Positions 1-64,000 of a DNA stretch of 64,000 nucleotides are shown here, piece by piece. The position numbers and the translations under genes were made by a program. The notes beneath the pieces were generated by a model. That model was not told where the DNA came from, did no database searches, and saw only the letters and a list, made by a program, of their open reading frames with translations. Source of the DNA: Comamonadaceae bacterium PBBC1 (lineage in GTDB: Bacteria > Pseudomonadota > Gammaproteobacteria > Burkholderiales > Burkholderiaceae_C); contig NKIP01000004.1 in the NCBI GenBank assembly GCA_002256145.1, positions 124,001-188,000 on the forward strand, written 5' to 3'. Each line of letters opens with the position of its first letter. Position 1 is the first letter of the stretch.

Positions 1-1
1 A

Positions 2-163
2 AGTTTCAGCTACATCTCCTGCCTGAACAACCACGCCCAGTGGATTGAGGCTTTGGCCGACATCAGCCTGGGGCACATGCAGGGCTGGGATTTGTCAGCG
101 CCGGATGCCAAGGCGCTGGCCGCCAGCCGGGAGCGGGCTTTGGCGCATGGGGCGAAAACTTAA
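2..163 (+). CDS. 3' end of a protein truncated by the window edge; product not recognised
   Basis: Open frame from base 2 (SFSYISCLNNHAQWIEALADISLGHMQGWDLSAPDAKALAASRERALAHGAKT*). Confidence 0.55.
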   Translation, partial: SFSYISCLNNHAQWIEALADISLGHMQGWDLSAPDAKALAASRERALAHGAKT

Positions 164-323
164 GGGATAGATTTTTTGGAGGGGCCTCACGGTGAGGGCT
201 CCTGCAAACACCATATATCCGCACCACCGACAAAACATAAATGGGTCAGCACACCCAAACCGACACACCCTGTCGCAGATGATTTTTAGAATTTCCTGGT
301 CACACCGCACCCAGGAAATTCAC

Positions 324-482
324 ATGCAAAAGCTCTTGATCCGCATCGCAGTCATCGTGGCCGCCGTGTATTTTTCATGGCTTGCGCTCCTCGTATTTCT
401 GGCGCTGCTGCGCTTGCTTTTGCCCTGGTTGCTGCTGGCAGGACTGGCGTACCTCATTTGGCGCGTTGTGACACCCTCCTGA
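324..482 (+). CDS. Small hydrophobic membrane protein (52 aa)
   Basis: MQKLLIRIAVIVAAVYFSWLALLVFLALLRLLLPWLLLAGLAYLIWRVVTPS; internal ATG of ORF 192..482; followed by co-directional genes. Confidence 0.55.
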   Translation: MQKLLIRIAVIVAAVYFSWLALLVFLALLRLLLPWLLLAGLAYLIWRVVTPS

Positions 483-506
483 AAACCAACGCTCCCAGGC
501 ACCCGC

Positions 507-980
507 ATGAACACCCCACACACCCACACCACCGCACAGGCCCAACAAGTCGCCCACACGGGCCAGCCCCCCAGCAGCTTCGAAGAACGAATGGCCTGGC
601 TCGACACCGCCCTGGCATCCACCCTGCCCAACAAATGGCCTTCACACACCCTGTGCGAAGACCTTCATTCCGCAGAGCAGGCACTGCAGCAAGCCCAGCA
701 GCGCTATTGGCAACACGCCAGCAACAGCTTGAAGACCGCCACACAAAAGCTCAAAACAACACAGGCATTCACCCCCAAAGAAGTCCTGTTCAATGCGCTG
801 GGCGTGATCAGTGACGACGACATGTGGGCCAGCCTGCAAGCACGACAAGACCGGGTGCAAAACGATATCGCTCAAGACGACAAAACAACCGAACAACTGC
901 AAGCCCGAATTGAACAATGGGAAGCCCGACTGGAAAAGCTCCAGTCCATTCAAGCCGCCTGGGCGCACACCACACACTGA
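507..980 (+). CDS. Hypothetical helical protein
   Basis: 157-aa ORF, Q/A-rich helical composition, placed between co-directional ORFs. Confidence 0.6.
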   Translation: MNTPHTHTTAQAQQVAHTGQPPSSFEERMAWLDTALASTLPNKWPSHTLCEDLHSAEQALQQAQQRYWQHASNSLKTATQKLKTTQAFTPKEVLFNALGVISDDDMWASLQARQDRVQNDIAQDDKTTEQLQARIEQWEARLEKLQSIQAAWAHTTH

Positions 981-1001
981 TTTTTTACAAAAGGGAGAAC
1001 C

Positions 1002-1796
1002 ATGACACACACCACACGCAACACCAAGCGCCCGCTCTGGCACACATTGGCGGCACTGACCATCAGCGCCAGCACGCATGCCGCACACGCCGAAACCCTC
1101 GAAGGCTTTCTTGAAAAAGGCCCCGTCTGGTCATCCCTGACCACATTCAGCCAGGAATCGGGCGACAGCATTGGGCAAGTTTTTCGGAACCAATCGCCTG
1201 TAGGCAAAACCATCTTCAGCAACTGCCTGCCCGACATGCCTTGCCAAATCGAGCAAGGCCAACGGCGAAACCTTGACGCCCCGCCCGCGCAAGAATTCAA
1301 AACCCAAGCCTCCGGTTGGTTCGAAATCACGGGTGCCAAAAAGCCGCACATGGTTGCATCCATTTCCGAAACAGAAAGCACTGTCAAAACCCGCCAAGGT
1401 CAACTCACCGTGGCCGACGACAACACCCTGCGCCTGCGCGGCAAACCCGTGCTGCCCCAAATACAAGGCAACAACTTTTTGGGCATCTTGATGCACTACG
1501 AAATAGGCAACCAAGATGTGGTCCTGCTGCAAAACAGCGGCGGCAGCGCCTGCCCAGCGCTCTACCAATTTGTCATCCTGCAAGCAGGCAGCGCCAAAGC
1601 CACACCCGAATTTGGCAGCTGCTCGGACATCACATCGCCCCGTTGGGATGGCAAAAACACCGTCACCCTCGACATGCTCGGCTACGCAGGCCCCATGAAC
1701 TCAGAAAAAGAACAACGCCAAGCCGCCATGACCAAAGAAACCTACACCTACACACAAGGCCGTGTCATGCACAAAGGCAAAGAAATCAAGCCATAA
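1002..1796 (+). CDS. Hypothetical exported protein
   Basis: 264-aa ORF with signal-peptide-like N-terminus (HTLAALTISASTHAAHA); ribosome-binding-like 'gggag' upstream. Confidence 0.65.
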   Translation: MTHTTRNTKRPLWHTLAALTISASTHAAHAETLEGFLEKGPVWSSLTTFSQESGDSIGQVFRNQSPVGKTIFSNCLPDMPCQIEQGQRRNLDAPPAQEFKTQASGWFEITGAKKPHMVASISETESTVKTRQGQLTVADDNTLRLRGKPVLPQIQGNNFLGILMHYEIGNQDVVLLQNSGGSACPALYQFVILQAGSAKATPEFGSCSDITSPRWDGKNTVTLDMLGYAGPMNSEKEQRQAAMTKETYTYTQGRVMHKGKEIKP

Positions 1797-1810
1797 TTAA
1801 AATATCATTT

Positions 1811-1849
1811 TTGTTGCATTGACAGACATATTTGACTTCAATGCAACAA
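1811..1849. repeat. 12-bp perfect inverted repeat (TTGTTGCATTGA / TCAATGCAACAA), 15-nt loop
   Basis: Direct reading; just after the stop codon at 1796. Confidence 0.7.
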
Positions 1850-1866
1850 TGATTCATTGGTCAGGG

Positions 1867-2100
1867 CTATGACCAAGTTCGCGCTACAGCCCAACGCGGC
1901 ACATGCGTCCGGTACGCAGTTGCATCGGTCAGTGCGGAAATGGAATGACCCACATCACCTGACAGATCATGGGCCGCTCGCATGACGCGCAAAGCCTCAC
2001 GTAAAAATTTCTGGACACTCTCCGACGCTTGGGCACGACTGATCATGTTTCGATGAACGTGGGCCTGGGCGGCCAGCGTCTGGACATCGATGCTCAGCAC
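1867..2100 (-). pseudogene. Remnant of an Xre/MbcA/ParS-type antitoxin
   Basis: IDVQTLAAQAHVHRNMISRAQASESVQKFLREALRVMRAAHDLSGD resembles the HTH-like start of the MbcA/ParS/Xre antitoxin family; the expected C-terminal half is absent. Confidence 0.45.
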
Positions 2101-2320
2101 GACGCCGAATCGCTTGTGAGTGACCTATGAAAAATGGGAAAGTTCTGTAAATATTGGGAATTTCCCGCGAATAACGGGAAAATTTATACCCTAACTTCCC
2201 TCAAGGCAATCTGCGTACCGAGCGCCTTGGATGGTATAGAAAATCATATGGTATAAAAATTGATACCATCAAAATTTCGAAAAAGCCAAATAAAATCAAA
2301 AACTTACGATTCGTTGGCAT

Positions 2321-2650
2321 TTACGAGAAAAGCTCTGAGTGAGTCCCGCTACGCACAAACACCACCAAGCCAGCTTTACCCGAATCATCAAGTCTGTAGA
2401 TCAGTAGGAAATCACCGCCTACATGGCACTCACGATGGCCTAGCCAATCACCTGTCAAGGGATGGTCTAACCACTCGGGGGGTAGCGGCCCATTGTTCGC
2501 AACCAGAAGCAACATGGCCTCTTTCAGTCCATTCATGTCGTACCGACCTGAATGGGAAAGACGCTGCCAATCCTTCTGAAATTCTCTGGTGTAGTCCGAA
2601 GCCCGAGGTAAGTTTGTCCGCTTACTTGCGGCTGGCTTCTTCGAGGTCAT
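2321..2650 (-). CDS. Type II toxin, YafQ-like (RelE/ParE superfamily)
   Basis: FQKDWQRL...LPPEWLDHPLTGDWLGHRECHVGGDFLLIYRLDDSG...LVVFVRSGTHSELF is the YafQ-type pattern; partnered with a RelB/DinJ-like ORF. Confidence 0.85.
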   Translation of the reverse strand: MTSKKPAASKRTNLPRASDYTREFQKDWQRLSHSGRYDMNGLKEAMLLLVANNGPLPPEWLDHPLTGDWLGHRECHVGGDFLLIYRLDDSGKAGLVVFVRSGTHSELFS

Positions 2651-2903
2651 TCAAGAGCGCGTCAGCAGTTGCAAAACGAGCGCGGCGGCTCTGAACAATC
2701 TGATCAGCCTCAGCGATGGCCGCACGACTGGTTTCATTCGGAGCTTTGAGCGCGAATGGCAGTTCTTTGTCCGCAACGACACGAGTCAGGAACACGCGAA
2801 CAGCATCCGAAACAGTCAGCCCCATAGAGCTAAGCGTCTCAGCAGCTTGCGCTTTGATTTTTTCGTCCACCCGAACGTGGACCATTGTGGTGGTAGCAGC
2901 CAT
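2622..2903 (-). CDS. RelB/DinJ family antitoxin
   Basis: MVHVRVDEKIKAQAAETLSSMGLTVSDAVRVFLTRVVADKELPF; start chosen at internal ATG 2903; overlaps the toxin gene. Confidence 0.85.
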   Translation of the reverse strand: MAATTTMVHVRVDEKIKAQAAETLSSMGLTVSDAVRVFLTRVVADKELPFALKAPNETSRAAIAEADQIVQSRRARFATADALLNDLEEASRK

Positions 2904-2924
2904 GATTGCCTCTTGAGCCAGTAT

Positions 2925-2947
2925 ATTGAGATACATTGTAACTCAAT
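2925..2947. promoter_or_regulatory. Possible antitoxin operator: ATTGAG-N11-CTCAAT
   Basis: Inverted repeat just upstream of the RelB/DinJ start codon. Confidence 0.35.
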
Positions 2948-3089
2948 GCGCTGGTTTGGCTAGAGCGCGGCCGTCATCCCTCCTAAGCGCCAAACCATTC
3001 CCAAGAAATTCGATATTTTTTCCTGCGTATCAAGAACAAAACAAAGCCGACAAAGTGGTTTTTTCCAATATTTACGGACTTTTCACGCC

Positions 3090-3509
3090 ATGGGTGCGCT
3101 CAGCTTTGAGCCTTCCAGCGATGACCCGCACACCCCTGTCGATTGGGCACTGCAACAACTCGCACAAGAAGTGCAAAACGTAGTGCAAGGACAAGACGGC
3201 GAAACACTCCAACAGCTCATCACCCTGGGCGGATCACCCCAAGGCGCACGCCCCAAAGCCTTGGTGCAGCGCGTACCCATGCACACCTTGGCCGGTGCCC
3301 TGCATGCAGACTACCGCATCCCCAGTTGCGACTACCTCACCCTGCTGCGCATGACACGCCTCATGACACGCAGCGAGCACGAAGTCCTCAAAGCCTTCCG
3401 CCGCTGCGTCTTCAATGTCGTCTTCCATAACCGGCCATGCAACACCCCATCCGCAAAGATACGGTCAAGCGGATTGCACAAGTCATTCAAAGCCACATCA
3501 GGCGGCTGA
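3090..3509 (+). pseudogene. hipA-like toxin gene remnant with internal deletion
   Basis: Contains HipA landmarks (LGGSPQGARPKALV and YLTLLRMTRLMTRSEHEVLKAFRRCVFNVVFHNR) but the intervening kinase region is missing; total 139 aa. Confidence 0.7.
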
Positions 3510-3595
3510 GCTGAACTCTGCTGACAACGGATGCGCATGATGGCCTAAAATATTTTCGTGCCATACTAATTTAGTAACGCAAAAAGGAACACCTC

Positions 3596-3874
3596 ATGCA
3601 AGCCCTCGTGTCAACGCCAACGGTCAAGGTCATCGGTGCAAATGGACAAATCTCTCTCGGCAAACAATATGCGGGTCGCCAAGTTTTGGTCGAGGAACAA
3701 GAATCGGGCGTGTGGCTGATACGCACAGCAACAGTCATTCCTGACAACGAGCGCTGGCTGCATGAGACACAGGCGGCCTCGGACCTTGCTCAGGCTCTGG
3801 CATGGTCGGCAAAACACCCCGCATCCGACTCGCAAACCAATAGCCTTCTAGCCACGGCAACCCAGGGCAAGTAA
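3596..3874 (+). CDS. Putative antitoxin (AbrB/SpoVT-like or related beta-strand DNA-binding fold)
   Basis: VKVIGANGQISLGKQYAGRQVLVEEQESGVWLIRTATVIPDNERWL; 5-bp spacing to the next ORF. Confidence 0.55.
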   Translation: MQALVSTPTVKVIGANGQISLGKQYAGRQVLVEEQESGVWLIRTATVIPDNERWLHETQAASDLAQALAWSAKHPASDSQTNSLLATATQGK

Positions 3875-3878
3875 GCCA

Positions 3879-4199
3879 ATGGGCTCCAACGACAACCCGA
3901 TTCGTCTTGATTTAAACAACCCGTTTTTTCAGGAACAGCTGTTTGCCCTGCAAAAGCCAGAGCGCAACGCTGCCATTGACACACTGCGAAAAATTCATCT
4001 TGTGAGTTGGGGACAACTCTACCGAGACAACGGTTTGAAATGGGAAAAAATCGTCAGCGTCAAACCACCGCAGGGCATTGATGCCATCTATTCATTAAGA
4101 ATCACACAGTCCCGGCGCTGCACCGCACATCGCGATGGGGAATTCCTGCGTTTCTTAACAGTGGCCCCAGACCACGACAGCACCTATGGGCGGAAATAG
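3879..4199 (+). CDS. Putative toxin partner (RelE-like size and composition)
   Basis: 106-aa basic ORF immediately downstream of the antitoxin-like ORF; IDAIYSLRITQSRRCTAHRDGEFLRFLTVAPDHDSTYG pattern. Confidence 0.5.
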   Translation: MGSNDNPIRLDLNNPFFQEQLFALQKPERNAAIDTLRKIHLVSWGQLYRDNGLKWEKIVSVKPPQGIDAIYSLRITQSRRCTAHRDGEFLRFLTVAPDHDSTYGRK

Positions 4200-4673
4200 T
4201 CATCCCGCTGACCGATCCCACACCCGCCACTGACTTGCATCCATGTGCTTTTGGCACCGGTGTTTGAGCAGCCGCAAAAAATTGTCCGAGTTTTCAAAAT
4301 CACCCGTCACACAGCCTGAAGAAAACTGGTGGCAGTTGTCCATGATCACGTTGTAGTCACGCCACTGCCCCACCTGCGCCAGAGCACGCTGGGCAATGTG
4401 GCGCCCGCCCTGCGGCTCGGGGCTTTCATGGCACGACACATAAATGCTGACGGCTGGATTGAAGCCTCCGAGTTGGGCCAAAAACCCACGGGCACTGACT
4501 TGCTCGATCTCGCCATCCCCGCTCAGGTGAACGATCTCACCATCGCCCACATCAATGCCACTGTGCTCGTCCTAGCCCAAAGCCAGATCGCAATACACCA
4601 CGCAACCAGGTTCAGGCTCGACTTTGTCGAGCAGGAAGTTGTCGATCAGCGATTCGGCAATTCCGTTCAGCAA
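4200..4673 (-). pseudogene. LRAT-like (permuted papain-fold) domain gene, 5'-truncated with in-frame amber stop
   Basis: Minus frame reads LLNGIAESLIDNFLLDKVEPEPGCVVYCDLALG*DEHSGIDVGDGEIVHL...IMDNCHQFSSGCV; TAG at 4572-4574 is in frame with ORF 4200..4550. Colinear with the N-terminus of the 16443..18089 protein. Confidence 0.75.
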
Positions 4674-4689
4674 CGAATTAGCAAAAAAT

Positions 4690-5187
4690 TTAGCTGAGGT
4701 TTTCACACTCAAAAGTATTTGAAGAAATATTTTTTACCACCCTTTCAAAATCAAGCGATTCATTAATCAAATTACAAATTACATCCAGGAAAAGCGTTTG
4801 ATCCAAAAATCGCATTTGAGCAATATGCTTAATAGAATAAACATTTACATCTTCAACTTCTTCAATAAACCAAAATCCAAATAGTTGTTCTGAGTTTCGT
4901 TTCAACAATAATGTTGACACGTTGTCTGGTAATTTTTCATCCTTCTTAAATTCCTGACTGCTTTGAACCAAAAATTGAACAATTTCACCGCCATTTCCCA
5001 CAATCACTACAACACTACTGCCAGAATTTATTGCAAATCCTAACAAACAAATATCTTCATCATTTTTTAAAAATCTCCAATCACTCACATCGCAAAAACG
5101 TAGCCAAGACTCAAAATCATTTCCAGAACAAAATTTTTCCATTTTATTCTTGAAAATTTCTTCAGAAAACAAAATATCTAAACTCAT
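4690..5187 (-). CDS. Hypothetical protein, AT-rich gene
   Basis: 165-aa ORF with intact start and stop; strong local AT bias. Confidence 0.6.
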   Translation of the reverse strand: MSLDILFSEEIFKNKMEKFCSGNDFESWLRFCDVSDWRFLKNDEDICLLGFAINSGSSVVVIVGNGGEIVQFLVQSSQEFKKDEKLPDNVSTLLLKRNSEQLFGFWFIEEVEDVNVYSIKHIAQMRFLDQTLFLDVICNLINESLDFERVVKNISSNTFECENLS

Positions 5188-5201
5188 AAAATTCTCCTAA
5201 A

Positions 5202-5663
5202 TTATTTTTTAATTTTTCTTATTTTTTCATCTCCACAATCTTTACACTCATATATCATATGATGTTCAGTTTCAGAAATTTTCTCGATTCTAGGAATTAC
5301 TGGATAATCATGGGAGGTTCCATCTTCATAACTTGAATCGCATCTTACGCAACGTTTCACGACTTCGCATTGACTATTTTTTCTCAAATAAACTCCATCT
5401 AAATGAACTTCCGTAGAAGTGGTTTCATCACAATGAACGCATTTAAATATTTTCACACAGCTTTTTTCAGCATGATATTCAACCTCTTTTGGAAATTTAT
5501 GATTATCCTTTTCCATAAATTCTTTACAATCCGGGCATTCCTTTTCGAAGTGACACAAAGGCTTGCCTTTTACATTTTCATATTCTCCCGCATGAAAACC
5601 AACGGCACATTTAGCCTGCTTTGCATAGCCGATTACCGAATCAAAAAAACCCATTTTAATCAC
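5202..5663 (-). CDS. Multi-CxxC zinc-ribbon-like hypothetical protein
   Basis: CPDC, CVHC, CVRC and CKDC pairs across 153 aa; 14 bp upstream of the 4690..5187 gene. Confidence 0.65.
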   Translation of the reverse strand: MIKMGFFDSVIGYAKQAKCAVGFHAGEYENVKGKPLCHFEKECPDCKEFMEKDNHKFPKEVEYHAEKSCVKIFKCVHCDETTSTEVHLDGVYLRKNSQCEVVKRCVRCDSSYEDGTSHDYPVIPRIEKISETEHHMIYECKDCGDEKIRKIKK

Positions 5664-5828
5664 CTTTTCGAAATTTAAAAAAATAAAGCATCATTCAACA
5701 TCAAGTTGAAATGAACAACCAAAAAAAAACCACATTAATTCATTGAATTTTTAAGCATAAAAACCTCTCAAAAAATCAATTAAAACAACCGCAAAAAACA
5801 TATTTACATCCTCATTTTTATTTCACAA

Positions 5829-6095
5829 CTACAAGCTGAGACAAATTTTCAAATTTATTTGAAAAAAATCATTCCAAGAAATTTTATGGGATAAATTTTT
5901 ATCATAATAAGCCTCCACCCGACAAACCAATGGCCTAGTATCGTAAATAGTGCAACTGTTTTTAGTTTCATCGAAATGCTTGCAGATGGAATCTCCACGA
6001 TCCAACCAAACGGTTTGCGGACTGTTAGCAACCTTACGGCAGCACTTGCCACATCCGTTGCAAGGAAAGGGGGATTTAACTTGTACGCGTATCAT
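5829..6095 (-). CDS. YkgJ-like CxxCxxCC metal-cluster protein
   Basis: FPCNGCGKCCRKV...DSICKHFDETKNSCTIYDTRPLVCRVE is the YkgJ/UPF0153-type pattern; start overlaps the stop of the upstream GTPase gene (ATGA-type, 6092-6095). Confidence 0.8.
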   Translation of the reverse strand: MIRVQVKSPFPCNGCGKCCRKVANSPQTVWLDRGDSICKHFDETKNSCTIYDTRPLVCRVEAYYDKNLSHKISWNDFFQINLKICLSL

Positions 6096-7738
6096 GCATT
6101 CAATGCGACTTGTTGGATTTCGAGCAATCTCTCAAGACGCTGACTATTTTCACGCTCGTTGCTATTGAACGCTTGCCTCAATGAGTCCACTTGAGCAACT
6201 ACATTTGCAAAGAATTTCTCAAGCTCGATTTGAACAATGTCACGCATTGATGTTTCAAAACCTCCTGATATTTCTTGTGCGAAATCTTCCATTTGCTGTA
6301 GCGCACGTTCCTTCGCTCTTTGCTGCTCTTCGGTTTGTTGGCGCAACTTCTTTTCTTCCGAGTCCCCTGCAAAAATATCGAATAGGATGCTTGCTGCGCT
6401 AATGGCTGTTCCCACATAGGGAATCCATTTGGTTAAGGCAGTAGCTGCCCACTTTTCCATCGTTTTTGTACCAATCCCTTTCATCAGAGAAGGTAAGGTA
6501 CTTTTGATCAACTCCAATGAACCAACAATGTGTTCTGGTTTTGCAAATGTAGAGATCTGTTGGATGGCCCCTTTGAGCAACGCCGGGTTTATTCCAGATG
6601 CAACGACCGATCCTTCAATTTGAGAATTGGGAGTTGCAATTTCCAGCATGGGCGTCGTCACGGCTAAACCTGTGTGCTCAATTTTTGGTAACGTCGCTTG
6701 TAACTCCTCAATGTCACCTTGAACACTGTTGACAAAGATTTGCAGCTTGTCATTCAGGTTTGTGGCAACCTCTTTGCCTGCGGCTTCGATCAATTTTTGA
6801 ATTTGAACCTGGCAGCTATCAGGGCTTGAGCGCATAAAGGCTTTGCTTCTCTCATAGATACTGCTCTTATGCCTCAATAAATCACGTTCCATATCTTGGC
6901 GCAGCTTAGTCTTTTCGACCCCAAGATCACGAATCAGCTTGTCATAGTTCTTGACAACCTCAGACTTCGAACGGTCATTGAGGATCGTCGCGTACTCTCT
7001 CAAAAAATCGATCAATTGGTTTTTCAAGCGACCATAGATATCATCTGGTGAAATGCTTTGTAGAAACTGCCGCAACTGCTGCTCGAATGCGGGATAACCA
7101 CTTAGTTCGACCAATTTAGGCTGATTTTTGAGTCGCCCTTGCAGTGCACGCTTTGCATTGATTCTGACTATCGGAATATTCTTGAGTACATCACTCAATC
7201 CACGGTCGGCTCCCATTTGTTGCAAGCGCTCACGGGTTTGATCCTTAAGCTTGATGAAGTCCTCATCGTTGATGATTTTTTTCTCATTCAAGACCAAGAA
7301 CACTTGTTTACCGGCCTGCTGCAGTTCCATCAGCACTGACAGGGTCTTGGCCTCTTCGGCTGTACCGACTGGATCGACTACAAAGATAACCGCATCTGCC
7401 TGTAGCAACTGTGCCCTAGTGACGTTTTCGTGCTCAATGGGGGCATCAATACCAGGTGTATCGAGAATACTGAATTGGCCCCATTTATAAGCACAAACCT
7501 TGTCTGTCAGAGGAACGTCATCCGTCGCTGCCTCTTCACGTCCAAGCAATGTATTAATCAAGGTACTCTTGCCTGCGTTATAAACGCCATAGACCATGAT
7601 TACAGCATCGGCATTGGTTTTCTTGTGTTCGAATACTTCCACGACAGGGCGAAAACGCGCTGCAATAGAGCTGTCTTCGCTTGAAAATGCACGGGCCGAC
7701 TCATAAGCAGACAATAATTGGGTTGAATTAATTTTCAT
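6092..7738 (-). CDS. Dynamin-like / large GTPase with C-terminal hydrophobic segment
   Basis: P-loop VYGVYNAGKSTLINTLLG, DTPG (ILDTPGID), NEKK region, C-terminal WIPYVGTAISAASILFDIFAG; start chosen at MKINSTQ (7738). Confidence 0.85.
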   Translation of the reverse strand: MKINSTQLLSAYESARAFSSEDSSIAARFRPVVEVFEHKKTNADAVIMVYGVYNAGKSTLINTLLGREEAATDDVPLTDKVCAYKWGQFSILDTPGIDAPIEHENVTRAQLLQADAVIFVVDPVGTAEEAKTLSVLMELQQAGKQVFLVLNEKKIINDEDFIKLKDQTRERLQQMGADRGLSDVLKNIPIVRINAKRALQGRLKNQPKLVELSGYPAFEQQLRQFLQSISPDDIYGRLKNQLIDFLREYATILNDRSKSEVVKNYDKLIRDLGVEKTKLRQDMERDLLRHKSSIYERSKAFMRSSPDSCQVQIQKLIEAAGKEVATNLNDKLQIFVNSVQGDIEELQATLPKIEHTGLAVTTPMLEIATPNSQIEGSVVASGINPALLKGAIQQISTFAKPEHIVGSLELIKSTLPSLMKGIGTKTMEKWAATALTKWIPYVGTAISAASILFDIFAGDSEEKKLRQQTEEQQRAKERALQQMEDFAQEISGGFETSMRDIVQIELEKFFANVVAQVDSLRQAFNSNERENSQRLERLLEIQQVALNA

Positions 7739-8492
7739 TTTTCCCTCATGCATGTTCAGTGCTACGCAGCATTTGAAGTAACTGGCTTTCGAAATCTGTA
7801 ATTTCTTTCCGAAGCTTGCTAAGCAATCGCTCGACATCCTGGTCCATGGATGCCCACAGAGAATCAGCCGACTTACGCATGTGTTCCTCGAACATCTTCT
7901 CGCTGCTGCGTATCGCTTGCTGACGGATTTCTTGAAGGTTATCGCCAACCGTGATGCTGATGCTACGGTAATTGGCATCTGCACTTCGCCCAGTTGCGCC
8001 GCCCAGCCCACCCCCAACACTTGCACCCAGAGCCGCCCCAACTGGCCCGCCAACAACAGCGCCTATTGCGCCACCAATCAGCGTGCCCAACAATCCGTTG
8101 CGTTTTTTTGTCCCAGCGCGCACGATCGGAATCTGCTCCTCAATTTGTTCAAGCTTGAACTCTGGTAACTTGACAAAATCACTGCTGCTATAGGCGTTTT
8201 TGACCGTATTTTGGAACCCGACCATGATGTCTTCGAATATCTGGCCCAAATTTTTCTCGGCCACCCCCTTGTATTTCTCAGTGAGTGAGGTTTGGAAAGC
8301 GATCAATTGCGTTTCAATCTGCGATTCGTTGTCACGCTGAGATGAAAGTCCATCAAAAAAATCATCAATGTAGACACTCAGTTCTGACTGACCGCTGCGG
8401 ATGTAAGTGCTGAGTTTTTTGTAGGATTGACTTTTCAAGTCTTCCAATGGCTGCTTGAACCCGGAAACAAGATCGCTATAGGGCTTGATTCC

Positions 8493-8502
8493 GTCCTGAC
8501 AG
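8493..8502. repeat. Target-site duplication GTCCTGACAG (left copy)
   Basis: Exact 10-bp match to 9905-9914, abutting IS ends. Confidence 0.95.
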
Positions 8503-9904
8503 CAATCCACCGAACTTAAGCTATAATAATTCACGCAACTCATTGATTTAATTGAAGTTTTTCTTATTTTCTCTCGCCGCAACATGACAACCACCATGGT
8601 AAGAAAATATAGGGTTAACCCTTGGGTTATCGCCTCTTGATGACCTGACCTCTGTCTTTGCCCAGCTGGGTCAGTTCATACACAGCCCCGCCTTTGCAGA
8701 TTTGGCCCGAGGTACCCAGTCCACCGCCTTTGTTCGCCAACGCAAACTGCCCCTGCCTTGTCTCGTGGGCGCTTTGCTCAGCCAACGCTCTCAATCTCAG
8801 CAGCTGATGCTGGACTCGTTTTTCGCCAGCTTGGCCGGTCACCCAGGCCTGCAGCGCGGCGCCTCTGATCGCGCCTTTGCCAAAGCACGCAACAAACTCA
8901 AGCCCGAAGCCCTGACCGCTTTGAATGCTCAATTGCTGGACCTGACTCAGGCCAGAGGCTGGATGCCGCTTTGGCATGGCCTGCGTGTGGTGGCCGCAGA
9001 CGCCTCTGTGTTCATGCCCGCCACCCGTGCGTGCCACCAAACGCGCCTTGCAGCCCAGCCCGATCTGCGCTTGTTTGGCCTGTATCTGCCCGGCCCTGAG
9101 CTGTGTCTGCATGCCCAACTCTATGGCCCCGAGACGGGCGAGCGTCAGATGCTTTTTGAGAACTTGCACCACCTGCAAGCCCATGATGTGCTGGTGCTTG
9201 ACCGGGGTTATCCGGCTGCTTGGTTGATTGCCCTGTTGCAGCAACAAAGCATCCGCTTTTGCATGCGCTGCGACAGTGACAGTGGCTTCAAGGCGGTGCG
9301 CGCATTCTTGCGCAGCGGTGCCAGCGAGGCGATGGTCACCCTGAACATGCCCAGCACTGAAGATGCCAAGGATTACGAGTTCATTCGCCAAGCCCCGCGC
9401 GTGCGCCTGGTGCGTTGTGTCAGCTCCAACGGCAAGGTGCGCGTGCTGCTCACAAACTTGGATGCACAAGCGTTTCCTGCTGAGGTTTTTGGGCAGCTGT
9501 ACCACCAACGCTGGCGCATCGAAGAAGCCTTCAAACGCCTCAAGCACCGCCTGAAAATCGAAAGCGTCAGTGGCTTGAGCCAGCAAGCCTGTGTCGTTGA
9601 CATCGCCGCCAAAGTGTTGGCCGACAACCTGGGCGCTTTGCTCAGTCACTGTGCCCGTGGCATGCAAGAGCGCACGGATCGTGTCTGCAACCGCAGCTAC
9701 GCGGCCAGCCTGATGCAACGCATGCTGCCCCGTTTGCTGTTGCTGCCGGGTGCCCTTGCGACGTGCATCGCCAAGAGCATCGAACTGCTCAAGGGCAATC
9801 TGGTGCGACGGGTTGATGGTCGATCTCGGCCACGACCTGCGAGCAAAAACAAACCGCATCCGCATTTGGCTTACAAGGGGTAGTGGCTTAAGTTCGGTGG
9901 ATTG
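8503..9904 (+). mobile_element. IS4-family insertion sequence, 1402 bp
   Basis: 19-bp perfect terminal inverted repeats CAATCCACCGAACTTAAGC (8503-8521 / 9886-9904) and a 10-bp TSD. Confidence 0.95.
8702..9883 (+). CDS. IS4-family transposase (start codon uncertain)
   Basis: Y(2)R(3)E(6)K signature YHQRWRIEEAFKRLK; DAS motif; reading frame continues upstream as LDDLTSVFAQLGQFIHSPAFADLARGTQ without a clear ATG. Confidence 0.9.
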   Translation: MARGTQSTAFVRQRKLPLPCLVGALLSQRSQSQQLMLDSFFASLAGHPGLQRGASDRAFAKARNKLKPEALTALNAQLLDLTQARGWMPLWHGLRVVAADASVFMPATRACHQTRLAAQPDLRLFGLYLPGPELCLHAQLYGPETGERQMLFENLHHLQAHDVLVLDRGYPAAWLIALLQQQSIRFCMRCDSDSGFKAVRAFLRSGASEAMVTLNMPSTEDAKDYEFIRQAPRVRLVRCVSSNGKVRVLLTNLDAQAFPAEVFGQLYHQRWRIEEAFKRLKHRLKIESVSGLSQQACVVDIAAKVLADNLGALLSHCARGMQERTDRVCNRSYAASLMQRMLPRLLLLPGALATCIAKSIELLKGNLVRRVDGRSRPRPASKNKPHPHLAYKG

Positions 9905-9914
9905 GTCCTGACAG
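9905..9914. repeat. Target-site duplication GTCCTGACAG (right copy)
   Basis: Exact match to 8493-8502. Confidence 0.95.
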
Positions 9915-11004
9915 CTCTGCAGAAAGGTGCGCATGTTTGCAAGTGGTGTTTGTTGCTTAATGCGAACGCCCTCTGACTGTGCAATGCGATGCAAGGTTTC
10001 GCACAATTGCCCCATACCACTTTCTGAGAAAGCAGCGAAATCATCAGCATTCAGCTGTGCATAGCGCGCAGAGAAAGAGACGATCTCGATTTTCCCGATG
10101 TCATCGGCACCGTAACTCTTTTCAAGTGCCTCCCGCACGTAGGTCTGCTGCTTTTCGCGGCGCGGCTTGTCCTTCATTACGACGGTCTGCACCAAACATT
10201 CAGCTTCATCGTCATAGTCTTCATTGATATCGTCACTGCCCGTCAACAACAGCAAGACCTTCTTTTCCTTACCGAGAAGTTGCTTAATTTCAGCAAGATC
10301 GCTTTCACGACCCGGCGAATCTGACTTCATCGTGTAAAGGATCAAATCGGCGTGCTCTACATAGTCGCGTGCTAATTTTTCGTTCTCAACTTTGAGCGAG
10401 TGCAGCCCCGGCGAATCAACCCAAGTCAAGCCTGGCAATCTGAAACCCTGGATAGAACTGGTCGCCTCAGTGGCACCAACACGGAACTCGCGACGCCGCT
10501 GCGCTTCATTCTCCATATCGCCACTGTCCACCCCTGTGTTTTCGTGCGAGAAGTAATTTGGTGTTAAGCGTGAAGCGACCTGTCGCTTCAACTCGTCAGT
10601 GGGATCTGTGTGCCCCCAAGCCATGTAGTTGCCAAGCGAGCTTTTTCCCGACTTGACTTTTCCGTTGATAAAGACAAGCAATGAGTCCTCAAAACCTTTT
10701 CGGAATTTGACGCCCTTCTCTCGTCCTGCAACCTTTATATCCCACTCTGATTTTGTTTTTTCCATGACCTCAATGAAGCCAAGCACCTGCGGCTTCAACG
10801 GATTGCTGTCTGGAAGGTTTTTCCGAGAGTCCATTAGATGGTTTGAAAGACGCTGCATGAATTTCTGACGCAGTGCCTCGAAATCCAATTCCTGACCCTT
10901 GGCTATAGCCAGGGAATTGTCAAACTGGGTCTGCAGTAACTCAAAGGACTCCAGCAGCTGCTGACGACTCACATGTTTGTCCATTTTCTCTTTCATTTAA
11001 TTCG

Positions 11005-11556
11005 TTATACGGAAAGTTCTCTCTTGATCCTAGAAATTTCTACCTTGAGTAAGTCGATCAACTGGAGTTCTGATTCAACAACCTTAAATTCCTTTTCCGC
11101 ATTGACCAGCTTGTCACATTTTTTTAGCTTAATGCTGTAGCTTTCGGTATAAATTTTCAAATTTTTCCTTATTTCTTCAAACAAGTCGTTTTTCACCGAA
11201 AACCTAGGCAAAAAATCGGTAACATTTTGCGCAGAGGGATTTGGGCTCTCATTATTTTCACTTTCAGAAGTCAATTTTATTAAAAAGGCTGGCGATTTTT
11301 CAAAATCAACTTCAATCCAATTCTTCAGCGACTTAGAGAGATCCACGCCAATGCTCTCGCCACGAATGAGAAAATTTTCATTTTCAGTTTCGAGCCTTTT
11401 TTGACGATCAATTTGTGCACGCTCATGCACTGCACGACGACGCGAAGCACTTTCATAATCATAGCTATCGTCGTCATCATCATCTTCGCTAAGTTTTTTA
11501 ACCAATGCTGTAACGCCAGCAATAGCCAAACCGCCAATCAACCAAGGTAATGCCAT
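11005..11556 (-). CDS. Single-pass membrane protein with acidic (poly-Asp) stretch
   Basis: MALPWLIGGLAIAGVTALVKKLSEDDDDDDSYDYES; in tight operon context. Confidence 0.7.
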   Translation of the reverse strand: MALPWLIGGLAIAGVTALVKKLSEDDDDDDSYDYESASRRRAVHERAQIDRQKRLETENENFLIRGESIGVDLSKSLKNWIEVDFEKSPAFLIKLTSESENNESPNPSAQNVTDFLPRFSVKNDLFEEIRKNLKIYTESYSIKLKKCDKLVNAEKEFKVVESELQLIDLLKVEISRIKRELSV

Positions 11557-11577
11557 TTTATTTCTCCTGTTAAATTT

Positions 11578-12405
11578 TTAGATACTGCGATATTTAGATG
11601 TACTTTCATCAACGAACTCACTTAAGGTAGTAATCTGTTCATTGAAAATAGCGAAGGCTTGTCGGATTCCTTCTTGAATGCTCTGTCTTCTAGCACCAAG
11701 AGATTGCTCCTTTAATTCAAGTACTCGTAAAAGAACTTCAGCCTCTGTTAGGCTTCTTTGTGCGCGGACTTTTCCAGTATTGGACACAACAACGTTAAGG
11801 TGCTCAATCAAAGCGTTAATGTGGCTTTGGGCAATCAATCCATCCTTTTGCTTGAGAATACCAGTTTGGTAACGCTTGTTTGAAACTTGAAAAACCTTGG
11901 GTGTAAAGCCTAATTCATAAGCACACTGGGCCTTTATCCTATCTTCAATCAAATTGATCTTAGATGGCTCCTCTTTCTCTATTTTGCTGAGAACCAAAAT
12001 AATGTTACTCTCTGCATACTTACCAAAAGATTGCGTGAGCTTTTTCAGAAATTTGACCTCGCTCGCCTCCAATTCACCTTGTGGTTGATGCAGAAAAAGC
12101 ACAATGTCTGCCTGTGATGCACCGAACTCGGCTTGGGCATCATCCGCTTCGTTGGCATCCAATCCGGGAGTATCCAGATATATAATTTTTTCGGTTTCAA
12201 ACTTTTTGACATCAGCTGTTTCTCGGATGTCATTGGTTTTAAAAAACTCCTCTTCGATATGCTGTGTCAGCATGTTTAAAAGGAAACTTTTACCGGCATT
12301 CATCAGTCCATAAGCTACTATGGTCGTGCGAGGGTCCATATTTTGGTTTGAAAGAGTTTTTAATTTTTCTTGAATAGTTTTGGTTGACATCGTTTGAGAT
12401 TTCAT
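11578..12405 (-). CDS. Small dynamin-type GTPase
   Basis: P-loop AYGLMNAGKSFLLNML, IIYLDTPGLDANEADD, helical C-terminus. Confidence 0.85.
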   Translation of the reverse strand: MKSQTMSTKTIQEKLKTLSNQNMDPRTTIVAYGLMNAGKSFLLNMLTQHIEEEFFKTNDIRETADVKKFETEKIIYLDTPGLDANEADDAQAEFGASQADIVLFLHQPQGELEASEVKFLKKLTQSFGKYAESNIILVLSKIEKEEPSKINLIEDRIKAQCAYELGFTPKVFQVSNKRYQTGILKQKDGLIAQSHINALIEHLNVVVSNTGKVRAQRSLTEAEVLLRVLELKEQSLGARRQSIQEGIRQAFAIFNEQITTLSEFVDESTSKYRSI

Positions 12406-12460
12406 GTTTATCCTTATCGGTTGGTAGATTTATTAGTGACGTTTCGATGGATTCTTCGCT

Positions 12461-12646
12461 TCATTTGTTTTTGAACATATTGAGCATTGACTCGGCCCAT
12501 CCGAGCTTTTTCTCCTTTAACGCCCCACCACACCGCCCACACACACTCGGCGGCATCAACAACATCGCGTCGCTCTGGTTATGCGTGTCGGTGCTCCAGC
12601 CGCATTTCGGACAGGTACTTTTGATGGTGCTGGGGGCGATGGGCAT
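12461..12646 (-). CDS. 61-aa double-CxxC zinc-ribbon protein
   Basis: MPIAPSTIKSTCPKCGWSTDTHNQSDAMLLMPPSVCGRCGGALKEKKLGW; start at internal ATG 12646. Confidence 0.7.
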   Translation of the reverse strand: MPIAPSTIKSTCPKCGWSTDTHNQSDAMLLMPPSVCGRCGGALKEKKLGWAESMLNMFKNK

Positions 12647-12672
12647 GGGGTCTTCGGTCGGTTGTGTTGCGT

Positions 12673-13581
12673 TCAAACCGCGCCCACATAAGCGCGCAGT
12701 TCGTTTTCCATCTCTTGCTGCAGCCCTTCGGGGCTGATGATGCGCACATGGGGCAGCCAGTAGCGCACGATGGGCAGGATCTGGTTGGGGTGGGCCACTT
12801 GGCCGCTGACGATGAGGCCGCCATCTTCGAGTTGTTTTTCGATGACTTGTGCGCCGATGAGTTTGCGGCGCTGAAAGTAGCCTGCTGCTTCTTTGGCCAC
12901 TTTGATGACGACTTCGCTTTTTTGGGTGTTGAGCCAGATGCTGTCTTCGTCTTGCAGGGTTTGCAGCACGTCGGCATCGGGCACAAAGTGCTCGCCCTGC
13001 GCCAGCAGGCGGCTGATCTTGCCAAAGGCAAACGCTTTGAGCCGCGTGTCGTGCACAGCGGCCAAGTACCAAATACCGCCGTGGTTGACCAGTTTGTAGG
13101 GTTGCACGGGTTCGTACAGCTTGGGCGCTTGGGTTTGGCCACCCAGGGTTTTGGTGTATTCAAAGCCGATGGTTTGGTGCGCCAGGATGGCTTGCTCCAG
13201 GGTTTTGAACAGGGGCTCTTTGCCACTGTGGTCTTCAAACTGGTGACCTTTGACAAGCCAGGCGCTGTCCACACGGCTGTCGAGCAGGTCTTTGAGAAAG
13301 TCGGTGCTGAGCGCCGGAAACAGGTCTTGCACCCCGGCCAGGCAGGCAAAGCGTTCGAGGTCTTTGAGGCTGAGCTTGCCCAGGTAACGGGCTTCGAGGT
13401 GGTAGTGGCCTTCGGTTTTTTGCAGGGGCAAGAAAGCCAGGCGTTCGTTCAGGTCGCGCTGCACAGTGCGCTCGGTCACGCCAAACTGTTTGGCAAGTGC
13501 AGAGGGGTTGAGCTTGTCGCCTTGGTTGAGCTGGCACAGGATGCCGGTGAGCCGGTAGGCCAGCTTGTCGTGTTCTTTCAT
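12673..13581 (-). CDS. HTH + WYL-domain transcriptional regulator
   Basis: N-terminal HTH (NPSALAKQFGVTERTVQRDLNERLAFL) and WYL-like YKLVNHGGIWYLAAVHD. Confidence 0.88.
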   Translation of the reverse strand: MKEHDKLAYRLTGILCQLNQGDKLNPSALAKQFGVTERTVQRDLNERLAFLPLQKTEGHYHLEARYLGKLSLKDLERFACLAGVQDLFPALSTDFLKDLLDSRVDSAWLVKGHQFEDHSGKEPLFKTLEQAILAHQTIGFEYTKTLGGQTQAPKLYEPVQPYKLVNHGGIWYLAAVHDTRLKAFAFGKISRLLAQGEHFVPDADVLQTLQDEDSIWLNTQKSEVVIKVAKEAAGYFQRRKLIGAQVIEKQLEDGGLIVSGQVAHPNQILPIVRYWLPHVRIISPEGLQQEMENELRAYVGAV

Positions 13582-13637
13582 TTGAAAATTTTAGTTTCGA
13601 AATTTGTAAAACAATGCACAAATTGAACTATTTTTGT

Positions 13638-13826
13638 TTATTTATGTACCTGTGAAAGGTCCTCGGCAGCCTCCGGCGATGCCGCATCGGTTTCATCGCG
13701 GGCTTCCCGGACTTTTTGCTCAACATGGTCGGCGTACAGCCTGAGCAGGCTGGCCGACAAAAAGCCAGCCACAAAAGTGATGGCCAATGCGGACAGGAGC
13801 TCCAGCGGGGATCGGTCTTTGGACAT
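13638..13826 (-). CDS. Small membrane protein
   Basis: MSKDRSPLELLSALAITFVAGFLSASLLRLYADHVEQK. Confidence 0.45.
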   Translation of the reverse strand: MSKDRSPLELLSALAITFVAGFLSASLLRLYADHVEQKVREARDETDAASPEAAEDLSQVHK

Positions 13827-14007
13827 GGATGGTCTTTCGCGTGAAGGAAGCAGACCGTCGAATACTAGTAACTGCGTATGCACGGTGGTGTCGTTTGTGG
13901 CCTTTTGAAATAATTTTTTCAAAGGATTCGACACCTTGAAGTCTTGCGCAACAGACAAGGCCTGTATTTTTTGTAGCCCCCGTCGTCGATGGGCGTGGTA
14001 CGAGGCC

Positions 14008-14128
14008 TCAAAAGCATCGCCCAGCCAAGTCCGTCATCACCTGCCCCGGCGTTTCAAAGCGTATGCCTTGCCGACCGTGCAGCTCTGCGGCGTCGATGTT
14101 CTGTTGCACATCGTCGAGGAACACTGAC
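14008..14128 (-). pseudogene. 3' remnant of a HAD-family hydrolase gene
   Basis: Minus frame VFLDDVQQNIDAAELHGRQGIRFETPGQVMTDLAGRCF*, matching the C-terminus of the intact gene 18127..18756. Confidence 0.85.
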
Positions 14129-14216
14129 CTGGCGTCCCCACTCCCCCCAACCGACACCACCTGTCGCAATCAACTATTACACTTATATAGATCAAAAATA
14201 CCGTTTTAAATTGCTC

Positions 14217-16430
14217 ATGAAAACCAAGATACAAACACTGCTCACCCAACTCAACCAAGGTCTGGTCTCCCGTGAACAGGTTCTGAAAATGGGCTTGCTG
14301 ACCCTGCTCAGCGGCGAAAACCTGGTGCTGGTGGGGCCGCCCGGCACCGGCAAAAGCCTGGTGGCGCGGCGCATTGCAAAGAGTCTGGCCGACGACGCCG
14401 CGCAAGCGAGCAAGGCCGATTACTTTGAATACCTGCTGACCAAGTTTTCCACCCCCGAAGAGATTTTTGGCCCCCTGTCCATCAGCGCACTCAAGGCCGA
14501 CCAATTCAAGCGCAACACCGAGGGTTACCTGCCCACCGTGCGCATGGCGTTTCTGGACGAAATTTTCAAAGCAAGCTCCTCCATCCTGAACGCGCTGCTG
14601 ACCATCCTCAATGAACGCGTGTATCACAATGGCGCGCAAGCCCAAAAGGTGCCGCTGCAAGCGCTGATTGCCGCCTCCAACGAACTGCCCAACGACCAAG
14701 AAGAACTCAGCGCCCTGTACGACCGCTTTCTGGTGCGCGTGTTTGTGGACTATGTGGGCCTGAGCCAGCTGCCCCAGCTGTTTGAGCCCACCACCGAACC
14801 TGAGCTGGCCCCCGCAGACCTGCTGAGCGTGCAAGACCTGGCTCAGATCCAGTACAACGCAGACCACGTGCACATTGCGCCCGAACTGATCGCCGCTGTG
14901 CAAGACATTTGGGCGGCACACCAAGAAGCCTTCAAAGAAGACCGACGCGAAAGCCTGTCAGACCGACGCCTGAAAAAAACCATCCACTTGCTGCGGGTAT
15001 CAGCCGCCACCAATGGCCGCGAAGCGGTGGACTTGTCGGACCTGCTGCTGCTCAAAGACTGCCTGTGGAACCACCCCGACAACGCCGAAAAAGTGCGCGA
15101 ACTCCTCATGCGCACCCTGCAAAACCAGAGCCGCCAAGTGCTGCTCAGCGGTGAAGGCATGGTGGCCACGGCGGCGTTGTCTGCGTTGGCGAGCAGTTCA
15201 TCCACGCACGCCAGTACCAAGCAGAAACCCGGCAAACCGGGTGCCGTGGTCAATGGCTACAAAGGCAGCGGCACCGCAGACGACCCGCTGCTGATCGAAT
15301 CCGCCGAAGACTTTACAGACCTTGCCCGCCCCGAAGTGGGCCAACAGGGCTACCACTTCCGCCAAACCGCCGACCTGGACATCAGCCACATCAGCACCTG
15401 GCCGGAGATTGTGTTCAAGGGGCACTATGACGGGGGGAATTTCAATATTCAGATGACACATGTCGCAAAAGATACAGGGTCAAGTACTTTAAATAAATTT
15501 TTCGACAGATTCGGAAGTTTTGAAGAATTGAAATTTCGACTCTTTGCTAAACTGATGCAAAGTAATGTGAGTCAAATGCGAATGCAAGGTTGCGGGTTGA
15601 CAGAAATTGCCGAAAACAAATGTGTGATAACACATTGCACGACAACTTCATCGCTCGTCAGCAACGCCCGCAACTCCGAATTGGTTTCCTGTGAGGCTGA
15701 TGGGTATTTAATTGCAGAAAATGCGACAAAATGCACTTTCTCTTCTTGTTTTGCAAAAGAGTCAATCGCAGACAGCCTGAAATCCTGTCAAATTAAACGC
15801 TGTGAATCACATGCTCCGTTAGTCAACAGTGAAGCTCAAAATAGTCAAATAGAAGACTGCTTGGTGTTACTCGACTCTTATCACGTAGCTAGCAATGAAT
15901 CTCAAGGAGGGGTTGCGGCAACATGCGAAAAAAGCGATTTGAGCCGCTGCTTTGTGGCAGGGGAAATTAATGGAAACGGTAATTTTTCAGGAATTATTCA
16001 TAATGCAGAATCAAGTACGATTAACCATTGTGCTTTGGGCAAAATAACAGGCGAATACAAATTATCGAGTCGTATTGCGCATGAATTCGATTCAGATTGC
16101 AAACACAGTAAAAATATCTCTATTGACAGCGTTAATTCATTTACACACTCAACAAAGTCAAACAAGACAAGAGCGTGGCCAATGCAATCATTCGGTCAAG
16201 ACAGTGGAATTGACGGTGACTCCATCGCCTCCGCCACTTTCAAACAACGCTATTTCGAACACACCCTCGGTTGGGATTTCGACACTGTTTGGGAGTGGGA
16301 CAAAAAACAAAACCGCCCAGCCCTGCGCCAAGTCGGCGTCCAAGCCGCCACCGCAGCCCCCAACAAGCCAGCCGACCCCAACACGGTGGACCTGCTGACC
16401 CAGCAAGTTCAGGCCAACATCTGGTTGTGA
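14217..16430 (+). CDS. MoxR-family AAA+ ATPase with C-terminal GLUG/beta-helix-like domain
   Basis: Walker A GPPGTGKS, Walker B AFLDEIFKASSSILNALLTILNER, sensor-1 ASNELP; C-terminal GSGTADDPLLIESAEDFTDLA...FKGHYDGGNFNIQM... and LGWDFDTVWEWDKKQNRPALR resemble GLUG-repeat proteins. Confidence 0.85.
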   Translation: MKTKIQTLLTQLNQGLVSREQVLKMGLLTLLSGENLVLVGPPGTGKSLVARRIAKSLADDAAQASKADYFEYLLTKFSTPEEIFGPLSISALKADQFKRNTEGYLPTVRMAFLDEIFKASSSILNALLTILNERVYHNGAQAQKVPLQALIAASNELPNDQEELSALYDRFLVRVFVDYVGLSQLPQLFEPTTEPELAPADLLSVQDLAQIQYNADHVHIAPELIAAVQDIWAAHQEAFKEDRRESLSDRRLKKTIHLLRVSAATNGREAVDLSDLLLLKDCLWNHPDNAEKVRELLMRTLQNQSRQVLLSGEGMVATAALSALASSSSTHASTKQKPGKPGAVVNGYKGSGTADDPLLIESAEDFTDLARPEVGQQGYHFRQTADLDISHISTWPEIVFKGHYDGGNFNIQMTHVAKDTGSSTLNKFFDRFGSFEELKFRLFAKLMQSNVSQMRMQGCGLTEIAENKCVITHCTTTSSLVSNARNSELVSCEADGYLIAENATKCTFSSCFAKESIADSLKSCQIKRCESHAPLVNSEAQNSQIEDCLVLLDSYHVASNESQGGVAATCEKSDLSRCFVAGEINGNGNFSGIIHNAESSTINHCALGKITGEYKLSSRIAHEFDSDCKHSKNISIDSVNSFTHSTKSNKTRAWPMQSFGQDSGIDGDSIASATFKQRYFEHTLGWDFDTVWEWDKKQNRPALRQVGVQAATAAPNKPADPNTVDLLTQQVQANIWL

Positions 16431-16442
16431 GCGGGGGCACGC

Positions 16443-18089
16443 ATGATGTCCTTGCTGAGCAAGTTACCGGCCTTGAACGTATTGGCCGCGATGGCTTTCA
16501 AGCCGATCAAGTATTTCATCGACAGCACAGTTCGCGACAAAGTGCTGCCCGTGCCGGGCAGTGTGCTGTATTGCGATTTGTGGCTTGGGGCCGAGCATTC
16601 GGGCATCCATGTGGCGCAGGGGCAGATTTCCAACATCGTGGTGGACGGTGTGGCTCAGAGTTCGGTGAGCCTGAGCGATGCGCGGGACTTCACCTCCAAA
16701 AGCACCCTGGGTCGCCAGATTTATGTGTCGTGCAACAGCGATGGCGCGGTGGGCCATAACGCCGTGGCACAGCATGCTGCTAGCCAGCTGGGGGAGCGGG
16801 CTTTTTACGGTTTGGTGATCAAAAACTGCCACGAGTTTTCAAAAAATTGCGTGAATGTGCTGACGCATGATGCCGATGTGTCTTTGCTCGACAGCGTGAT
16901 GGATTGGGTCGGCCCCAACGAGACGTGGGAGCTGACCCTGGGCATGCTGAAAGCCACAGCCCGCCAAAAGCTGGGGGCCACCAAGTGGCGGCTGTGGAAT
17001 TGGGAGCAAGACCAGTCGGGCCAGCAAGCCAAGTCTGCACCGCCACCCGTGCCGGACTGGGACGCGATCCAATCGGTCTGTGAGCACATGCCGCTGATCC
17101 CCGAGAACATGCAGCAGCTGCGCCAACAGTTGCGCCAAGCGCAGGCTTACGAAGAAGAAGTGGCCGACGAAAACCTGCCCGAGCCCATTCGCCAGCGTTT
17201 GCAGGCTTACCGCCAGACGCTGACTGCAGTGGACGCCACCTATGAGAAGGCCAAGGATTTTTTGGCCGCCTGCCCCGGCGCGGCGTTTTCACACGCTGAT
17301 TTGCAGCACAGCCAAGAAGACTTTTCGGCCCTGGCCCGTGAGTTGGCAGACAACGCCCACATCCTCGATTTGGTGCAAAAAATGGGGCGGCAGCACATCT
17401 CGGAGGAAGTCAAACGGCGCAGCCGCATTCCACAAGCCAGCCGCAGCGAGGTGCATGGCACCCACCGCAGCGACGATGTGATGCGCATGCTGCCCAGCGA
17501 GTTGCTCAATCTGGAAGACGACACGCTGGAGACTTTGTTTTATGCGCGCTTGCTGGAAAAAAGCCTGCAAACCTACGAGCTGAGCGGCAGCACATGGGCA
17601 CAGGGCGAAACCTCAGAGGCCAAGCAGCTGCGCACCGGCCCGGTGGTGGCGTGTCTGGACACCTCGGCCAGCATGCAGGGTGAGCCAATGCGCAAGGCCA
17701 AAGCCTTGTTGCTGGCGATTGCGGGCATTCTGAAAAAAGAAGACCGGTCTTTGCATGTGGTGTTGTTTGGCGCAAGTGGCGAGATTCGCACCTTCGACAT
17801 GGATGCCCACAACGATTCGGCCGGTCTGCTGGCCTTTTTGCAGCAAGGCTTCGGCGGCGGCACCGACTTTGAAACGCCGCTGCAACACGCGCTGGACACC
17901 ATCGACGCGCAGCCCAGCTACCTCAAAGCCGATGTGCTGATGGTGTCGGACGGCGACTGCGCCTTGTCAGACGCCTTCACGGCGCGGCTGCAAGCCGAAA
18001 AGCAAAGGCTGGAGTGCCGGGTGTACTCGGTTCTGTGCGCAGGCAGGCGGGTGGCAGACACCTTCAGCGATGAGGTGGTGGTGTTGTAG
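16443..18089 (+). CDS. LRAT-like N-terminal domain fused to C-terminal VWA domain
   Basis: N-terminal PGSVLYCDLWLGAEHSGIHV...YGLVIKNCHEFSKNCV (H...NCxxF arrangement); C-terminal VVACLDTSASMQGEPMRKAKALLLAIAG MIDAS motif and MVSDGDCAL. Confidence 0.8.
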   Translation: MMSLLSKLPALNVLAAMAFKPIKYFIDSTVRDKVLPVPGSVLYCDLWLGAEHSGIHVAQGQISNIVVDGVAQSSVSLSDARDFTSKSTLGRQIYVSCNSDGAVGHNAVAQHAASQLGERAFYGLVIKNCHEFSKNCVNVLTHDADVSLLDSVMDWVGPNETWELTLGMLKATARQKLGATKWRLWNWEQDQSGQQAKSAPPPVPDWDAIQSVCEHMPLIPENMQQLRQQLRQAQAYEEEVADENLPEPIRQRLQAYRQTLTAVDATYEKAKDFLAACPGAAFSHADLQHSQEDFSALARELADNAHILDLVQKMGRQHISEEVKRRSRIPQASRSEVHGTHRSDDVMRMLPSELLNLEDDTLETLFYARLLEKSLQTYELSGSTWAQGETSEAKQLRTGPVVACLDTSASMQGEPMRKAKALLLAIAGILKKEDRSLHVVLFGASGEIRTFDMDAHNDSAGLLAFLQQGFGGGTDFETPLQHALDTIDAQPSYLKADVLMVSDGDCALSDAFTARLQAEKQRLECRVYSVLCAGRRVADTFSDEVVVL

Positions 18090-18126
18090 GGTGAGGCCTC
18101 AATGCCCCTGTCGGGAATCAAACAGC

Positions 18127-18756
18127 CTACCGGTCTAGGTAACCCCGCCCCACCAAATCCCCCCTCACCTGCTCCGGCGTCTCAAAGCGGATGCCCTGCC
18201 AGCCGTGCTGCTCGGCGGCATCGATGTTGTGTTGCACATCGTCGATGAACACTGGCTGGCCACGCAATGGCCACCGCGCTTGCGCCGTGGCAAAAATGTC
18301 GGCCTTGGGTTTGATCTGCTGCACATGCGCTGAAAAGATGCCGTCGTCAAACTGGCTGAAAAACGGGTTCACCCGCACCAGATGGTCGGCATAGCCTGCA
18401 GGCATGTTGGACAGGTAATACAGCCTGTGGCCTTGCGCTTTCAGCGCGTGGATCAGGTCCACCGTGCCGGGGATGGGCTGAAGGTGCGCGGGGATGTGGG
18501 CGATCAAGTGCCGCAGATCGGCCTCGGCCAAACCGGTGCGAGCGGCGATGCGCACAGCCAGCGGCTCGGGCTCGATGCGGCCCAGGTCAAACAGCGCCCA
18601 GTCGGCCTCGGGGTGAAAGGTTTCAAAAATCTGGCTGGCCCATTGGCGGGCCTCGGCCTCGCTGCGCACTTGCGTGGGGAACAGCTCTTGCAGCAGCATC
18701 AGCGGCTGCCAGCGAAACACCACACCGCCCAAATCAAACACCACGTCTTGGCTCAT
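18127..18756 (-). CDS. HAD-family hydrolase
   Basis: VVFDLGGVVFRW, YYLSNMPAGYADHL, KPKADIFATA, PVFIDDVQHNIDAA. Confidence 0.85.
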   Translation of the reverse strand: MSQDVVFDLGGVVFRWQPLMLLQELFPTQVRSEAEARQWASQIFETFHPEADWALFDLGRIEPEPLAVRIAARTGLAEADLRHLIAHIPAHLQPIPGTVDLIHALKAQGHRLYYLSNMPAGYADHLVRVNPFFSQFDDGIFSAHVQQIKPKADIFATAQARWPLRGQPVFIDDVQHNIDAAEQHGWQGIRFETPEQVRGDLVGRGYLDR

Positions 18757-18788
18757 TGCATGTCTTTCTTTGTTGGCCCATTCAAGGG

Positions 18789-18815
18789 GTCGTAGGTCGG
18801 AGCTTTAGCTCCGAC
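18789..18815. repeat. REP-like palindrome (GTAGGTCGGAGCTTTAGCTCCGACA)
   Basis: Direct reading: TCGGAGC/GCTCCGA stem in an intergenic region. Confidence 0.5.
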
Positions 18816-18916
18816 AAATGTCAGCGGTGCACTGTGTCGGGGATAAAGCCACCGACCTCCACAAGACACCGAACTCTGTTTCAGCATGCACCACCATGGG
18901 GCACCTTGACACAAAC

Positions 18917-19972
18917 TCACACCGCAACCGCAGCAATACTGCGGCCGGGCAGGCTCAGGGCAAGCACCTGGCCGATGCGCCAGTCGCGGCCCACCTCGGG
19001 GGACACCACAAACACCGGACCGAGTTCGGTCTCAAATGTCAGCTCCATGAAACTGCCCAAATAGGCACACTGTTTGAGCAAACCGCGCAAAACCTGCTGG
19101 GGCTGTTCGCCCCCCGCCAGCTCACGCCCCACCAACCAAGCCTCGGGGCGCACCGCTGCACGCACCGCACCGGGGGCGACCAGGTGGCGCGGCACCAGCC
19201 GCAGCGGCCCCAGTTGCACCATGCCGTCGCTGAGCGATTGGCCGTCAAACAGCAGCGCCTCGCCCATGAAGCCGGCCACAAAGGCCGAGGTCGGTCGTTC
19301 ATACAAATCCTGCGGTGTGCCCGCTTGCGCAATGCGCCCGGCCTCCATGACGATGATCTGGTCGCTCACGGCCAGGGCCTCGCTTTGGTCGTGTGTGACA
19401 TAGGCCACCGTCAAGCCCAGGCGCTGCTGCAGGTGGCGGATTTCGTCGCGCATGGAGCGGCGCAGACGGGCGTCCAAGTTGGACAGTGGCTCGTCAAACA
19501 ACAAAACCGAGGGTTCCAGCACCAGGGCGCGGGCCAGGGCCACGCGTTGCTGCTGGCCGCCCGACAGTTCGCTGGGCAGGCGCTCTTCGTAACCCGCCAG
19601 CCCCACCAAGGCCAGGCTTTTTTGGGCACGCTCCAAGGCTTCGGCTTTGTGCACACCGCTCACGTCCAGCCCGTAGCGCACATTGCCGATCACGTTCATG
19701 TGCGGGAACAGCGCATAGCTTTGAAACACCATGCTCACATTGCGCTCGGACGGGCCCAGATGTGTCACGTCCACACCGTCGATCAAAATCTGCCCGCCCG
19801 ATGGCGCTTCCAACCCCGCGATCATGCGCAAAGTGGTGGTTTTGCCACAGCCCGACGGCCCCAGAATCGTGGTCAAGCTGCCCTTGGGCACAACAAAGTC
19901 GATGCCCTGCACCACCAGTGGCGAGTTGGCCCCGCCATAGCGTTTGGTGACTTGTTTGAATTGAATACCCAT
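18917..19972 (-). CDS. fbpC: Fe3+-type ABC transporter ATP-binding protein
   Basis: Walker A GPSGCGKTT, LSGGQQQRVALARAL, Walker B; operon with permease and binding protein. Confidence 0.85.
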   Translation of the reverse strand: MGIQFKQVTKRYGGANSPLVVQGIDFVVPKGSLTTILGPSGCGKTTTLRMIAGLEAPSGGQILIDGVDVTHLGPSERNVSMVFQSYALFPHMNVIGNVRYGLDVSGVHKAEALERAQKSLALVGLAGYEERLPSELSGGQQQRVALARALVLEPSVLLFDEPLSNLDARLRRSMRDEIRHLQQRLGLTVAYVTHDQSEALAVSDQIIVMEAGRIAQAGTPQDLYERPTSAFVAGFMGEALLFDGQSLSDGMVQLGPLRLVPRHLVAPGAVRAAVRPEAWLVGRELAGGEQPQQVLRGLLKQCAYLGSFMELTFETELGPVFVVSPEVGRDWRIGQVLALSLPGRSIAAVAV

Positions 19973-19989
19973 GCTGTTGAATCCTTGTC

Positions 19990-22191
19990 TCAAGCCGTTG
20001 TGACCACAGTGGCCCGCCGCCCCAACTGCCGCTGGCCCACCAGCTTTTGAATGCCCCAGGTGATGACCGACATGAGCGCCATGAGCACCGTGCAATAAGC
20101 CAGCGCCACGCCATAGTCGCCATTGCCCACACGGCCAATGATGTAGGTCGTGGCCAGTTCGTACTGCGCCGTGACCAAAAAAATCACCGCCGACACCGTG
20201 GTCATGGAACGCACAAAGCTGTAGACCAACGCCGCCACCAGCGCGGGTTTGAGCAGGGGCAACACCACCCGGCGCAGTGTGGTCAGCGTGCTGGCCCGCA
20301 GCATTTGCGAGGCTTCGTCCAGCGAACGGTCCAGCTGCTTGAAGGCCGCCGTGCCCGCCCGCACGCCCACGGGCAAATTGCGGAACACAAAACACAACAC
20401 GATGACCAAGCCTGTGCCGGTCAGCTCCACGGGGGGCACATTGAAGGCCAGGATGTAGCTCACACCCAGCACCGTGCCGGGAATGGCAAACGTGAGCAAC
20501 GCAGAAAACTCGAACGCCGCCTTGCCCCGGAACTCGGTGCGGGCCAGCAACCAGGCGATCAGCAAGCCCACGCCCGCACAAATGGGCGCGGCCATGGCCG
20601 ACAGGCTGAGCGTGGTGAACAGCGACTTCCAGGCCGTGCCCGCAAACACCCAGCCAAACTCGCCCTGCTGCACATCGAACGCAGTTTTGAAATGCGCCAG
20701 CGTGAAGCTGAAGTCACGCCCCCAGGTCTGCACAAAGCCGCCCGCAAACGCAAACAAGTACACCACCACGGTGAACAAGAGCCACGGCCCCGCCACGCTG
20801 CGGCACACACGCAGCACGGCAGGCGGCAAGGCCATGGCCACGCCCGCATCGCCTTTGCCCGAGACGGTGGTGAAACTGCTGCCCGAGAGCACCCGGCGCT
20901 GCACCAAAAACACCGCCAGCGCAAAGGCCGTGAGCACCAGCGCCAAAGCTGCGGCCATGCCCGGGTCCAGCGCCGCGCCCACGATGGCAAAGAAGATTTC
21001 GGTGGACAGCACCGCGTATTGACCGCCCAAAATGATCGGGTTGCCAAAGTCGGCCATGCTCTCGATGAAGCCCACCAAAAACGCATTGGCCAGCCCGGGC
21101 TTGAGCAGGGGCAACGTCACCGTCCAGAAAGTTTGCATGCGGCTGGCCCGCAGGGTTTGTGCAGCCTCTTCCATGCTGGGGCTCACGCCCTGCACCACGC
21201 CGCGCATGATCATGAAGGCAATGGGCGTGAAGGCGAACATCTGCGCCAGCCAGATGCCAAACACGCCGTAAAACCAGCGCCCGGGCTCGATGCCGAAGGC
21301 CCACTCCAGCGCCTGGTTGAACAGGCCCGCACGGCCAAACAACAGAATCAAGCCCAGTCCCACCACAAAGGGCGGCGTGATGATGGGCAGCATGGCCAAA
21401 ATATTGAGCGGTTTCGACAATCGCGTGCCGCCCCGCTCGGCCCACAAGGCCAACAAAGTGCCCATGACGGTGGTGCCGGTGGCGGTGATGAAGGCCAGCC
21501 ACAAGGTGTTCCAGGCTACGCCGCACCGCCCCTCGCCCTGCACGCAGCCCAGGCCCCACACGCGTTCGGTGGCCACGCGGTCCAGCAGGTGCCCCCAGGC
21601 GTAAGCGCCCGCATCGTCCACCCAGGCGGCCACCAAGGAGCGCAGCACCGGGTAGACCACAAACAGCGCCAGCAGCGCCGTGCAGCCGACCACCGCCGAG
21701 GCCACAAACACATCACCCCTGAAACCGCCCAAACGCGCCAGCGCAGCGCCCAACAGCACCAACAGACTGAGCAAGACCAGCGCAGCGCCCCAGCCCATGC
21801 CGTACTGGCCAACCGGCAAAGCGCCCCACGCCGATTCCAGCGATGCAAAAGCCCAGCCCGTGGCCCCAATGGCAAAACCACTGCCCAACAGGCCCAGCAA
21901 GCCCGTCAAACTGCCCAGCAACAACAGGGCGCCTTGCTGGCGGGCAGGCCAAGGCCGCATGACCGCCAAGGCGCAGCCGCCCAAACCCAGCGCAGCCGAC
22001 CACAACCAAGGTCGCCCATGTTGCAAAGCCTGCGCCCAGCCGCTGGCGGTTTCGGCCCCGGCCCACACGCCGGGCAAGGCCTGCACCAGTGACATTTGCT
22101 GCAAAAAATACCAAGGCAGCAGCGCAAAGCTGAGCAAGCCCAAAAGGACCCACCCTTGCAATGCGCGCTGCAAACGCAACGCTGGATTCAT
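19990..22191 (-). CDS. fbpB: Fe3+-type ABC transporter permease (two-domain)
   Basis: Large hydrophobic protein with two EAAxxL-type loops (EEAAQTLRASRMQTFWTVTLPLLKPGL; DEASQMLRASTLTTLRRVVLPLLKPAL). Confidence 0.85.
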   Translation of the reverse strand: MNPALRLQRALQGWVLLGLLSFALLPWYFLQQMSLVQALPGVWAGAETASGWAQALQHGRPWLWSAALGLGGCALAVMRPWPARQQGALLLLGSLTGLLGLLGSGFAIGATGWAFASLESAWGALPVGQYGMGWGAALVLLSLLVLLGAALARLGGFRGDVFVASAVVGCTALLALFVVYPVLRSLVAAWVDDAGAYAWGHLLDRVATERVWGLGCVQGEGRCGVAWNTLWLAFITATGTTVMGTLLALWAERGGTRLSKPLNILAMLPIITPPFVVGLGLILLFGRAGLFNQALEWAFGIEPGRWFYGVFGIWLAQMFAFTPIAFMIMRGVVQGVSPSMEEAAQTLRASRMQTFWTVTLPLLKPGLANAFLVGFIESMADFGNPIILGGQYAVLSTEIFFAIVGAALDPGMAAALALVLTAFALAVFLVQRRVLSGSSFTTVSGKGDAGVAMALPPAVLRVCRSVAGPWLLFTVVVYLFAFAGGFVQTWGRDFSFTLAHFKTAFDVQQGEFGWVFAGTAWKSLFTTLSLSAMAAPICAGVGLLIAWLLARTEFRGKAAFEFSALLTFAIPGTVLGVSYILAFNVPPVELTGTGLVIVLCFVFRNLPVGVRAGTAAFKQLDRSLDEASQMLRASTLTTLRRVVLPLLKPALVAALVYSFVRSMTTVSAVIFLVTAQYELATTYIIGRVGNGDYGVALAYCTVLMALMSVITWGIQKLVGQRQLGRRATVVTTA

Positions 22192-22204
22192 CTCAGACTT
22201 TCAC

Positions 22205-23221
22205 TCAGCGCGGCAGCGAATTGACTTCTTTTTCCCAGCGCTGGATCAGGCGGCGGCGCTCGGCCGTCTGGCCGTATTTGGCGTAGTCGTAATTGATCAT
22301 CTTGATTTTGCGGAAGTCCGGCACACGCGGGTCCACTTTGGCCTCTTTGTGCGAAGGCAACTGGAATTGCAAGGTGGCTGCTGCCAACTCTTGCGCCGCC
22401 GGGGTCAAGGCCCATTCGTAAAACTTTTTGGCGGCCTCTAAGTTACGGCTGCCGCGCACGATGGACATGGAGCCAATTTCCGCCCCTGTGCCATCGGCCG
22501 GGGTGATGGTTTCAATCGGGAAACCTTGGGCTTTTTCGCCGGGGCCGTCGTGCACAAAGCTGATGGACACGGCCGTTTCGCCACGCGCCACCGCCTTGAT
22601 GGGGCCAGTGCCCGAGCGGGTGTAGGTGCCAATGTTTTTGTGCAAACCTTTGAGGTACTCAAAGGCTTTGTCTTCACCCATGAGCTGCACCAAGGTGGCG
22701 ATCATGGTGTAGGCCGTGCCGCTCGACGCCGGATTGGCCGACTGGATTTCGCCTTTGTATTCGGGCTTGAGCAGGTCGCCCCAGGTTTTGGGCACAGGCA
22801 GTTTTTTCTTGGCCAGCAGCTCGGTGTTGTAACCAAAGCCCAGCGGCCCAGAGTAAATGCCCACAGTTTTGTAGCCCGACTGCGCGGCTTGTTTTTGCGC
22901 CCAATCGTGCAACTTGGGCAGCGTGGGCGATTTGTAGTCGAGGCTCAGGTTTTGTTCAGCCGCTTGCAGGTGCGGGTCGCCCGTGCCGCCAAACCAGATG
23001 TCGGTCTTGGGGTTGGCTTTTTCTGCGGACAGCTGGGCAATCGCTTCACCCGAGCCCTTGGCCGTCATGTTGACTTTGATGCCCTGGCTCTTTTCAAAAG
23101 TGACCGCAATCATGCTGCACCAAGCGGCTTGGGCCGAACAAATGATGTTGACCTCGCGGTTTTGGGCTTGGGCGCTCGCCGCCAACAGGGCCAGCAAGGG
23201 CAACAGCTTGTAGGACTTCAT
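22205..23221 (-). CDS. fbpA: Fe3+-type ABC transporter substrate-binding protein
   Basis: Signal peptide MKSYKLLPLLALLAASAQAQ; binding-protein composition; operon position. Confidence 0.8.
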   Translation of the reverse strand: MKSYKLLPLLALLAASAQAQNREVNIICSAQAAWCSMIAVTFEKSQGIKVNMTAKGSGEAIAQLSAEKANPKTDIWFGGTGDPHLQAAEQNLSLDYKSPTLPKLHDWAQKQAAQSGYKTVGIYSGPLGFGYNTELLAKKKLPVPKTWGDLLKPEYKGEIQSANPASSGTAYTMIATLVQLMGEDKAFEYLKGLHKNIGTYTRSGTGPIKAVARGETAVSISFVHDGPGEKAQGFPIETITPADGTGAEIGSMSIVRGSRNLEAAKKFYEWALTPAAQELAAATLQFQLPSHKEAKVDPRVPDFRKIKMINYDYAKYGQTAERRRLIQRWEKEVNSLPR

Positions 23222-23312
23222 GAAAAAACTCCAAAATTCGAAGGGGCTATTGTGCGTCCACTTCAGCCCCGCCCACCAGAGTGAAAACACCCATGAAAGT
23301 GACTTGCCCCAC

Positions 23313-24179
23313 TCACACGGCTTCAATGAATTCTGTCACCCATTCGAGTTGCTGCAGCACATTCAGCGCCGGGGCATGACCGCAGCCGGGCACCTCGATG
23401 TGCTTGAACAAACCGCGTCCGCCCGGACCCCGGCGGCGCATTTCGGCCACCGTTGTGGGCAGCACCAAATCCGACTCCACCCCGCGCAGCAAGAGCACCG
23501 GCAGTTTCAGGGCATCGTAGTGGTCCCAAATCAGGTAGTCATGGGGGTGCGCGGTGAACTGCGCCACCATCGCCGGGTCGTAGTGCGGGGTGACGCGCCC
23601 ATCGGGCAAGCGGCGGGTGGACGTTTCGGCCAGGCGTCGCCATTGGGCGTCGCTGAGCCACCCATAGGGCTTGTAGACCTGACGCAAAAACGCTTCGAGT
23701 TCGGACACCGTGGCGAAAGCCGGGGGCGTGCCCGCATAGGCCTTGATGCGGTCGATGGCCGTTTGCGCCAGCTCAGGGGCGTTGTCGTTGAGCGTGAGGC
23801 TCAGGATGCGGTGCTTCAAGCTGGGCTCAACCAGACCTGCTGCGCACAACGTGCCGATCGCGCCGCCCATCGACGTGCCCACCCAGTGCACGGCACGCAG
23901 CTGCAGGCCGTCCATGAGCTCGCGGGCGATGCGGGCGTAAAAGGCCAGGCAGTATTCGTTTTCCGGGTCAGCGCTCCACTGCGACAAACCTCGGCCCACC
24001 GTGTCCGGGCAAATCACGCGCCAGCCCCGAGCGCTCAGATGCGCGGCCAGCTCGTCCATGTCGCGCCCGGTGCGGGCCAGGCCGTGCCAGGCGATCACGG
24101 TGCCTTGTTCGGCCTTGCCCCAGTCGGTGTAGTGGATTTCCAGTCCGGCGCAAGTGATGTAGTTGGATGTGAAAGCCAT
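23313..24179 (-). CDS. Alpha/beta hydrolase
   Basis: AWHGLARTGRDMDELAAHLSARGWRVICPDTVGRGLS, HWVGTSMGGAIG nucleophile elbow, GCGHAPAL. Confidence 0.85.
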   Translation of the reverse strand: MAFTSNYITCAGLEIHYTDWGKAEQGTVIAWHGLARTGRDMDELAAHLSARGWRVICPDTVGRGLSQWSADPENEYCLAFYARIARELMDGLQLRAVHWVGTSMGGAIGTLCAAGLVEPSLKHRILSLTLNDNAPELAQTAIDRIKAYAGTPPAFATVSELEAFLRQVYKPYGWLSDAQWRRLAETSTRRLPDGRVTPHYDPAMVAQFTAHPHDYLIWDHYDALKLPVLLLRGVESDLVLPTTVAEMRRRGPGGRGLFKHIEVPGCGHAPALNVLQQLEWVTEFIEAV

Positions 24180-24186
24180 AGGGACC

Positions 24187-25290
24187 TCAGATCTTGGAGG
24201 AAGCAGGCTTGCCTGACACCAGCGCCCGCAGCGCGGCGCGGGTGCGCAAGCGCCCCACCACCCCAGTCGGGAAGTAATACACCGACAGCACAAACAGCAA
24301 ACCCAGCCAGAGCAGCCAGCGGTCGGGCGACAACAGCGCAGACAACAAAGGCACGGCAGCAGTGGCCTCGCTGGCCAATCGCAGCAAATCCTGCAAATAG
24401 CTTTGCGCCAACAAGAACAGCACCGAGCCAATGGCCGCGCCATAGATGGTGCCCATGCCGCCAATCACCACGATCAGCAACACGTCCATCATGATTTCAA
24501 AACTCAGCGAGGTGTCTGGCCCGTTGTAACGCAGCCAAAGGGCCAGCATGGCCCCGGCCACACAGGCATACAGCGCCGACAACACGCTCGACAGCGTGCG
24601 GTACACCACCACCCGGTAGCCAATGGCCTCGGCGCGGAACTCGTTTTCTCGGATGGCTTGCAGCACGCGGCCAAAGGGCGAATTGACGATGCGCAGGAGG
24701 GACAGCAGCATGCCGACCGCCAGCACAAACAGCAGGTAGTAGCAAAGCAGGCGGCCATCCAGCGACACGCCCAAAAACGGCTCTTCACTGAACTCGGTGC
24801 TGGGCAGCAGCAACTCGGGCAGCTTGAAGCTCAGACCATCTTCACCGCCCGTGAAGTCGGACAGTTGCGAAGCCAGCGTTTGAAACGCCGCCGCCACGGC
24901 CAGCGTGATCATGGCGAAAAAGATGGCCCGCACCCGCAACGAAAACAGGCCGATGGCCAGTGACAACACCAGCGTGAGCGCCAGAGATAAGGCAAAGCCA
25001 GCGGCCAAAGCCCCCCAGGTCGGCCCCCAGGTGTTGGACGAGATGGCGATGCCATAAGCCCCGATGCCAAAGAACATGGTGTGCGCAAAGCTCACGATGC
25101 CGGTGTAGCCCAAGAGCAGGTCAAAGCCTGCCACCAGCACCACAAAAATCAGCACCTTGGCCGCGACCGACAAGGCCTTGACGCCCGGGAACAGGAAAGG
25201 TGCAAAGGCCAAACCCAGCAAGGTGAGGACCAGCAAGACGGCCAGCAGGCGGCTGCGCGGCTGGTCATTGGAAATCAATCGGTTGAGCAT
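24187..25290 (-). CDS. livM: Branched-chain amino-acid ABC transporter permease
   Basis: LivM-like LLLGYTGIVSFAHTMFFGIGAYG; operon order. Confidence 0.88.
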   Translation of the reverse strand: MLNRLISNDQPRSRLLAVLLVLTLLGLAFAPFLFPGVKALSVAAKVLIFVVLVAGFDLLLGYTGIVSFAHTMFFGIGAYGIAISSNTWGPTWGALAAGFALSLALTLVLSLAIGLFSLRVRAIFFAMITLAVAAAFQTLASQLSDFTGGEDGLSFKLPELLLPSTEFSEEPFLGVSLDGRLLCYYLLFVLAVGMLLSLLRIVNSPFGRVLQAIRENEFRAEAIGYRVVVYRTLSSVLSALYACVAGAMLALWLRYNGPDTSLSFEIMMDVLLIVVIGGMGTIYGAAIGSVLFLLAQSYLQDLLRLASEATAAVPLLSALLSPDRWLLWLGLLFVLSVYYFPTGVVGRLRTRAALRALVSGKPASSKI

Positions 25291-25300
25291 GTCCGGACTT

Positions 25301-26299
25301 TCAACGGTTGGCCACGGGGTAAACACCCTGCGGACGCCACAACAACACACCCGCCATCAGCGCGATGTTGGAAAACAACGCCAGCTTAGGCGCCAGAAAG
25401 CCGGTGTAGTTGGCCATCAGACCCACCAGCAGAGCCCCAATCAAGGCCCCACCCGTGGAGCCTAGCCCACCAATGATGATGACGATGAAGATCAGCACGT
25501 TGACCTGCGCCCCCATTTGAGGCACCACGTTTTGTTGGTACAGGCCCCACATGACGCCACCCAGCCCGGCCAACGCACTGCCCACCACAAACACGCCCAC
25601 AAACAGGCGGCGGATGCGGTAGCCCAGCGACTCGACCATCTCGCGGTCTTGCACACCCGCGCGAATGAGCAGGCCGATCTTGGTGCGGCCCAGCACCCAC
25701 ATTTGCGCGGCGAAGACGGCCAGGCCCACGGCCACAGCCAACAGGCGGTATTTCTCGATGGCCGCATCGCCCCAGAGCACCGAGCCGCGCATGGCTTCGG
25801 GCAAGGGCAAAGCGATCTGCAGCGGGCCCCAGATGACCTTGATGAGTTCCTCGCCAATGATCATGCCGCCCATGGTGATCAAGATTTGCTTGAGGTGCTG
25901 GCCATACACAGGCCGCACGATGAAGCGCTCAAACGCCAGGCCCACGGCAGCGGCCACGGCCATGGCGATCAACATGGCAGGCAGCACCGCCGCCATGTTG
26001 CGCCACCACTCGCCCGAGCCGGTCCAGTCGCCCATGGCGCCCAGCACGCTGGTGGCCACAAAAGCGCCCAGCGCAATGAACAGGCCATGACCGAAATTCA
26101 GCACGTCCATGAGGCCAAACACCAGCGTCAGGCCAGAGGCCATGATGAAGATGATCATGCCCATGGCCAGGCCCGCCACGGTCAGCGTGAGCCAGGTCGA
26201 GCCCGAGCCGATCAGCGGAAATGCCAGCAAAGCCAGCACCGGCACCAGCAACAAGGGGCGCACATCCAGATCGCCGAAGAGTTTGTTCATGGTGCTCAT
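25301..26299 (-). CDS. livH: Branched-chain amino-acid ABC transporter permease
   Basis: LivH-like VFGLMDVLNFGHGLFIALGAF. Confidence 0.88.
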   Translation of the reverse strand: MSTMNKLFGDLDVRPLLLVPVLALLAFPLIGSGSTWLTLTVAGLAMGMIIFIMASGLTLVFGLMDVLNFGHGLFIALGAFVATSVLGAMGDWTGSGEWWRNMAAVLPAMLIAMAVAAAVGLAFERFIVRPVYGQHLKQILITMGGMIIGEELIKVIWGPLQIALPLPEAMRGSVLWGDAAIEKYRLLAVAVGLAVFAAQMWVLGRTKIGLLIRAGVQDREMVESLGYRIRRLFVGVFVVGSALAGLGGVMWGLYQQNVVPQMGAQVNVLIFIVIIIGGLGSTGGALIGALLVGLMANYTGFLAPKLALFSNIALMAGVLLWRPQGVYPVANR

Positions 26300-27021
26300 A
26301 AAGCCAGTCCCAACAAGGATTGCTGCAAAGCCGTGTCATCGGACAGCGCCTGCATGCGGCCCGCATGCACCACGCGGCCGTTGTCCATCACGGCCACGGT
26401 GTCTCCCAGCTGCTGAGCGAAGTGGATGTTTTGCTCGACCAGCAAAATCGTCACGCCGCTCTGTTTGAGCTGCTGAAACGCCTCGATCATGTTCTGGATG
26501 ATGGCCGGGGCCAGACCCTTGCTGGGCTCGTCGATGATCAGCAGATCGCGCGGCTCCACAATCGCCCGCGACACGGCCAGCATCTGCTTTTGCCCGCCAG
26601 ACAATTTGCCCGCCGGGTGGTTCCAGAACTTCTCCACTGCGGGGAAGAGTTTGAAAATCCACTGCAGCCGCGCCTCGTCCATCTGCGATGCATTCTGTGC
26701 GCTGCGGGCGGCCAGCAGCATGTTTTCCTTGACGGTCAGGTCCGAGAAGATGCCCATGTTTTCCGGCACATAGGCGATGTTTTTTTGGGCAATGGCGGGC
26801 GTGTTGAGTGCCGTGATGTCTTCACCGCCAAAGGTGATTCGCCCTTGCGAGGCTTGCCACAGGCCCATGATGGTGCGCAGCGTGGTGGTTTTGCCCGCGC
26901 CGTTGCGGCCCAGCAGCATGGTCAGTTCGCCACGCGGCACCACCAAGTCCACCCCGTGCAGGATGTGGTAAGCCCCGATGTGCGTGTGCACGCCTTCGAG
27001 GGTCAACAGGTTGGTGCTCAT
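26296..27021 (-). CDS. livF: Branched-chain amino-acid ABC transporter ATPase
   Basis: GRNGAGKTTTLRTIMG, LSGGQKQMLAVSRAI. Confidence 0.9.
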   Translation of the reverse strand: MSTNLLTLEGVHTHIGAYHILHGVDLVVPRGELTMLLGRNGAGKTTTLRTIMGLWQASQGRITFGGEDITALNTPAIAQKNIAYVPENMGIFSDLTVKENMLLAARSAQNASQMDEARLQWIFKLFPAVEKFWNHPAGKLSGGQKQMLAVSRAIVEPRDLLIIDEPSKGLAPAIIQNMIEAFQQLKQSGVTILLVEQNIHFAQQLGDTVAVMDNGRVVHAGRMQALSDDTALQQSLLGLAL

Positions 27022-27782
27022 GCTGCCTCCTTGGCTTTGCCCAGGTAAGCCTCTTGCACGATGGGCGACGCGATCACCTCGTTCGGCTCGCCATCGGCCA
27101 CCAGCTGGCCGTTGTGCAGCACGATGATGCGGTCAGCCAGCTCGCGCACCACGTCCATCTTGTGCTCCACCAACAAGATGGTTTTGGTTTTGTCTTTTTT
27201 GAGCTGACGGATCAAATCCAGGATCACTGGCGCTTCGTCGTGGCTCATGCCCGCGGTGGGTTCGTCAAACATGTACACCGAAGGCTCGAGCGCCATCAAA
27301 AGCGCCACTTCGAGCTTGCGCTGGTCACCATGCGGCAAGCTGGCCACAGGGGCTTCTTGCTGTGCGGTCATCGACACGGATTGCAAAATCTCCAAAGCGC
27401 GGTTCGTCAAAGCCGCGTGGTCGCTCCAGATGCTCCACAGGTTCAGGCCCCGGCGGTGTGCGCCCTCTTTGGTGGCCTGCACGGCCAGGCGCACGTTTTC
27501 CAGCACCGACAAATTGGGGAACAAATTGGTCAACTGAAACGCCCGGCCCAGGCCTGCGCGAGTGCGTGCAGATGCGGGCAAACCCGTCAACTCCCGCCCG
27601 TTCAGGTGCACCTTACCATCGGTCGCAGGCAACTGCCCCGAGATCAGATTGAAATACGTCGTTTTGCCCGCCCCGTTGGGGCCGACGATGGCCGTGAGCG
27701 TGCCGGGTTCAAAGCGGCACGAGACCGCATTGACCGCCACATGACCGCCAAACCGCACGGTCAGGTTTTGGGTTTCAAGCAT
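27018..27782 (-). CDS. livG: Branched-chain amino-acid ABC transporter ATPase
   Basis: GPNGAGKTTYFNLISG, LPHGDQRKLEVALLMALEP. Confidence 0.9.
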   Translation of the reverse strand: MLETQNLTVRFGGHVAVNAVSCRFEPGTLTAIVGPNGAGKTTYFNLISGQLPATDGKVHLNGRELTGLPASARTRAGLGRAFQLTNLFPNLSVLENVRLAVQATKEGAHRRGLNLWSIWSDHAALTNRALEILQSVSMTAQQEAPVASLPHGDQRKLEVALLMALEPSVYMFDEPTAGMSHDEAPVILDLIRQLKKDKTKTILLVEHKMDVVRELADRIIVLHNGQLVADGEPNEVIASPIVQEAYLGKAKEAA

Positions 27783-27822
27783 TCAACATTCACCAGGAAA
27801 TGACCTCAAAGGCCCAAGAATT

Positions 27823-27894
27823 TGTAGGAGCTTGCCTTGCAAGCGATCGCCGGTGGATCACAAGCATTCATCGCCAGCAGGGCTGGCTCCTACA
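27823..27894. repeat. Inverted pair of REP-like elements (GTAGGAGC...GCTCCTAC)
   Basis: tgtaggagcttgccttgcaagcgatcgcc ... atcgccagcagggctggctcctaca, between livG and the binding-protein gene. Confidence 0.65.
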
Positions 27895-27939
27895 AAGACA
27901 CAATACCAAACCATCTGCAGGGGATTGCCCTGCAGGCGA

Positions 27940-29127
27940 TCAACGTTTGTTGCGGATCGGCACGTTCATTTCTTCGGGCTTGATCTCGCGGATCAGCTCG
28001 GGCACGCCCCAGGCGAATGCCGGGTCGATCTTGATCTTGAAGTGGTACATGCTTTGCATGGCCTGGTGGTCTTCCTTGCGGAAAGTCATCTTGCCTTTGG
28101 GCGTGTCAAAGCTCATGCCTTCCATGGTGCTGATGAGCTTGTTGGTGTTGGTGTCACCGTTGGTCTTTTTGAGGGCTGTGACCAAGGCCATGGCCGACGA
28201 GAAGCCGCCAGCGGTGAAGAAGTCGGGTGGCGACTTGAACTGCTGGTAGTGCGAGGCCACCATGGCGTCGTTGACTGGGTTCTTGGGCATGCCGAAGTAA
28301 TAGTAGGCTGCGCCTTCCATGCCGGGGAACTGCTTGTAGGCCACCATGGCGGGCAGGATGTTGCCCCCCGTGGCGATCTCGATGCCGTAGCGCTTCAAGT
28401 CCATGTCGGCGATCTTGAAGGGGTTGCCACCGGCCCAGATGATGAAAATGATCTTGCGGCCGGGCTGACCCTTGAGCTTGTCGATCATGCGCTGGGCACC
28501 GGCGGTGAAGTCGGTGGTGGCGGGCGGCAGGTACTCTTCGTGCACCAGCTTGGATTTTTTCAGCGCTTCCTTGAAAGCCTTGACGCCGTCACGGCCAAAA
28601 GCCGAGTCTTGCGCCATGGTGACCACGCTCACACCGTCCTTGTCCACCGCCACGGCGTTGGCAATCGCGTCCTGGCTGCTGTTGCGGCCGGTGCGGAAGA
28701 TGTATTTGTTCCACTTGTCACCCGTGATGGAGTCGGCCACAGCCGGCTCGACCAGCAAAATCTTTTTGTACTCTTCGGCCACGGGCAGCATGGCCAGGGC
28801 CACTGGCGAAGCGGTCGGGCCCACAGCCAGGTCCACTTTGTCGTCGCCATAAGCGGCGGCCAACAGGTTCTTGCCCAGGTCAGGTTTGCCCTGGTCGTCT
28901 TTCTCGATTACCACAATCTTGCGGCCGCCCACTTCCATGGTGCCGCCAGTGGCGTAGCTCAAACCCATCATCAAACCGGTTTGGGTCTGCTTGCCATAGG
29001 CCTCCAAGGGGCCGGTCTTGCTGTAGATGTGGGCGATCTTGATGTCTTTGCCCTGGGCCATGGCGGCGGGGATCAAAGCACTTGAAACGGCCAATGCGGC
29101 CAAAGAAACAAGGTGTCTACGGAACAT
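27940..29127 (-). CDS. Branched-chain amino-acid ABC transporter substrate-binding protein
   Basis: Signal peptide MFRRHLVSLAALAVSSALIPAAMAQ; IKIAHIYSKTGPLEAYGKQTQTGLMMGL Leu/Ile/Val-binding pattern. Confidence 0.88.
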   Translation of the reverse strand: MFRRHLVSLAALAVSSALIPAAMAQGKDIKIAHIYSKTGPLEAYGKQTQTGLMMGLSYATGGTMEVGGRKIVVIEKDDQGKPDLGKNLLAAAYGDDKVDLAVGPTASPVALAMLPVAEEYKKILLVEPAVADSITGDKWNKYIFRTGRNSSQDAIANAVAVDKDGVSVVTMAQDSAFGRDGVKAFKEALKKSKLVHEEYLPPATTDFTAGAQRMIDKLKGQPGRKIIFIIWAGGNPFKIADMDLKRYGIEIATGGNILPAMVAYKQFPGMEGAAYYYFGMPKNPVNDAMVASHYQQFKSPPDFFTAGGFSSAMALVTALKKTNGDTNTNKLISTMEGMSFDTPKGKMTFRKEDHQAMQSMYHFKIKIDPAFAWGVPELIREIKPEEMNVPIRNKR

Positions 29128-29324
29128 GAGGGTCTCCTGTGGGAATGGTCCGCTGAGGTGCGGTGCCCAGTCATTGTGCACAAGCCGTGCCAACTCGGAT
29201 GCCGCAAACGCGTCACGTAAACCCTTGTCAGATCAACACTTTTTAAATGACGCTGAAAGACCAAGCACAATGTGTCTGAAATACATACATTTCATGTGCA
29301 TTTTAAAAATACATACGTATTAAT

Positions 29325-30851
29325 TTAAGACACCTTGGGCAAGCATTGGTAAAGTTTGGCGCGGGAAATACCGAGCAATTTGGCCGCTGCTTGTTTGTTG
29401 CCCTGGCTGAACGCCAAAGCATGCTGCACGGCATGCAACTCCAGCGCACGAACAAGGTCACCCAAAGGCGCGGGGGCTTGCTTTGGGTCTTGGGGGACGC
29501 CGTGGGCTTCGGGCACTTGACCGGCCAAAGGAGCCGGCGCAATGTGACTCAGCCCAGATTCGCGCAGCACAGCCCCCACCGCCTGCGCATCGACCATGCC
29601 CGCCTCGCATCGCAGCAAAAGTTGCTCAATCACATTGCGCAGCTCGCGCACATTGCCACGCCAATGCTGGGCCGACAACAAGGCCAGCGCCTGTGCTTGA
29701 AATTCTGGCTGCGGCAAGGCACTGCGCAAGGCCAGTTCTTCTGACAAAAACTCCACCAAGGCCGGAATATCGGATGCCCGGTCTCGCAAAGCGGGCACGC
29801 GGAGCGGCAACACATTGAGGCGGTAATACAAATCCTCGCGAAACAAACCTTCGCGCACCAACTTCACCAGATCGCGAGAGGTGGCGGCGATGATCCGAGC
29901 ATCAAAAGGCACCAGACGGTTGGAACCCAAGGGTTCGATTTCGCTTTCTTGCAAAGCCCGCAACAACTTGGCCTGCAGCCCCAAGGGCATGTCGCCAATT
30001 TCATCCAGAAACAAAGTCCCGCCATCGGCCAACTTGAATTTGCCCTCACGCCCTTTTTTATCAGCCCCGGTGTAAGCCCCGGGCGCGACCCCAAAAAATT
30101 CGGCCTCCAGCAAGGTTTCAGGAACAGCGGCAATGTTCACGCTGACCAAAGGCCCCCGGGCACGCGGCGAACTGGCATGAATGGCATGGGCCAACAACTC
30201 TTTGCCGGTACCGGTTTCGCCCAACAACAAAACGGGACTGCTCGACTGCGCCGCACGCCGAGCCTGGCGCTTCAAATCGGCCACCACCGCACTGGAACCA
30301 ATGAAACTGGCAAAACTGTGCCGCGCTTGACGCAATCCACCCCCCACCTTGCGCTGCGCGGCCAAGGCGGTGCGGGCTTCGTCCAATTCACGTTGCATCA
30401 AGGCAAACTTGGCCATCAAGGGCTGCAAATTGGTTTCAGGTTGATCAAACAAGACCACCCCCAATGCGCCAATGACCGCGCCGGCCTCGTCACGCAAAGG
30501 AAAGCGGCTGACCAAAAAAGTGCCTGCCCTGTTGCTCAACAGGTCAATCAAAATGGGTTTGCCCGTCTCCATCACCTGGTTCATCAAGGTGTTTTGCACC
30601 ACCTCGACCACCGGTTTGCCCACAAAATCAGCCTCCCGTTCAAAACCCAAGGCGGGCAAGTACCGACGGTAGTGGTCATTGATCCAAACCACACGGCCCG
30701 AGCGGTCCACCAACAACATGCCCTCGCTGGCATTGGCAAAAACATCAAACAAAGAACGGGCAGCCAGGCCCAAAATGCTCTGGGCGTCGGTGGGCAAAGC
30801 CGCCGTCAAGCCCAAAGGGTCCATGTGCGAAGTCACGTCAGAGTCCACCAT
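29325..30851 (-). CDS. Sigma54-dependent transcriptional regulator (PAS + AAA+ + Fis HTH)
   Basis: GETGTGKELLAHAIH, GAYTGADKKGREGKFKLADGGTLFLDEIGDMPL; Fis-like NKQAAAKLLGISRAKLYQCL. Confidence 0.9.
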   Translation of the reverse strand: MVDSDVTSHMDPLGLTAALPTDAQSILGLAARSLFDVFANASEGMLLVDRSGRVVWINDHYRRYLPALGFEREADFVGKPVVEVVQNTLMNQVMETGKPILIDLLSNRAGTFLVSRFPLRDEAGAVIGALGVVLFDQPETNLQPLMAKFALMQRELDEARTALAAQRKVGGGLRQARHSFASFIGSSAVVADLKRQARRAAQSSSPVLLLGETGTGKELLAHAIHASSPRARGPLVSVNIAAVPETLLEAEFFGVAPGAYTGADKKGREGKFKLADGGTLFLDEIGDMPLGLQAKLLRALQESEIEPLGSNRLVPFDARIIAATSRDLVKLVREGLFREDLYYRLNVLPLRVPALRDRASDIPALVEFLSEELALRSALPQPEFQAQALALLSAQHWRGNVRELRNVIEQLLLRCEAGMVDAQAVGAVLRESGLSHIAPAPLAGQVPEAHGVPQDPKQAPAPLGDLVRALELHAVQHALAFSQGNKQAAAKLLGISRAKLYQCLPKVS

Positions 30852-30981
30852 GGTCAGGCCCCTCAAAATAAACAGTACTTTTTGAGTATGTATTCATCAG
30901 AAATATTGGCAAGTCCAGATAAAATTTAGTAAAGCAAACAGAGTCGGCAGTCTCGAAAAAGACATCATCCTCAGGCAATCC

Positions 30982-31665
30982 ATGAATTTTGACGATTTCA
31001 AAGGCCATATTTACCTGATTGATGACGATCCATCCATCCGCAGAAGCTTGGCTTACAGCCTCAGCTCGGTGCGTTACTCCATCCAGACCTTTGACAGCCC
31101 AACGGCTTTTTTGCGGGACGCTTTGCCCATCACGCCGGCCGTCATTTTGCTGGACATCCGCATGCCCGGCATGAACGGACTCTCCTTGCAAAACGAGATG
31201 ATTGCCAGGGGCAGAAAAACCCCCATCATTTTCATCTCGGGCGAGAGCCAGCCCACCGAAATCATCGAAGCCATGAAAAAAGGCGCAGTCGATTTTTTGA
31301 TCAAGCCTTTTGGCCTTGAACCCCTGCTGGAGGCCATCGACTTGGCCCTGCAAAAAGACAAACACCAGCAAAGTCAAAAAATCCTCACCTTGAACGTGCG
31401 CGATCGCTTCATGCGCTTGACCGACAAAGAGCGCGAAGTCTGCCGTTGGATGGTCAAGGGCTACGGCAACAAGGAAATTGCCAACATGAACGGGTCGGCT
31501 CCAGCCACTGTCAAGCTCCACCGCAGCCGTGTCCTTGAAAAAATGGGCTGTGCATCACTGCCTGAATTGATGGCATTGGCCTTGGATGCAGAACGCAAAA
31601 TCATCGACATCTTCACCGAATCCGAGCCCGCACCGACCTTGGAGCCTCAACGCGGCTTGGAATGA
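30982..31665 (+). CDS. FixJ-type response regulator (receiver + LuxR HTH)
   Basis: IYLIDDDPSIRRSLAYSL, AVILLDIRMPGMNGL, C-terminal LTDKEREVCRWMVKGYGNKEIA. Confidence 0.88.
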   Translation: MNFDDFKGHIYLIDDDPSIRRSLAYSLSSVRYSIQTFDSPTAFLRDALPITPAVILLDIRMPGMNGLSLQNEMIARGRKTPIIFISGESQPTEIIEAMKKGAVDFLIKPFGLEPLLEAIDLALQKDKHQQSQKILTLNVRDRFMRLTDKEREVCRWMVKGYGNKEIANMNGSAPATVKLHRSRVLEKMGCASLPELMALALDAERKIIDIFTESEPAPTLEPQRGLE

Positions 31666-32468
31666 CTGACGTTGGGGCGGCTCACATCGTAGCCAAACCA
31701 GCGGTTTGAAATGTCCTTGAACGAACCATCAGACAACATGGTTTGAATCGCCGCCGTCATGCGTGCGGCCATGTCTTTGTTGCCCTTTCGCACCGCCAAA
31801 CCCGAGGCCATGGGGGGTGCAAAGGGTGCCGTGATCTTGATGGGTAAGCCATCGCGTTCGATGTAGTAATCGGCAATCAGACTTTCTTCGAGCACGGCAT
31901 CGAGCTTTTTTTCGGCCAGTTGTTTCAAGGCCTGATCGATCACAGGAAATGGCAAGACACTTTTACCCAAAGCCCCCTTGGCCTGCTCTTCAACGCCGGT
32001 GCTGGCCAAGACCCCCAGTTTTTTGCCCACCAAATCGTCCAGGCTCAAAAAATCCCGATTGTCATCTTCGTGCTGAATGCACACCAACTGGTTGGCGGCA
32101 TAAGGCTTGGCAAAGTCAAACAAACGGCGATTTTCTGGCGTGGGCAGGAGTTGATTGCCAATCACGGAAATTTCATCGGCCTGTAATTTTTTTTGCAAAT
32201 TGGCCATGCCATCGGGGTGAATTTGAAGTTGCAGCTTCATGATGGCCGCCAAGCGCTTCATCACATCCACATCAAAACCCTGCAAAGACCCCTCGGTGAA
32301 ACTGAAGGGCTTGTAATGGGCCAACACCCCCACCCGAAGCACCCCATCACCGGGGTTTTGAGCCTGGGCAGCGGATACCCAAGCCGTGCCGAGCGATGCC
32401 AGCGCCCAGCGCAAAAAATCATGCCGATTCAATTTCAAGCCTGCGCCGCACAATGACCGATCAGTCAT
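31647..32468 (-). CDS. Amino-acid-type ABC transporter periplasmic binding protein
   Basis: Tat/Sec-like leader, LRVGVLAHYKPFSFTEGSLQGFDVDVMKRLA. Confidence 0.8.
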   Translation of the reverse strand: MTDRSLCGAGLKLNRHDFLRWALASLGTAWVSAAQAQNPGDGVLRVGVLAHYKPFSFTEGSLQGFDVDVMKRLAAIMKLQLQIHPDGMANLQKKLQADEISVIGNQLLPTPENRRLFDFAKPYAANQLVCIQHEDDNRDFLSLDDLVGKKLGVLASTGVEEQAKGALGKSVLPFPVIDQALKQLAEKKLDAVLEESLIADYYIERDGLPIKITAPFAPPMASGLAVRKGNKDMAARMTAAIQTMLSDGSFKDISNRWFGYDVSRPNVSHSKPR

Positions 32469-32844
32469 GAAAGGCCCCCTCAAAACAATGCCGCAGCTCA
32501 TGGCCCAGGTAGTTGTAGCCGGTGGTGATGGGGGTGACGATGGTGCACTCTTTGCGGCGAACATTCCAAAAAGCACAAGCCATGGGCCGAGATGTGGGGG
32601 TGACCGGAATTCCGGTGATGCGGGCGCAATATTCAAAGCCGTCGGTGCGCACCAAAAACTTGACTTTGGGTTCTGCCAACACCCGCTTTTCTGGGGCCAA
32701 AGGAGTAAAACGAACCGTGTCCACCTGGGGGGGTCTCATGGTCGTGGTCTCACAGCCAGACAAGAAAACCAGCAACAAGGCCCACAGCACACCAAGCCAA
32801 CGTCGATCCCACACAGCCCGGAAATTGAACTGTGACCCGCTCAT
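32461..32844 (-). CDS. Putative lipoprotein
   Basis: MSGSQFNFRAVWDRRWLGVLWALLLVFLSGCETT lipobox; CTIVTPITTGYNYLGHELRHCFEG. Confidence 0.65.
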   Translation of the reverse strand: MSGSQFNFRAVWDRRWLGVLWALLLVFLSGCETTTMRPPQVDTVRFTPLAPEKRVLAEPKVKFLVRTDGFEYCARITGIPVTPTSRPMACAFWNVRRKECTIVTPITTGYNYLGHELRHCFEGAFHD

Positions 32845-33170
32845 CAGCGCCCCTGAAGGCAATGCAAAAACAAGTGTCCCAACTGTGAATGGCTGGTGTG
32901 CGTGGTGGTCACAATGGTGCAACGGGCGCTGGCCAGGTGCCAGTAGACACAACCTTCGGGCCTTTTGGCCAAGCCATCTTTGGGCTGGGCCTGTGTGCAC
33001 ACCGCCTCAGGGGAGGATCGAATGAGCCAACTGACCATGGGTTCGGCAATTTTTCGCTGACTGGCCTCCGGTGGATTGAACATGCTGAAGTCCATCAAAG
33101 GATCGGCCGTGGCAGTGCCAGCCCAGAGGGCCACCACCACCATGCATTTCAGTTTATCGATCGCAGTCAC
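32844..33170 (-). CDS. Exported paralogue of the downstream putative lipoprotein
   Basis: N-terminal signal-like MTAIDKLKCMVVVALWAGTATA; C-terminal CTIVTTTHTSHSQLGHLFLHCLQG colinear with the neighbour. Confidence 0.6.
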   Translation of the reverse strand: MTAIDKLKCMVVVALWAGTATADPLMDFSMFNPPEASQRKIAEPMVSWLIRSSPEAVCTQAQPKDGLAKRPEGCVYWHLASARCTIVTTTHTSHSQLGHLFLHCLQGR

Positions 33171-33209
33171 AAAATCACTTCATCCAAAAATCAGTTGACC
33201 CAGCCACAC

Positions 33210-36200
33210 TCAAATCAGGTTGAGGGTGATGCCGGTTTGCACAAACAGGCTCAGACCCAACACATCATTGGTATAGGCAGCATAGTCTTTGCCACCGAGT
33301 GTGACAGCTGAATTGTTTTTGGTCCAATCAAAATCTGTAGTACCTACCAAATCATCCAAATTAACGGTATCAGCAGCATCACCATCAATTCGCATTTGCA
33401 GGTGATCTTTGTGAGCTGCGGCAATGCTGAAACTGTTCTTCACACCCAGATCCAACACATCGCCCATGGTCAACTTCAGGACATGGCTGCCCTGCGTGAT
33501 GTCAACATGGTTGACAGCCGTCAAATCACCCAATGCAGGGATGCCATCGTAAAGCGAGGCCATGTCGAAATCTTTGGCGTCAGAGGACTTCAACTCAATC
33601 TTGCCCACCGAGCCAACCAGTTGATCGACATTGAACCCAGGTGTTGGCAACACTGTTGTGGAGCTGCTTGTTGCCATGGTGGCACCTGTGAAGTCCATGA
33701 CTTCAGTGGTGTTGGCGATCGTGAAAGAGTTTCCAGCCCAATCCTTGAATTCAAGGCTAAATGCACCTATTTCAAATTTTTTGCCTTCCAAATCCTTCAG
33801 GTCAAAAAGCCCACCTGTGTATTTCTTTTCAACAACACCCGAACCGGTCGTGTACTTGTAATAACCTTGCTCGTCCGTTGAATAATTGATCGATTTGAAA
33901 GTCCAAAGTCCTTTTTCTTTCTTGGCTCCTGAATCGTCAAAAATAGACACGGATCGGTCAATCACAAAAGACTGGTCTGTCGCTTGAAGCGTGTTACCGG
34001 CCGCGTCCACCAAAACCGATTTCACGGTATACGTGAGTGTCTTGTTTTCAATCCCCAGTTTCGTCAAATTTTCAAAATCCCATGTTTTACCGGAGGGCAA
34101 GACATACTGCTGAGAAACCACTTTGCCATCCACCCCAAACACCTGCACCAGCACGCGGTCGCCGTTGTCGACAAAATCCTTGTCAAAACCGCCCCGGAAG
34201 GTCAACAGTTGGTCGTTGGTGAGGTAGTCGGTGGTGTTGATGCCGGTGTCGTCCTCGAAGGTGACAGGCAACATTTTCAGGTTGGCATTGGGGTCGGTTT
34301 TGCCACCGTTGTCGGTGGTGCTGTTGTCGATCACCAAAGCCTGTACATCGGTATGAATCGGATTGCCGGCTTTGTCGACCAAGGAGGCCTGCAAGTCGTA
34401 CGTGCCATCGACCAAACTCAAATCGGTTTGTTTGTCCCACGTCCAACCCCAAACACCTGCGGTTTTGACCGGTTTGACGTAATCTGAGGCCACCACTTTG
34501 CCAGTGGCGTCTTTGAGGACCACTTCGACAAAAGCACCGTTGTCGTTGAAATCGGTGATGCTGCCCGCAAACTTGAGCGTGCGGTCTTTGGTGATGAAGT
34601 CCTTGTTGCTGTACCCCGTGTCCTGGGTCGCAGACAAGATGTCGACCTTGAAGCCGCTGTTGGGGTCGACCGCTTTGTCGGGCGCGTGGTTGTTGTTTTT
34701 GTCGGTGTCAATGAAGACATCTTGTGCATCCACCGTCGAGGGCACCGTGGCGTTGTCCTTGACGGGGGTGCCTGCGCCATTGACCAAGGATGCGTTGAGC
34801 GTGTATTGACCATCGGCCATGGCCGCAGACTTGCTGCGATCCCAAGACCACGTCCACTCACCTGCTTCGTTTTTCACGGGTTTGACATACACCATTTCCA
34901 TCTCGACCTTTTTGGCGTCAAGCAAGGACAGTTTGACCTGATCTCCGTTTTCGGTGTACTTGCTCAGCGTGCCCTTGAAAATGAGCTGGTTGTCTTTGGT
35001 ATAGAAGTCGGTCGTATTTTGACCCGTGTCTTCGGTGATGGCCGTGATGTCGAGCTTGACCCCGGCATTGGGGGATTTGTCGGTCGGAGCGTTGTCGACC
35101 TTGAATTCGGTGCCCTTGAACACTGGCGATTTCAGGCCATTGATGGTGGCAGTCACCTCTGGGGTGTAAGCCCCGTCAGGCAAAGCGTCGGCGTCCGGGA
35201 TCTGGATCACAAACTCACCAGTGGGAGAGGCTTTGCCGGTGTATGTTTTGCCGTTCACGAGCACCGCCACATCGGCGTTGCCTGAAGCTTTGCCCGAAAT
35301 TCGAGGGGTTTTGTCAGTGGTGACGTTGTCTTTGGGGCCTGTGTCATCTTCGGCCATCAGGCTGGCCAAGGTCACCACAGGTTGCTGTGGGTTCTGGTCG
35401 ATGTAGATCAGTTGGCTGTCGGTGTTGGTGGGTTTGGCAGAGCCGTCACTGATCAAGGCACCGGCACCGTTGACGATGGAGGCATCGAGTGTGTATTTGC
35501 CATCGGCCAATTTGGCGTTGGTTCGGTCCCATGACCAAGACCAGACACCGGCTGTTTGCAAGGGCTTGACGTAGACCATGTCCACCTCAACCCCTTGGTC
35601 ATTTTTAAGTGACAGCTTCACGTGATCACCGTTGGCGGTGAACTTGTCCAGATCACCTTTAAAGATCAAGGTGTTGTCGGCGGTGTGGAAGTCCGAGGGA
35701 CTCAGACCTGTGTCTTCGGTGATGGAGACGATGTTCAAAACCAGGCCAGCGTTGGTTTTGTCGGTGCCGTTGCCGTTGTCAACTTTGAAGGGGGTTCCCG
35801 AAAAATCTGGCGACTTGACACCGGCCAAGGTGCTGGTCACCACAGGGGTGTAGCTGCCGTCCACCAAGGCGTCGGCATCCGGAACCTGGATCACAAACAC
35901 ACCGGTTGAAGAAGCCTTGCCGGTGTATGTTTTGCCATTGAGCACAACAGATACGTCTGAGTCGGGCGTGGCTTCACCGGTGATGCGCGGCGTTCTGTCG
36001 GTCGTGATACCGTCTTTGGGGCCGGTATCGTCTTCAGGCATCAATTTGGCTGAAGTGACTTTGGGCGTGGCGGCCACGGCGGTGCTGCTACTTCCGCCAC
36101 CCCCGCCCGCTGCGGCACCCAGCAAACCCAAGGGGGCCAGCAGCCAGGGGTTGAACGCAGCGGCGGCCAAAACACCCACCGCTGCACCCGATGCATTGAT

Positions 36201-36599
36201 TTCTGCACCGCCCAAGGCCATGCCCACCTGATTAGAACCATCGGCCAACAAGGGGACCGCCGTGTTGCCCGCAGCGGTTTCTGGAATGTATTCGTAAAAA
36301 CGGCCCGTTTCAGCCTCGCCAATCAGGCCATTGAAACCCTCTGGGGCCACTTCGTAATAGTCTTCAACGACCAAATCGGCCGCACTGCGCCCTTCAAAGA
36401 AAACGCGCAAATCTTTGCCAGAACGACTGGCCCGGATGTTTTCAGGGCCATAACCCGTGGTCGCATCCAAGAGCTGGTATTTGCCCCCGGGCACAGCCTT
36501 GACCACCATTGGGGTTTTGCCGTCCCCTGTGGTGGGAATGTCAACAAACTTGGCCTCGCCTTGGCCTTGGTTCACTTTGATTTTGTATGTTTTGCTCAT
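33210..36599 (-). CDS. BapA-like large surface protein with tandem Ig-like repeats
   Basis: N-terminal BapA-prefix-like segment, Gly-rich linker, repeated DDTGPKD..TTD+TPRI / NGKTYTGKAS modules, C-terminal MGDVLDLG..LQMRIDGDAADTVNLD segment typical of type I-secreted adhesins. Confidence 0.8.
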   Translation of the reverse strand: MSKTYKIKVNQGQGEAKFVDIPTTGDGKTPMVVKAVPGGKYQLLDATTGYGPENIRASRSGKDLRVFFEGRSAADLVVEDYYEVAPEGFNGLIGEAETGRFYEYIPETAAGNTAVPLLADGSNQVGMALGGAEINASGAAVGVLAAAAFNPWLLAPLGLLGAAAGGGGGSSSTAVAATPKVTSAKLMPEDDTGPKDGITTDRTPRITGEATPDSDVSVVLNGKTYTGKASSTGVFVIQVPDADALVDGSYTPVVTSTLAGVKSPDFSGTPFKVDNGNGTDKTNAGLVLNIVSITEDTGLSPSDFHTADNTLIFKGDLDKFTANGDHVKLSLKNDQGVEVDMVYVKPLQTAGVWSWSWDRTNAKLADGKYTLDASIVNGAGALISDGSAKPTNTDSQLIYIDQNPQQPVVTLASLMAEDDTGPKDNVTTDKTPRISGKASGNADVAVLVNGKTYTGKASPTGEFVIQIPDADALPDGAYTPEVTATINGLKSPVFKGTEFKVDNAPTDKSPNAGVKLDITAITEDTGQNTTDFYTKDNQLIFKGTLSKYTENGDQVKLSLLDAKKVEMEMVYVKPVKNEAGEWTWSWDRSKSAAMADGQYTLNASLVNGAGTPVKDNATVPSTVDAQDVFIDTDKNNNHAPDKAVDPNSGFKVDILSATQDTGYSNKDFITKDRTLKFAGSITDFNDNGAFVEVVLKDATGKVVASDYVKPVKTAGVWGWTWDKQTDLSLVDGTYDLQASLVDKAGNPIHTDVQALVIDNSTTDNGGKTDPNANLKMLPVTFEDDTGINTTDYLTNDQLLTFRGGFDKDFVDNGDRVLVQVFGVDGKVVSQQYVLPSGKTWDFENLTKLGIENKTLTYTVKSVLVDAAGNTLQATDQSFVIDRSVSIFDDSGAKKEKGLWTFKSINYSTDEQGYYKYTTGSGVVEKKYTGGLFDLKDLEGKKFEIGAFSLEFKDWAGNSFTIANTTEVMDFTGATMATSSSTTVLPTPGFNVDQLVGSVGKIELKSSDAKDFDMASLYDGIPALGDLTAVNHVDITQGSHVLKLTMGDVLDLGVKNSFSIAAAHKDHLQMRIDGDAADTVNLDDLVGTTDFDWTKNNSAVTLGGKDYAAYTNDVLGLSLFVQTGITLNLI

Positions 36600-36645
36600 G
36601 ATGTGTGACAGTCAAAATAAGGTTAATGAATGGGGCCGCTTGAAC

Positions 36646-37614
36646 TTATCGGCGTGCGCCAGTGATGACCACCACAACGCGTCTGTTGGGTGCGTGGCAA
36701 ATTTTGTTTTCAGGTGTGGGCTCGTTTCTGCAACCCGTTTTGCTCAATTCGATGGATCCTCGACCTTCGGCTTCGATGCCTCGGGTCGGTTTGACGTTGC
36801 GGGCGGAAATTTGTCGGGCGACCACATCGGCGCGTTGCTGTGACAATTTTTTGTTGATCTGAACCGAGCCAATGGCATCGGTGTAACCCACCACACGGAT
36901 GCGATCGACCGAGGAATAGTCTTGATTGAGGCGCTGCACCAAGGCCTCAATGGCATTGAAGCCAGAGGCACGCAACTCGGCCTTGCCAAACTCGAACAGG
37001 GCATCGGTTTCAAGCGCGTATTCGCGTGGTGCCGGTGGACGTGGGGGGGGTGGAGGAGGCGGAGCCACTGCGGCCTTGCCCGGTTCGCCACAGGTGAGCG
37101 CGGCCTTGGCGCGGGAAATCGTGTGGATTTGTCGCCGCGTGTTGGACATTTCGGCATTGGCTTGCGATGCCGGCATGCTGAGCACGGCAATACCGGGCTG
37201 CCCGGCCTCGTCGACCTTCAGGTACAAGGTCTGCCCGACTTGCATGTTCAGGCGCTGTCCACCGTCTTGTTTGCTCAAATGCAGGCGGGATGCATCATCC
37301 AGCGCGGCTTTGATGCTGACGTTGCCCGGTTCTGCACAAAACTCGGTGTAGCCACCGCGCAGCAAAGACGCGTGGTACTGGCCATTGAGGTAAATGTTCA
37401 CCGGTTGCTGAGATACCCCTTGCAAGTTACGATAAACCAAAACACGGGTCTGGTTGACCGGGGCCAAAGGCGCCGTGGCGTAGGGCTCGCCAAATGAGTC
37501 GATGACCACCCGGGTGGCCCCCGATTGGGCCAGAACCACTTGTGACAGAGCTGCCACGGACAAGCCAATCAACCACTGAGTCACCTGTACAGTGAAAATT
37601 TTCATAAGGGTCAC
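36646..37614 (-). CDS. OmpA-family outer membrane protein
   Basis: C-terminal FEFGKAELRASGFNAIEALVQRL...VVGYTDAIGSVQINKKLSQQRADVVA. Confidence 0.88.
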   Translation of the reverse strand: MTLMKIFTVQVTQWLIGLSVAALSQVVLAQSGATRVVIDSFGEPYATAPLAPVNQTRVLVYRNLQGVSQQPVNIYLNGQYHASLLRGGYTEFCAEPGNVSIKAALDDASRLHLSKQDGGQRLNMQVGQTLYLKVDEAGQPGIAVLSMPASQANAEMSNTRRQIHTISRAKAALTCGEPGKAAVAPPPPPPPRPPAPREYALETDALFEFGKAELRASGFNAIEALVQRLNQDYSSVDRIRVVGYTDAIGSVQINKKLSQQRADVVARQISARNVKPTRGIEAEGRGSIELSKTGCRNEPTPENKICHAPNRRVVVVITGARR

Positions 37615-37890
37615 CTCAAAAAACTTGTGTCAATTCAGAAACTTAGAGTGACTAATTCATCTGTCACCCGATAAGCCAATGATGCTTGAGGATGAACTTT
37701 TGTAAACGCGCCAATAAGCGTATACAAGTTATCATTTTTGACATAATTTAATTTCTTATGTAATTAATTTTTAATACTTAAAGAAACTTGCCAACCTCAA
37801 TGAACGAGGAGACCATAGCGGTGGTCAACAACGACACATTTTCAGGATTTCAGTGTCGGGTTCACACGCATAAATCCGTTTTTCATCTAT

Positions 37891-37930
37891 AAAAAAACCA
37901 CCTGATGCATTTGCAGCAGGTGGTTTTTTT
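37891..37930. terminator. Bidirectional intrinsic terminator
   Basis: AAAAAAACCACCTG-atgcatttg-CAGCAGGTGGTTTTTTT. Confidence 0.8.
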
Positions 37931-38017
37931 GAATCAATAAAATTAATTATTTATTGATTTTATCATTTATATTTGAATAAAGTTAAAAAATAATGAGTAT
38001 CAAATGAAATTTATCAC

Positions 38018-38659
38018 TCAATTGAATTGATATCCAATTGACACATTCATCGAAGTCAGGCTGGCTTTGGAGGGCGTGCTTGCATCACCTAACACCACTG
38101 ATTTTGTTTTGAATTTTGTCGATAACATTTCAAATTGAACAAAAACATCATTGCTGATATAGGACTTCACACCGAAACCAATGCCTGTCCCATGAATGGA
38201 CTCACTGAAGCCTGAGTTTTGTGAAATCAAACCCCCCTCGCCTACAAGAACGGCTTTGTGATAACCCAATTTAGCGAAAACACCTGTACTTGGTGTCAAC
38301 AAAAACGTGGGCTGCACATACACAGAGGTGTGGTTTTCCACTTTCCCGTTCAACAAAACGACGTCCAAAACTCTGGCAGAGCTCAGATCGTAAGTGGCAC
38401 CAGCGCCTACAACCCATTTATCGTTCACTGGAAAACTGTAACTTGCATCCAAGGTGCCCACAATTTTTGTACGGCCAAGGTTGGCTGATTGGCCTTGATT
38501 CAGGTCAGCGATCTTCAAATTACCATCGACCACTGACGAACCCAAAGCAGCAGACCAGCCCTTGAAGTTGATGCTTTGCGCTGTGACATTGGCGGTGAAA
38601 AAAACAGACGAGACCAAGGCCAGAACGGGAATATTCAAGATTTTCATTTGCATTTTCAA
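38018..38659 (-). CDS. Outer-membrane beta-barrel protein
   Basis: Signal peptide, alternating strands, C-terminal SIGYQFN with terminal aromatic-type ending. Confidence 0.6.
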   Translation of the reverse strand: MKMQMKILNIPVLALVSSVFFTANVTAQSINFKGWSAALGSSVVDGNLKIADLNQGQSANLGRTKIVGTLDASYSFPVNDKWVVGAGATYDLSSARVLDVVLLNGKVENHTSVYVQPTFLLTPSTGVFAKLGYHKAVLVGEGGLISQNSGFSESIHGTGIGFGVKSYISNDVFVQFEMLSTKFKTKSVVLGDASTPSKASLTSMNVSIGYQFN

Positions 38660-38910
38660 AAGTTAATATGAAAATCAGCATAACATAGAAAATATTAAAA
38701 TCAAATGACAATAATCAATTAAATGTTTTTAAGCATTCATTGATATTTGAAATTTATATTGATTTAATAAATTACAAATATATAAATTTATAACAATTGA
38801 AAATGGTCAGTATTTAAAATAATTTGGAAGACAGGACTGTTAGACAGGCGCAAACATGCGGATGTGTCGCAAGCGTGCGACTTGCTCAGGCCAGGTTCAT
38901 TGCACCCAAG

Positions 38911-38941
38911 AAAAAAGCCCGTGAGACGAATCTCACGGGCT
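38911..38941 (-). terminator. Intrinsic terminator downstream of tRNA-Ser
   Basis: AGCCCGTGAGA-cgaa-TCTCACGGGCT flanked by A-tract on the + strand (T-tract on -). Confidence 0.75.
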
Positions 38942-38950
38942 TGGTTCTGG

Positions 38951-39040
38951 CGGAAACGGAGGGATTCGAACCCTCGATGAGGCTCTACACCCCATACTCC
39001 CTTAGCAGGGGAGCACCTTCGGCCACTCGGTCACGTTTCC
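38951..39040 (-). tRNA. tRNA-Ser (anticodon GCU)
   Basis: Minus strand GGAAACGTGACCGAGTGGCCGAAGGTGCTCCCCTGCTAAGGGAGTATGGGGTGTAGAGCCTCATCGAGGGTTCGAATCCCTCCGTTTCCG; long variable arm. Confidence 0.95.
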
Positions 39041-39057
39041 AATGCGTAAATTATAGC

Positions 39058-40320
39058 TCAACCTTGATCAAGATCGAAGGCTTTGTGCAAGGCACGGACC
39101 GCTAATTCCATGTATTTTTCATCGATCACAACCGAAGTCTTGATTTCTGAGGTCGAAATCATCTGAATGTTGATGCCTTCTTCGCTCAAGCTGCGGAACA
39201 TCTTGCTGGCCACGCCCACGTGGCTGCGCATGCCGATGCCGACGATGGAGACTTTGCAGATCTTGGCATCGCCAGAAACCTCTGCGGCTCCCAGTGCGGG
39301 CAAGACTTTTTCCTTGAGCAAATCAATGGTCTTGGCATAGTCGTTGCGGTGCACCGTGAAGCTGAAGTCGGTTTTGCCGTCTTTGCTCAGGTTCTGAATG
39401 ATCACGTCCACTTCGATGTTGGCGTCGGCCACAGCGCCCAGGATTTGGTAAGCAATGCCGGGCTTGTCGGGCACGCCCAACACGGAGATTTTGGCTTCGT
39501 CGCGGTTGAATGCGATGCCGGAAACGACGGCTTGTTCCATTTGTTCGTCTTCCTCAAAAGTGATCAGGGTGCCGGATACGGCTTCTTCGTTGATATCGAT
39601 GTCCCAGGGCGTGAAGCTCGAGAGCACACGCATGGGCACTTTGTATTTGCCGGCAAATTCGACCGAGCGGATTTGCAGGACTTTGGAGCCCAGCGAGGCC
39701 ATTTCGAGCATTTCTTCAAAGCTCACGGTATGCAGGCGGCGGGCTTCAGGCACAACGCGGGGGTCGGTGGTGTAGACGCCGTCCACATCGGTGTAGATCA
39801 GGCATTCGTCGGCTTTGAGCGCAGCAGCCACAGCGACCGCCGAGGTGTCCGAGCCACCACGGCCGAGCGTGGTGATGTTGCCATCGTCGTCCACGCCCTG
39901 AAATCCGGTGATGATGACCACTTTGCCAGCGTTCAGATCACCCATCACACGCGCATCGTCAATCGATTCGATGCGGGCTTTGGTGAAAGCGCTGTTGGTC
40001 TTGATGGCCACTTGCCAGCCTGCATAGCTGACCGAAGGCTGGCCTTCGGATTGCAGGGCAATGGCCAGCAGGGCCGACGAAGCTTGTTCGCCGGTCGAGG
40101 CCAGCATGTCGAGTTCGCGGCTGTAGTCGTTGCCCGGTTTGGCGGGAGCGAGTTCTTTGGCCAGGCCGAGCAAGCGGTTGGTTTCGCCGCTCATGGCACT
40201 GGGGACCACCACGATTTGGTGGCCAGCACGGGCCCACTTGGCCACGCGCTTGGCGACATTGCGGATGCGCTCGGTCGAGCCCATCGAGGTGCCGCCGTAT
40301 TTGTGAACGATCAAAGCCAT
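39058..40320 (-). CDS. lysC: Aspartate kinase
   Basis: MALIVHKYGGTSMGSTERIRNVAKRV; ACT-domain C-terminus. Confidence 0.95.
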   Translation of the reverse strand: MALIVHKYGGTSMGSTERIRNVAKRVAKWARAGHQIVVVPSAMSGETNRLLGLAKELAPAKPGNDYSRELDMLASTGEQASSALLAIALQSEGQPSVSYAGWQVAIKTNSAFTKARIESIDDARVMGDLNAGKVVIITGFQGVDDDGNITTLGRGGSDTSAVAVAAALKADECLIYTDVDGVYTTDPRVVPEARRLHTVSFEEMLEMASLGSKVLQIRSVEFAGKYKVPMRVLSSFTPWDIDINEEAVSGTLITFEEDEQMEQAVVSGIAFNRDEAKISVLGVPDKPGIAYQILGAVADANIEVDVIIQNLSKDGKTDFSFTVHRNDYAKTIDLLKEKVLPALGAAEVSGDAKICKVSIVGIGMRSHVGVASKMFRSLSEEGINIQMISTSEIKTSVVIDEKYMELAVRALHKAFDLDQG

Positions 40321-40467
40321 GTTGAGTGTTTAAGTGATAAAGGAACCGGGCAAGTCGTGACGATTTTCACTGCTGCCAGCATCGGAAAAACCCTAGATTG
40401 TACCCATCGGACTGACACCTTCTTGACCTGCTCATGCAGGCCTGCTGGCCATCAAGCCCAGCAGGGT

Positions 40468-41412
40468 TCAGGCCCTCGTCCAAGACAGGTGGCTGGCTTG
40501 ACGCAGCACAAAGCCTTGCCCCACTTTCAGGTGCAAGCGATGCCCACGGGTGGTACAGGCCGCCACTTGGTCGAGCAACTCGTGCAGCTGCGCAGTGCTG
40601 GGCGTGGTGGCGTGGTGTTGCCTCAACCAGTGTCGCAGCACCAAGGCTTGGCGGGCACGGCTGAGTTGCTGCAAAGCCTGGATGCGTGGTGGCACGCCCA
40701 CCTGCGTCAAATCTTGCGCAGCCACCTCGTTCAAGACCTCTTGGGCCTGTGCTGCGTGGGTGGCGCTGCGGGCAAATGTGGCGCGAAAAGCAGGCAAAGC
40801 TTTGGACAAAGCGGGCAGTACTTGGGCACGAATGCGGTTACGGGTCAAGTGCTCGTCCGTGTTGCTGGGGTCTTCGACCCAAGTTTGCCCTTGGCTTTGC
40901 AGCCAATCACGCAGGGCCGCACCCGGCACAGCCAACCAAGGGCGGTGCCAGTTCAAGCCCTGTCGCTGCCAGTGCGCCGGCATGCTGGCCAACCCCGGCA
41001 AACCTGCGCCGCGAGACAAAGCAATGAGCAGGGTTTCAATTTGGTCGTCCGCGTGCTGGGCCAAAGCCACATCACGCACCTCGGGCCATTCGGTCTGCAC
41101 CGCCTCGGCCAGCGCCAGGTAGCGGGCCTGGCGGGCTGCATCTTCTGGGCTTTGCCCGGGGGCATGAGCAGCCTGAACCCGGCGCACCGCCAAGGGCAAG
41201 GCCAATGTCTTGCAAAGTGCTCGGCAGTGCGCCTCAAAATCATCGGCGGCCTCTTGCAAGCCATGGTGAATGTGCACCGCCCTCACCTGCCCGGGCCAGC
41301 GTAGTTCACAGGCCAACAGCAGCGCGGTCGAATCGGCCCCACCGCTCAAGGCCACAGCAAAAGGAAGGCCCGGGCTGAAATCAGCCAGGGCCTGCTCAAG
41401 GTTGGGGTTCAT
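40468..41412 (-). CDS. tilS: tRNA(Ile)-lysidine synthase
   Basis: AVALSGGADSTALLLA PP-loop. Confidence 0.88.
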   Translation of the reverse strand: MNPNLEQALADFSPGLPFAVALSGGADSTALLLACELRWPGQVRAVHIHHGLQEAADDFEAHCRALCKTLALPLAVRRVQAAHAPGQSPEDAARQARYLALAEAVQTEWPEVRDVALAQHADDQIETLLIALSRGAGLPGLASMPAHWQRQGLNWHRPWLAVPGAALRDWLQSQGQTWVEDPSNTDEHLTRNRIRAQVLPALSKALPAFRATFARSATHAAQAQEVLNEVAAQDLTQVGVPPRIQALQQLSRARQALVLRHWLRQHHATTPSTAQLHELLDQVAACTTRGHRLHLKVGQGFVLRQASHLSWTRA

Positions 41413-41440
41413 GCAAGCGACTCGTCAACCCCCAGCGCAC

Positions 41441-42415
41441 TCACTTGGCTGCTTTGGTATCGGTAAAACGGCCGTAGCTGTTCAGTCGCTCGTAGCGACG
41501 CTCCAGCAGTTCCTTGGGTTTGAGGTCGGCCACTTGACGCCACGCATCCCCCAAAGCACGCTTGAGGAAAGACACCATTTGAGCGGTGTCGCGATGCGCC
41601 CCACCCACAGGCTCATTGACGATTTTGTCGACCAGACTCAAGGCTTTCAAGCGGTGCGCGGTGATGCCCAAGGCTTCGGCGGCCACTTCGGCTTTCTCGC
41701 TGGTTTTCCACAAAATGGAGGCGCAACCCTCAGGGCTGATGACCGAGTAGACCGAGTACTGGAGCATCAAGACTTGGTCGGCCACAGAAATGGCCAATGC
41801 ACCGCCAGAGCCACCTTCGCCAATGATGGTGGTGATGATGGGCACTTCGAGTTGGGCCATCTCGAAAATGTTGCGGCCAATGGCTTCGGACTGACCACGC
41901 TCTTCGGCGTCAATGCCAGGGTACGCGCCGGGTGTGTCAACAAAAGTAAACACTGGAAGCTTGAATTTTTCGGCCGTCTTCATGAGGCGCAGGGCTTTGC
42001 GATAGCCCTCGGGCTTGCTCATGCCAAAGTTGCGCAAAGTTCGCTCTTTGGTGTCTCGTCCTTTTTGCTGGCCCAGCACCATGCAGGCTTGGCCATTGAA
42101 GCGGGCCAAGCCACCCACAATGGACAAATCATCGGCAAAGTGCCGGTCACCGTGCATCTCGACAAAGTCGGTGAAGATGCCATGGATGTAATCAAGCGTA
42201 TAGGGGCGCTCCGGGTGGCGAGCGATTTTGGTGATTTGCCAAGGCGACAAATCACTGTAAATGTCCTTGGTCAGTTGATGACTTTTTTTGCTCAGTTGAT
42301 CGATTTCGAGGGTGATGTCCACCGCCGACTCGCTTTGCACATAGCGCAGCTCTTCGATCTTGGCTTCGAGTTCGGCAACCGGCTGCTCAAAGTCGAGAAA
42401 TGTTTTTTTGGCCAA
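41441..42415 (-). CDS. accA: Acetyl-CoA carboxylase carboxyltransferase subunit alpha
   Basis: [44 protein letters not shown]. Confidence 0.96.
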
Positions 42416-42460
42416 GTTTTACTCCTTGTTCATAACCGGGTGGACGCCACGTCCAACCCC

Positions 42461-43126
42461 TCAATACGCCACGGGAACAGGGTCCAGCGAGCGCCAAATA
42501 TACCAAGTCGCCACGGTGGCGTAAGGACTCCAGGCCTGCGCGACCTCGCGTGCGTCGCTGCGGCTGACCGGTTCACCTGAAAAATAGTTACGGCTGATGC
42601 CGTTGATCAAACCGACATCATCGAGTGGCAAGACGTTAGGGCGCATGAGGTAGAAAATGAGAAACATCTCGGCCGTCCAGCGGCCAATGCCTCGAATGGC
42701 CACCAACTCGTCAATGATGGCCTCGTCGTCCATCTCGTTCCACGCTTTGACGTGCACGGTGCCGGAGCTGAAATGCACCGCCAAGTCCACCAAATACTCC
42801 ACCTTGCGGGCCGACAAACCGGCGGCACGCATGTCATCGACTTTGAGCTTGAGCACGGACGTGGGGGTCATGCGCTTGGGCAAGGCCGAAAAACGGTCCC
42901 ACACCGATTGGGCCGCCTTGACAGAAATTTGTTGGCCCACGATGGACCGGGCCAAAGTGACGAAGGCATCGCCCCGGGTTTCCAAAATGGCATCGCCAAA
43001 CTGAGGAATCAGTTTTTTCATGACCCGGTCTTTATCGGCCAGGTGCGCGCAGGCCTCGGCCCAGTAGGAGGGCGTCACGGGTGTCAAATCTTTGCTGTTC
43101 AAAACAGTCACTGCGCCGACTCCCAA
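42461..43126 (-). CDS. DNA-3-methyladenine glycosylase (AlkA-like)
   Basis: HhH-GPD pattern [34 protein letters not shown]. Confidence 0.88.
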
Positions 43127-44484
43127 GTCGTTCCCGCAGCCGAGTCTTTGAGCACAATGCCTTGGGCCAGCAAATCGTTGCGAATGCGGTCGGCTTCGGC
43201 AAAATTTTTGGCCTTTTTGGCGTCGGCCCGGGCCTGAATTTGCGCCTGAATGGCCCCTTCATCCAAACCCGCACCGGATTGCAGGTAAGCCGTGGCGTCG
43301 GTTTGCAGCAAGCCCAGCAAGCCGCCCAAGGCTTTGAGCAAGCCCGAACGCTCGGCCGAGCCGCTGCGGTTGACTTCGCCTGCCAACTCAAACAGCACGG
43401 CCACCGCCTCGGGCGTCCCAAAATCTTCGTCCATGGCGGCCTTGAATCGAGCGGCCAATGGGTCAGCCCAGTCGATGGACACTGTTGCAGGTGGCACAGC
43501 TTGCAAGGCGGTGTACAAGCGCTTCAAAGCACCTTTGGCGTCATTGAGGTGCACATCGCTGTAATTGAGCGAGCTGCGGTAGTGGCTGCGCACAATGAAA
43601 AAACGCACCGTCTCGGCGTCAAACTCCTTGAGCACATCACGGATGGTGAAGAAGTTGCCCAAGCTCTTGGACATTTTTTCGTTGTCCACATTGATGAAGC
43701 CGTTGTGCATCCAAAAGCGGGCCAGAGGCTGGCCGTTGGCGCCTTCGCTTTGGGCGATTTCGTTTTCATGGTGCGGGAACTGCAAGTCGGCACCGCCGCC
43801 GTGAATGTCAAAGGTCTGGCCCAACAGTTCGCAGGCCATGGCCGAGCACTCGATGTGCCAGCCGGGTCGGCCCGTGCCAAAGGGACTGGCCCATTTCACG
43901 TCGTCGGGCTCGGTGGATTTGGCGCTCTTCCAGAGCACAAAGTCCAGCGGGTCGTTCTTGTCGGTCTCTACGGCCACGCGCTCGCCTGCGTTGAGCTCGT
44001 CCAGCGACTTGCCGGACAACTTGCCGTAACCGGCAAACTTGCGCACCGAATAATTCACGTCGCCATTGCCCGCCCGGTAGGCCAGGCCTTTTTGCTCCAG
44101 CGTGCCGATCATGCTGAGCATTTGGGGCACAAAGTCGGTGGCCCGGGGCTCGTGTTGAGGACGCTCAATGCCCAAGGCGTCTGCGTCTTCGTGCAAAGCG
44201 TCGATCATGCGGTCGGTCAGGTGGCGGATGGTTTCGCCGTTTTCCAAGGCACGCTTGATGATCTTGTCATCGATATCGGTCACATTGCGCACATAAGTGA
44301 CTTTATAACCACTGGCCTTGAGCCAGCGCTGCACCACATCAAAAGCGATCATGGAACGGGCGTGCCCCAAGTGGCAAAGGTCATAAACCGTCATGCCACA
44401 AACGTACATTCGCACATGGCCGGGCTCGGCGGGCGTGAAATCGGAAACAGCACGGCTCAGCGTGTTGAAAATGCGCAGACTCAT
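43108..44484 (-). CDS. cysS: Cysteinyl-tRNA synthetase
   Basis: [33 protein letters not shown]. Confidence 0.96.
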
Positions 44485-44717
44485 GTCAAACCACAAAAAT
44501 TATCGGAAATGAGAACACCGGATCAAACCACCTTGGCACAGGCGCATTGGACCGGAAAAAGCGTTCTAAAAGGCCGCAGTGAAGCTGTGCGGCGAAGAAG
44601 TCTCGGGCATGGGGCTGACCCAGCGCTCCGTTACAATGACCCTTCAGTATATCCCCGACCTGCGGCCCCCTGCAGCACTTTGCAGACATCGGACCCGACA
44701 CCTACACACCCTTTCTT

Positions 44718-45233
44718 TTGGCTTGCATGCGACATTTGCTCACACTGACTTGGATGGGTGCCCTGCTGGCATTCAGCACGCATCTGCGCGCCGACATGTA
44801 CACCGATGTTGACGCCTTGGTGCGCAGTGGACAATGGCAAAAAGCCCAAGCACTGGCCAATCTTCGGCTTCAAACTGCCCCCACAGACCCGCAAATGCGC
44901 TTGCTGCAAAGCCATATTCAGGCAGGTTTGGGACAAACCCAGGCGGCAATCCAGACCCTCAAGGCGTTAACGCAATCTTTTCCTGAGTTGGCCGAACCCC
45001 ACAACAACTTGGCCGTGCTTTTGGCTCAGGAAAATCGCCACGAAGAGGCCATCGAGTCCTTGCAAGCGGCCATCAAGGCACGCCCCGACTATGCTTTGGC
45101 ACTGGAAAACTTGGGGGATACCCATTTGGCAATGGCCGCCCAGGCCTATGCACAAGCCCTGAAATCGGGTGCGCCTGCTGCCAGGTTGCAAGGCAAAAAA
45201 CTGGCCACCGAGCAAACCCTGAAAACACCCTGA
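44718..45233 (+). CDS. Tetratricopeptide-repeat protein
   Basis: TPR-like helical repeats (PHNNLAVLLAQENRHEEAIESLQAAIKARPDYALALENLGDTH). Confidence 0.8.
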   Translation: MACMRHLLTLTWMGALLAFSTHLRADMYTDVDALVRSGQWQKAQALANLRLQTAPTDPQMRLLQSHIQAGLGQTQAAIQTLKALTQSFPELAEPHNNLAVLLAQENRHEEAIESLQAAIKARPDYALALENLGDTHLAMAAQAYAQALKSGAPAARLQGKKLATEQTLKTP

Positions 45234-45259
45234 ACGACACCCTGGACCTTGGCACCCAC

Positions 45260-45982
45260 ATGACCCAGACCGCACTCGCCCCCCAGCTGCGCCAACGCAG
45301 ACTGACCACCTGGGCCGCATTGGCCTTTGTTGTGGCATCGCTTGCCCCCGTGGCAGCCCCAGCACAAACCGTTGGCAGCACAGGCAACATCACCAAAGTC
45401 CGCATCAGCACCAGCATGGGTGATATAGACGCTGAACTCTATGCCGACAAGGCCCCCAAAACCGTGGCCAACTTTTTGCAATACGTGAGCGACAAGCACT
45501 ACGACGGCACGATTTTTCACCGCGTGATTGCAGGCTTCATGGTGCAAGGGGGCGGCTACGACACGCAATACAAAGAAAAGAAAACCCGCGCCCCGGTGCC
45601 ACACGAAGGACGCCAATCTCTGGCCGCTGGCCTGAAAAACACCACCGGCACGCTGGCCATGGCTCGCACCAACGACCCGCAATCGGCCACCGCTCAGTTT
45701 TTCATCAATGTGGTGGACAACGCATTTTTGGACCCCACGCCCATCCCCGATGGCGATCCGGTGGCCAAATTCCAATACCAAGGCCGCGTTTACGAAAACG
45801 TGGCCCGCGCCCAGCTGCTGGGTGCACCCCAACTGTATGGCTACACCGTTTTTGGCAAAGTCACGTCCGGCATGGACGTGGTCCAAAAAATCAGGACCAC
45901 CCCCACCGGTGCGGGCGGTCCTTTTCCCGCCGATGTCCCCCGGACACCGGTCCTCATTCAATCCATCACTTTGTTGAAGTAA
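45260..45982 (+). CDS. Exported cyclophilin-type peptidyl-prolyl isomerase
   Basis: Leader plus [18 protein letters not shown]...[17 protein letters not shown]. Confidence 0.9.
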
Positions 45983-45986
45983 CACC

Positions 45987-46493
45987 ATGAGCAACCCCCA
46001 AGTAGAACTGCACATCACCGGCTACGGCGTCATCACCCTCGAACTCGACGCAGAAAAAGCACCCAAATCCACAGCCAACTTCCTGTCCTATGTGAACAAG
46101 GGCCACTACAACAACACCATTTTTCACCGTGTGATTCCGGGCTTCATGATTCAAGGCGGAGGTTTTGAACCTGGCATGAACCAAAAGCCCACCGATGCCA
46201 CCATCGAAAACGAAGCCAACAACGGCCTCAAAAACAACGAGTACACCGTGGCCATGGCCCGCACATCGGCGCCCCACTCGGCTTCGTCACAGTTTTTCAT
46301 CAACGTGGCTGACAACGGCTTTTTGAACCACACAGCCCCTTCCATGCAAGGCTGGGGCTATGCCGTGTTTGGCAAAGTCGTCAGCGGCACCGAGGTGGTG
46401 GACCAGATCAAGGGCGTAAAAACCGGCAACAAGGGCGGTCACGGCGATGTGCCCAAAGAAGACGTGGTGATCGAAAAAGCGATCGCCCTCTGA
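45987..46493 (+). CDS. ppiB: Cyclophilin-type peptidyl-prolyl isomerase B
   Basis: [22 protein letters not shown]...[13 protein letters not shown]. Confidence 0.92.
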
Positions 46494-46504
46494 TTGAAGC
46501 GGCC

Positions 46505-47329
46505 ATGTTCGCCGGGACAACAACCGTCATGCCGCCCCTTGGGCACTTGACAATACCGGCAACCTGGCAATGCGTGGACCTGATCTCGGACCTGCATCTG
46601 CAGGCAGCCGAGACAGCCACTTTTGAGGCTTGGCGGCATTTCATGCACACGACCGAAGCTCAAGCGGTGCTGATTCTGGGCGACCTGTTTGAAGTGTGGG
46701 TGGGCGATGATGCTGTGGCCAGCGACCCCTTTTTGCAGGCCTGTGCAGAGGTTTTGCGTCAAACCACCCAGCGCTTGACCGTGGCCTTCATGCCTGGCAA
46801 CCGGGACTTTTTGGTGGGTCAGAATTTCCTCTCATCTTGTGGGGTGCAAGCGCTGCACGATCCCACGGTGCTGGAATGGGGTGATATGCGCGTGTTGATC
46901 AGCCATGGCGACGCACTGTGTGTGGACGACGTGGACTACCAGCGCTTTCGCCTGCAAGTGCGCAGCGCCGATTGGCAGCGTGCTTTTTTGGCGCAAACCC
47001 TGCAAGAGCGTCTGCGCTTAGCCCGTGCCATGCGCACGCACAGCGAATCGCAAAAACGCAGCGATGCGGTCTATGCCGATGCCGATGCCCCGACCGCCCT
47101 GGCATGGTTGAAGGCAGCCAACAGCCACCACCTGATTCATGGCCACACCCACAAGCCTGCCGACCACACCCTGTTAGAAACGCCCCACACCCTGCGCCAA
47201 GTGTTGAGCGACTGGTCACTCGACCACACACCTTTGCGGGCGCAGGCCTTGAGGCTCAGGGCAGATGGTCAAATGCAACGTATCAACATGGACCAGCACA
47301 GCCCCAAGCCTATCGATACAGCCCAATGA
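46505..47329 (+). CDS. lpxH: UDP-2,3-diacylglucosamine diphosphatase
   Basis: DLISDLHLQ, GDLFEVWVGDD, MPGNRDFLVG, HGHTHKPADH metallophosphatase motifs. Confidence 0.9.
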   Translation: MFAGTTTVMPPLGHLTIPATWQCVDLISDLHLQAAETATFEAWRHFMHTTEAQAVLILGDLFEVWVGDDAVASDPFLQACAEVLRQTTQRLTVAFMPGNRDFLVGQNFLSSCGVQALHDPTVLEWGDMRVLISHGDALCVDDVDYQRFRLQVRSADWQRAFLAQTLQERLRLARAMRTHSESQKRSDAVYADADAPTALAWLKAANSHHLIHGHTHKPADHTLLETPHTLRQVLSDWSLDHTPLRAQALRLRADGQMQRINMDQHSPKPIDTAQ

Positions 47330-47360
47330 AGTCTTGAGCAATAGGCAAAGGCCCCATTCT

Positions 47361-47390
47361 TGTAGGAGCCCACCCCTGTGGGCGATGGGC
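47361..47390. repeat. REP-like element (TGTAGGAGCCCACCCCTGTGGGCGATGGGC)
   Basis: Shares GTAGGAGC head and GCGAT tail with the 27.8 kb pair. Confidence 0.5.
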
Positions 47391-47433
47391 GTGGAATACG
47401 CCCTGCAGCCCTTGCAGCGACAGGTACGGAGAC

Positions 47434-50085
47434 TTAAAGGCGCTCGTTCACCCAGGCTTGCACACTGGCCATGGCTTGGGGCAGTGAAGCAGCATCTGAG
47501 CCACCGGCCATGGCCATGTCGGGCTTGCCGCCGCCTTTGCCGCCCACTTGTGCCGCAACAAAGCTGGCCAAATCACCGGCCTTGACTTTGCTGTTGCTGT
47601 CGGCGGTCACTCCGGCCGCAATTTGCACCTTGCCTGCGTCCACCGCGGTCAAAACGATGACCGCACTTTTCAGCTTGTCCTTGAGTTTTTCAACGGTGTC
47701 GCGCAGGGTTTTGGCATCCGCGCCCTCCAGCTGAGCCACCAACAGCTTCACGCCCTTGATGTCAATGGCTTGCTTCAACAACTCGTCGCCCTGGGCCGAT
47801 GCCAGCTTGCCTTTGGCCGCAGCCAGCTCTTTTTCAAGCGCCTTGACCTGGTCGAGCACCTGGGCAATGCGGTTGTTCAGCTCGGCCGGTTGGGCCTTGA
47901 GCGTTCCAGCAGCTTGGGTCACGGTGTCTTCGAGCGACTGCAAATAAGCCAGCGCATTCACCCCGGTCACGGCTTCGATGCGACGCACACCAGCGGCCAC
48001 GCCGCCCTCACTCACAATCTTGAACAGGCCAATGTCGCCTGTGGCTTTGACGTGGGTGCCGCCGCACAGTTCGCGGCTGGAGCCAATGTCAAGCACACGC
48101 ACGGTCTCGCCATACTTCTCGCCAAACAGCATCATGGCGCCAGTTTTCTGGGCGCTTTCGATGTCCATGACACGGGCTTGTGCCGCAGCGTTGGCCAAGA
48201 TTTCGGCGTTCACACGCGCTTCGATCTCGCGGATTTCAGAGTCGGTCACAGGCGCGTTGTGCGCAAAGTCAAAACGGGTGCGATCGGCATTGACCAAGCT
48301 GCCTTTTTGCTGCACATGGCTGCCCAGCACTTCGCGCAGGGCTTTGTGCATCAGGTGGGTGGCGCTGTGGTTGCGCACGGTGGCGGCGCGCAGGGCCATG
48401 TCCACATGGGCTTGCACCATGTCGCCCACCTTCAGGCTGCCGGATTTGACTTCACCGTGGTGGCCAAACACATCGGCCTTGATCTTGAGCGTGTCGGCCA
48501 CGTTGAACTGGCCGCCCGCGTTGTGGATCATGCCCTGGTCACCCACCTGACCACCCGACTCGGCGTAGAACGGGGTCGTGTCCAACACCACCACGCCAGC
48601 CTGGCCAGCTTTCAGCTCGGTCAGCGCATTGCCGTCGGCGTACAAGGCCAGCACTTTGGCGTTGGCCGTCAAGTCGTCGTAGCCCACAAAGTCGTTGCCC
48701 GCGCCCGAATAGTCGAGCGCCTTGTCCATCTTGAACTTGCCCGCCGCACGGGCCTGGGCTTTTTGCTTTTCCATGGCGGTGGCAAAACCGGCTTCGTCAA
48801 CAGACAAGCCACGTTCGCGGCACACGTCGGCCGACAAGTCGAGCGGGAAGCCATACGTATCGTGCAGCTTGAAGGCCACTTCGCCGGGCAACACTTTCAC
48901 GCCACCGTCGAGGGCTGCGTCCAGAATTTGCATGCCGCTTTGCAGCGTCTCGAAGAAGCGCTCTTCTTCCACACGCAAAACGTCGGCAATGCGCTCGGCC
49001 TGATCGGCCATATTGGGGTAAGCCGCGCCCATGAGTTGGACCAAGTCGGGCACCAGTTTGTGGAAAAACGGTTTTTTCTGGCCCAGCAAATACCCGTGGC
49101 GAATGGCGCGGCGCACGATGCGGCGCTGCACATAGCCCCGGCCTTCGTTGCTCGGCACCACACCATCGCTCACCAAAAACGCGGTGGCGCGGATGTGGTC
49201 GGCGATCACGCGCAGCGATTTGTTGTTCAGGTCGGTGCAACCGGTTTCGCGCGATGCGGCTTTGATCAGCGCGTCAAAAATGTCGATTTCGTAGTTGCTG
49301 TGGACGTGCTGCAAAATGGCCGCCAAACGCTCCAGGCCCATGCCGGTGTCCACGCAGGGCGCAGGCAGCGGCGTCACGGCACCGGTCTCGTCCATGTTGA
49401 ACTGCATGAAAACGTTGTTCCAGATTTCGATGAAACGGTCGCCGTCTTCATCGGGGCTGCCGGGAGGGCCACCGGGAATGTGCGCGCCGTGGTCGTAAAA
49501 AATCTCGGAACAAGGGCCGCAAGGGCCGGTGTCGGCCATCATCCAGAAGTTGTCGGACTTGTAGCGGCCACCTTTGTTGTCGCCGATGCGGATGATGCGG
49601 TTTTCTTGTTTCACACGCTCAGGGGTCCATCCGGCTTTGACAAAAATGCCCTCCCAAATGGCATGGGCTTCATCGTCTTCCATGTAAACCGTGGCGTACA
49701 GCTTGTCGGCGGGCAGCTTGTAGACCTGGGTCAGCAGCTCCCAAGCCCACTCCAGCGATTCGCGCTTGAAGTAGTCGCCAAACGACCAGTTGCCCAGCAT
49801 CTCAAAGAAGGTATGGTGGCGGGCGGTGTAGCCCACGTTTTCCAGGTCGTTGTGCTTGCCACCGGCCCGCAAGCAGGCTTGCACAGAGGCGGCACGCACA
49901 TACGAGCGCTTGTCCGAGCCCAAAAACACGTCCTTGAACTGGACCATGCCCGAGTTGGTGAACATCAAAGTCGGGTCATTGCCAGGCACCAGAGGGCTGG
50001 AGGCCACCACGGTGTGGCCCTTGGACTCAAAAAAGTCCAAAAAGGTCTTGCGGATGTCGGCGACGGAAATAACGGGTTGGCTCAT
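47434..50085 (-). CDS. alaS: Alanyl-tRNA synthetase
   Basis: [45 protein letters not shown]. Confidence 0.97.
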
Positions 50086-50251
50086 GGTCTTTACAGCTTT
50101 CAAGTGCAACCTGCGATTATAAGTTTGCGCCCGAATGTCCCGAACCTTCACCTTTGGCCCGTAGTCTTTGCGACAGTGTCCTCGGTGCAGCTGCGCTAAG
50201 CTGACACCCATGGCACAATTTAATTAACAAGTTAAATAAACTGGAGATCCC

Positions 50252-51730
50252 ATGGACATGAAGACATCGCCACTCGCCCAACTCAACGACCCCAGCCTGC
50301 TCAAGACCGATGCCCTGATCAACGGCCAATGGGTCGCCGGCAGCAGCCGTTTTGCCGTGACCGACCCCGCCACCGGTGCCCATCTGGCCGATGTGGCCAA
50401 TCTGGGACCCGCCGAGGCCGAGCAAGCCATTGCCGCCGCCAACGCCGCCTGGCCCGCCTGGAAAGCCAAAACGGCCAAGGAACGCAGCATCATCTTGCGC
50501 AAGTGGTACGACCTGCTGATGGCCAACCAGGACGACTTGGGCCGCATCATGACCGCCGAGCAAGGCAAGCCCCTGCCCGAGGCCAAAGGCGAAGTGGCCT
50601 ACGGTGCCAGCTTTGTCGAGTGGTTTGCCGAAGAAGCCAAACGCATCAACGGCGAGACCTTGCCCCAGTTCGACAACAACCGCCGCTTGATGGTGCTCAA
50701 GCAACCCATTGGCGTGTGCGCGGCCATCACGCCCTGGAACTTTCCTCTGGCCATGATCACCCGCAAGGTCGCACCCGCGCTGGCCGCAGGCTGCCCGGTC
50801 ATCATCAAGCCGGCCGAGCTGACGCCGCTCACGGCCTTGGCCGCGGCCGAGCTGGCCATCCGTGCAGGCATCCCGGCCGGGGTGCTCAACATGGTCACCG
50901 CCGACAGCGACAATTCGATTGCTGTGGGCAAGGTGCTGTGCGCCAGCGACGTGGTGCGCCACATCAGCTTCACCGGCTCCACCGAAGTGGGCCGCATCCT
51001 CATGGCGCAGTCGGCCCCCACCGTCAAGAAAATGTCTTTGGAGCTGGGTGGCAACGCGCCCTTCATCGTGTTTGAAGACGCCGACATCGACAGTGCTGTC
51101 GAAGGCGCTTTTGCCAGCAAGTACCGCAATGCGGGCCAAACCTGCGTGTGTTCCAACCGCATCTATGTGCAAGAGGCGGTTTACGAAGAATTTGCGACCA
51201 AGTTCGCCGCCAAAGTCAAAACCGCCGTGGTTGGCAACGGTTTTGAAGACGGCGTGAACCAGGGCCCCCTGATCGAGCCTGCCGCGCTGGACAAAGTCGA
51301 GCGCCATGTGAAAGACGCCATTGCCAAGGGCGGCCGCGTGCTGACCGGCGGCAAGCGCCTGGGCGGCCAGTTCTTTGAACCCACCGTGATCGCCGATGCC
51401 ACAGCCGACATGGTCTGCGCCAAAGAAGAAACCTTCGGCCCCTTTGCACCCATCTTCAAGTTCAAGACCGAGCAAGAAGCGATTGACGCCGCCAACAACA
51501 CCGAGTTTGGCCTGGCCAGCTACTTCTACAGCCGCGACGTGGGCCGCATTTTCCGTGTGGCCGAAGCGCTGGAATACGGCATGGTCGGCATCAACGTGGG
51601 CATTTTGGCCACCGAACATGTGCCTTTTGGTGGCGTCAAGCAGTCGGGCCTGGGCCGCGAAGGCTCGCACCACGGCATGGACGACTATGTGGAAATCAAA
51701 TACCTCTGCGTGGGCGATATCCTGAAGTAA
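50252..51730 (+). CDS. gabD: NAD(P)-dependent succinate-semialdehyde dehydrogenase
   Basis: FTGSTEVGRILMAQ, LELGGNAPFIVFEDAD, NAGQTCVCSNR. Confidence 0.92.
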   Translation: MDMKTSPLAQLNDPSLLKTDALINGQWVAGSSRFAVTDPATGAHLADVANLGPAEAEQAIAAANAAWPAWKAKTAKERSIILRKWYDLLMANQDDLGRIMTAEQGKPLPEAKGEVAYGASFVEWFAEEAKRINGETLPQFDNNRRLMVLKQPIGVCAAITPWNFPLAMITRKVAPALAAGCPVIIKPAELTPLTALAAAELAIRAGIPAGVLNMVTADSDNSIAVGKVLCASDVVRHISFTGSTEVGRILMAQSAPTVKKMSLELGGNAPFIVFEDADIDSAVEGAFASKYRNAGQTCVCSNRIYVQEAVYEEFATKFAAKVKTAVVGNGFEDGVNQGPLIEPAALDKVERHVKDAIAKGGRVLTGGKRLGGQFFEPTVIADATADMVCAKEETFGPFAPIFKFKTEQEAIDAANNTEFGLASYFYSRDVGRIFRVAEALEYGMVGINVGILATEHVPFGGVKQSGLGREGSHHGMDDYVEIKYLCVGDILK

Positions 51731-51743
51731 ACTATAACGCTTC

Positions 51744-51817
51744 GCGGGTGTCGTTTAATGGTAGGACTTTTGCTTCCCAAGCAAATAACGAGGGTTCGAT
51801 TCCCTTCGCCCGCTCCA
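51744..51817 (+). tRNA. tRNA-Gly (anticodon CCC), CCA encoded
   Basis: GCGGGTGTCGTTTAATGGTAGGACTTTTGCTTCCCAAGCAAATAACGAGGGTTCGATTCCCTTCGCCCGCTCCA. Confidence 0.95.
51791..51817. repeat. attL: 27-bp direct repeat of tRNA-Gly 3' end
   Basis: AGGGTTCGATTCCCTTCGCCCGCTCCA, exact match to 59438-59464. Confidence 0.95.
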
Positions 51818-51900
51818 CAACGCATGAAGTGCCTTGATTTACAAGGACTTTTCTATGGCGCTGGAGTACTCCCCTGTAAGCCTCCTACAAAGGCTGTCTC

Positions 51901-53829
51901 ATGTCAGGGGTTTCCTGTCTCTATCGCCGATCAAGTGGCATTTACGCTGTTCGGATTGTCATACCTCGTCGGCTACGCGCTCTAGTCGGCAAGGGCGAGG
52001 TGCACGCGTCCACGGGACTGCATGACCTAGGCGCGGCTAAACTGACCGCTCTGAAAATCCAAACCCAATGGCGGGAAAAATTGATGGCCTTAGACATTCA
52101 ACGGTTAGCCTCCGCTGGGGCGCTGCTTAACGGTGAGGGACTGATTTCGATCCCCGAGGCTGCTGGGGCCATGGGCATGTCCGTTAACACGTTACTTTCC
52201 GAGCTCCGGAATGCAGGTGCCGAGCTTTTCACTCAAGCAAAACACTGGCAAGGCTGGAGCATCGCCGATCTTTGGGATGTCGAGCGAGACTACGACGGCA
52301 CGTTTGTTTTGAATGATGTCGAGCGCAGGGGTACACAACAGAGCATTTCGAGCACTGTTCGAGCGTTTAATGCACCCGTGACCATTTCCGCTCTGATGAC
52401 CGCAGGCGTCGCAACCGAGTCAGTTTTTCGCCTCTCTGGGCATGGGGGCTTTTGGCACGCGTCTGAAGTCCACATCCCACTTGCGGCCTGGATGACCTCA
52501 AAACCTACTTTGGAGCGCATTCGCAGCAGCCTAGCTGGTACCCTACCACCCGAGGCGAAAAAAGCCACCGGCAGCACGCCTACAGATCTTCCCGCCGGTG
52601 TCATGGCATCGGATGTAATCACCATCAAGCATGGACGAAAAAGATTCTCAGAACTTTTTGAACTTTGCAAGAAACACCGAAGCTGGGGCCTAGATCAACA
52701 ACGACGAATGATGACCGAAGCAGGGTTGTTTATCGAACTTATGGGTGATCCAGAATTGGGCAGCATCGAGGTTGAAACCATTTATGAATTTGCAAACCGT
52801 CTGGGTAAGCTGCCTAAAGACATCTATCAAAGTCGCCGAAAGTATGGGGTCTCATCACTGACCGACTTGATGCCAATTGCCGAGCGTGACAGCTTGGAGC
52901 TGAAAAACGAAAGAACCGTCAATGGCCATGTCAGCAAGATAGCGGAAATCCTAAACTACGCCAAAAACAAGGGCATGATGCATGCCAATCCCGCAAGTGG
53001 TTACAAGCGAGGTTTTGGAGCATCCAAAACGGGTCGAGCACAAGATGCCCGCGAAGCATTCACCTCAACGGAGCTTCAACTAATTTTCGGTCAACAGTGG
53101 TTTGCCTCTGGCACCGGGGAATTTTCCGCCAGTGGTCTCACGCATTGGCGGCCACACTACTACTGGCTCCCATTGCTTGCGCTCACTACGGGTGGACGGT
53201 TAAACGAACTCGCGCAAATGTACCTCAATGATGTACGCCAGAGTGAGGATGGAACTTGGTATCTAGATTTCAATCTAGACGGCGCTGACAAGCTCGATGC
53301 CGATGATCCCGACTTGGGACATGACAAGTCACTGAAGACCGTCAACGCTATTCGTGTAGTCCCACTCCATACGATACTTGTTAAGGCCGGACTACCTGCG
53401 TACGCGTCCGCTTTGCGCGAAGCTGGGTATGACCGACTATTCCCCGAACTGAAACGAGACGCGGTCAAGGGCTACGGCAAACCGGCAGGTTCTTGGTTCA
53501 ACGAGCGTTTTTTAGGCAAGCGGCTTGGCATAGAACGCAACGGGAAGAAGACCTTCCATAGCTTTCGCCATAACTTCGTGACAGCACTGGAGCGATTGAA
53601 CCAACCTGAACGAGTCATGACCCAGTTGGCAGGTCACGAACGAGGAAAAACTCAGAACGGCACAAGGTACGCAAAAGATCGAGACGCGGGAGAGCTGAAG
53701 GGAATCATTGATCGGCTGATCTACCCGTGCCTTGCTGGACTGGGGGCCTTCGATTCAAAAGCTGGATTGAAAGCGATCAAAGCCGCTATGAGACGCAAGA
53801 GCGTCCGGCCCACACACACAACCCGTTGA
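51901..53829 (+). CDS. int: Tyrosine recombinase / integrase, 642 aa
   Basis: LTTGGRLNELAQM (first catalytic Arg), HSFRHNFVTAL, LAGHERGKTQNGTRYAK catalytic C-terminus. Confidence 0.88.
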   Translation: MSGVSCLYRRSSGIYAVRIVIPRRLRALVGKGEVHASTGLHDLGAAKLTALKIQTQWREKLMALDIQRLASAGALLNGEGLISIPEAAGAMGMSVNTLLSELRNAGAELFTQAKHWQGWSIADLWDVERDYDGTFVLNDVERRGTQQSISSTVRAFNAPVTISALMTAGVATESVFRLSGHGGFWHASEVHIPLAAWMTSKPTLERIRSSLAGTLPPEAKKATGSTPTDLPAGVMASDVITIKHGRKRFSELFELCKKHRSWGLDQQRRMMTEAGLFIELMGDPELGSIEVETIYEFANRLGKLPKDIYQSRRKYGVSSLTDLMPIAERDSLELKNERTVNGHVSKIAEILNYAKNKGMMHANPASGYKRGFGASKTGRAQDAREAFTSTELQLIFGQQWFASGTGEFSASGLTHWRPHYYWLPLLALTTGGRLNELAQMYLNDVRQSEDGTWYLDFNLDGADKLDADDPDLGHDKSLKTVNAIRVVPLHTILVKAGLPAYASALREAGYDRLFPELKRDAVKGYGKPAGSWFNERFLGKRLGIERNGKKTFHSFRHNFVTALERLNQPERVMTQLAGHERGKTQNGTRYAKDRDAGELKGIIDRLIYPCLAGLGAFDSKAGLKAIKAAMRRKSVRPTHTTR

Positions 53830-53844
53830 CCTGCGCCAGCAGAA

Positions 53845-54240
53845 TCACACCTTTGGAGCGCCACAGCTCCAGCATGTGTTCTTCGCGGTCTCAGTTGTCT
53901 CGTTGCACTTGCCGCAGACCCAATAAGTCTTTTCAGATTGTGCAAAAGTAGAAGGTGATTTTGTTGAAGATGATTTTTTACTACTGAAGATAAGCGCAAG
54001 TCCTAAAAATACTGTGACTGCCGCAGCCCAACCGAACCCAAACACTCTTTGGGCATCAGTGGCTCTTTCGGCTTTCATTTCTATGTACTCTCTGGTGCGA
54101 TAACCCGCCATAGTTGCATCAGAGATGACTTTGAAATCATCCCAACGATTGATGTAAGGGATCATGGCGTGATATGCCGCTACAACACCGAGACTGCCCC
54201 CCAAAATAATCAACATCCAACCAAACTTCTTGAAATCCAT
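53845..54240 (-). CDS. Membrane protein with C-terminal CxxC zinc ribbon
   Basis: Two hydrophobic segments; YWVCGKCNETTETAKNTCWSCGAPKV. Confidence 0.65.
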   Translation of the reverse strand: MDFKKFGWMLIILGGSLGVVAAYHAMIPYINRWDDFKVISDATMAGYRTREYIEMKAERATDAQRVFGFGWAAAVTVFLGLALIFSSKKSSSTKSPSTFAQSEKTYWVCGKCNETTETAKNTCWSCGAPKV

Positions 54241-54369
54241 ATGCACTCCTAAAAACAGGTTATTCGAGTAAACGTTTCGTTTATAAAATCAATTTTTAGT
54301 TCGAGCCGGCCGGCATCTTCGGGTTCAGCTACTTTGTCGCCAACATCGAACCAAGCCGAATAGGCTTGC

Positions 54370-54732
54370 TTAATCGCAATTGAACATTGCTGGGGCGTTC
54401 CCCGAAATGGTTGTGGTGCAGGTCACCACAGTGCCATTGGGCATTGTGTATTGATCCACACGCACCCCGTTCCGATTGCTCATCCTGTGCTTTACAGAAC
54501 GGCGTTCTAGGTCGGCTCTTTTTGAGCTAGTTGCCTCGCGAATGGCTTTGTCGGCCTCTTCTCCTTGCTCACGGCCTCTTTTGGCGCTTTCTTCCCAATA
54601 ACGTTGCCGTTCAGCGGACTCTTTGTATCGCTGCTCTCTTTCAGCTTTGACCTCGGAAGACTCGCTGCAACCACCGATCTTGCCTAGAACCCAGAACACT
54701 ATAAAAAACACAATAACAATATGCATCTCCAC
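54370..54732 (-). CDS. Hypothetical protein with N-terminal hydrophobic segment
   Basis: MEMHIVIVFFIVFWVLGKIGGCSESSEVKAEREQR; intact ORF. Confidence 0.5.
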   Translation of the reverse strand: MEMHIVIVFFIVFWVLGKIGGCSESSEVKAEREQRYKESAERQRYWEESAKRGREQGEEADKAIREATSSKRADLERRSVKHRMSNRNGVRVDQYTMPNGTVVTCTTTISGNAPAMFNCD

Positions 54733-54882
54733 CCCTTTGAGTGCTTTTCAATTACCTTTGAATTCAACCAAAATCGTTGAGCTCCGAGCATCCACACTGA
54801 CACAGACCAGTTCATTTGCTCTCGGTGAAATTATGTTTGGTTTGTTGAATTTTGACACACTTAGAGGGTGTCCATTTGAAGC

Positions 54883-54919
54883 GTGGACGAAGAGATGCCG
54901 GTGTAGGACATTCGTCCAC
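54883..54919. promoter_or_regulatory. 9-bp perfect inverted repeat GTGGACGAA-N19-TTCGTCCAC abutting the xre start codon
   Basis: Direct reading; ATG of the HTH gene at 54920. Confidence 0.6.
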
Positions 54920-55417
54920 ATGTCAAAGCATCCACTCGCGGTCAAATTCGGGCTCCGTGTCTTGGAGTTGAGGCAAGCGATCGGCTTGTCCCAAGAGGCA
55001 TTTGCTTTGCGTTCTGGTATCGCTAGAAGCTATATGTCACGTATAGAGTGCGGGAGAGCCGAGCCCAAGTTTGAAGTTTTGGAGAAGCTCTCCAGTGCCC
55101 TTGGCGTACCTGTCAGCAGCCTATATGAAGCGCCTTCAAGCATGGGCGCGAAGAAACCCCTTGTCACCGTGCCGTTTGACAAGTCGGGCGCCTGTTTCAA
55201 CCCGAGTCTTCGGCAAGTGACAACAGGTGAGTTTGCAGTTGGCCCCAAGTCGGCGCGGCGAAAATTCAAGACCTTCACGCAAGCGCTTTCTTACCTTCGA
55301 ACCATGGAACCCAAAGCCCAGTGGCCGAGACCTAACGAGAACGGCAGCGAAGGCGTCGTTTCTGCGGTTTCATGGGGGCCTTTGCCTGACGAGTTCATGG
55401 CCTTGTTGGTTGATTGA
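54920..55417 (+). CDS. Xre-family HTH transcriptional regulator
   Basis: LRQAIGLSQEAFALRSGIARSYMSRIECGRAEPKFEVLEKLSSALGV. Confidence 0.85.
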   Translation: MSKHPLAVKFGLRVLELRQAIGLSQEAFALRSGIARSYMSRIECGRAEPKFEVLEKLSSALGVPVSSLYEAPSSMGAKKPLVTVPFDKSGACFNPSLRQVTTGEFAVGPKSARRKFKTFTQALSYLRTMEPKAQWPRPNENGSEGVVSAVSWGPLPDEFMALLVD

Positions 55418-56307
55418 ACGTGGTGTCGGTCTTCTTTGGACGTGACTAGGGCATTTGTTTTTGAGTGTTGCTGAACCGAAGGTTCTGCAACTACTCTCTT
55501 CCCTTCATCGGAATTGAAGTCAAGGCTCCCCCAAGGCAGGTCAGCAATGACACGCCTCGGGCTTGGAGCCAAGACCCTCAACACCCCTTGACCTGCCATT
55601 GGCAGTCAAACATCGTGTATCGAATGGGCCGCAAACGGTTTTCAGCCTCGTTGCGTTTTTTTTTGTTACCTGGCCACGGCGCAGACTTCGAGGTAGGCGT
55701 ACCTCCAACTCTAGGGCTCTGCGAGCCGTAAAGCTCCCCACCCTGTCGCCACGAGTTACCAGCTTGCGACATCTCGTTCCTGACTGGTGCGCCGCGGGGG
55801 TCCCGCCTCTTCCCAGCCGGTGATGGCAAGCATCACTTCGAACGAAGCCACCACTTTAATTCCGAGAAATCAAATTGTCAATCCTGACAAAAGTATTTAC
55901 ATTTTTGTACTAGCTATGGACATATAAGGATTGATGAAAGTGGCTCAAAAAATGATGAATGTATTACGTTCGGGTCACTCAATGGTTTCTAGGACTTCCA
56001 CTTTTCTTCATCACTCGGAATTGATTGCTCCTCATCGTCAGGTTTTGTGCGGGGACTGAAAACCGTCTTTTCTCTAATACTTTGACTATGCTTTCCTTAT
56101 AGTCCGCGCGATGACTCGTTTTGCTACAACCCGCATGCTGCATGGGTTTCAGGGCACATACACCCAAAACCAACGCCCTGCGGGTTTTTGCATCAAATCC
56201 GTGTCCGAAACAACAACACCCTTGGCTTCCGCATGGGCCCTTCCTACAGTCTAGAGGCACACAGGACCAACGTCCAAGCGTTTGGACAAACCAGCAGGAA
56301 GACCATC

Positions 56308-56982
56308 ATGACCATCACAACACAACAGTTCGTCACCTACTACCGAGTTAGCACCCAGCGCCAGGGGGCTTCAGGTCTCGGGCTTGATGCCCAGCGTCAG
56401 ACGGTTGCCCAATACCTCTCAGGAGCCCATAGAGCGACCATAGGGGAGTTTTTGGAGATCGAGACTGGCAAAGGTGCTGACCCACTGTCAAAGCGCCCAC
56501 AGCTGCGTTTGGCGCTTGAGATGTGCAAGAAGACCGGGGCCACTTTGCTTATTGCCCGACTGGATAGACTTTCCCGCTCTGTGAACTTCGTTTCAGGGCT
56601 CATGGAAAGCAAGGTCAGCTTCGTGGCGTGTGACCTTCCCGAAGCGAATCAACTCACGATCCACATAATGGCGGCGTTTGCAGAGCACGAGGCTCGACGT
56701 ATCAGCGAACGCACACGGGACGCCCTAACTGCGGCGAAAGCTCGTGGGGTTGTGCTGGGAGCTACCGGCCCCGCAAACCTTAAGTCCTGCAACGACCAGC
56801 GCCAGCAACGGTCTCAAGCGTTTCGAGAGCGGTTGCTCCCCGTTCTGGATGGCATGTCGGCGCAGGGCCTGACTAGGCGGGCGATGGTCGAACGGTTGAA
56901 CGAACTTGGCATCAAAGCCCCTATGGGCGGGACATGGTCATTGGGGCAGGTGCAGCGGGCAATAAATACTGTTGAGCTTTAA
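56308..56982 (+). CDS. Serine recombinase (resolvase family)
   Basis: YYRVSTQRQGASGLGLDAQ, LIARLDRLSRSVNFV, FAEHEARRISERTRDAL. Confidence 0.9.
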   Translation: MTITTQQFVTYYRVSTQRQGASGLGLDAQRQTVAQYLSGAHRATIGEFLEIETGKGADPLSKRPQLRLALEMCKKTGATLLIARLDRLSRSVNFVSGLMESKVSFVACDLPEANQLTIHIMAAFAEHEARRISERTRDALTAAKARGVVLGATGPANLKSCNDQRQQRSQAFRERLLPVLDGMSAQGLTRRAMVERLNELGIKAPMGGTWSLGQVQRAINTVEL

Positions 56983-57004
56983 GGAGAAAATTTGAATGGG
57001 GAAA

Positions 57005-58213
57005 TTAGCCTCGAGAAAATCCATAAAGCTTTTCATTTTGATCCACAAAATAATCATGAACAAATGAAATTACATCAATCCTATCCTCGTATATTATATG
57101 CAGTTGATTGCTGTAATGCTCAGAGCGGGGAAATATTCGCCAATGCACAGCCTCGCCAGGAAAACTATCGACAACTGAATCACTGCGAATAACGGTTATG
57201 CGGTCATCAAACTCCAGGACTGTGCCAAATGGAGCAGTCCCCGTAGACACAATACCTTTGGAATTGAAACTCATTTTCTCAGTCGATCTTTTTTTATACA
57301 ACTGAACAGGCTTCTGGTTTTTCTGTGATTTTTTGTGGTTCAACGCATCGGGGGAATAGTCAACAACAGTTAGACCGTCGTCCGAAATTTTGTATATCTT
57401 TTCCCTACTTCCCCAAGTTATTCCGGATTTATTTACAGCAAGTGGGTCATCAAAAAACATCTCAGATGATTCAACGATTCTATCGAAACTTCTGGATAAA
57501 AATTTCGAATGAGGGTCACGGTCTTTTTTAAAACTTGCTAAGAATGCACTGTCAGTCGTCCAACCCATGACACTTTGAAAAGCCCAATCGCAGGCGCTGC
57601 ATGCACGTTTGGCGAGAATCTTCTCTTGACCCAGCACATCTTCGCTATCTTTGTCGAAATTGAACTCAAAAAGACCATCGTTTCCTACCGCCGCAGCGAT
57701 TGCGGTAAAGCGATCTGATGCCTTAATTTGGAAGAATCTGGCATCATGGTGCTTCTGAGCCGTAGCTCTAAAATGGCGCCCCTCGTTGCCCGCCGTACCC
57801 TGAGAAGAGTAAAGACCTTCATCGCCGCCTGCGAATATATGATGATAATATATATCAGTATCTATTGGCAAAAAATCAAATGGACTGTTGCCAGATTTCA
57901 CGTGCGCGCCTATAGTTTCAAGACTCTCACTCATTTCCAACTTAGATAACTCTGCCAATTGCTTTTTTATTGGCCCTTCAATTGATGGATCACGGAGTAT
58001 TTTTTTTACTTTCGGATTGTAGAATAAATCACTATCAGAAAAAGCAACTCGTATAGCGGTTTGAATGTTCTGATTATTCTGGGCTACAGAATCAATTAGA
58101 GCACTCCAATCTACACGATGCAGTGCACATTTTTCATCAAAGAGATAAAGAATGCCAGAATAAATCTGCGAATCCCAATACTCGCCGGCCAAACTAAATT
58201 TTACAGACTGCAT
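57005..58213 (-). CDS. Uncharacterised island cargo protein, 402 aa
   Basis: Intact ORF, lower GC than flanks; 13-nt overlap with the upstream ORF. Confidence 0.65.
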   Translation of the reverse strand: MQSVKFSLAGEYWDSQIYSGILYLFDEKCALHRVDWSALIDSVAQNNQNIQTAIRVAFSDSDLFYNPKVKKILRDPSIEGPIKKQLAELSKLEMSESLETIGAHVKSGNSPFDFLPIDTDIYYHHIFAGGDEGLYSSQGTAGNEGRHFRATAQKHHDARFFQIKASDRFTAIAAAVGNDGLFEFNFDKDSEDVLGQEKILAKRACSACDWAFQSVMGWTTDSAFLASFKKDRDPHSKFLSRSFDRIVESSEMFFDDPLAVNKSGITWGSREKIYKISDDGLTVVDYSPDALNHKKSQKNQKPVQLYKKRSTEKMSFNSKGIVSTGTAPFGTVLEFDDRITVIRSDSVVDSFPGEAVHWRIFPRSEHYSNQLHIIYEDRIDVISFVHDYFVDQNEKLYGFSRG

Positions 58214-58590
58214 TTTTTACCTCGATGAATTTTGCTTAGACTTGCACGCTTTATAAAATTAGAGTCGTGCCACATCTGCAAAATATCCAATGGAGGCTTG
58301 TCATATGGAGATAACCAAGTCGCGACAGGATATCCATGCCAATTGCCATTTGCATCGGAAACAAATTTTGCGATGTGAAGAGGGTCTGTATTTGGAAGTG
58401 GCGAAACGCCGATCACATCTGGTTGGAGATTGTTTATGTAAATCCCCCAATAATTATTATTCACATTTGTCCAACTCATTTTCTTCGCGGTTTGGTAGCA
58501 GGAAATCTCTTCTACAACTGATATTTGCCATTGAGATTTCTGATATGCGAAAGCAACGCTTCTGTGCTGCCCGTTGGGAGTGTATTTCAT
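58201..58590 (-). CDS. Uncharacterised island cargo protein, 129 aa
   Basis: Intact ORF translationally overlapping 57005..58213. Confidence 0.6.
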   Translation of the reverse strand: MKYTPNGQHRSVAFAYQKSQWQISVVEEISCYQTAKKMSWTNVNNNYWGIYINNLQPDVIGVSPLPNTDPLHIAKFVSDANGNWHGYPVATWLSPYDKPPLDILQMWHDSNFIKRASLSKIHRGKKCSL

Positions 58591-58839
58591 GGTGTTACTA
58601 AAAATAATCTAATGCAGTTTGATTTGGCATCCTTACTGGAAGCTTATAAATACTACTCCTGTCTGCTCTTCCTTGTTGTGAAGTACAACGTCAGTCACAA
58701 AGACGTGTTCGAGTACGTTCACCTGAACGATACACCGAGAAGATGCAGCGAACCATTGTGGCTTGTTCTTGATGTGCCAGCCGATACTGCCATCCGGGCC
58801 TGTGTGGAACGAGATGCTGCAATCTGCATTTTGACGAAC

Positions 58840-59196
58840 TTATGCATTGCCCTGAGTCAACATATGAGCGTCAGCACCTGCCGTGATCGCTGTCTTGTCC
58901 GTTCGAAGGGTGCTGTTATTGCCAACAACGGCTCCACCAACCTGGCTGCCAAACGCCAAAGCTGTAGGGGCGTAAAGGTACGAGCCTTGAATCGTGATGA
59001 ACCCATGCTGAGCTACGGCTTCAATCACCGTTGATGCCTTCATGGTGACACCGTGAGGGCGAATTTGATTTTCGATTTGTTGTTCTAAGTGCTCCCGGTC
59101 TGCGGGTGCCATGACAGTCAATTTCAGCAGGTCGTAAATCGCGTTTGTGGCCAGGCCAACCCCAAGCTGGCCAAGAAGATCAAACAATGGGTCCAT
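58840..59196 (-). CDS. Hypothetical protein, 118 aa
   Basis: MDPLFDLLGQLGVGLATNAIYDLLKL...GFITIQGSYLYAPTALAFGSQVGGAVVGNNSTLRTDKTAITAGADAHM; start preferred at 59196, GGAG 9 nt upstream. Confidence 0.55.
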   Translation of the reverse strand: MDPLFDLLGQLGVGLATNAIYDLLKLTVMAPADREHLEQQIENQIRPHGVTMKASTVIEAVAQHGFITIQGSYLYAPTALAFGSQVGGAVVGNNSTLRTDKTAITAGADAHMLTQGNA

Positions 59197-59200
59197 GATC

Positions 59201-59233
59201 CGATGCTCCGATGCTCCGATGCTCCGATGCTCC
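59201..59233. repeat. Four tandem octamers (CGATGCTC)x4
   Basis: cgatgctccgatgctccgatgctccgatgctcc. Confidence 0.9.
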
Positions 59234-59437
59234 AAATTAATATATATTTAAGTATTAATTGGTGCATAACAGCCAAAAAGATCGCAAGCCTTTCAGGCAA
59301 GACGCATATCTTTTGAGCCTGCCGCTGACCAAAACAACAGTAGACTACTACAATGGCTTGTTACATCGCTCACTGCTGTAGCAGCTCCCCCGCTCGTTTC
59401 TTCTTTATTTTCAACCACTTACAGGGGGTTGGCGAAT

Positions 59438-59464
59438 AGGGTTCGATTCCCTTCGCCCGCTCCA
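59438..59464. repeat. attR: second copy of tRNA-Gly 3' end
   Basis: Exact 27-bp match to 51791-51817. Confidence 0.95.
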
Positions 59465-59483
59465 AATTTCAAGCCAAGTTAAA

Positions 59484-59505
59484 GAAGGCCCCGCAAGGGG
59501 CCTTC
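59484..59505. terminator. Hairpin GAAGGCCCC-GCAA-GGGGCCTTC
   Basis: 9-bp stem with GCAA loop 20 nt after attR; likely the original tRNA-Gly downstream hairpin. Confidence 0.6.
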
Positions 59506-59523
59506 GGCATTTGTACCTGCCCC

Positions 59524-60351
59524 ATGAACATCACCGTCAACGAAGCACTCAAAGCCTACATCGACCCGCTCACGCCCGACGAGCACGCGGCGCTGGAACG
59601 CAGCATCCTGGCCGAAGGCTGCCGCGACGCGCTGGTGCTGTGGGGCGATGTGCTGGTGGACGGACACAACCGCTATGGCATTTGCCAAAAGCATGGCCTG
59701 CCCTTTCAGACGGTACAAAACACGCGCTTTCAATCCACGGAAGATGTGCAGCTGTGGATGATCGACCAGCACTTGGGGCGGCGCAGCGTGTCGGATTTTC
59801 AGCGCGGCGTGCTGGCTTTGCGCAAGCGCGAAATTTTGGCCGAGCGGCGTGCTCAAACCATCGCGGCCACGGCCAACGCGGTCGCCACCCCGCCTGAAAA
59901 CGTGTCGCACGACACGCCTGAAGACACCCCGGTTCAGACACTCAACCCACTCAAAAGCCGGGCCGACATCGCCAAGGCCGCCCGACTGAGCAACACCCAG
60001 GTGCTGCAGATCGAAAAAATTCACAAACAAGCGGCCCCCGAATTGGTGGCCGCCATCAAGGCCGGTGACATTTCGATCAATGCCGCCGCCGCTGTGGCCA
60101 GTTTGCCCGCCGATGAGCAAAAAACAGCGGCTCTGGGGGGCAAGGAGGAGCTCAAACAAGCGGCCAAACGGGTGCGTGAAGTCCATCGCAAACCGGCCAA
60201 AGAGGACAGCGCATTGTCCGAGATGGATTCGCCCACCAAGCTGCAAGAACTGCAAGAGCGCGTGGCCGCCCTGACGGCAGAAAACCAAAGCCTGCGTGCC
60301 CAAATTGCACAATTGCAGGCTCAAGCCCTGCACACAGACGCATCGAGCTGA
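59524..60351 (+). CDS. ParB/Srx-like domain protein
   Basis: EHAALERSILAEGCRDALVLWGDVLVDGHNRYGICQKHGLPFQTV. Confidence 0.75.
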   Translation: MNITVNEALKAYIDPLTPDEHAALERSILAEGCRDALVLWGDVLVDGHNRYGICQKHGLPFQTVQNTRFQSTEDVQLWMIDQHLGRRSVSDFQRGVLALRKREILAERRAQTIAATANAVATPPENVSHDTPEDTPVQTLNPLKSRADIAKAARLSNTQVLQIEKIHKQAAPELVAAIKAGDISINAAAAVASLPADEQKTAALGGKEELKQAAKRVREVHRKPAKEDSALSEMDSPTKLQELQERVAALTAENQSLRAQIAQLQAQALHTDASS

Positions 60352-60355
60352 AACT

Positions 60356-61615
60356 TCAGCGGCCGATTGGGATGCCCTCTGGCAACAACTGGGCCAATCG
60401 AATCTGGTCCAGACGGGCCTGGGTCCACAGGGGGTCAGCCGCTGAAGTGCGCAGCAGCAGCATGCGATCGGCCAAAGGACCCACGCTGGCTTGAACGGGA
60501 TCGATCAGGAGCACATGACGAGGCTGTTTTTTGGGGTCAGGCTCGATCAGCCGTCCCACCCAATCGAGAGCGTGCAGCACATCCACAACCGGTCTCAACT
60601 CACTGGATTCGACACTCAAACGCGTGGCCAAATCATCCATGCCCAGCCCCTTGAGTGGCCCACTTCTGGCCTCCTGGAGGGCTGACAAAACCTCCAGGGC
60701 CAGCCTGAATGACCAGCCCGCCCCTTCAGGCTTGCGCCATTCCCGCCGACCCAACTCGGGCAAACTGGCCGCCACCACGGCGCCCAACAAGACCAGCAAC
60801 CAGGTCACATAAATCCAGACCAGCAAAATGGGCAAGGCCGCAAATGCCCCGTAAATCAGCGAATAAGTGGGCACCTGCAAGAGGTAAATGGCCATCAAGC
60901 GCTTGGCCAACTCGAGCGCACCGGCCACCAAAAAGCCAGCGGTGATGGCGTGACGCCAACGCACTCGGGTGTAGGGCACATAAAAATACAAGCCACTCAC
61001 ACAGGCCGTGAGCAACAAAAACTCAAAGCTGTCCAACAACCACCTTACAGAGCCCGGCAATACATCGACGACGTCGCGCGAAGCCGTGACCACGTAGGAA
61101 GTGATGGCCAAACTGGCCCCCAAAAACAAAGGCCCCAAGGTGATGGCGGTCCAATACAAAATGACACGCTGAGCCAAGGGTCTTTGTCGCTGCAGCCCCC
61201 AGATTTGCCCCAAAGTTCGCTCGATGGTGACCATCAAAAACACCGCAGAAAACAGCACCGCCACCAAACCCGCCGTGCCCAAACGCCTGGCCTTGCGGGA
61301 AAACTGGGTCAAATAACTCAGCACTTGGCGAGCAATGCTTTCTGGCACCAGACTCTCGATCAACCAACGCTGAAGGGTGTCCTGAAATTTTCCAAACACC
61401 GGAAAGGCGGCAAACACGGCCAAACCCACGGCAAACAAGGGCACAAGGGCCAAAACCGTGGTGAAGGTCAGAGAACTGGCACTCACCCCCAGGCGGGCTT
61501 CTCGAAAACGCCGGGCCAAAACACCCGCCATCTGACGCCAGGGAAACACACAAATCTCTTGCCACCAGAGGCGGGCATGGTCGTACAACGGGGTCTTGTA
61601 GGCGGTAGGCAGCAT
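60356..61615 (-). CDS. YihY/UPF0761-family inner membrane protein
   Basis: LGVSASSLTFTTVLALVPLFAVGLAVFAAFPVF; multiple TM segments. Confidence 0.88.
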   Translation of the reverse strand: MLPTAYKTPLYDHARLWWQEICVFPWRQMAGVLARRFREARLGVSASSLTFTTVLALVPLFAVGLAVFAAFPVFGKFQDTLQRWLIESLVPESIARQVLSYLTQFSRKARRLGTAGLVAVLFSAVFLMVTIERTLGQIWGLQRQRPLAQRVILYWTAITLGPLFLGASLAITSYVVTASRDVVDVLPGSVRWLLDSFEFLLLTACVSGLYFYVPYTRVRWRHAITAGFLVAGALELAKRLMAIYLLQVPTYSLIYGAFAALPILLVWIYVTWLLVLLGAVVAASLPELGRREWRKPEGAGWSFRLALEVLSALQEARSGPLKGLGMDDLATRLSVESSELRPVVDVLHALDWVGRLIEPDPKKQPRHVLLIDPVQASVGPLADRMLLLRTSAADPLWTQARLDQIRLAQLLPEGIPIGR

Positions 61616-61636
61616 GCCCGGTATGATGCCACCGCA

Positions 61637-62080
61637 ATGAACCCCAACACCCCCCCCACCCCACAAAACGCCCCCCACTTTGAGAACGAAGGCACCCCGG
61701 CCGGTCTTGACCTGACCCGGTGGATGGCGGTCGGCAGCTTGCTGGGCCTGATTTTGACGGGACTGCTTTGGGAGCTGTGGCTGGCCCCATTGCGCCCGGG
61801 CGGCTCTTGGTGGGCCATCAAGGTTTTACCCCTTTGCTTGCCACTGGCGGGTTTGCTCAAAAATCGCATGTACACCTACCGCTGGGTCAGTCTGCTGATC
61901 TGGCTGTATTTCACCGAAGGTGTGGTCCGCTCCTGGGGAGATGCTTGGCCCTCGTCGGGCTTGGCCGGTCTGCAGACTTTGCTTTGCGTGGTGCTGTTCG
62001 TGGCCTGCGCCCTGCATGTGCGCATCCGCTTCAAAGCCGCCAAGGCGACTGGCTTGTTTGTGCCTGTGCCCAAAAATTAA
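61637..62080 (+). CDS. DUF2069-like small membrane protein
   Basis: Internal ATG of ORF 60950..62080; LLKNRMYTYRWVSLLIWLYFTEGVVRSWGD. Confidence 0.75.
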   Translation: MNPNTPPTPQNAPHFENEGTPAGLDLTRWMAVGSLLGLILTGLLWELWLAPLRPGGSWWAIKVLPLCLPLAGLLKNRMYTYRWVSLLIWLYFTEGVVRSWGDAWPSSGLAGLQTLLCVVLFVACALHVRIRFKAAKATGLFVPVPKN

Positions 62081-62142
62081 GGCTCCAATGAGGGCAGCTC
62101 TGTGGCCCTCATGTCAGTCCCCAAAACAAGCCGCTTGTTGCC

Positions 62143-63621
62143 TTGAACTTGACCCACACCCTGCCCATGACCACGTCCAGCCCCAGCCTCGCTCATACAA
62201 CATTGCTCGCGCAACTGCGCCAAATTTGTGGCGAAGCCCACGTTTTGACCCATGAAACACCGGGGATAGACCTGGCCACTTGGGAACAAGACTGGCGCAA
62301 ACGTGTTCAGGGCCGGGCCTTGGCCGTGGTGCGGCCTGCAGACACCGCGCAGGTGGCGGCCGTGGTCAAGGCTTGCGCAGCAGCCCAAACCTCGATCGTG
62401 CCGCAAGGCGGCAACACCGGCTTGGTGGTGGGCAGCGTGCCTGACGCTTCAGGCACACAAATTGTGTTGAGCATGACCCGCATGAACGCTGTGCGTGCCA
62501 TCGACAAAGACAACCTGACCATCACCGTCGAGGCGGGCTGCGTGCTGCAGAACCTGCAAGCTGCAGCCGACAGTGCCGGATTGCTGTTCCCTCTGAGTTT
62601 GGGGGCCGAAGGCAGCTGCACCATTGGCGGCAATTTGGGCACCAACGCCGGGGGCACACAAGTGGTGCGCTACGGCAACACCCGAGAGCTGTGCCTGGGC
62701 CTGGAAGTGGTCACCGCTCAGGGCGAGGTCTGGAGTGGCCTGACAGGGCTGCGCAAGGACAACACGGGTTATGACCTGCGCCATCTGATGATTGGCAGCG
62801 AGGGCACTTTGGGCATCATCACAGCGGCCACCATGAAGCTGTTTCCTCAACCTGCTGCACAGCTGACCGCCTGGGCCGCCGTGCCCAGCATGGAGGCGGC
62901 TGTGGCCCTGCTGGGCCTGGCGCACCAGCGTTTGGGGCCCAGCCTGACGGGTTTTGAGGTCATGGGGCAATTTGCCCTGAGCTTGGTGGACAAACATTAC
63001 CCCCAACTGCGCGTGCCTCTGTGGCAAGAAACGCCTTGGTGCGTGCTGATCGAAAACTCGGACAGCGAAAACGAGGCGCATGCCCGCAGTCAGTTTGAGT
63101 CGCTCCTCGAAGAGGCGATGAACCACGGCTGCGTGAGCGATGCCGTGGTGGCCGAAAGCCTGACACAAGCGCGGGGGCTTTGGCACATCCGTGAAAGCAT
63201 CACCTTGGCACAGCAGCAAGAAGGCCCGAACGTGAAACACGACATCAGCATTGCGGTGTCCTTGATCCCTGCTTTTGTGGCCGAAACCGACGCTTTGCTG
63301 GCCCAGACGTTTCCGGGCGTGCGCCTGGTCGATTTTGGCCACTTGGGCGACGGCAACTTGCACTACAACGTGCAAGCACCCGAGGGCCAAGACGGCAAAG
63401 CGTTTGTGCTTGCCCATGAAGACGCGGTCAACACTGTGGTGTTTGACCAAGTCAGCCGGTTCAAAGGCTCCATCAGTGCCGAACACGGCGTGGGCGAACT
63501 CAAAGCGGGCAAGCTGCCGCTCTACAAAGACCCGACAGCCTTGACCATGATGCGGGCCGTCAAAAAAGCCCTGGACCCGCAAAACCTGCTCAACCCCGGG
63601 CGGGTGCTGAGCGCCGAATGA
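62143..63621 (+). CDS. FAD-binding oxidoreductase (GlcD / D-2-hydroxyglutarate dehydrogenase-like)
   Basis: VPQGGNTGLVVGSVPD, GAEGSCTIGGNLGTNAGGTQVVRYGNTRELCLGLEVV, C-terminal SAEHGVGELK. Confidence 0.9.
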   Translation: MNLTHTLPMTTSSPSLAHTTLLAQLRQICGEAHVLTHETPGIDLATWEQDWRKRVQGRALAVVRPADTAQVAAVVKACAAAQTSIVPQGGNTGLVVGSVPDASGTQIVLSMTRMNAVRAIDKDNLTITVEAGCVLQNLQAAADSAGLLFPLSLGAEGSCTIGGNLGTNAGGTQVVRYGNTRELCLGLEVVTAQGEVWSGLTGLRKDNTGYDLRHLMIGSEGTLGIITAATMKLFPQPAAQLTAWAAVPSMEAAVALLGLAHQRLGPSLTGFEVMGQFALSLVDKHYPQLRVPLWQETPWCVLIENSDSENEAHARSQFESLLEEAMNHGCVSDAVVAESLTQARGLWHIRESITLAQQQEGPNVKHDISIAVSLIPAFVAETDALLAQTFPGVRLVDFGHLGDGNLHYNVQAPEGQDGKAFVLAHEDAVNTVVFDQVSRFKGSISAEHGVGELKAGKLPLYKDPTALTMMRAVKKALDPQNLLNPGRVLSAE

Positions 63622-63810
63622 CCTGACCTGCCTTGCAGCGCATGCCTTGGGCAACGGGCCAAGCTGTGCGCACGCTCAGAGCCCTCTTTGGTGAGGCAAG
63701 CCACAGACGGAAAGCCGCACGGCTCCTATGCTGAAACGGCTGACCCTGCCAGAGCCCTTTGGATTCAGGCAGGGGTCGAGCGTTCCTCTAACCCGTCCAG
63801 GAGTTCCATC

Positions 63811-64000
63811 ATGAAAAAAATCCCCCTTCCCTCTTGCGGCTTGCGCACTGCGGCCGCGGTCGCGCTCGTCTTGGGCCTCAGCGCCTGCGCTGGCATGACT
63901 GAGCAAGAAAAAAGAACCGCCATTGGCGCAGGTGTGGGGGCCGTTGGCGGCTCCATTTTGACGGGCGGCAGCGCGGCAGGCACCTTGGGTGGTGCGGCCG
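63811..64000 (+). CDS. Glycine-zipper / OmpA-type lipoprotein, truncated by window end
   Basis: MKKIPLPSCGLRTAAAVALVLGLSACAGMTEQEKRTAIGAGVGAVGGSILTGG lipobox and Gly zipper. Confidence 0.75.
   Translation, partial: MKKIPLPSCGLRTAAAVALVLGLSACAGMTEQEKRTAIGAGVGAVGGSILTGGSAAGTLGGAA

Follow-up and report, generated by a model that had tools for sequence, protein, structure and literature searches.

The operon described here encodes a conserved, membrane-acting multi-GTPase system, a conclusion well supported by the gene order, co-inheritance, fold and spread of its core. It lies within a 64,000-nucleotide stretch from Comamonadaceae bacterium PBBC1 (the window), and its core comprises a small GTPase, a short single-pass protein, a dynamin-like GTPase and a second dynamin-like GTPase, encoded in a fixed order. 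Dynamin pairs are common in bacteria, and the question that this cassette addresses is how such pairs are switched on and held at the membrane. Eleos, which consists of LeoBC and LeoA, is a dynamin-like anti-phage system. We place about even confidence in the reading of the cassette as an expanded Eleos-type membrane-remodelling system, probably directed against phages or other invaders.

Operon layout and the inserted element

Gene positions and Pfam domains (WYL and WCX, MMR_HSR1/Dynamin_N, and CxxCxxCC) bear out the initial annotation of a seven-gene operon on the minus strand at 5829-13581, including its positions, strands and intergenic gaps. At its head is a 302-aa WYL-domain transcriptional regulator with HTH-WYL-WCX architecture (12673-13581; Pfam WYL, WCX and HTH_DeoR), followed after 26 bp by a 61-aa CxxC..CxxC zinc-ribbon protein (12461-12646), for which the only Pfam match falls below the family cut-off. 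A gap of 55 bp separates the zinc ribbon from the 275-aa, stalk-less small GTPase (MMR_HSR1; 11578-12405), and after a further 21 bp comes an acidic single-pass membrane protein with the N-terminus MALPWLIGG (11005-11556). The LeoBC-type dynamin-like gene, which is split by an insertion sequence (IS), starts 8 bp downstream and is separated by 7 bp from the gene for the 548-aa LeoA-type GTPase (6092-7738), which in turn overlaps by 4 bp (ATGA) the gene for an 88-aa YkgJ-like CxxCxxCC protein (5829-6095). The toxin-antitoxin debris thought to lie beside the operon was not supported: the region 3596-4199 has no match in Pfam or NCBIfam. Divergent from the operon, on the plus strand, are genes for a MoxR AAA+ protein of the MoxR-vWA ternary type (14217-16430; PF20030 bpMoxR, E=1.1e-57) and a vWA protein whose N-terminal part is LRAT-like (16443-18089; VWA_2, weak LRAT match).

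That the first dynamin-like gene carries an IS was confirmed. The insertion is 1,402 bp long (8503-9904), encodes a DDE_Tnp_1 transposase (IS4-type, PF01609; 8702-9883, plus strand), has 19-bp perfect inverted ends at 8503 and 9904, and is flanked by a 10-bp target duplication, GTCCTGACAG, at 8493-8502 and 9905-9914. The two pieces of the disrupted gene were analysed separately: a 5' part encoding the GTPase domain (9917-10996, minus strand) and a 3' part encoding the stalk and a glycine-rich paddle (7746-8492, minus strand). They are 60% and 36% identical, respectively, to the corresponding parts of a single intact 612-aa homologue from a second Comamonadaceae genus (G285), and align to it with almost no loss. 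The insertion of this IS4-like element into the window copy is recent, and because it explains the break in the LeoBC-type gene, a natural split of the LeoC/LeoB kind was rejected.

The dynamin pair, its partners and their spread

Structural modelling places both dynamin-like proteins in the dynamin-like protein superfamily, with a GTPase domain, a helical trunk and a membrane tip. The model of the LeoA-type protein (pLDDT 71.6) has a G domain, a long helical trunk and a weakly modelled hydrophobic tip (residues 353-458), and its best PDB matches are all bacterial dynamins (IniA, BDLP1 and Cj-DLP); a low-confidence model (pLDDT 60.7) of a LeoBC-type relative, from Conchiformibius locus L014, matched BDLP1, IniA, Cj-DLP and LeoA best. 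The P-loops of the pair, G.YN[AS]GKS versus GK..[AS]GKS, agree with those of the canonical Eleos counterparts. When canonical Eleos proteins were added singly to the tree, LeoA joined the LeoA-type clade (support 95/93) and LeoBC the other dynamin clade (84/82); in a tree with all sequences included the two canonical rows joined each other, which was flagged as a long-branch join. Across eight loci, the distances of the two dynamins are correlated (r=0.88, 0 of 5000 permutations).

Scanning 85,000 species genomes with a single sequence returned nothing, and the loci were obtained with an alignment-based scan; most of the loci L018-L093 match in the GTPase domain only and were excluded. The core order is kept in the window, in G285, on Klebsiella plasmids, on a Photobacterium plasmid, in Pseudomonas and in Campylobacter, with the LeoBC-type gene first and the LeoA-type gene second in every cassette that holds both. 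The initial annotation named lack of conservation of the gene set in other genomes as grounds for rejecting it; the set does recur, and is not a chance assembly. The extra GTPase and anchor accompany the dynamin pair at six loci, and an Acetobacter plasmid carries the bare pair alone. The distribution is that of a rare mobile accessory: the cassette is found on conjugative plasmids, the small GTPase occurs on 36 of 72,556 plasmids (with the dynamin on all 36), and only 1 of 300 family genomes other than the source has a cassette. Searches of phage records revealed no copy, in viral contigs the only matches were weak ones to the GTPase domain, with no dynamin relative among them, and complete E. 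coli genomes contained nothing close to the Klebsiella cassette.

The small GTPase has an intact P-loop and DTPG motif and forms its own clade with its counterparts from other cassettes, and we propose that it is a nucleotide switch. The acidic single-pass protein, with one hydrophobic stretch (residues 1-19) and a net charge of -6, has counterparts between the small GTPase and dynamin genes at five other loci, and is proposed to be the membrane anchor. The WYL regulator has a 34% identical counterpart at the equivalent place in the intact G285 cassette. It does head the operon in the window, as first described, but since it was seen at just two of the cassette loci it looks like an optional regulator rather than a defining leader. 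It has the HTH-WYL-WCX domains, and a phmmer comparison with solved chains (E<=0.01), intended for BrxR/CapW, gave no match. The zinc-ribbon gene recurs in three loci, immediately following YkgJ in Conchiformibius and, as a weaker homologue, in G285 (L009:9040-9255); no match to it was found on plasmids.

The YkgJ-like protein scores 29.3 bits for PF03692 (cut-off 23), belongs to a subfamily in which the CxxCxxCC cluster and further cysteines are conserved, and is proposed to be a metal or Fe-S maturation or control factor. Its gene recurs in four loci, and in three other cassettes the counterpart, 47-64% identical, follows the LeoA-type gene. The subfamily also terminates a second, non-GTPase WYL/TerB operon, the two membrane proteins of which match the PADLOC phage-defence candidates PDC-M09A and PDC-M40B. 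A membrane protein starting with M-[AP]-[LIV]-P is encoded at YkgJ-subfamily loci in all 14 checkable cases, and this start is absent from the 3 anchor-containing cassettes that have no YkgJ gene. We tentatively suggest, while regarding it as rather unlikely, that maturing or controlling M-[AP]-[LIV]-P-hydrophobic anchors is the dedicated role of the subfamily, which would be common to two otherwise unrelated membrane conflict systems, the dynamin cassette and the WYL/TerB membrane-protein operon, and would license the system through the anchor's exposed Ala/Pro N-terminus. Such licensing would be a control step undescribed for bacterial defence in the literature searched, and the link offers a concrete candidate partner for a small cysteine-cluster protein.

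Candidate functions

The defence role originally suggested for the operon is consistent with association with defence genes and distant Eleos homology. Type III CRISPR-Cas genes adjoin the cassette in two separate lineages, Photobacterium and genome G738 (Cas6, NE0113 and RAMP); the Klebsiella cassette neighbours a TrlF-type ATPase and restriction-modification genes; and the MoxR-vWA genes beside the window operon were counted as defence neighbours. Against this, no recognised defence genes were seen near the G285 cassette, no copy turned up in phage records, and PADLOC scores are far below those of canonical Eleos. A bacterial dynamin, DynA, is able to delay phage lysis (PMC8844932). On the defence reading, the single-pass protein would keep the two dynamins and the small GTPase on the inner membrane, with the small GTPase serving as a nucleotide switch that licenses hetero-oligomer assembly, much as GTP hydrolysis and tethering by the C. 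jejuni pair are enabled by heterotypic pairing. The trigger would be a membrane disturbed by an invader, during DNA entry or lysis, upon which the pair might tether, seal or deform the membrane and so limit spread of the invader. YkgJ could prepare or control the anchor via its cysteine cluster, and the WYL and zinc-ribbon proteins may tune expression or assembly.

It is possible, though less likely, that phages are not the target and that the cassette is a general membrane-stress or repair machine: with the small GTPase as the switch, the two dynamins would shield the inner membrane from chemical or envelope damage, or reseal it. What makes general membrane protection a serious rival is a sister small-GTPase/dynamin pair in the benzoate/catechol (cat/ben) operons of Acinetobacter, Diaphorobacter, Caballeronia and genome G549, a setting in which defence is unlikely. 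Both gene trees place this catabolic pair with the Pseudomonas cassette (support 100/99 to 100/100), ben-cat regulons contain two such GTPase genes (PMC6449761), and membrane repair has been speculated for C. jejuni DLP1/2 (PMC6104087). However, the catabolic version has neither the LeoA-type partner nor the anchor and may thus be a derived use, and the four-gene cassettes adjoin CRISPR, restriction and conflict genes, reside on conjugative plasmids and are very patchily spread. A fusion of small GTPase and anchor in the catabolic pair was rejected, as the extension has no consistent hydrophobic stretch.

An aid to vesicle release or secretion, like LeoABC of ETEC, is improbable: the dynamin pairs are homologous and outer-membrane vesicle release falls by about half when leoA or leoB is lost (PMC4159319), but that release may itself be a side effect, LeoABC has no extra GTPase or anchor, and secretion genes were absent beside the cassettes inspected. 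That unrelated GTPase genes came together here by chance, or that the operon is a functionless relic, is barely credible: the IS breaks the window copy, perhaps inactivating it in this strain, but conserved gene order across phyla contradicts such a reading, as do P-loops conserved from Campylobacter to Comamonadaceae and co-inheritance.

Should phage defence be the true role, Eleos would grow from two parts to four or more. The benzoate/catechol relatives offer a way to ask whether the same machinery acts in defence against invaders as well as under chemical stress on the membrane. Because a dedicated small GTPase and anchor are fixed to the dynamin pair from Campylobacter to Klebsiella plasmids, the switch is testable genetically and biochemically.

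Relation to known dynamin systems

The operon had been put forward as an undescribed system, which holds for part of it. By sequence, the dynamin pair belongs beside Eleos/LeoABC, its two members being distant sisters of LeoBC and LeoA; the third GTPase, anchor, YkgJ and zinc ribbon appeared in none of the libraries and papers searched, and open-access literature on combinations of dynamin, Eleos, WYL, YkgJ and GTPase gave no account of the gene set. The cassette resembles Eleos in its adjacent genes, LeoBC-type then LeoA-type, in tree and P-loop agreement, and in the PADLOC LeoA match (E=8.7e-39). However, PADLOC scores are about 3-6 times lower than those of canonical members (132 bits for the LeoA-type protein of the window and 44-90, about 65, for LeoBC in intact LeoBC-type relatives, versus 393 and 366 for the canonical Pseudanabaena pair), and to the two genes of Eleos the cassette adds a third GTPase and a single-pass protein, both conserved, and often YkgJ, zinc-ribbon and WYL genes too.

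LeoABC of ETEC (PMC4159319, PDB 4aur) likewise has paired dynamins, and the C-terminal part of LeoA matches the LeoA-type profile, but LeoC/LeoB is one dynamin divided by its own architecture, with no IS involved, there is no separate stalk-less GTPase, and the genes sit on a pathogenicity island. The heterotypic, tethering pair DLP1/DLP2 of C. jejuni (PMC6104087, PDB 5owv/5oxf), also encoded in one operon, is one of the closest matches of the cassette dynamins in both sequence and fold; that operon contains an HcpA-like beta-lactamase in place of the GTPase, anchor and YkgJ. Bacillus DynA (PMC8844932) is similarly a membrane dynamin that slows phage-induced lysis, but its two dynamin units are fused in one protein and no comparable operon partners are described. 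The DO-GTPase/GAP1 systems (PMC7159879) resemble the cassette in combining paralogous GTPases with zinc ribbons and membrane components, in operons predicted to act in conflict. Assignment to them was rejected. Their GTPases are not dynamins, and no GAP1 partner was found among the Pfam and NCBIfam matches of the operon proteins.

Organization and disruption of the operon in the window

Re-checking on the sequence bore out the strands, lengths and gaps first described for the seven minus-strand genes of the window operon (5829-13581), which encode a WYL regulator (12673-13581), a zinc ribbon (12461-12646), a small GTPase (11578-12405), a single-pass membrane anchor (11005-11556), a LeoBC-type dynamin in two pieces (9917-10996 and 7746-8492), a LeoA-type dynamin (6092-7738) and a YkgJ-like protein (5829-6095). 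Pfam identifies WYL/WCX, GTPase/Dynamin_N and CxxCxxCC domains among the products. The insertion sequence that the initial annotation placed inside a dynamin-like gene is an IS4-type (DDE_Tnp_1) element that interrupts the gene. The element spans 8503-9904 (1,402 bp); its inverted ends match perfectly over 19 bp (CAATCCACCGAACTTAAGC), and it is flanked by an exact 10-bp target duplication (GTCCTGACAG; 8493-8502 and 9905-9914). Because inverted ends and duplication are both perfect, the insertion looks recent, and since both dynamin pieces align to an intact homologue of another genus until approximately the duplication, little or no gene sequence was lost to it. The split gene is most likely inactive in PBBC1, and each piece was analysed separately in all comparisons. 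The toxin-antitoxin debris suggested to lie beside the operon found no database support. Beside the operon, in AT-rich sequence, lie two minus-strand ORFs (4690-5663; 165 and 153 aa) with no match in Pfam, NCBIfam or PADLOC.

Conservation and co-inheritance of the cassette

Among 300 other genomes of the family, the LeoA-type protein occurs in one, G285, from a second Comamonadaceae genus (54% identity), and some 400 genomes sampled from the order added no further case. The G285 set is complete and uninterrupted, in the order WYL, SHOCT-domain protein, small GTPase, anchor, dynamin, LeoA-type, YkgJ, zinc ribbon; the SHOCT-domain protein thus occupies the place of the window zinc ribbon, and a separate zinc ribbon follows YkgJ. 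Identity to the window is 47% for the small GTPase, 26% for the anchor, and 60% and 36% across the two pieces of the dynamin, which in G285 is unsplit (612 aa).

Further operons came from searches of plasmids and from scanning 85,000 species genomes with an alignment, and comparison of gene order revealed an identical core order on plasmids and in other genera: on Klebsiella/Raoultella/Citrobacter plasmids, on a Photobacterium toruni plasmid, in Pseudomonas akapageensis and, together with YkgJ, in a Campylobacter genome. A Conchiformibius locus that ends at a contig edge retains an anchor-like ORF, dynamin, LeoA-type, YkgJ and zinc ribbon genes, and an Acetobacter plasmid carries the dynamin pair only. 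Most intergenic gaps lie between -14 and +29 bp; two are of about 100 bp. In a Lachnospiraceae variant (L017:251-3479), the LeoA-type gene precedes the small GTPase and the third gene differs.

When 72,556 plasmids were searched separately with the small GTPase and with the dynamin, both searches led to the same records: the dynamin was present on all 36 plasmids with a small GTPase, and a 37th small-GTPase match was the Acetobacter LeoA-type gene, hit by cross-matching. Many Klebsiella copies are near-identical, which leaves about eight independent lineages. Pairwise distances are correlated between the two dynamins (r=0.88, eight loci, 0/5000 permutations) and between the small GTPase and the LeoA-type protein (r=0.92, six loci, 15/720 permutations).

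In gene trees, the small GTPase, LeoBC-type and LeoA-type proteins each form a separate clade, and P-loop types divide along the same lines for the two dynamins. The canonical Eleos references (LeoA from a Pseudanabaena plasmid; PADLOC 393 bits for LeoA and 366 for LeoBC), placed alone, fall in the LeoA-type clade (support 95/93) and the other dynamin clade (84/82), respectively; placed in one tree they pair with each other, a grouping flagged as a possible long-branch artefact. In the AlphaFold model of the LeoA-type protein (pLDDT 71.6), a GTPase domain is accompanied by long helices of the trunk, and the hydrophobic tip is weakly modelled; the model of a LeoBC-type relative is poorer (pLDDT 60.7). 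The best PDB matches of both are the bacterial dynamins IniA, BDLP1 and Cj-DLP1/2, joined by LeoA for the LeoBC-type relative. The third, small GTPase is without a stalk, and its PADLOC LeoA match lies mainly in the GTPase region.

The YkgJ subfamily and the anchor N-terminus

The anchor has a single N-terminal hydrophobic stretch, followed in several loci by an Asp/Ser-rich run. The YkgJ subfamily is rare, occurring in 2/398 other genomes of the order and 3/398 of the phylum (E<=1e-14). It also terminates a second operon, consisting of WYL, TerB, a 350-aa membrane protein, a 520-570-aa membrane protein and YkgJ, which is complete in Vibrio and partial elsewhere (loci L110:3818-8276, L111:5149-8267, L113:4817-8273, L114:5206-8276, L115:5322-8279 and L128:436-2496). 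The two Vibrio membrane proteins (L110) match the PADLOC phage-defence candidates PDC-M09A and PDC-M40B. An alternative setting is TerB, YkgJ and a 326-aa membrane protein.

A membrane protein beginning M-[AP]-[LIV]-P-hydrophobic is encoded at all 14 checkable strict YkgJ loci, of both operon kinds (the window anchor, read by eye, and L009, L016, L110-L117 and L126-L128). The M-[AP]-[LIV]-P start is found in none of three YkgJ-less cassettes with an anchor and in none of 1,144 background genes. The motif was first noticed in part of these loci; the four inspected after it was proposed (L116, L126, L127 and L128) all agree, their proteins representing one or two families and hence not independent inventions. 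A distant YkgJ locus (L125, 83 bits) is without the motif. Since an initial Met followed by Ala or Pro is normally removed, an exposed N-terminus would be a plausible target.

Genomic setting, proposed mechanism and relation to Eleos

Type III CRISPR-Cas genes adjoin the dynamin genes in two unrelated lineages, Photobacterium and genome G738 (L108:174-7184). Klebsiella cassettes neighbour a TrlF-type ATPase on one plasmid and a restriction-modification pair on a different one; the Campylobacter cassette neighbours an AlbA_2 protein. Beside the window operon is a divergent MoxR (bpMoxR)-vWA pair (14217-18089, plus strand), a kind of pair predicted to act as a conflict system (PMC7159879); no comparable defence or conflict genes were seen around the G285 cassette. 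The vWA protein has an LRAT-like part, and a second, short LRAT-like ORF (4200-4550, minus strand) lies across the operon from the pair. Immediately before the Pseudomonas cassette are two more GTPase genes (L015:206-2598), one matching DUF697 and one septin-like, making five GTPase genes close together in all.

The gene content, order, co-inheritance, fold class and mobility of the cassette, and its disruption in the window, are established, and on them a mechanism can be proposed. The anchor, prepared by YkgJ, would recruit the small GTPase and the dynamin pair. By analogy with the assembly-stimulated GTPase activity and tethering of the C. jejuni pair (PMC6104087), the small GTPase may license assembly of a dynamin hetero-oligomer, which, with DynA as the comparison (PMC8844932), would work on membrane that lysis, or the entry of a phage or plasmid, has disturbed. 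We give such a machine, with an invader as its trigger, roughly an even chance. A purely defensive role is counted against by a small GTPase (~420 aa) and dynamin pair found within catechol/benzoate degradation operons of Acinetobacter, Diaphorobacter, Caballeronia and genome G549 (L099:7310-10179, L100:7304-10152, L101:7277-10143 and L109:8012-10878), both proteins being sister to the Pseudomonas cassette in their gene trees. Such GTPase genes in ben-cat regulons have been remarked on without explanation (PMC6449761). That the same GTPase/dynamin machine serves chemical or envelope stress is a less probable but serious rival reading.

The operon had been put forward as an undescribed system, and this stands in part. 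Neither in PADLOC 2.0, Pfam and NCBIfam nor in the open-access literature searched did a named system turn up that has the fixed third GTPase and anchor, the YkgJ and zinc-ribbon genes or the catabolic offshoot; an earlier description may exist elsewhere. Eleos protects against phages. The cassette dynamins are a divergent relative of its LeoBC/LeoA pair, and the cassette is therefore not a wholly new kind of system. Eleos is listed as a dynamin-like defence system (PMC11811056).
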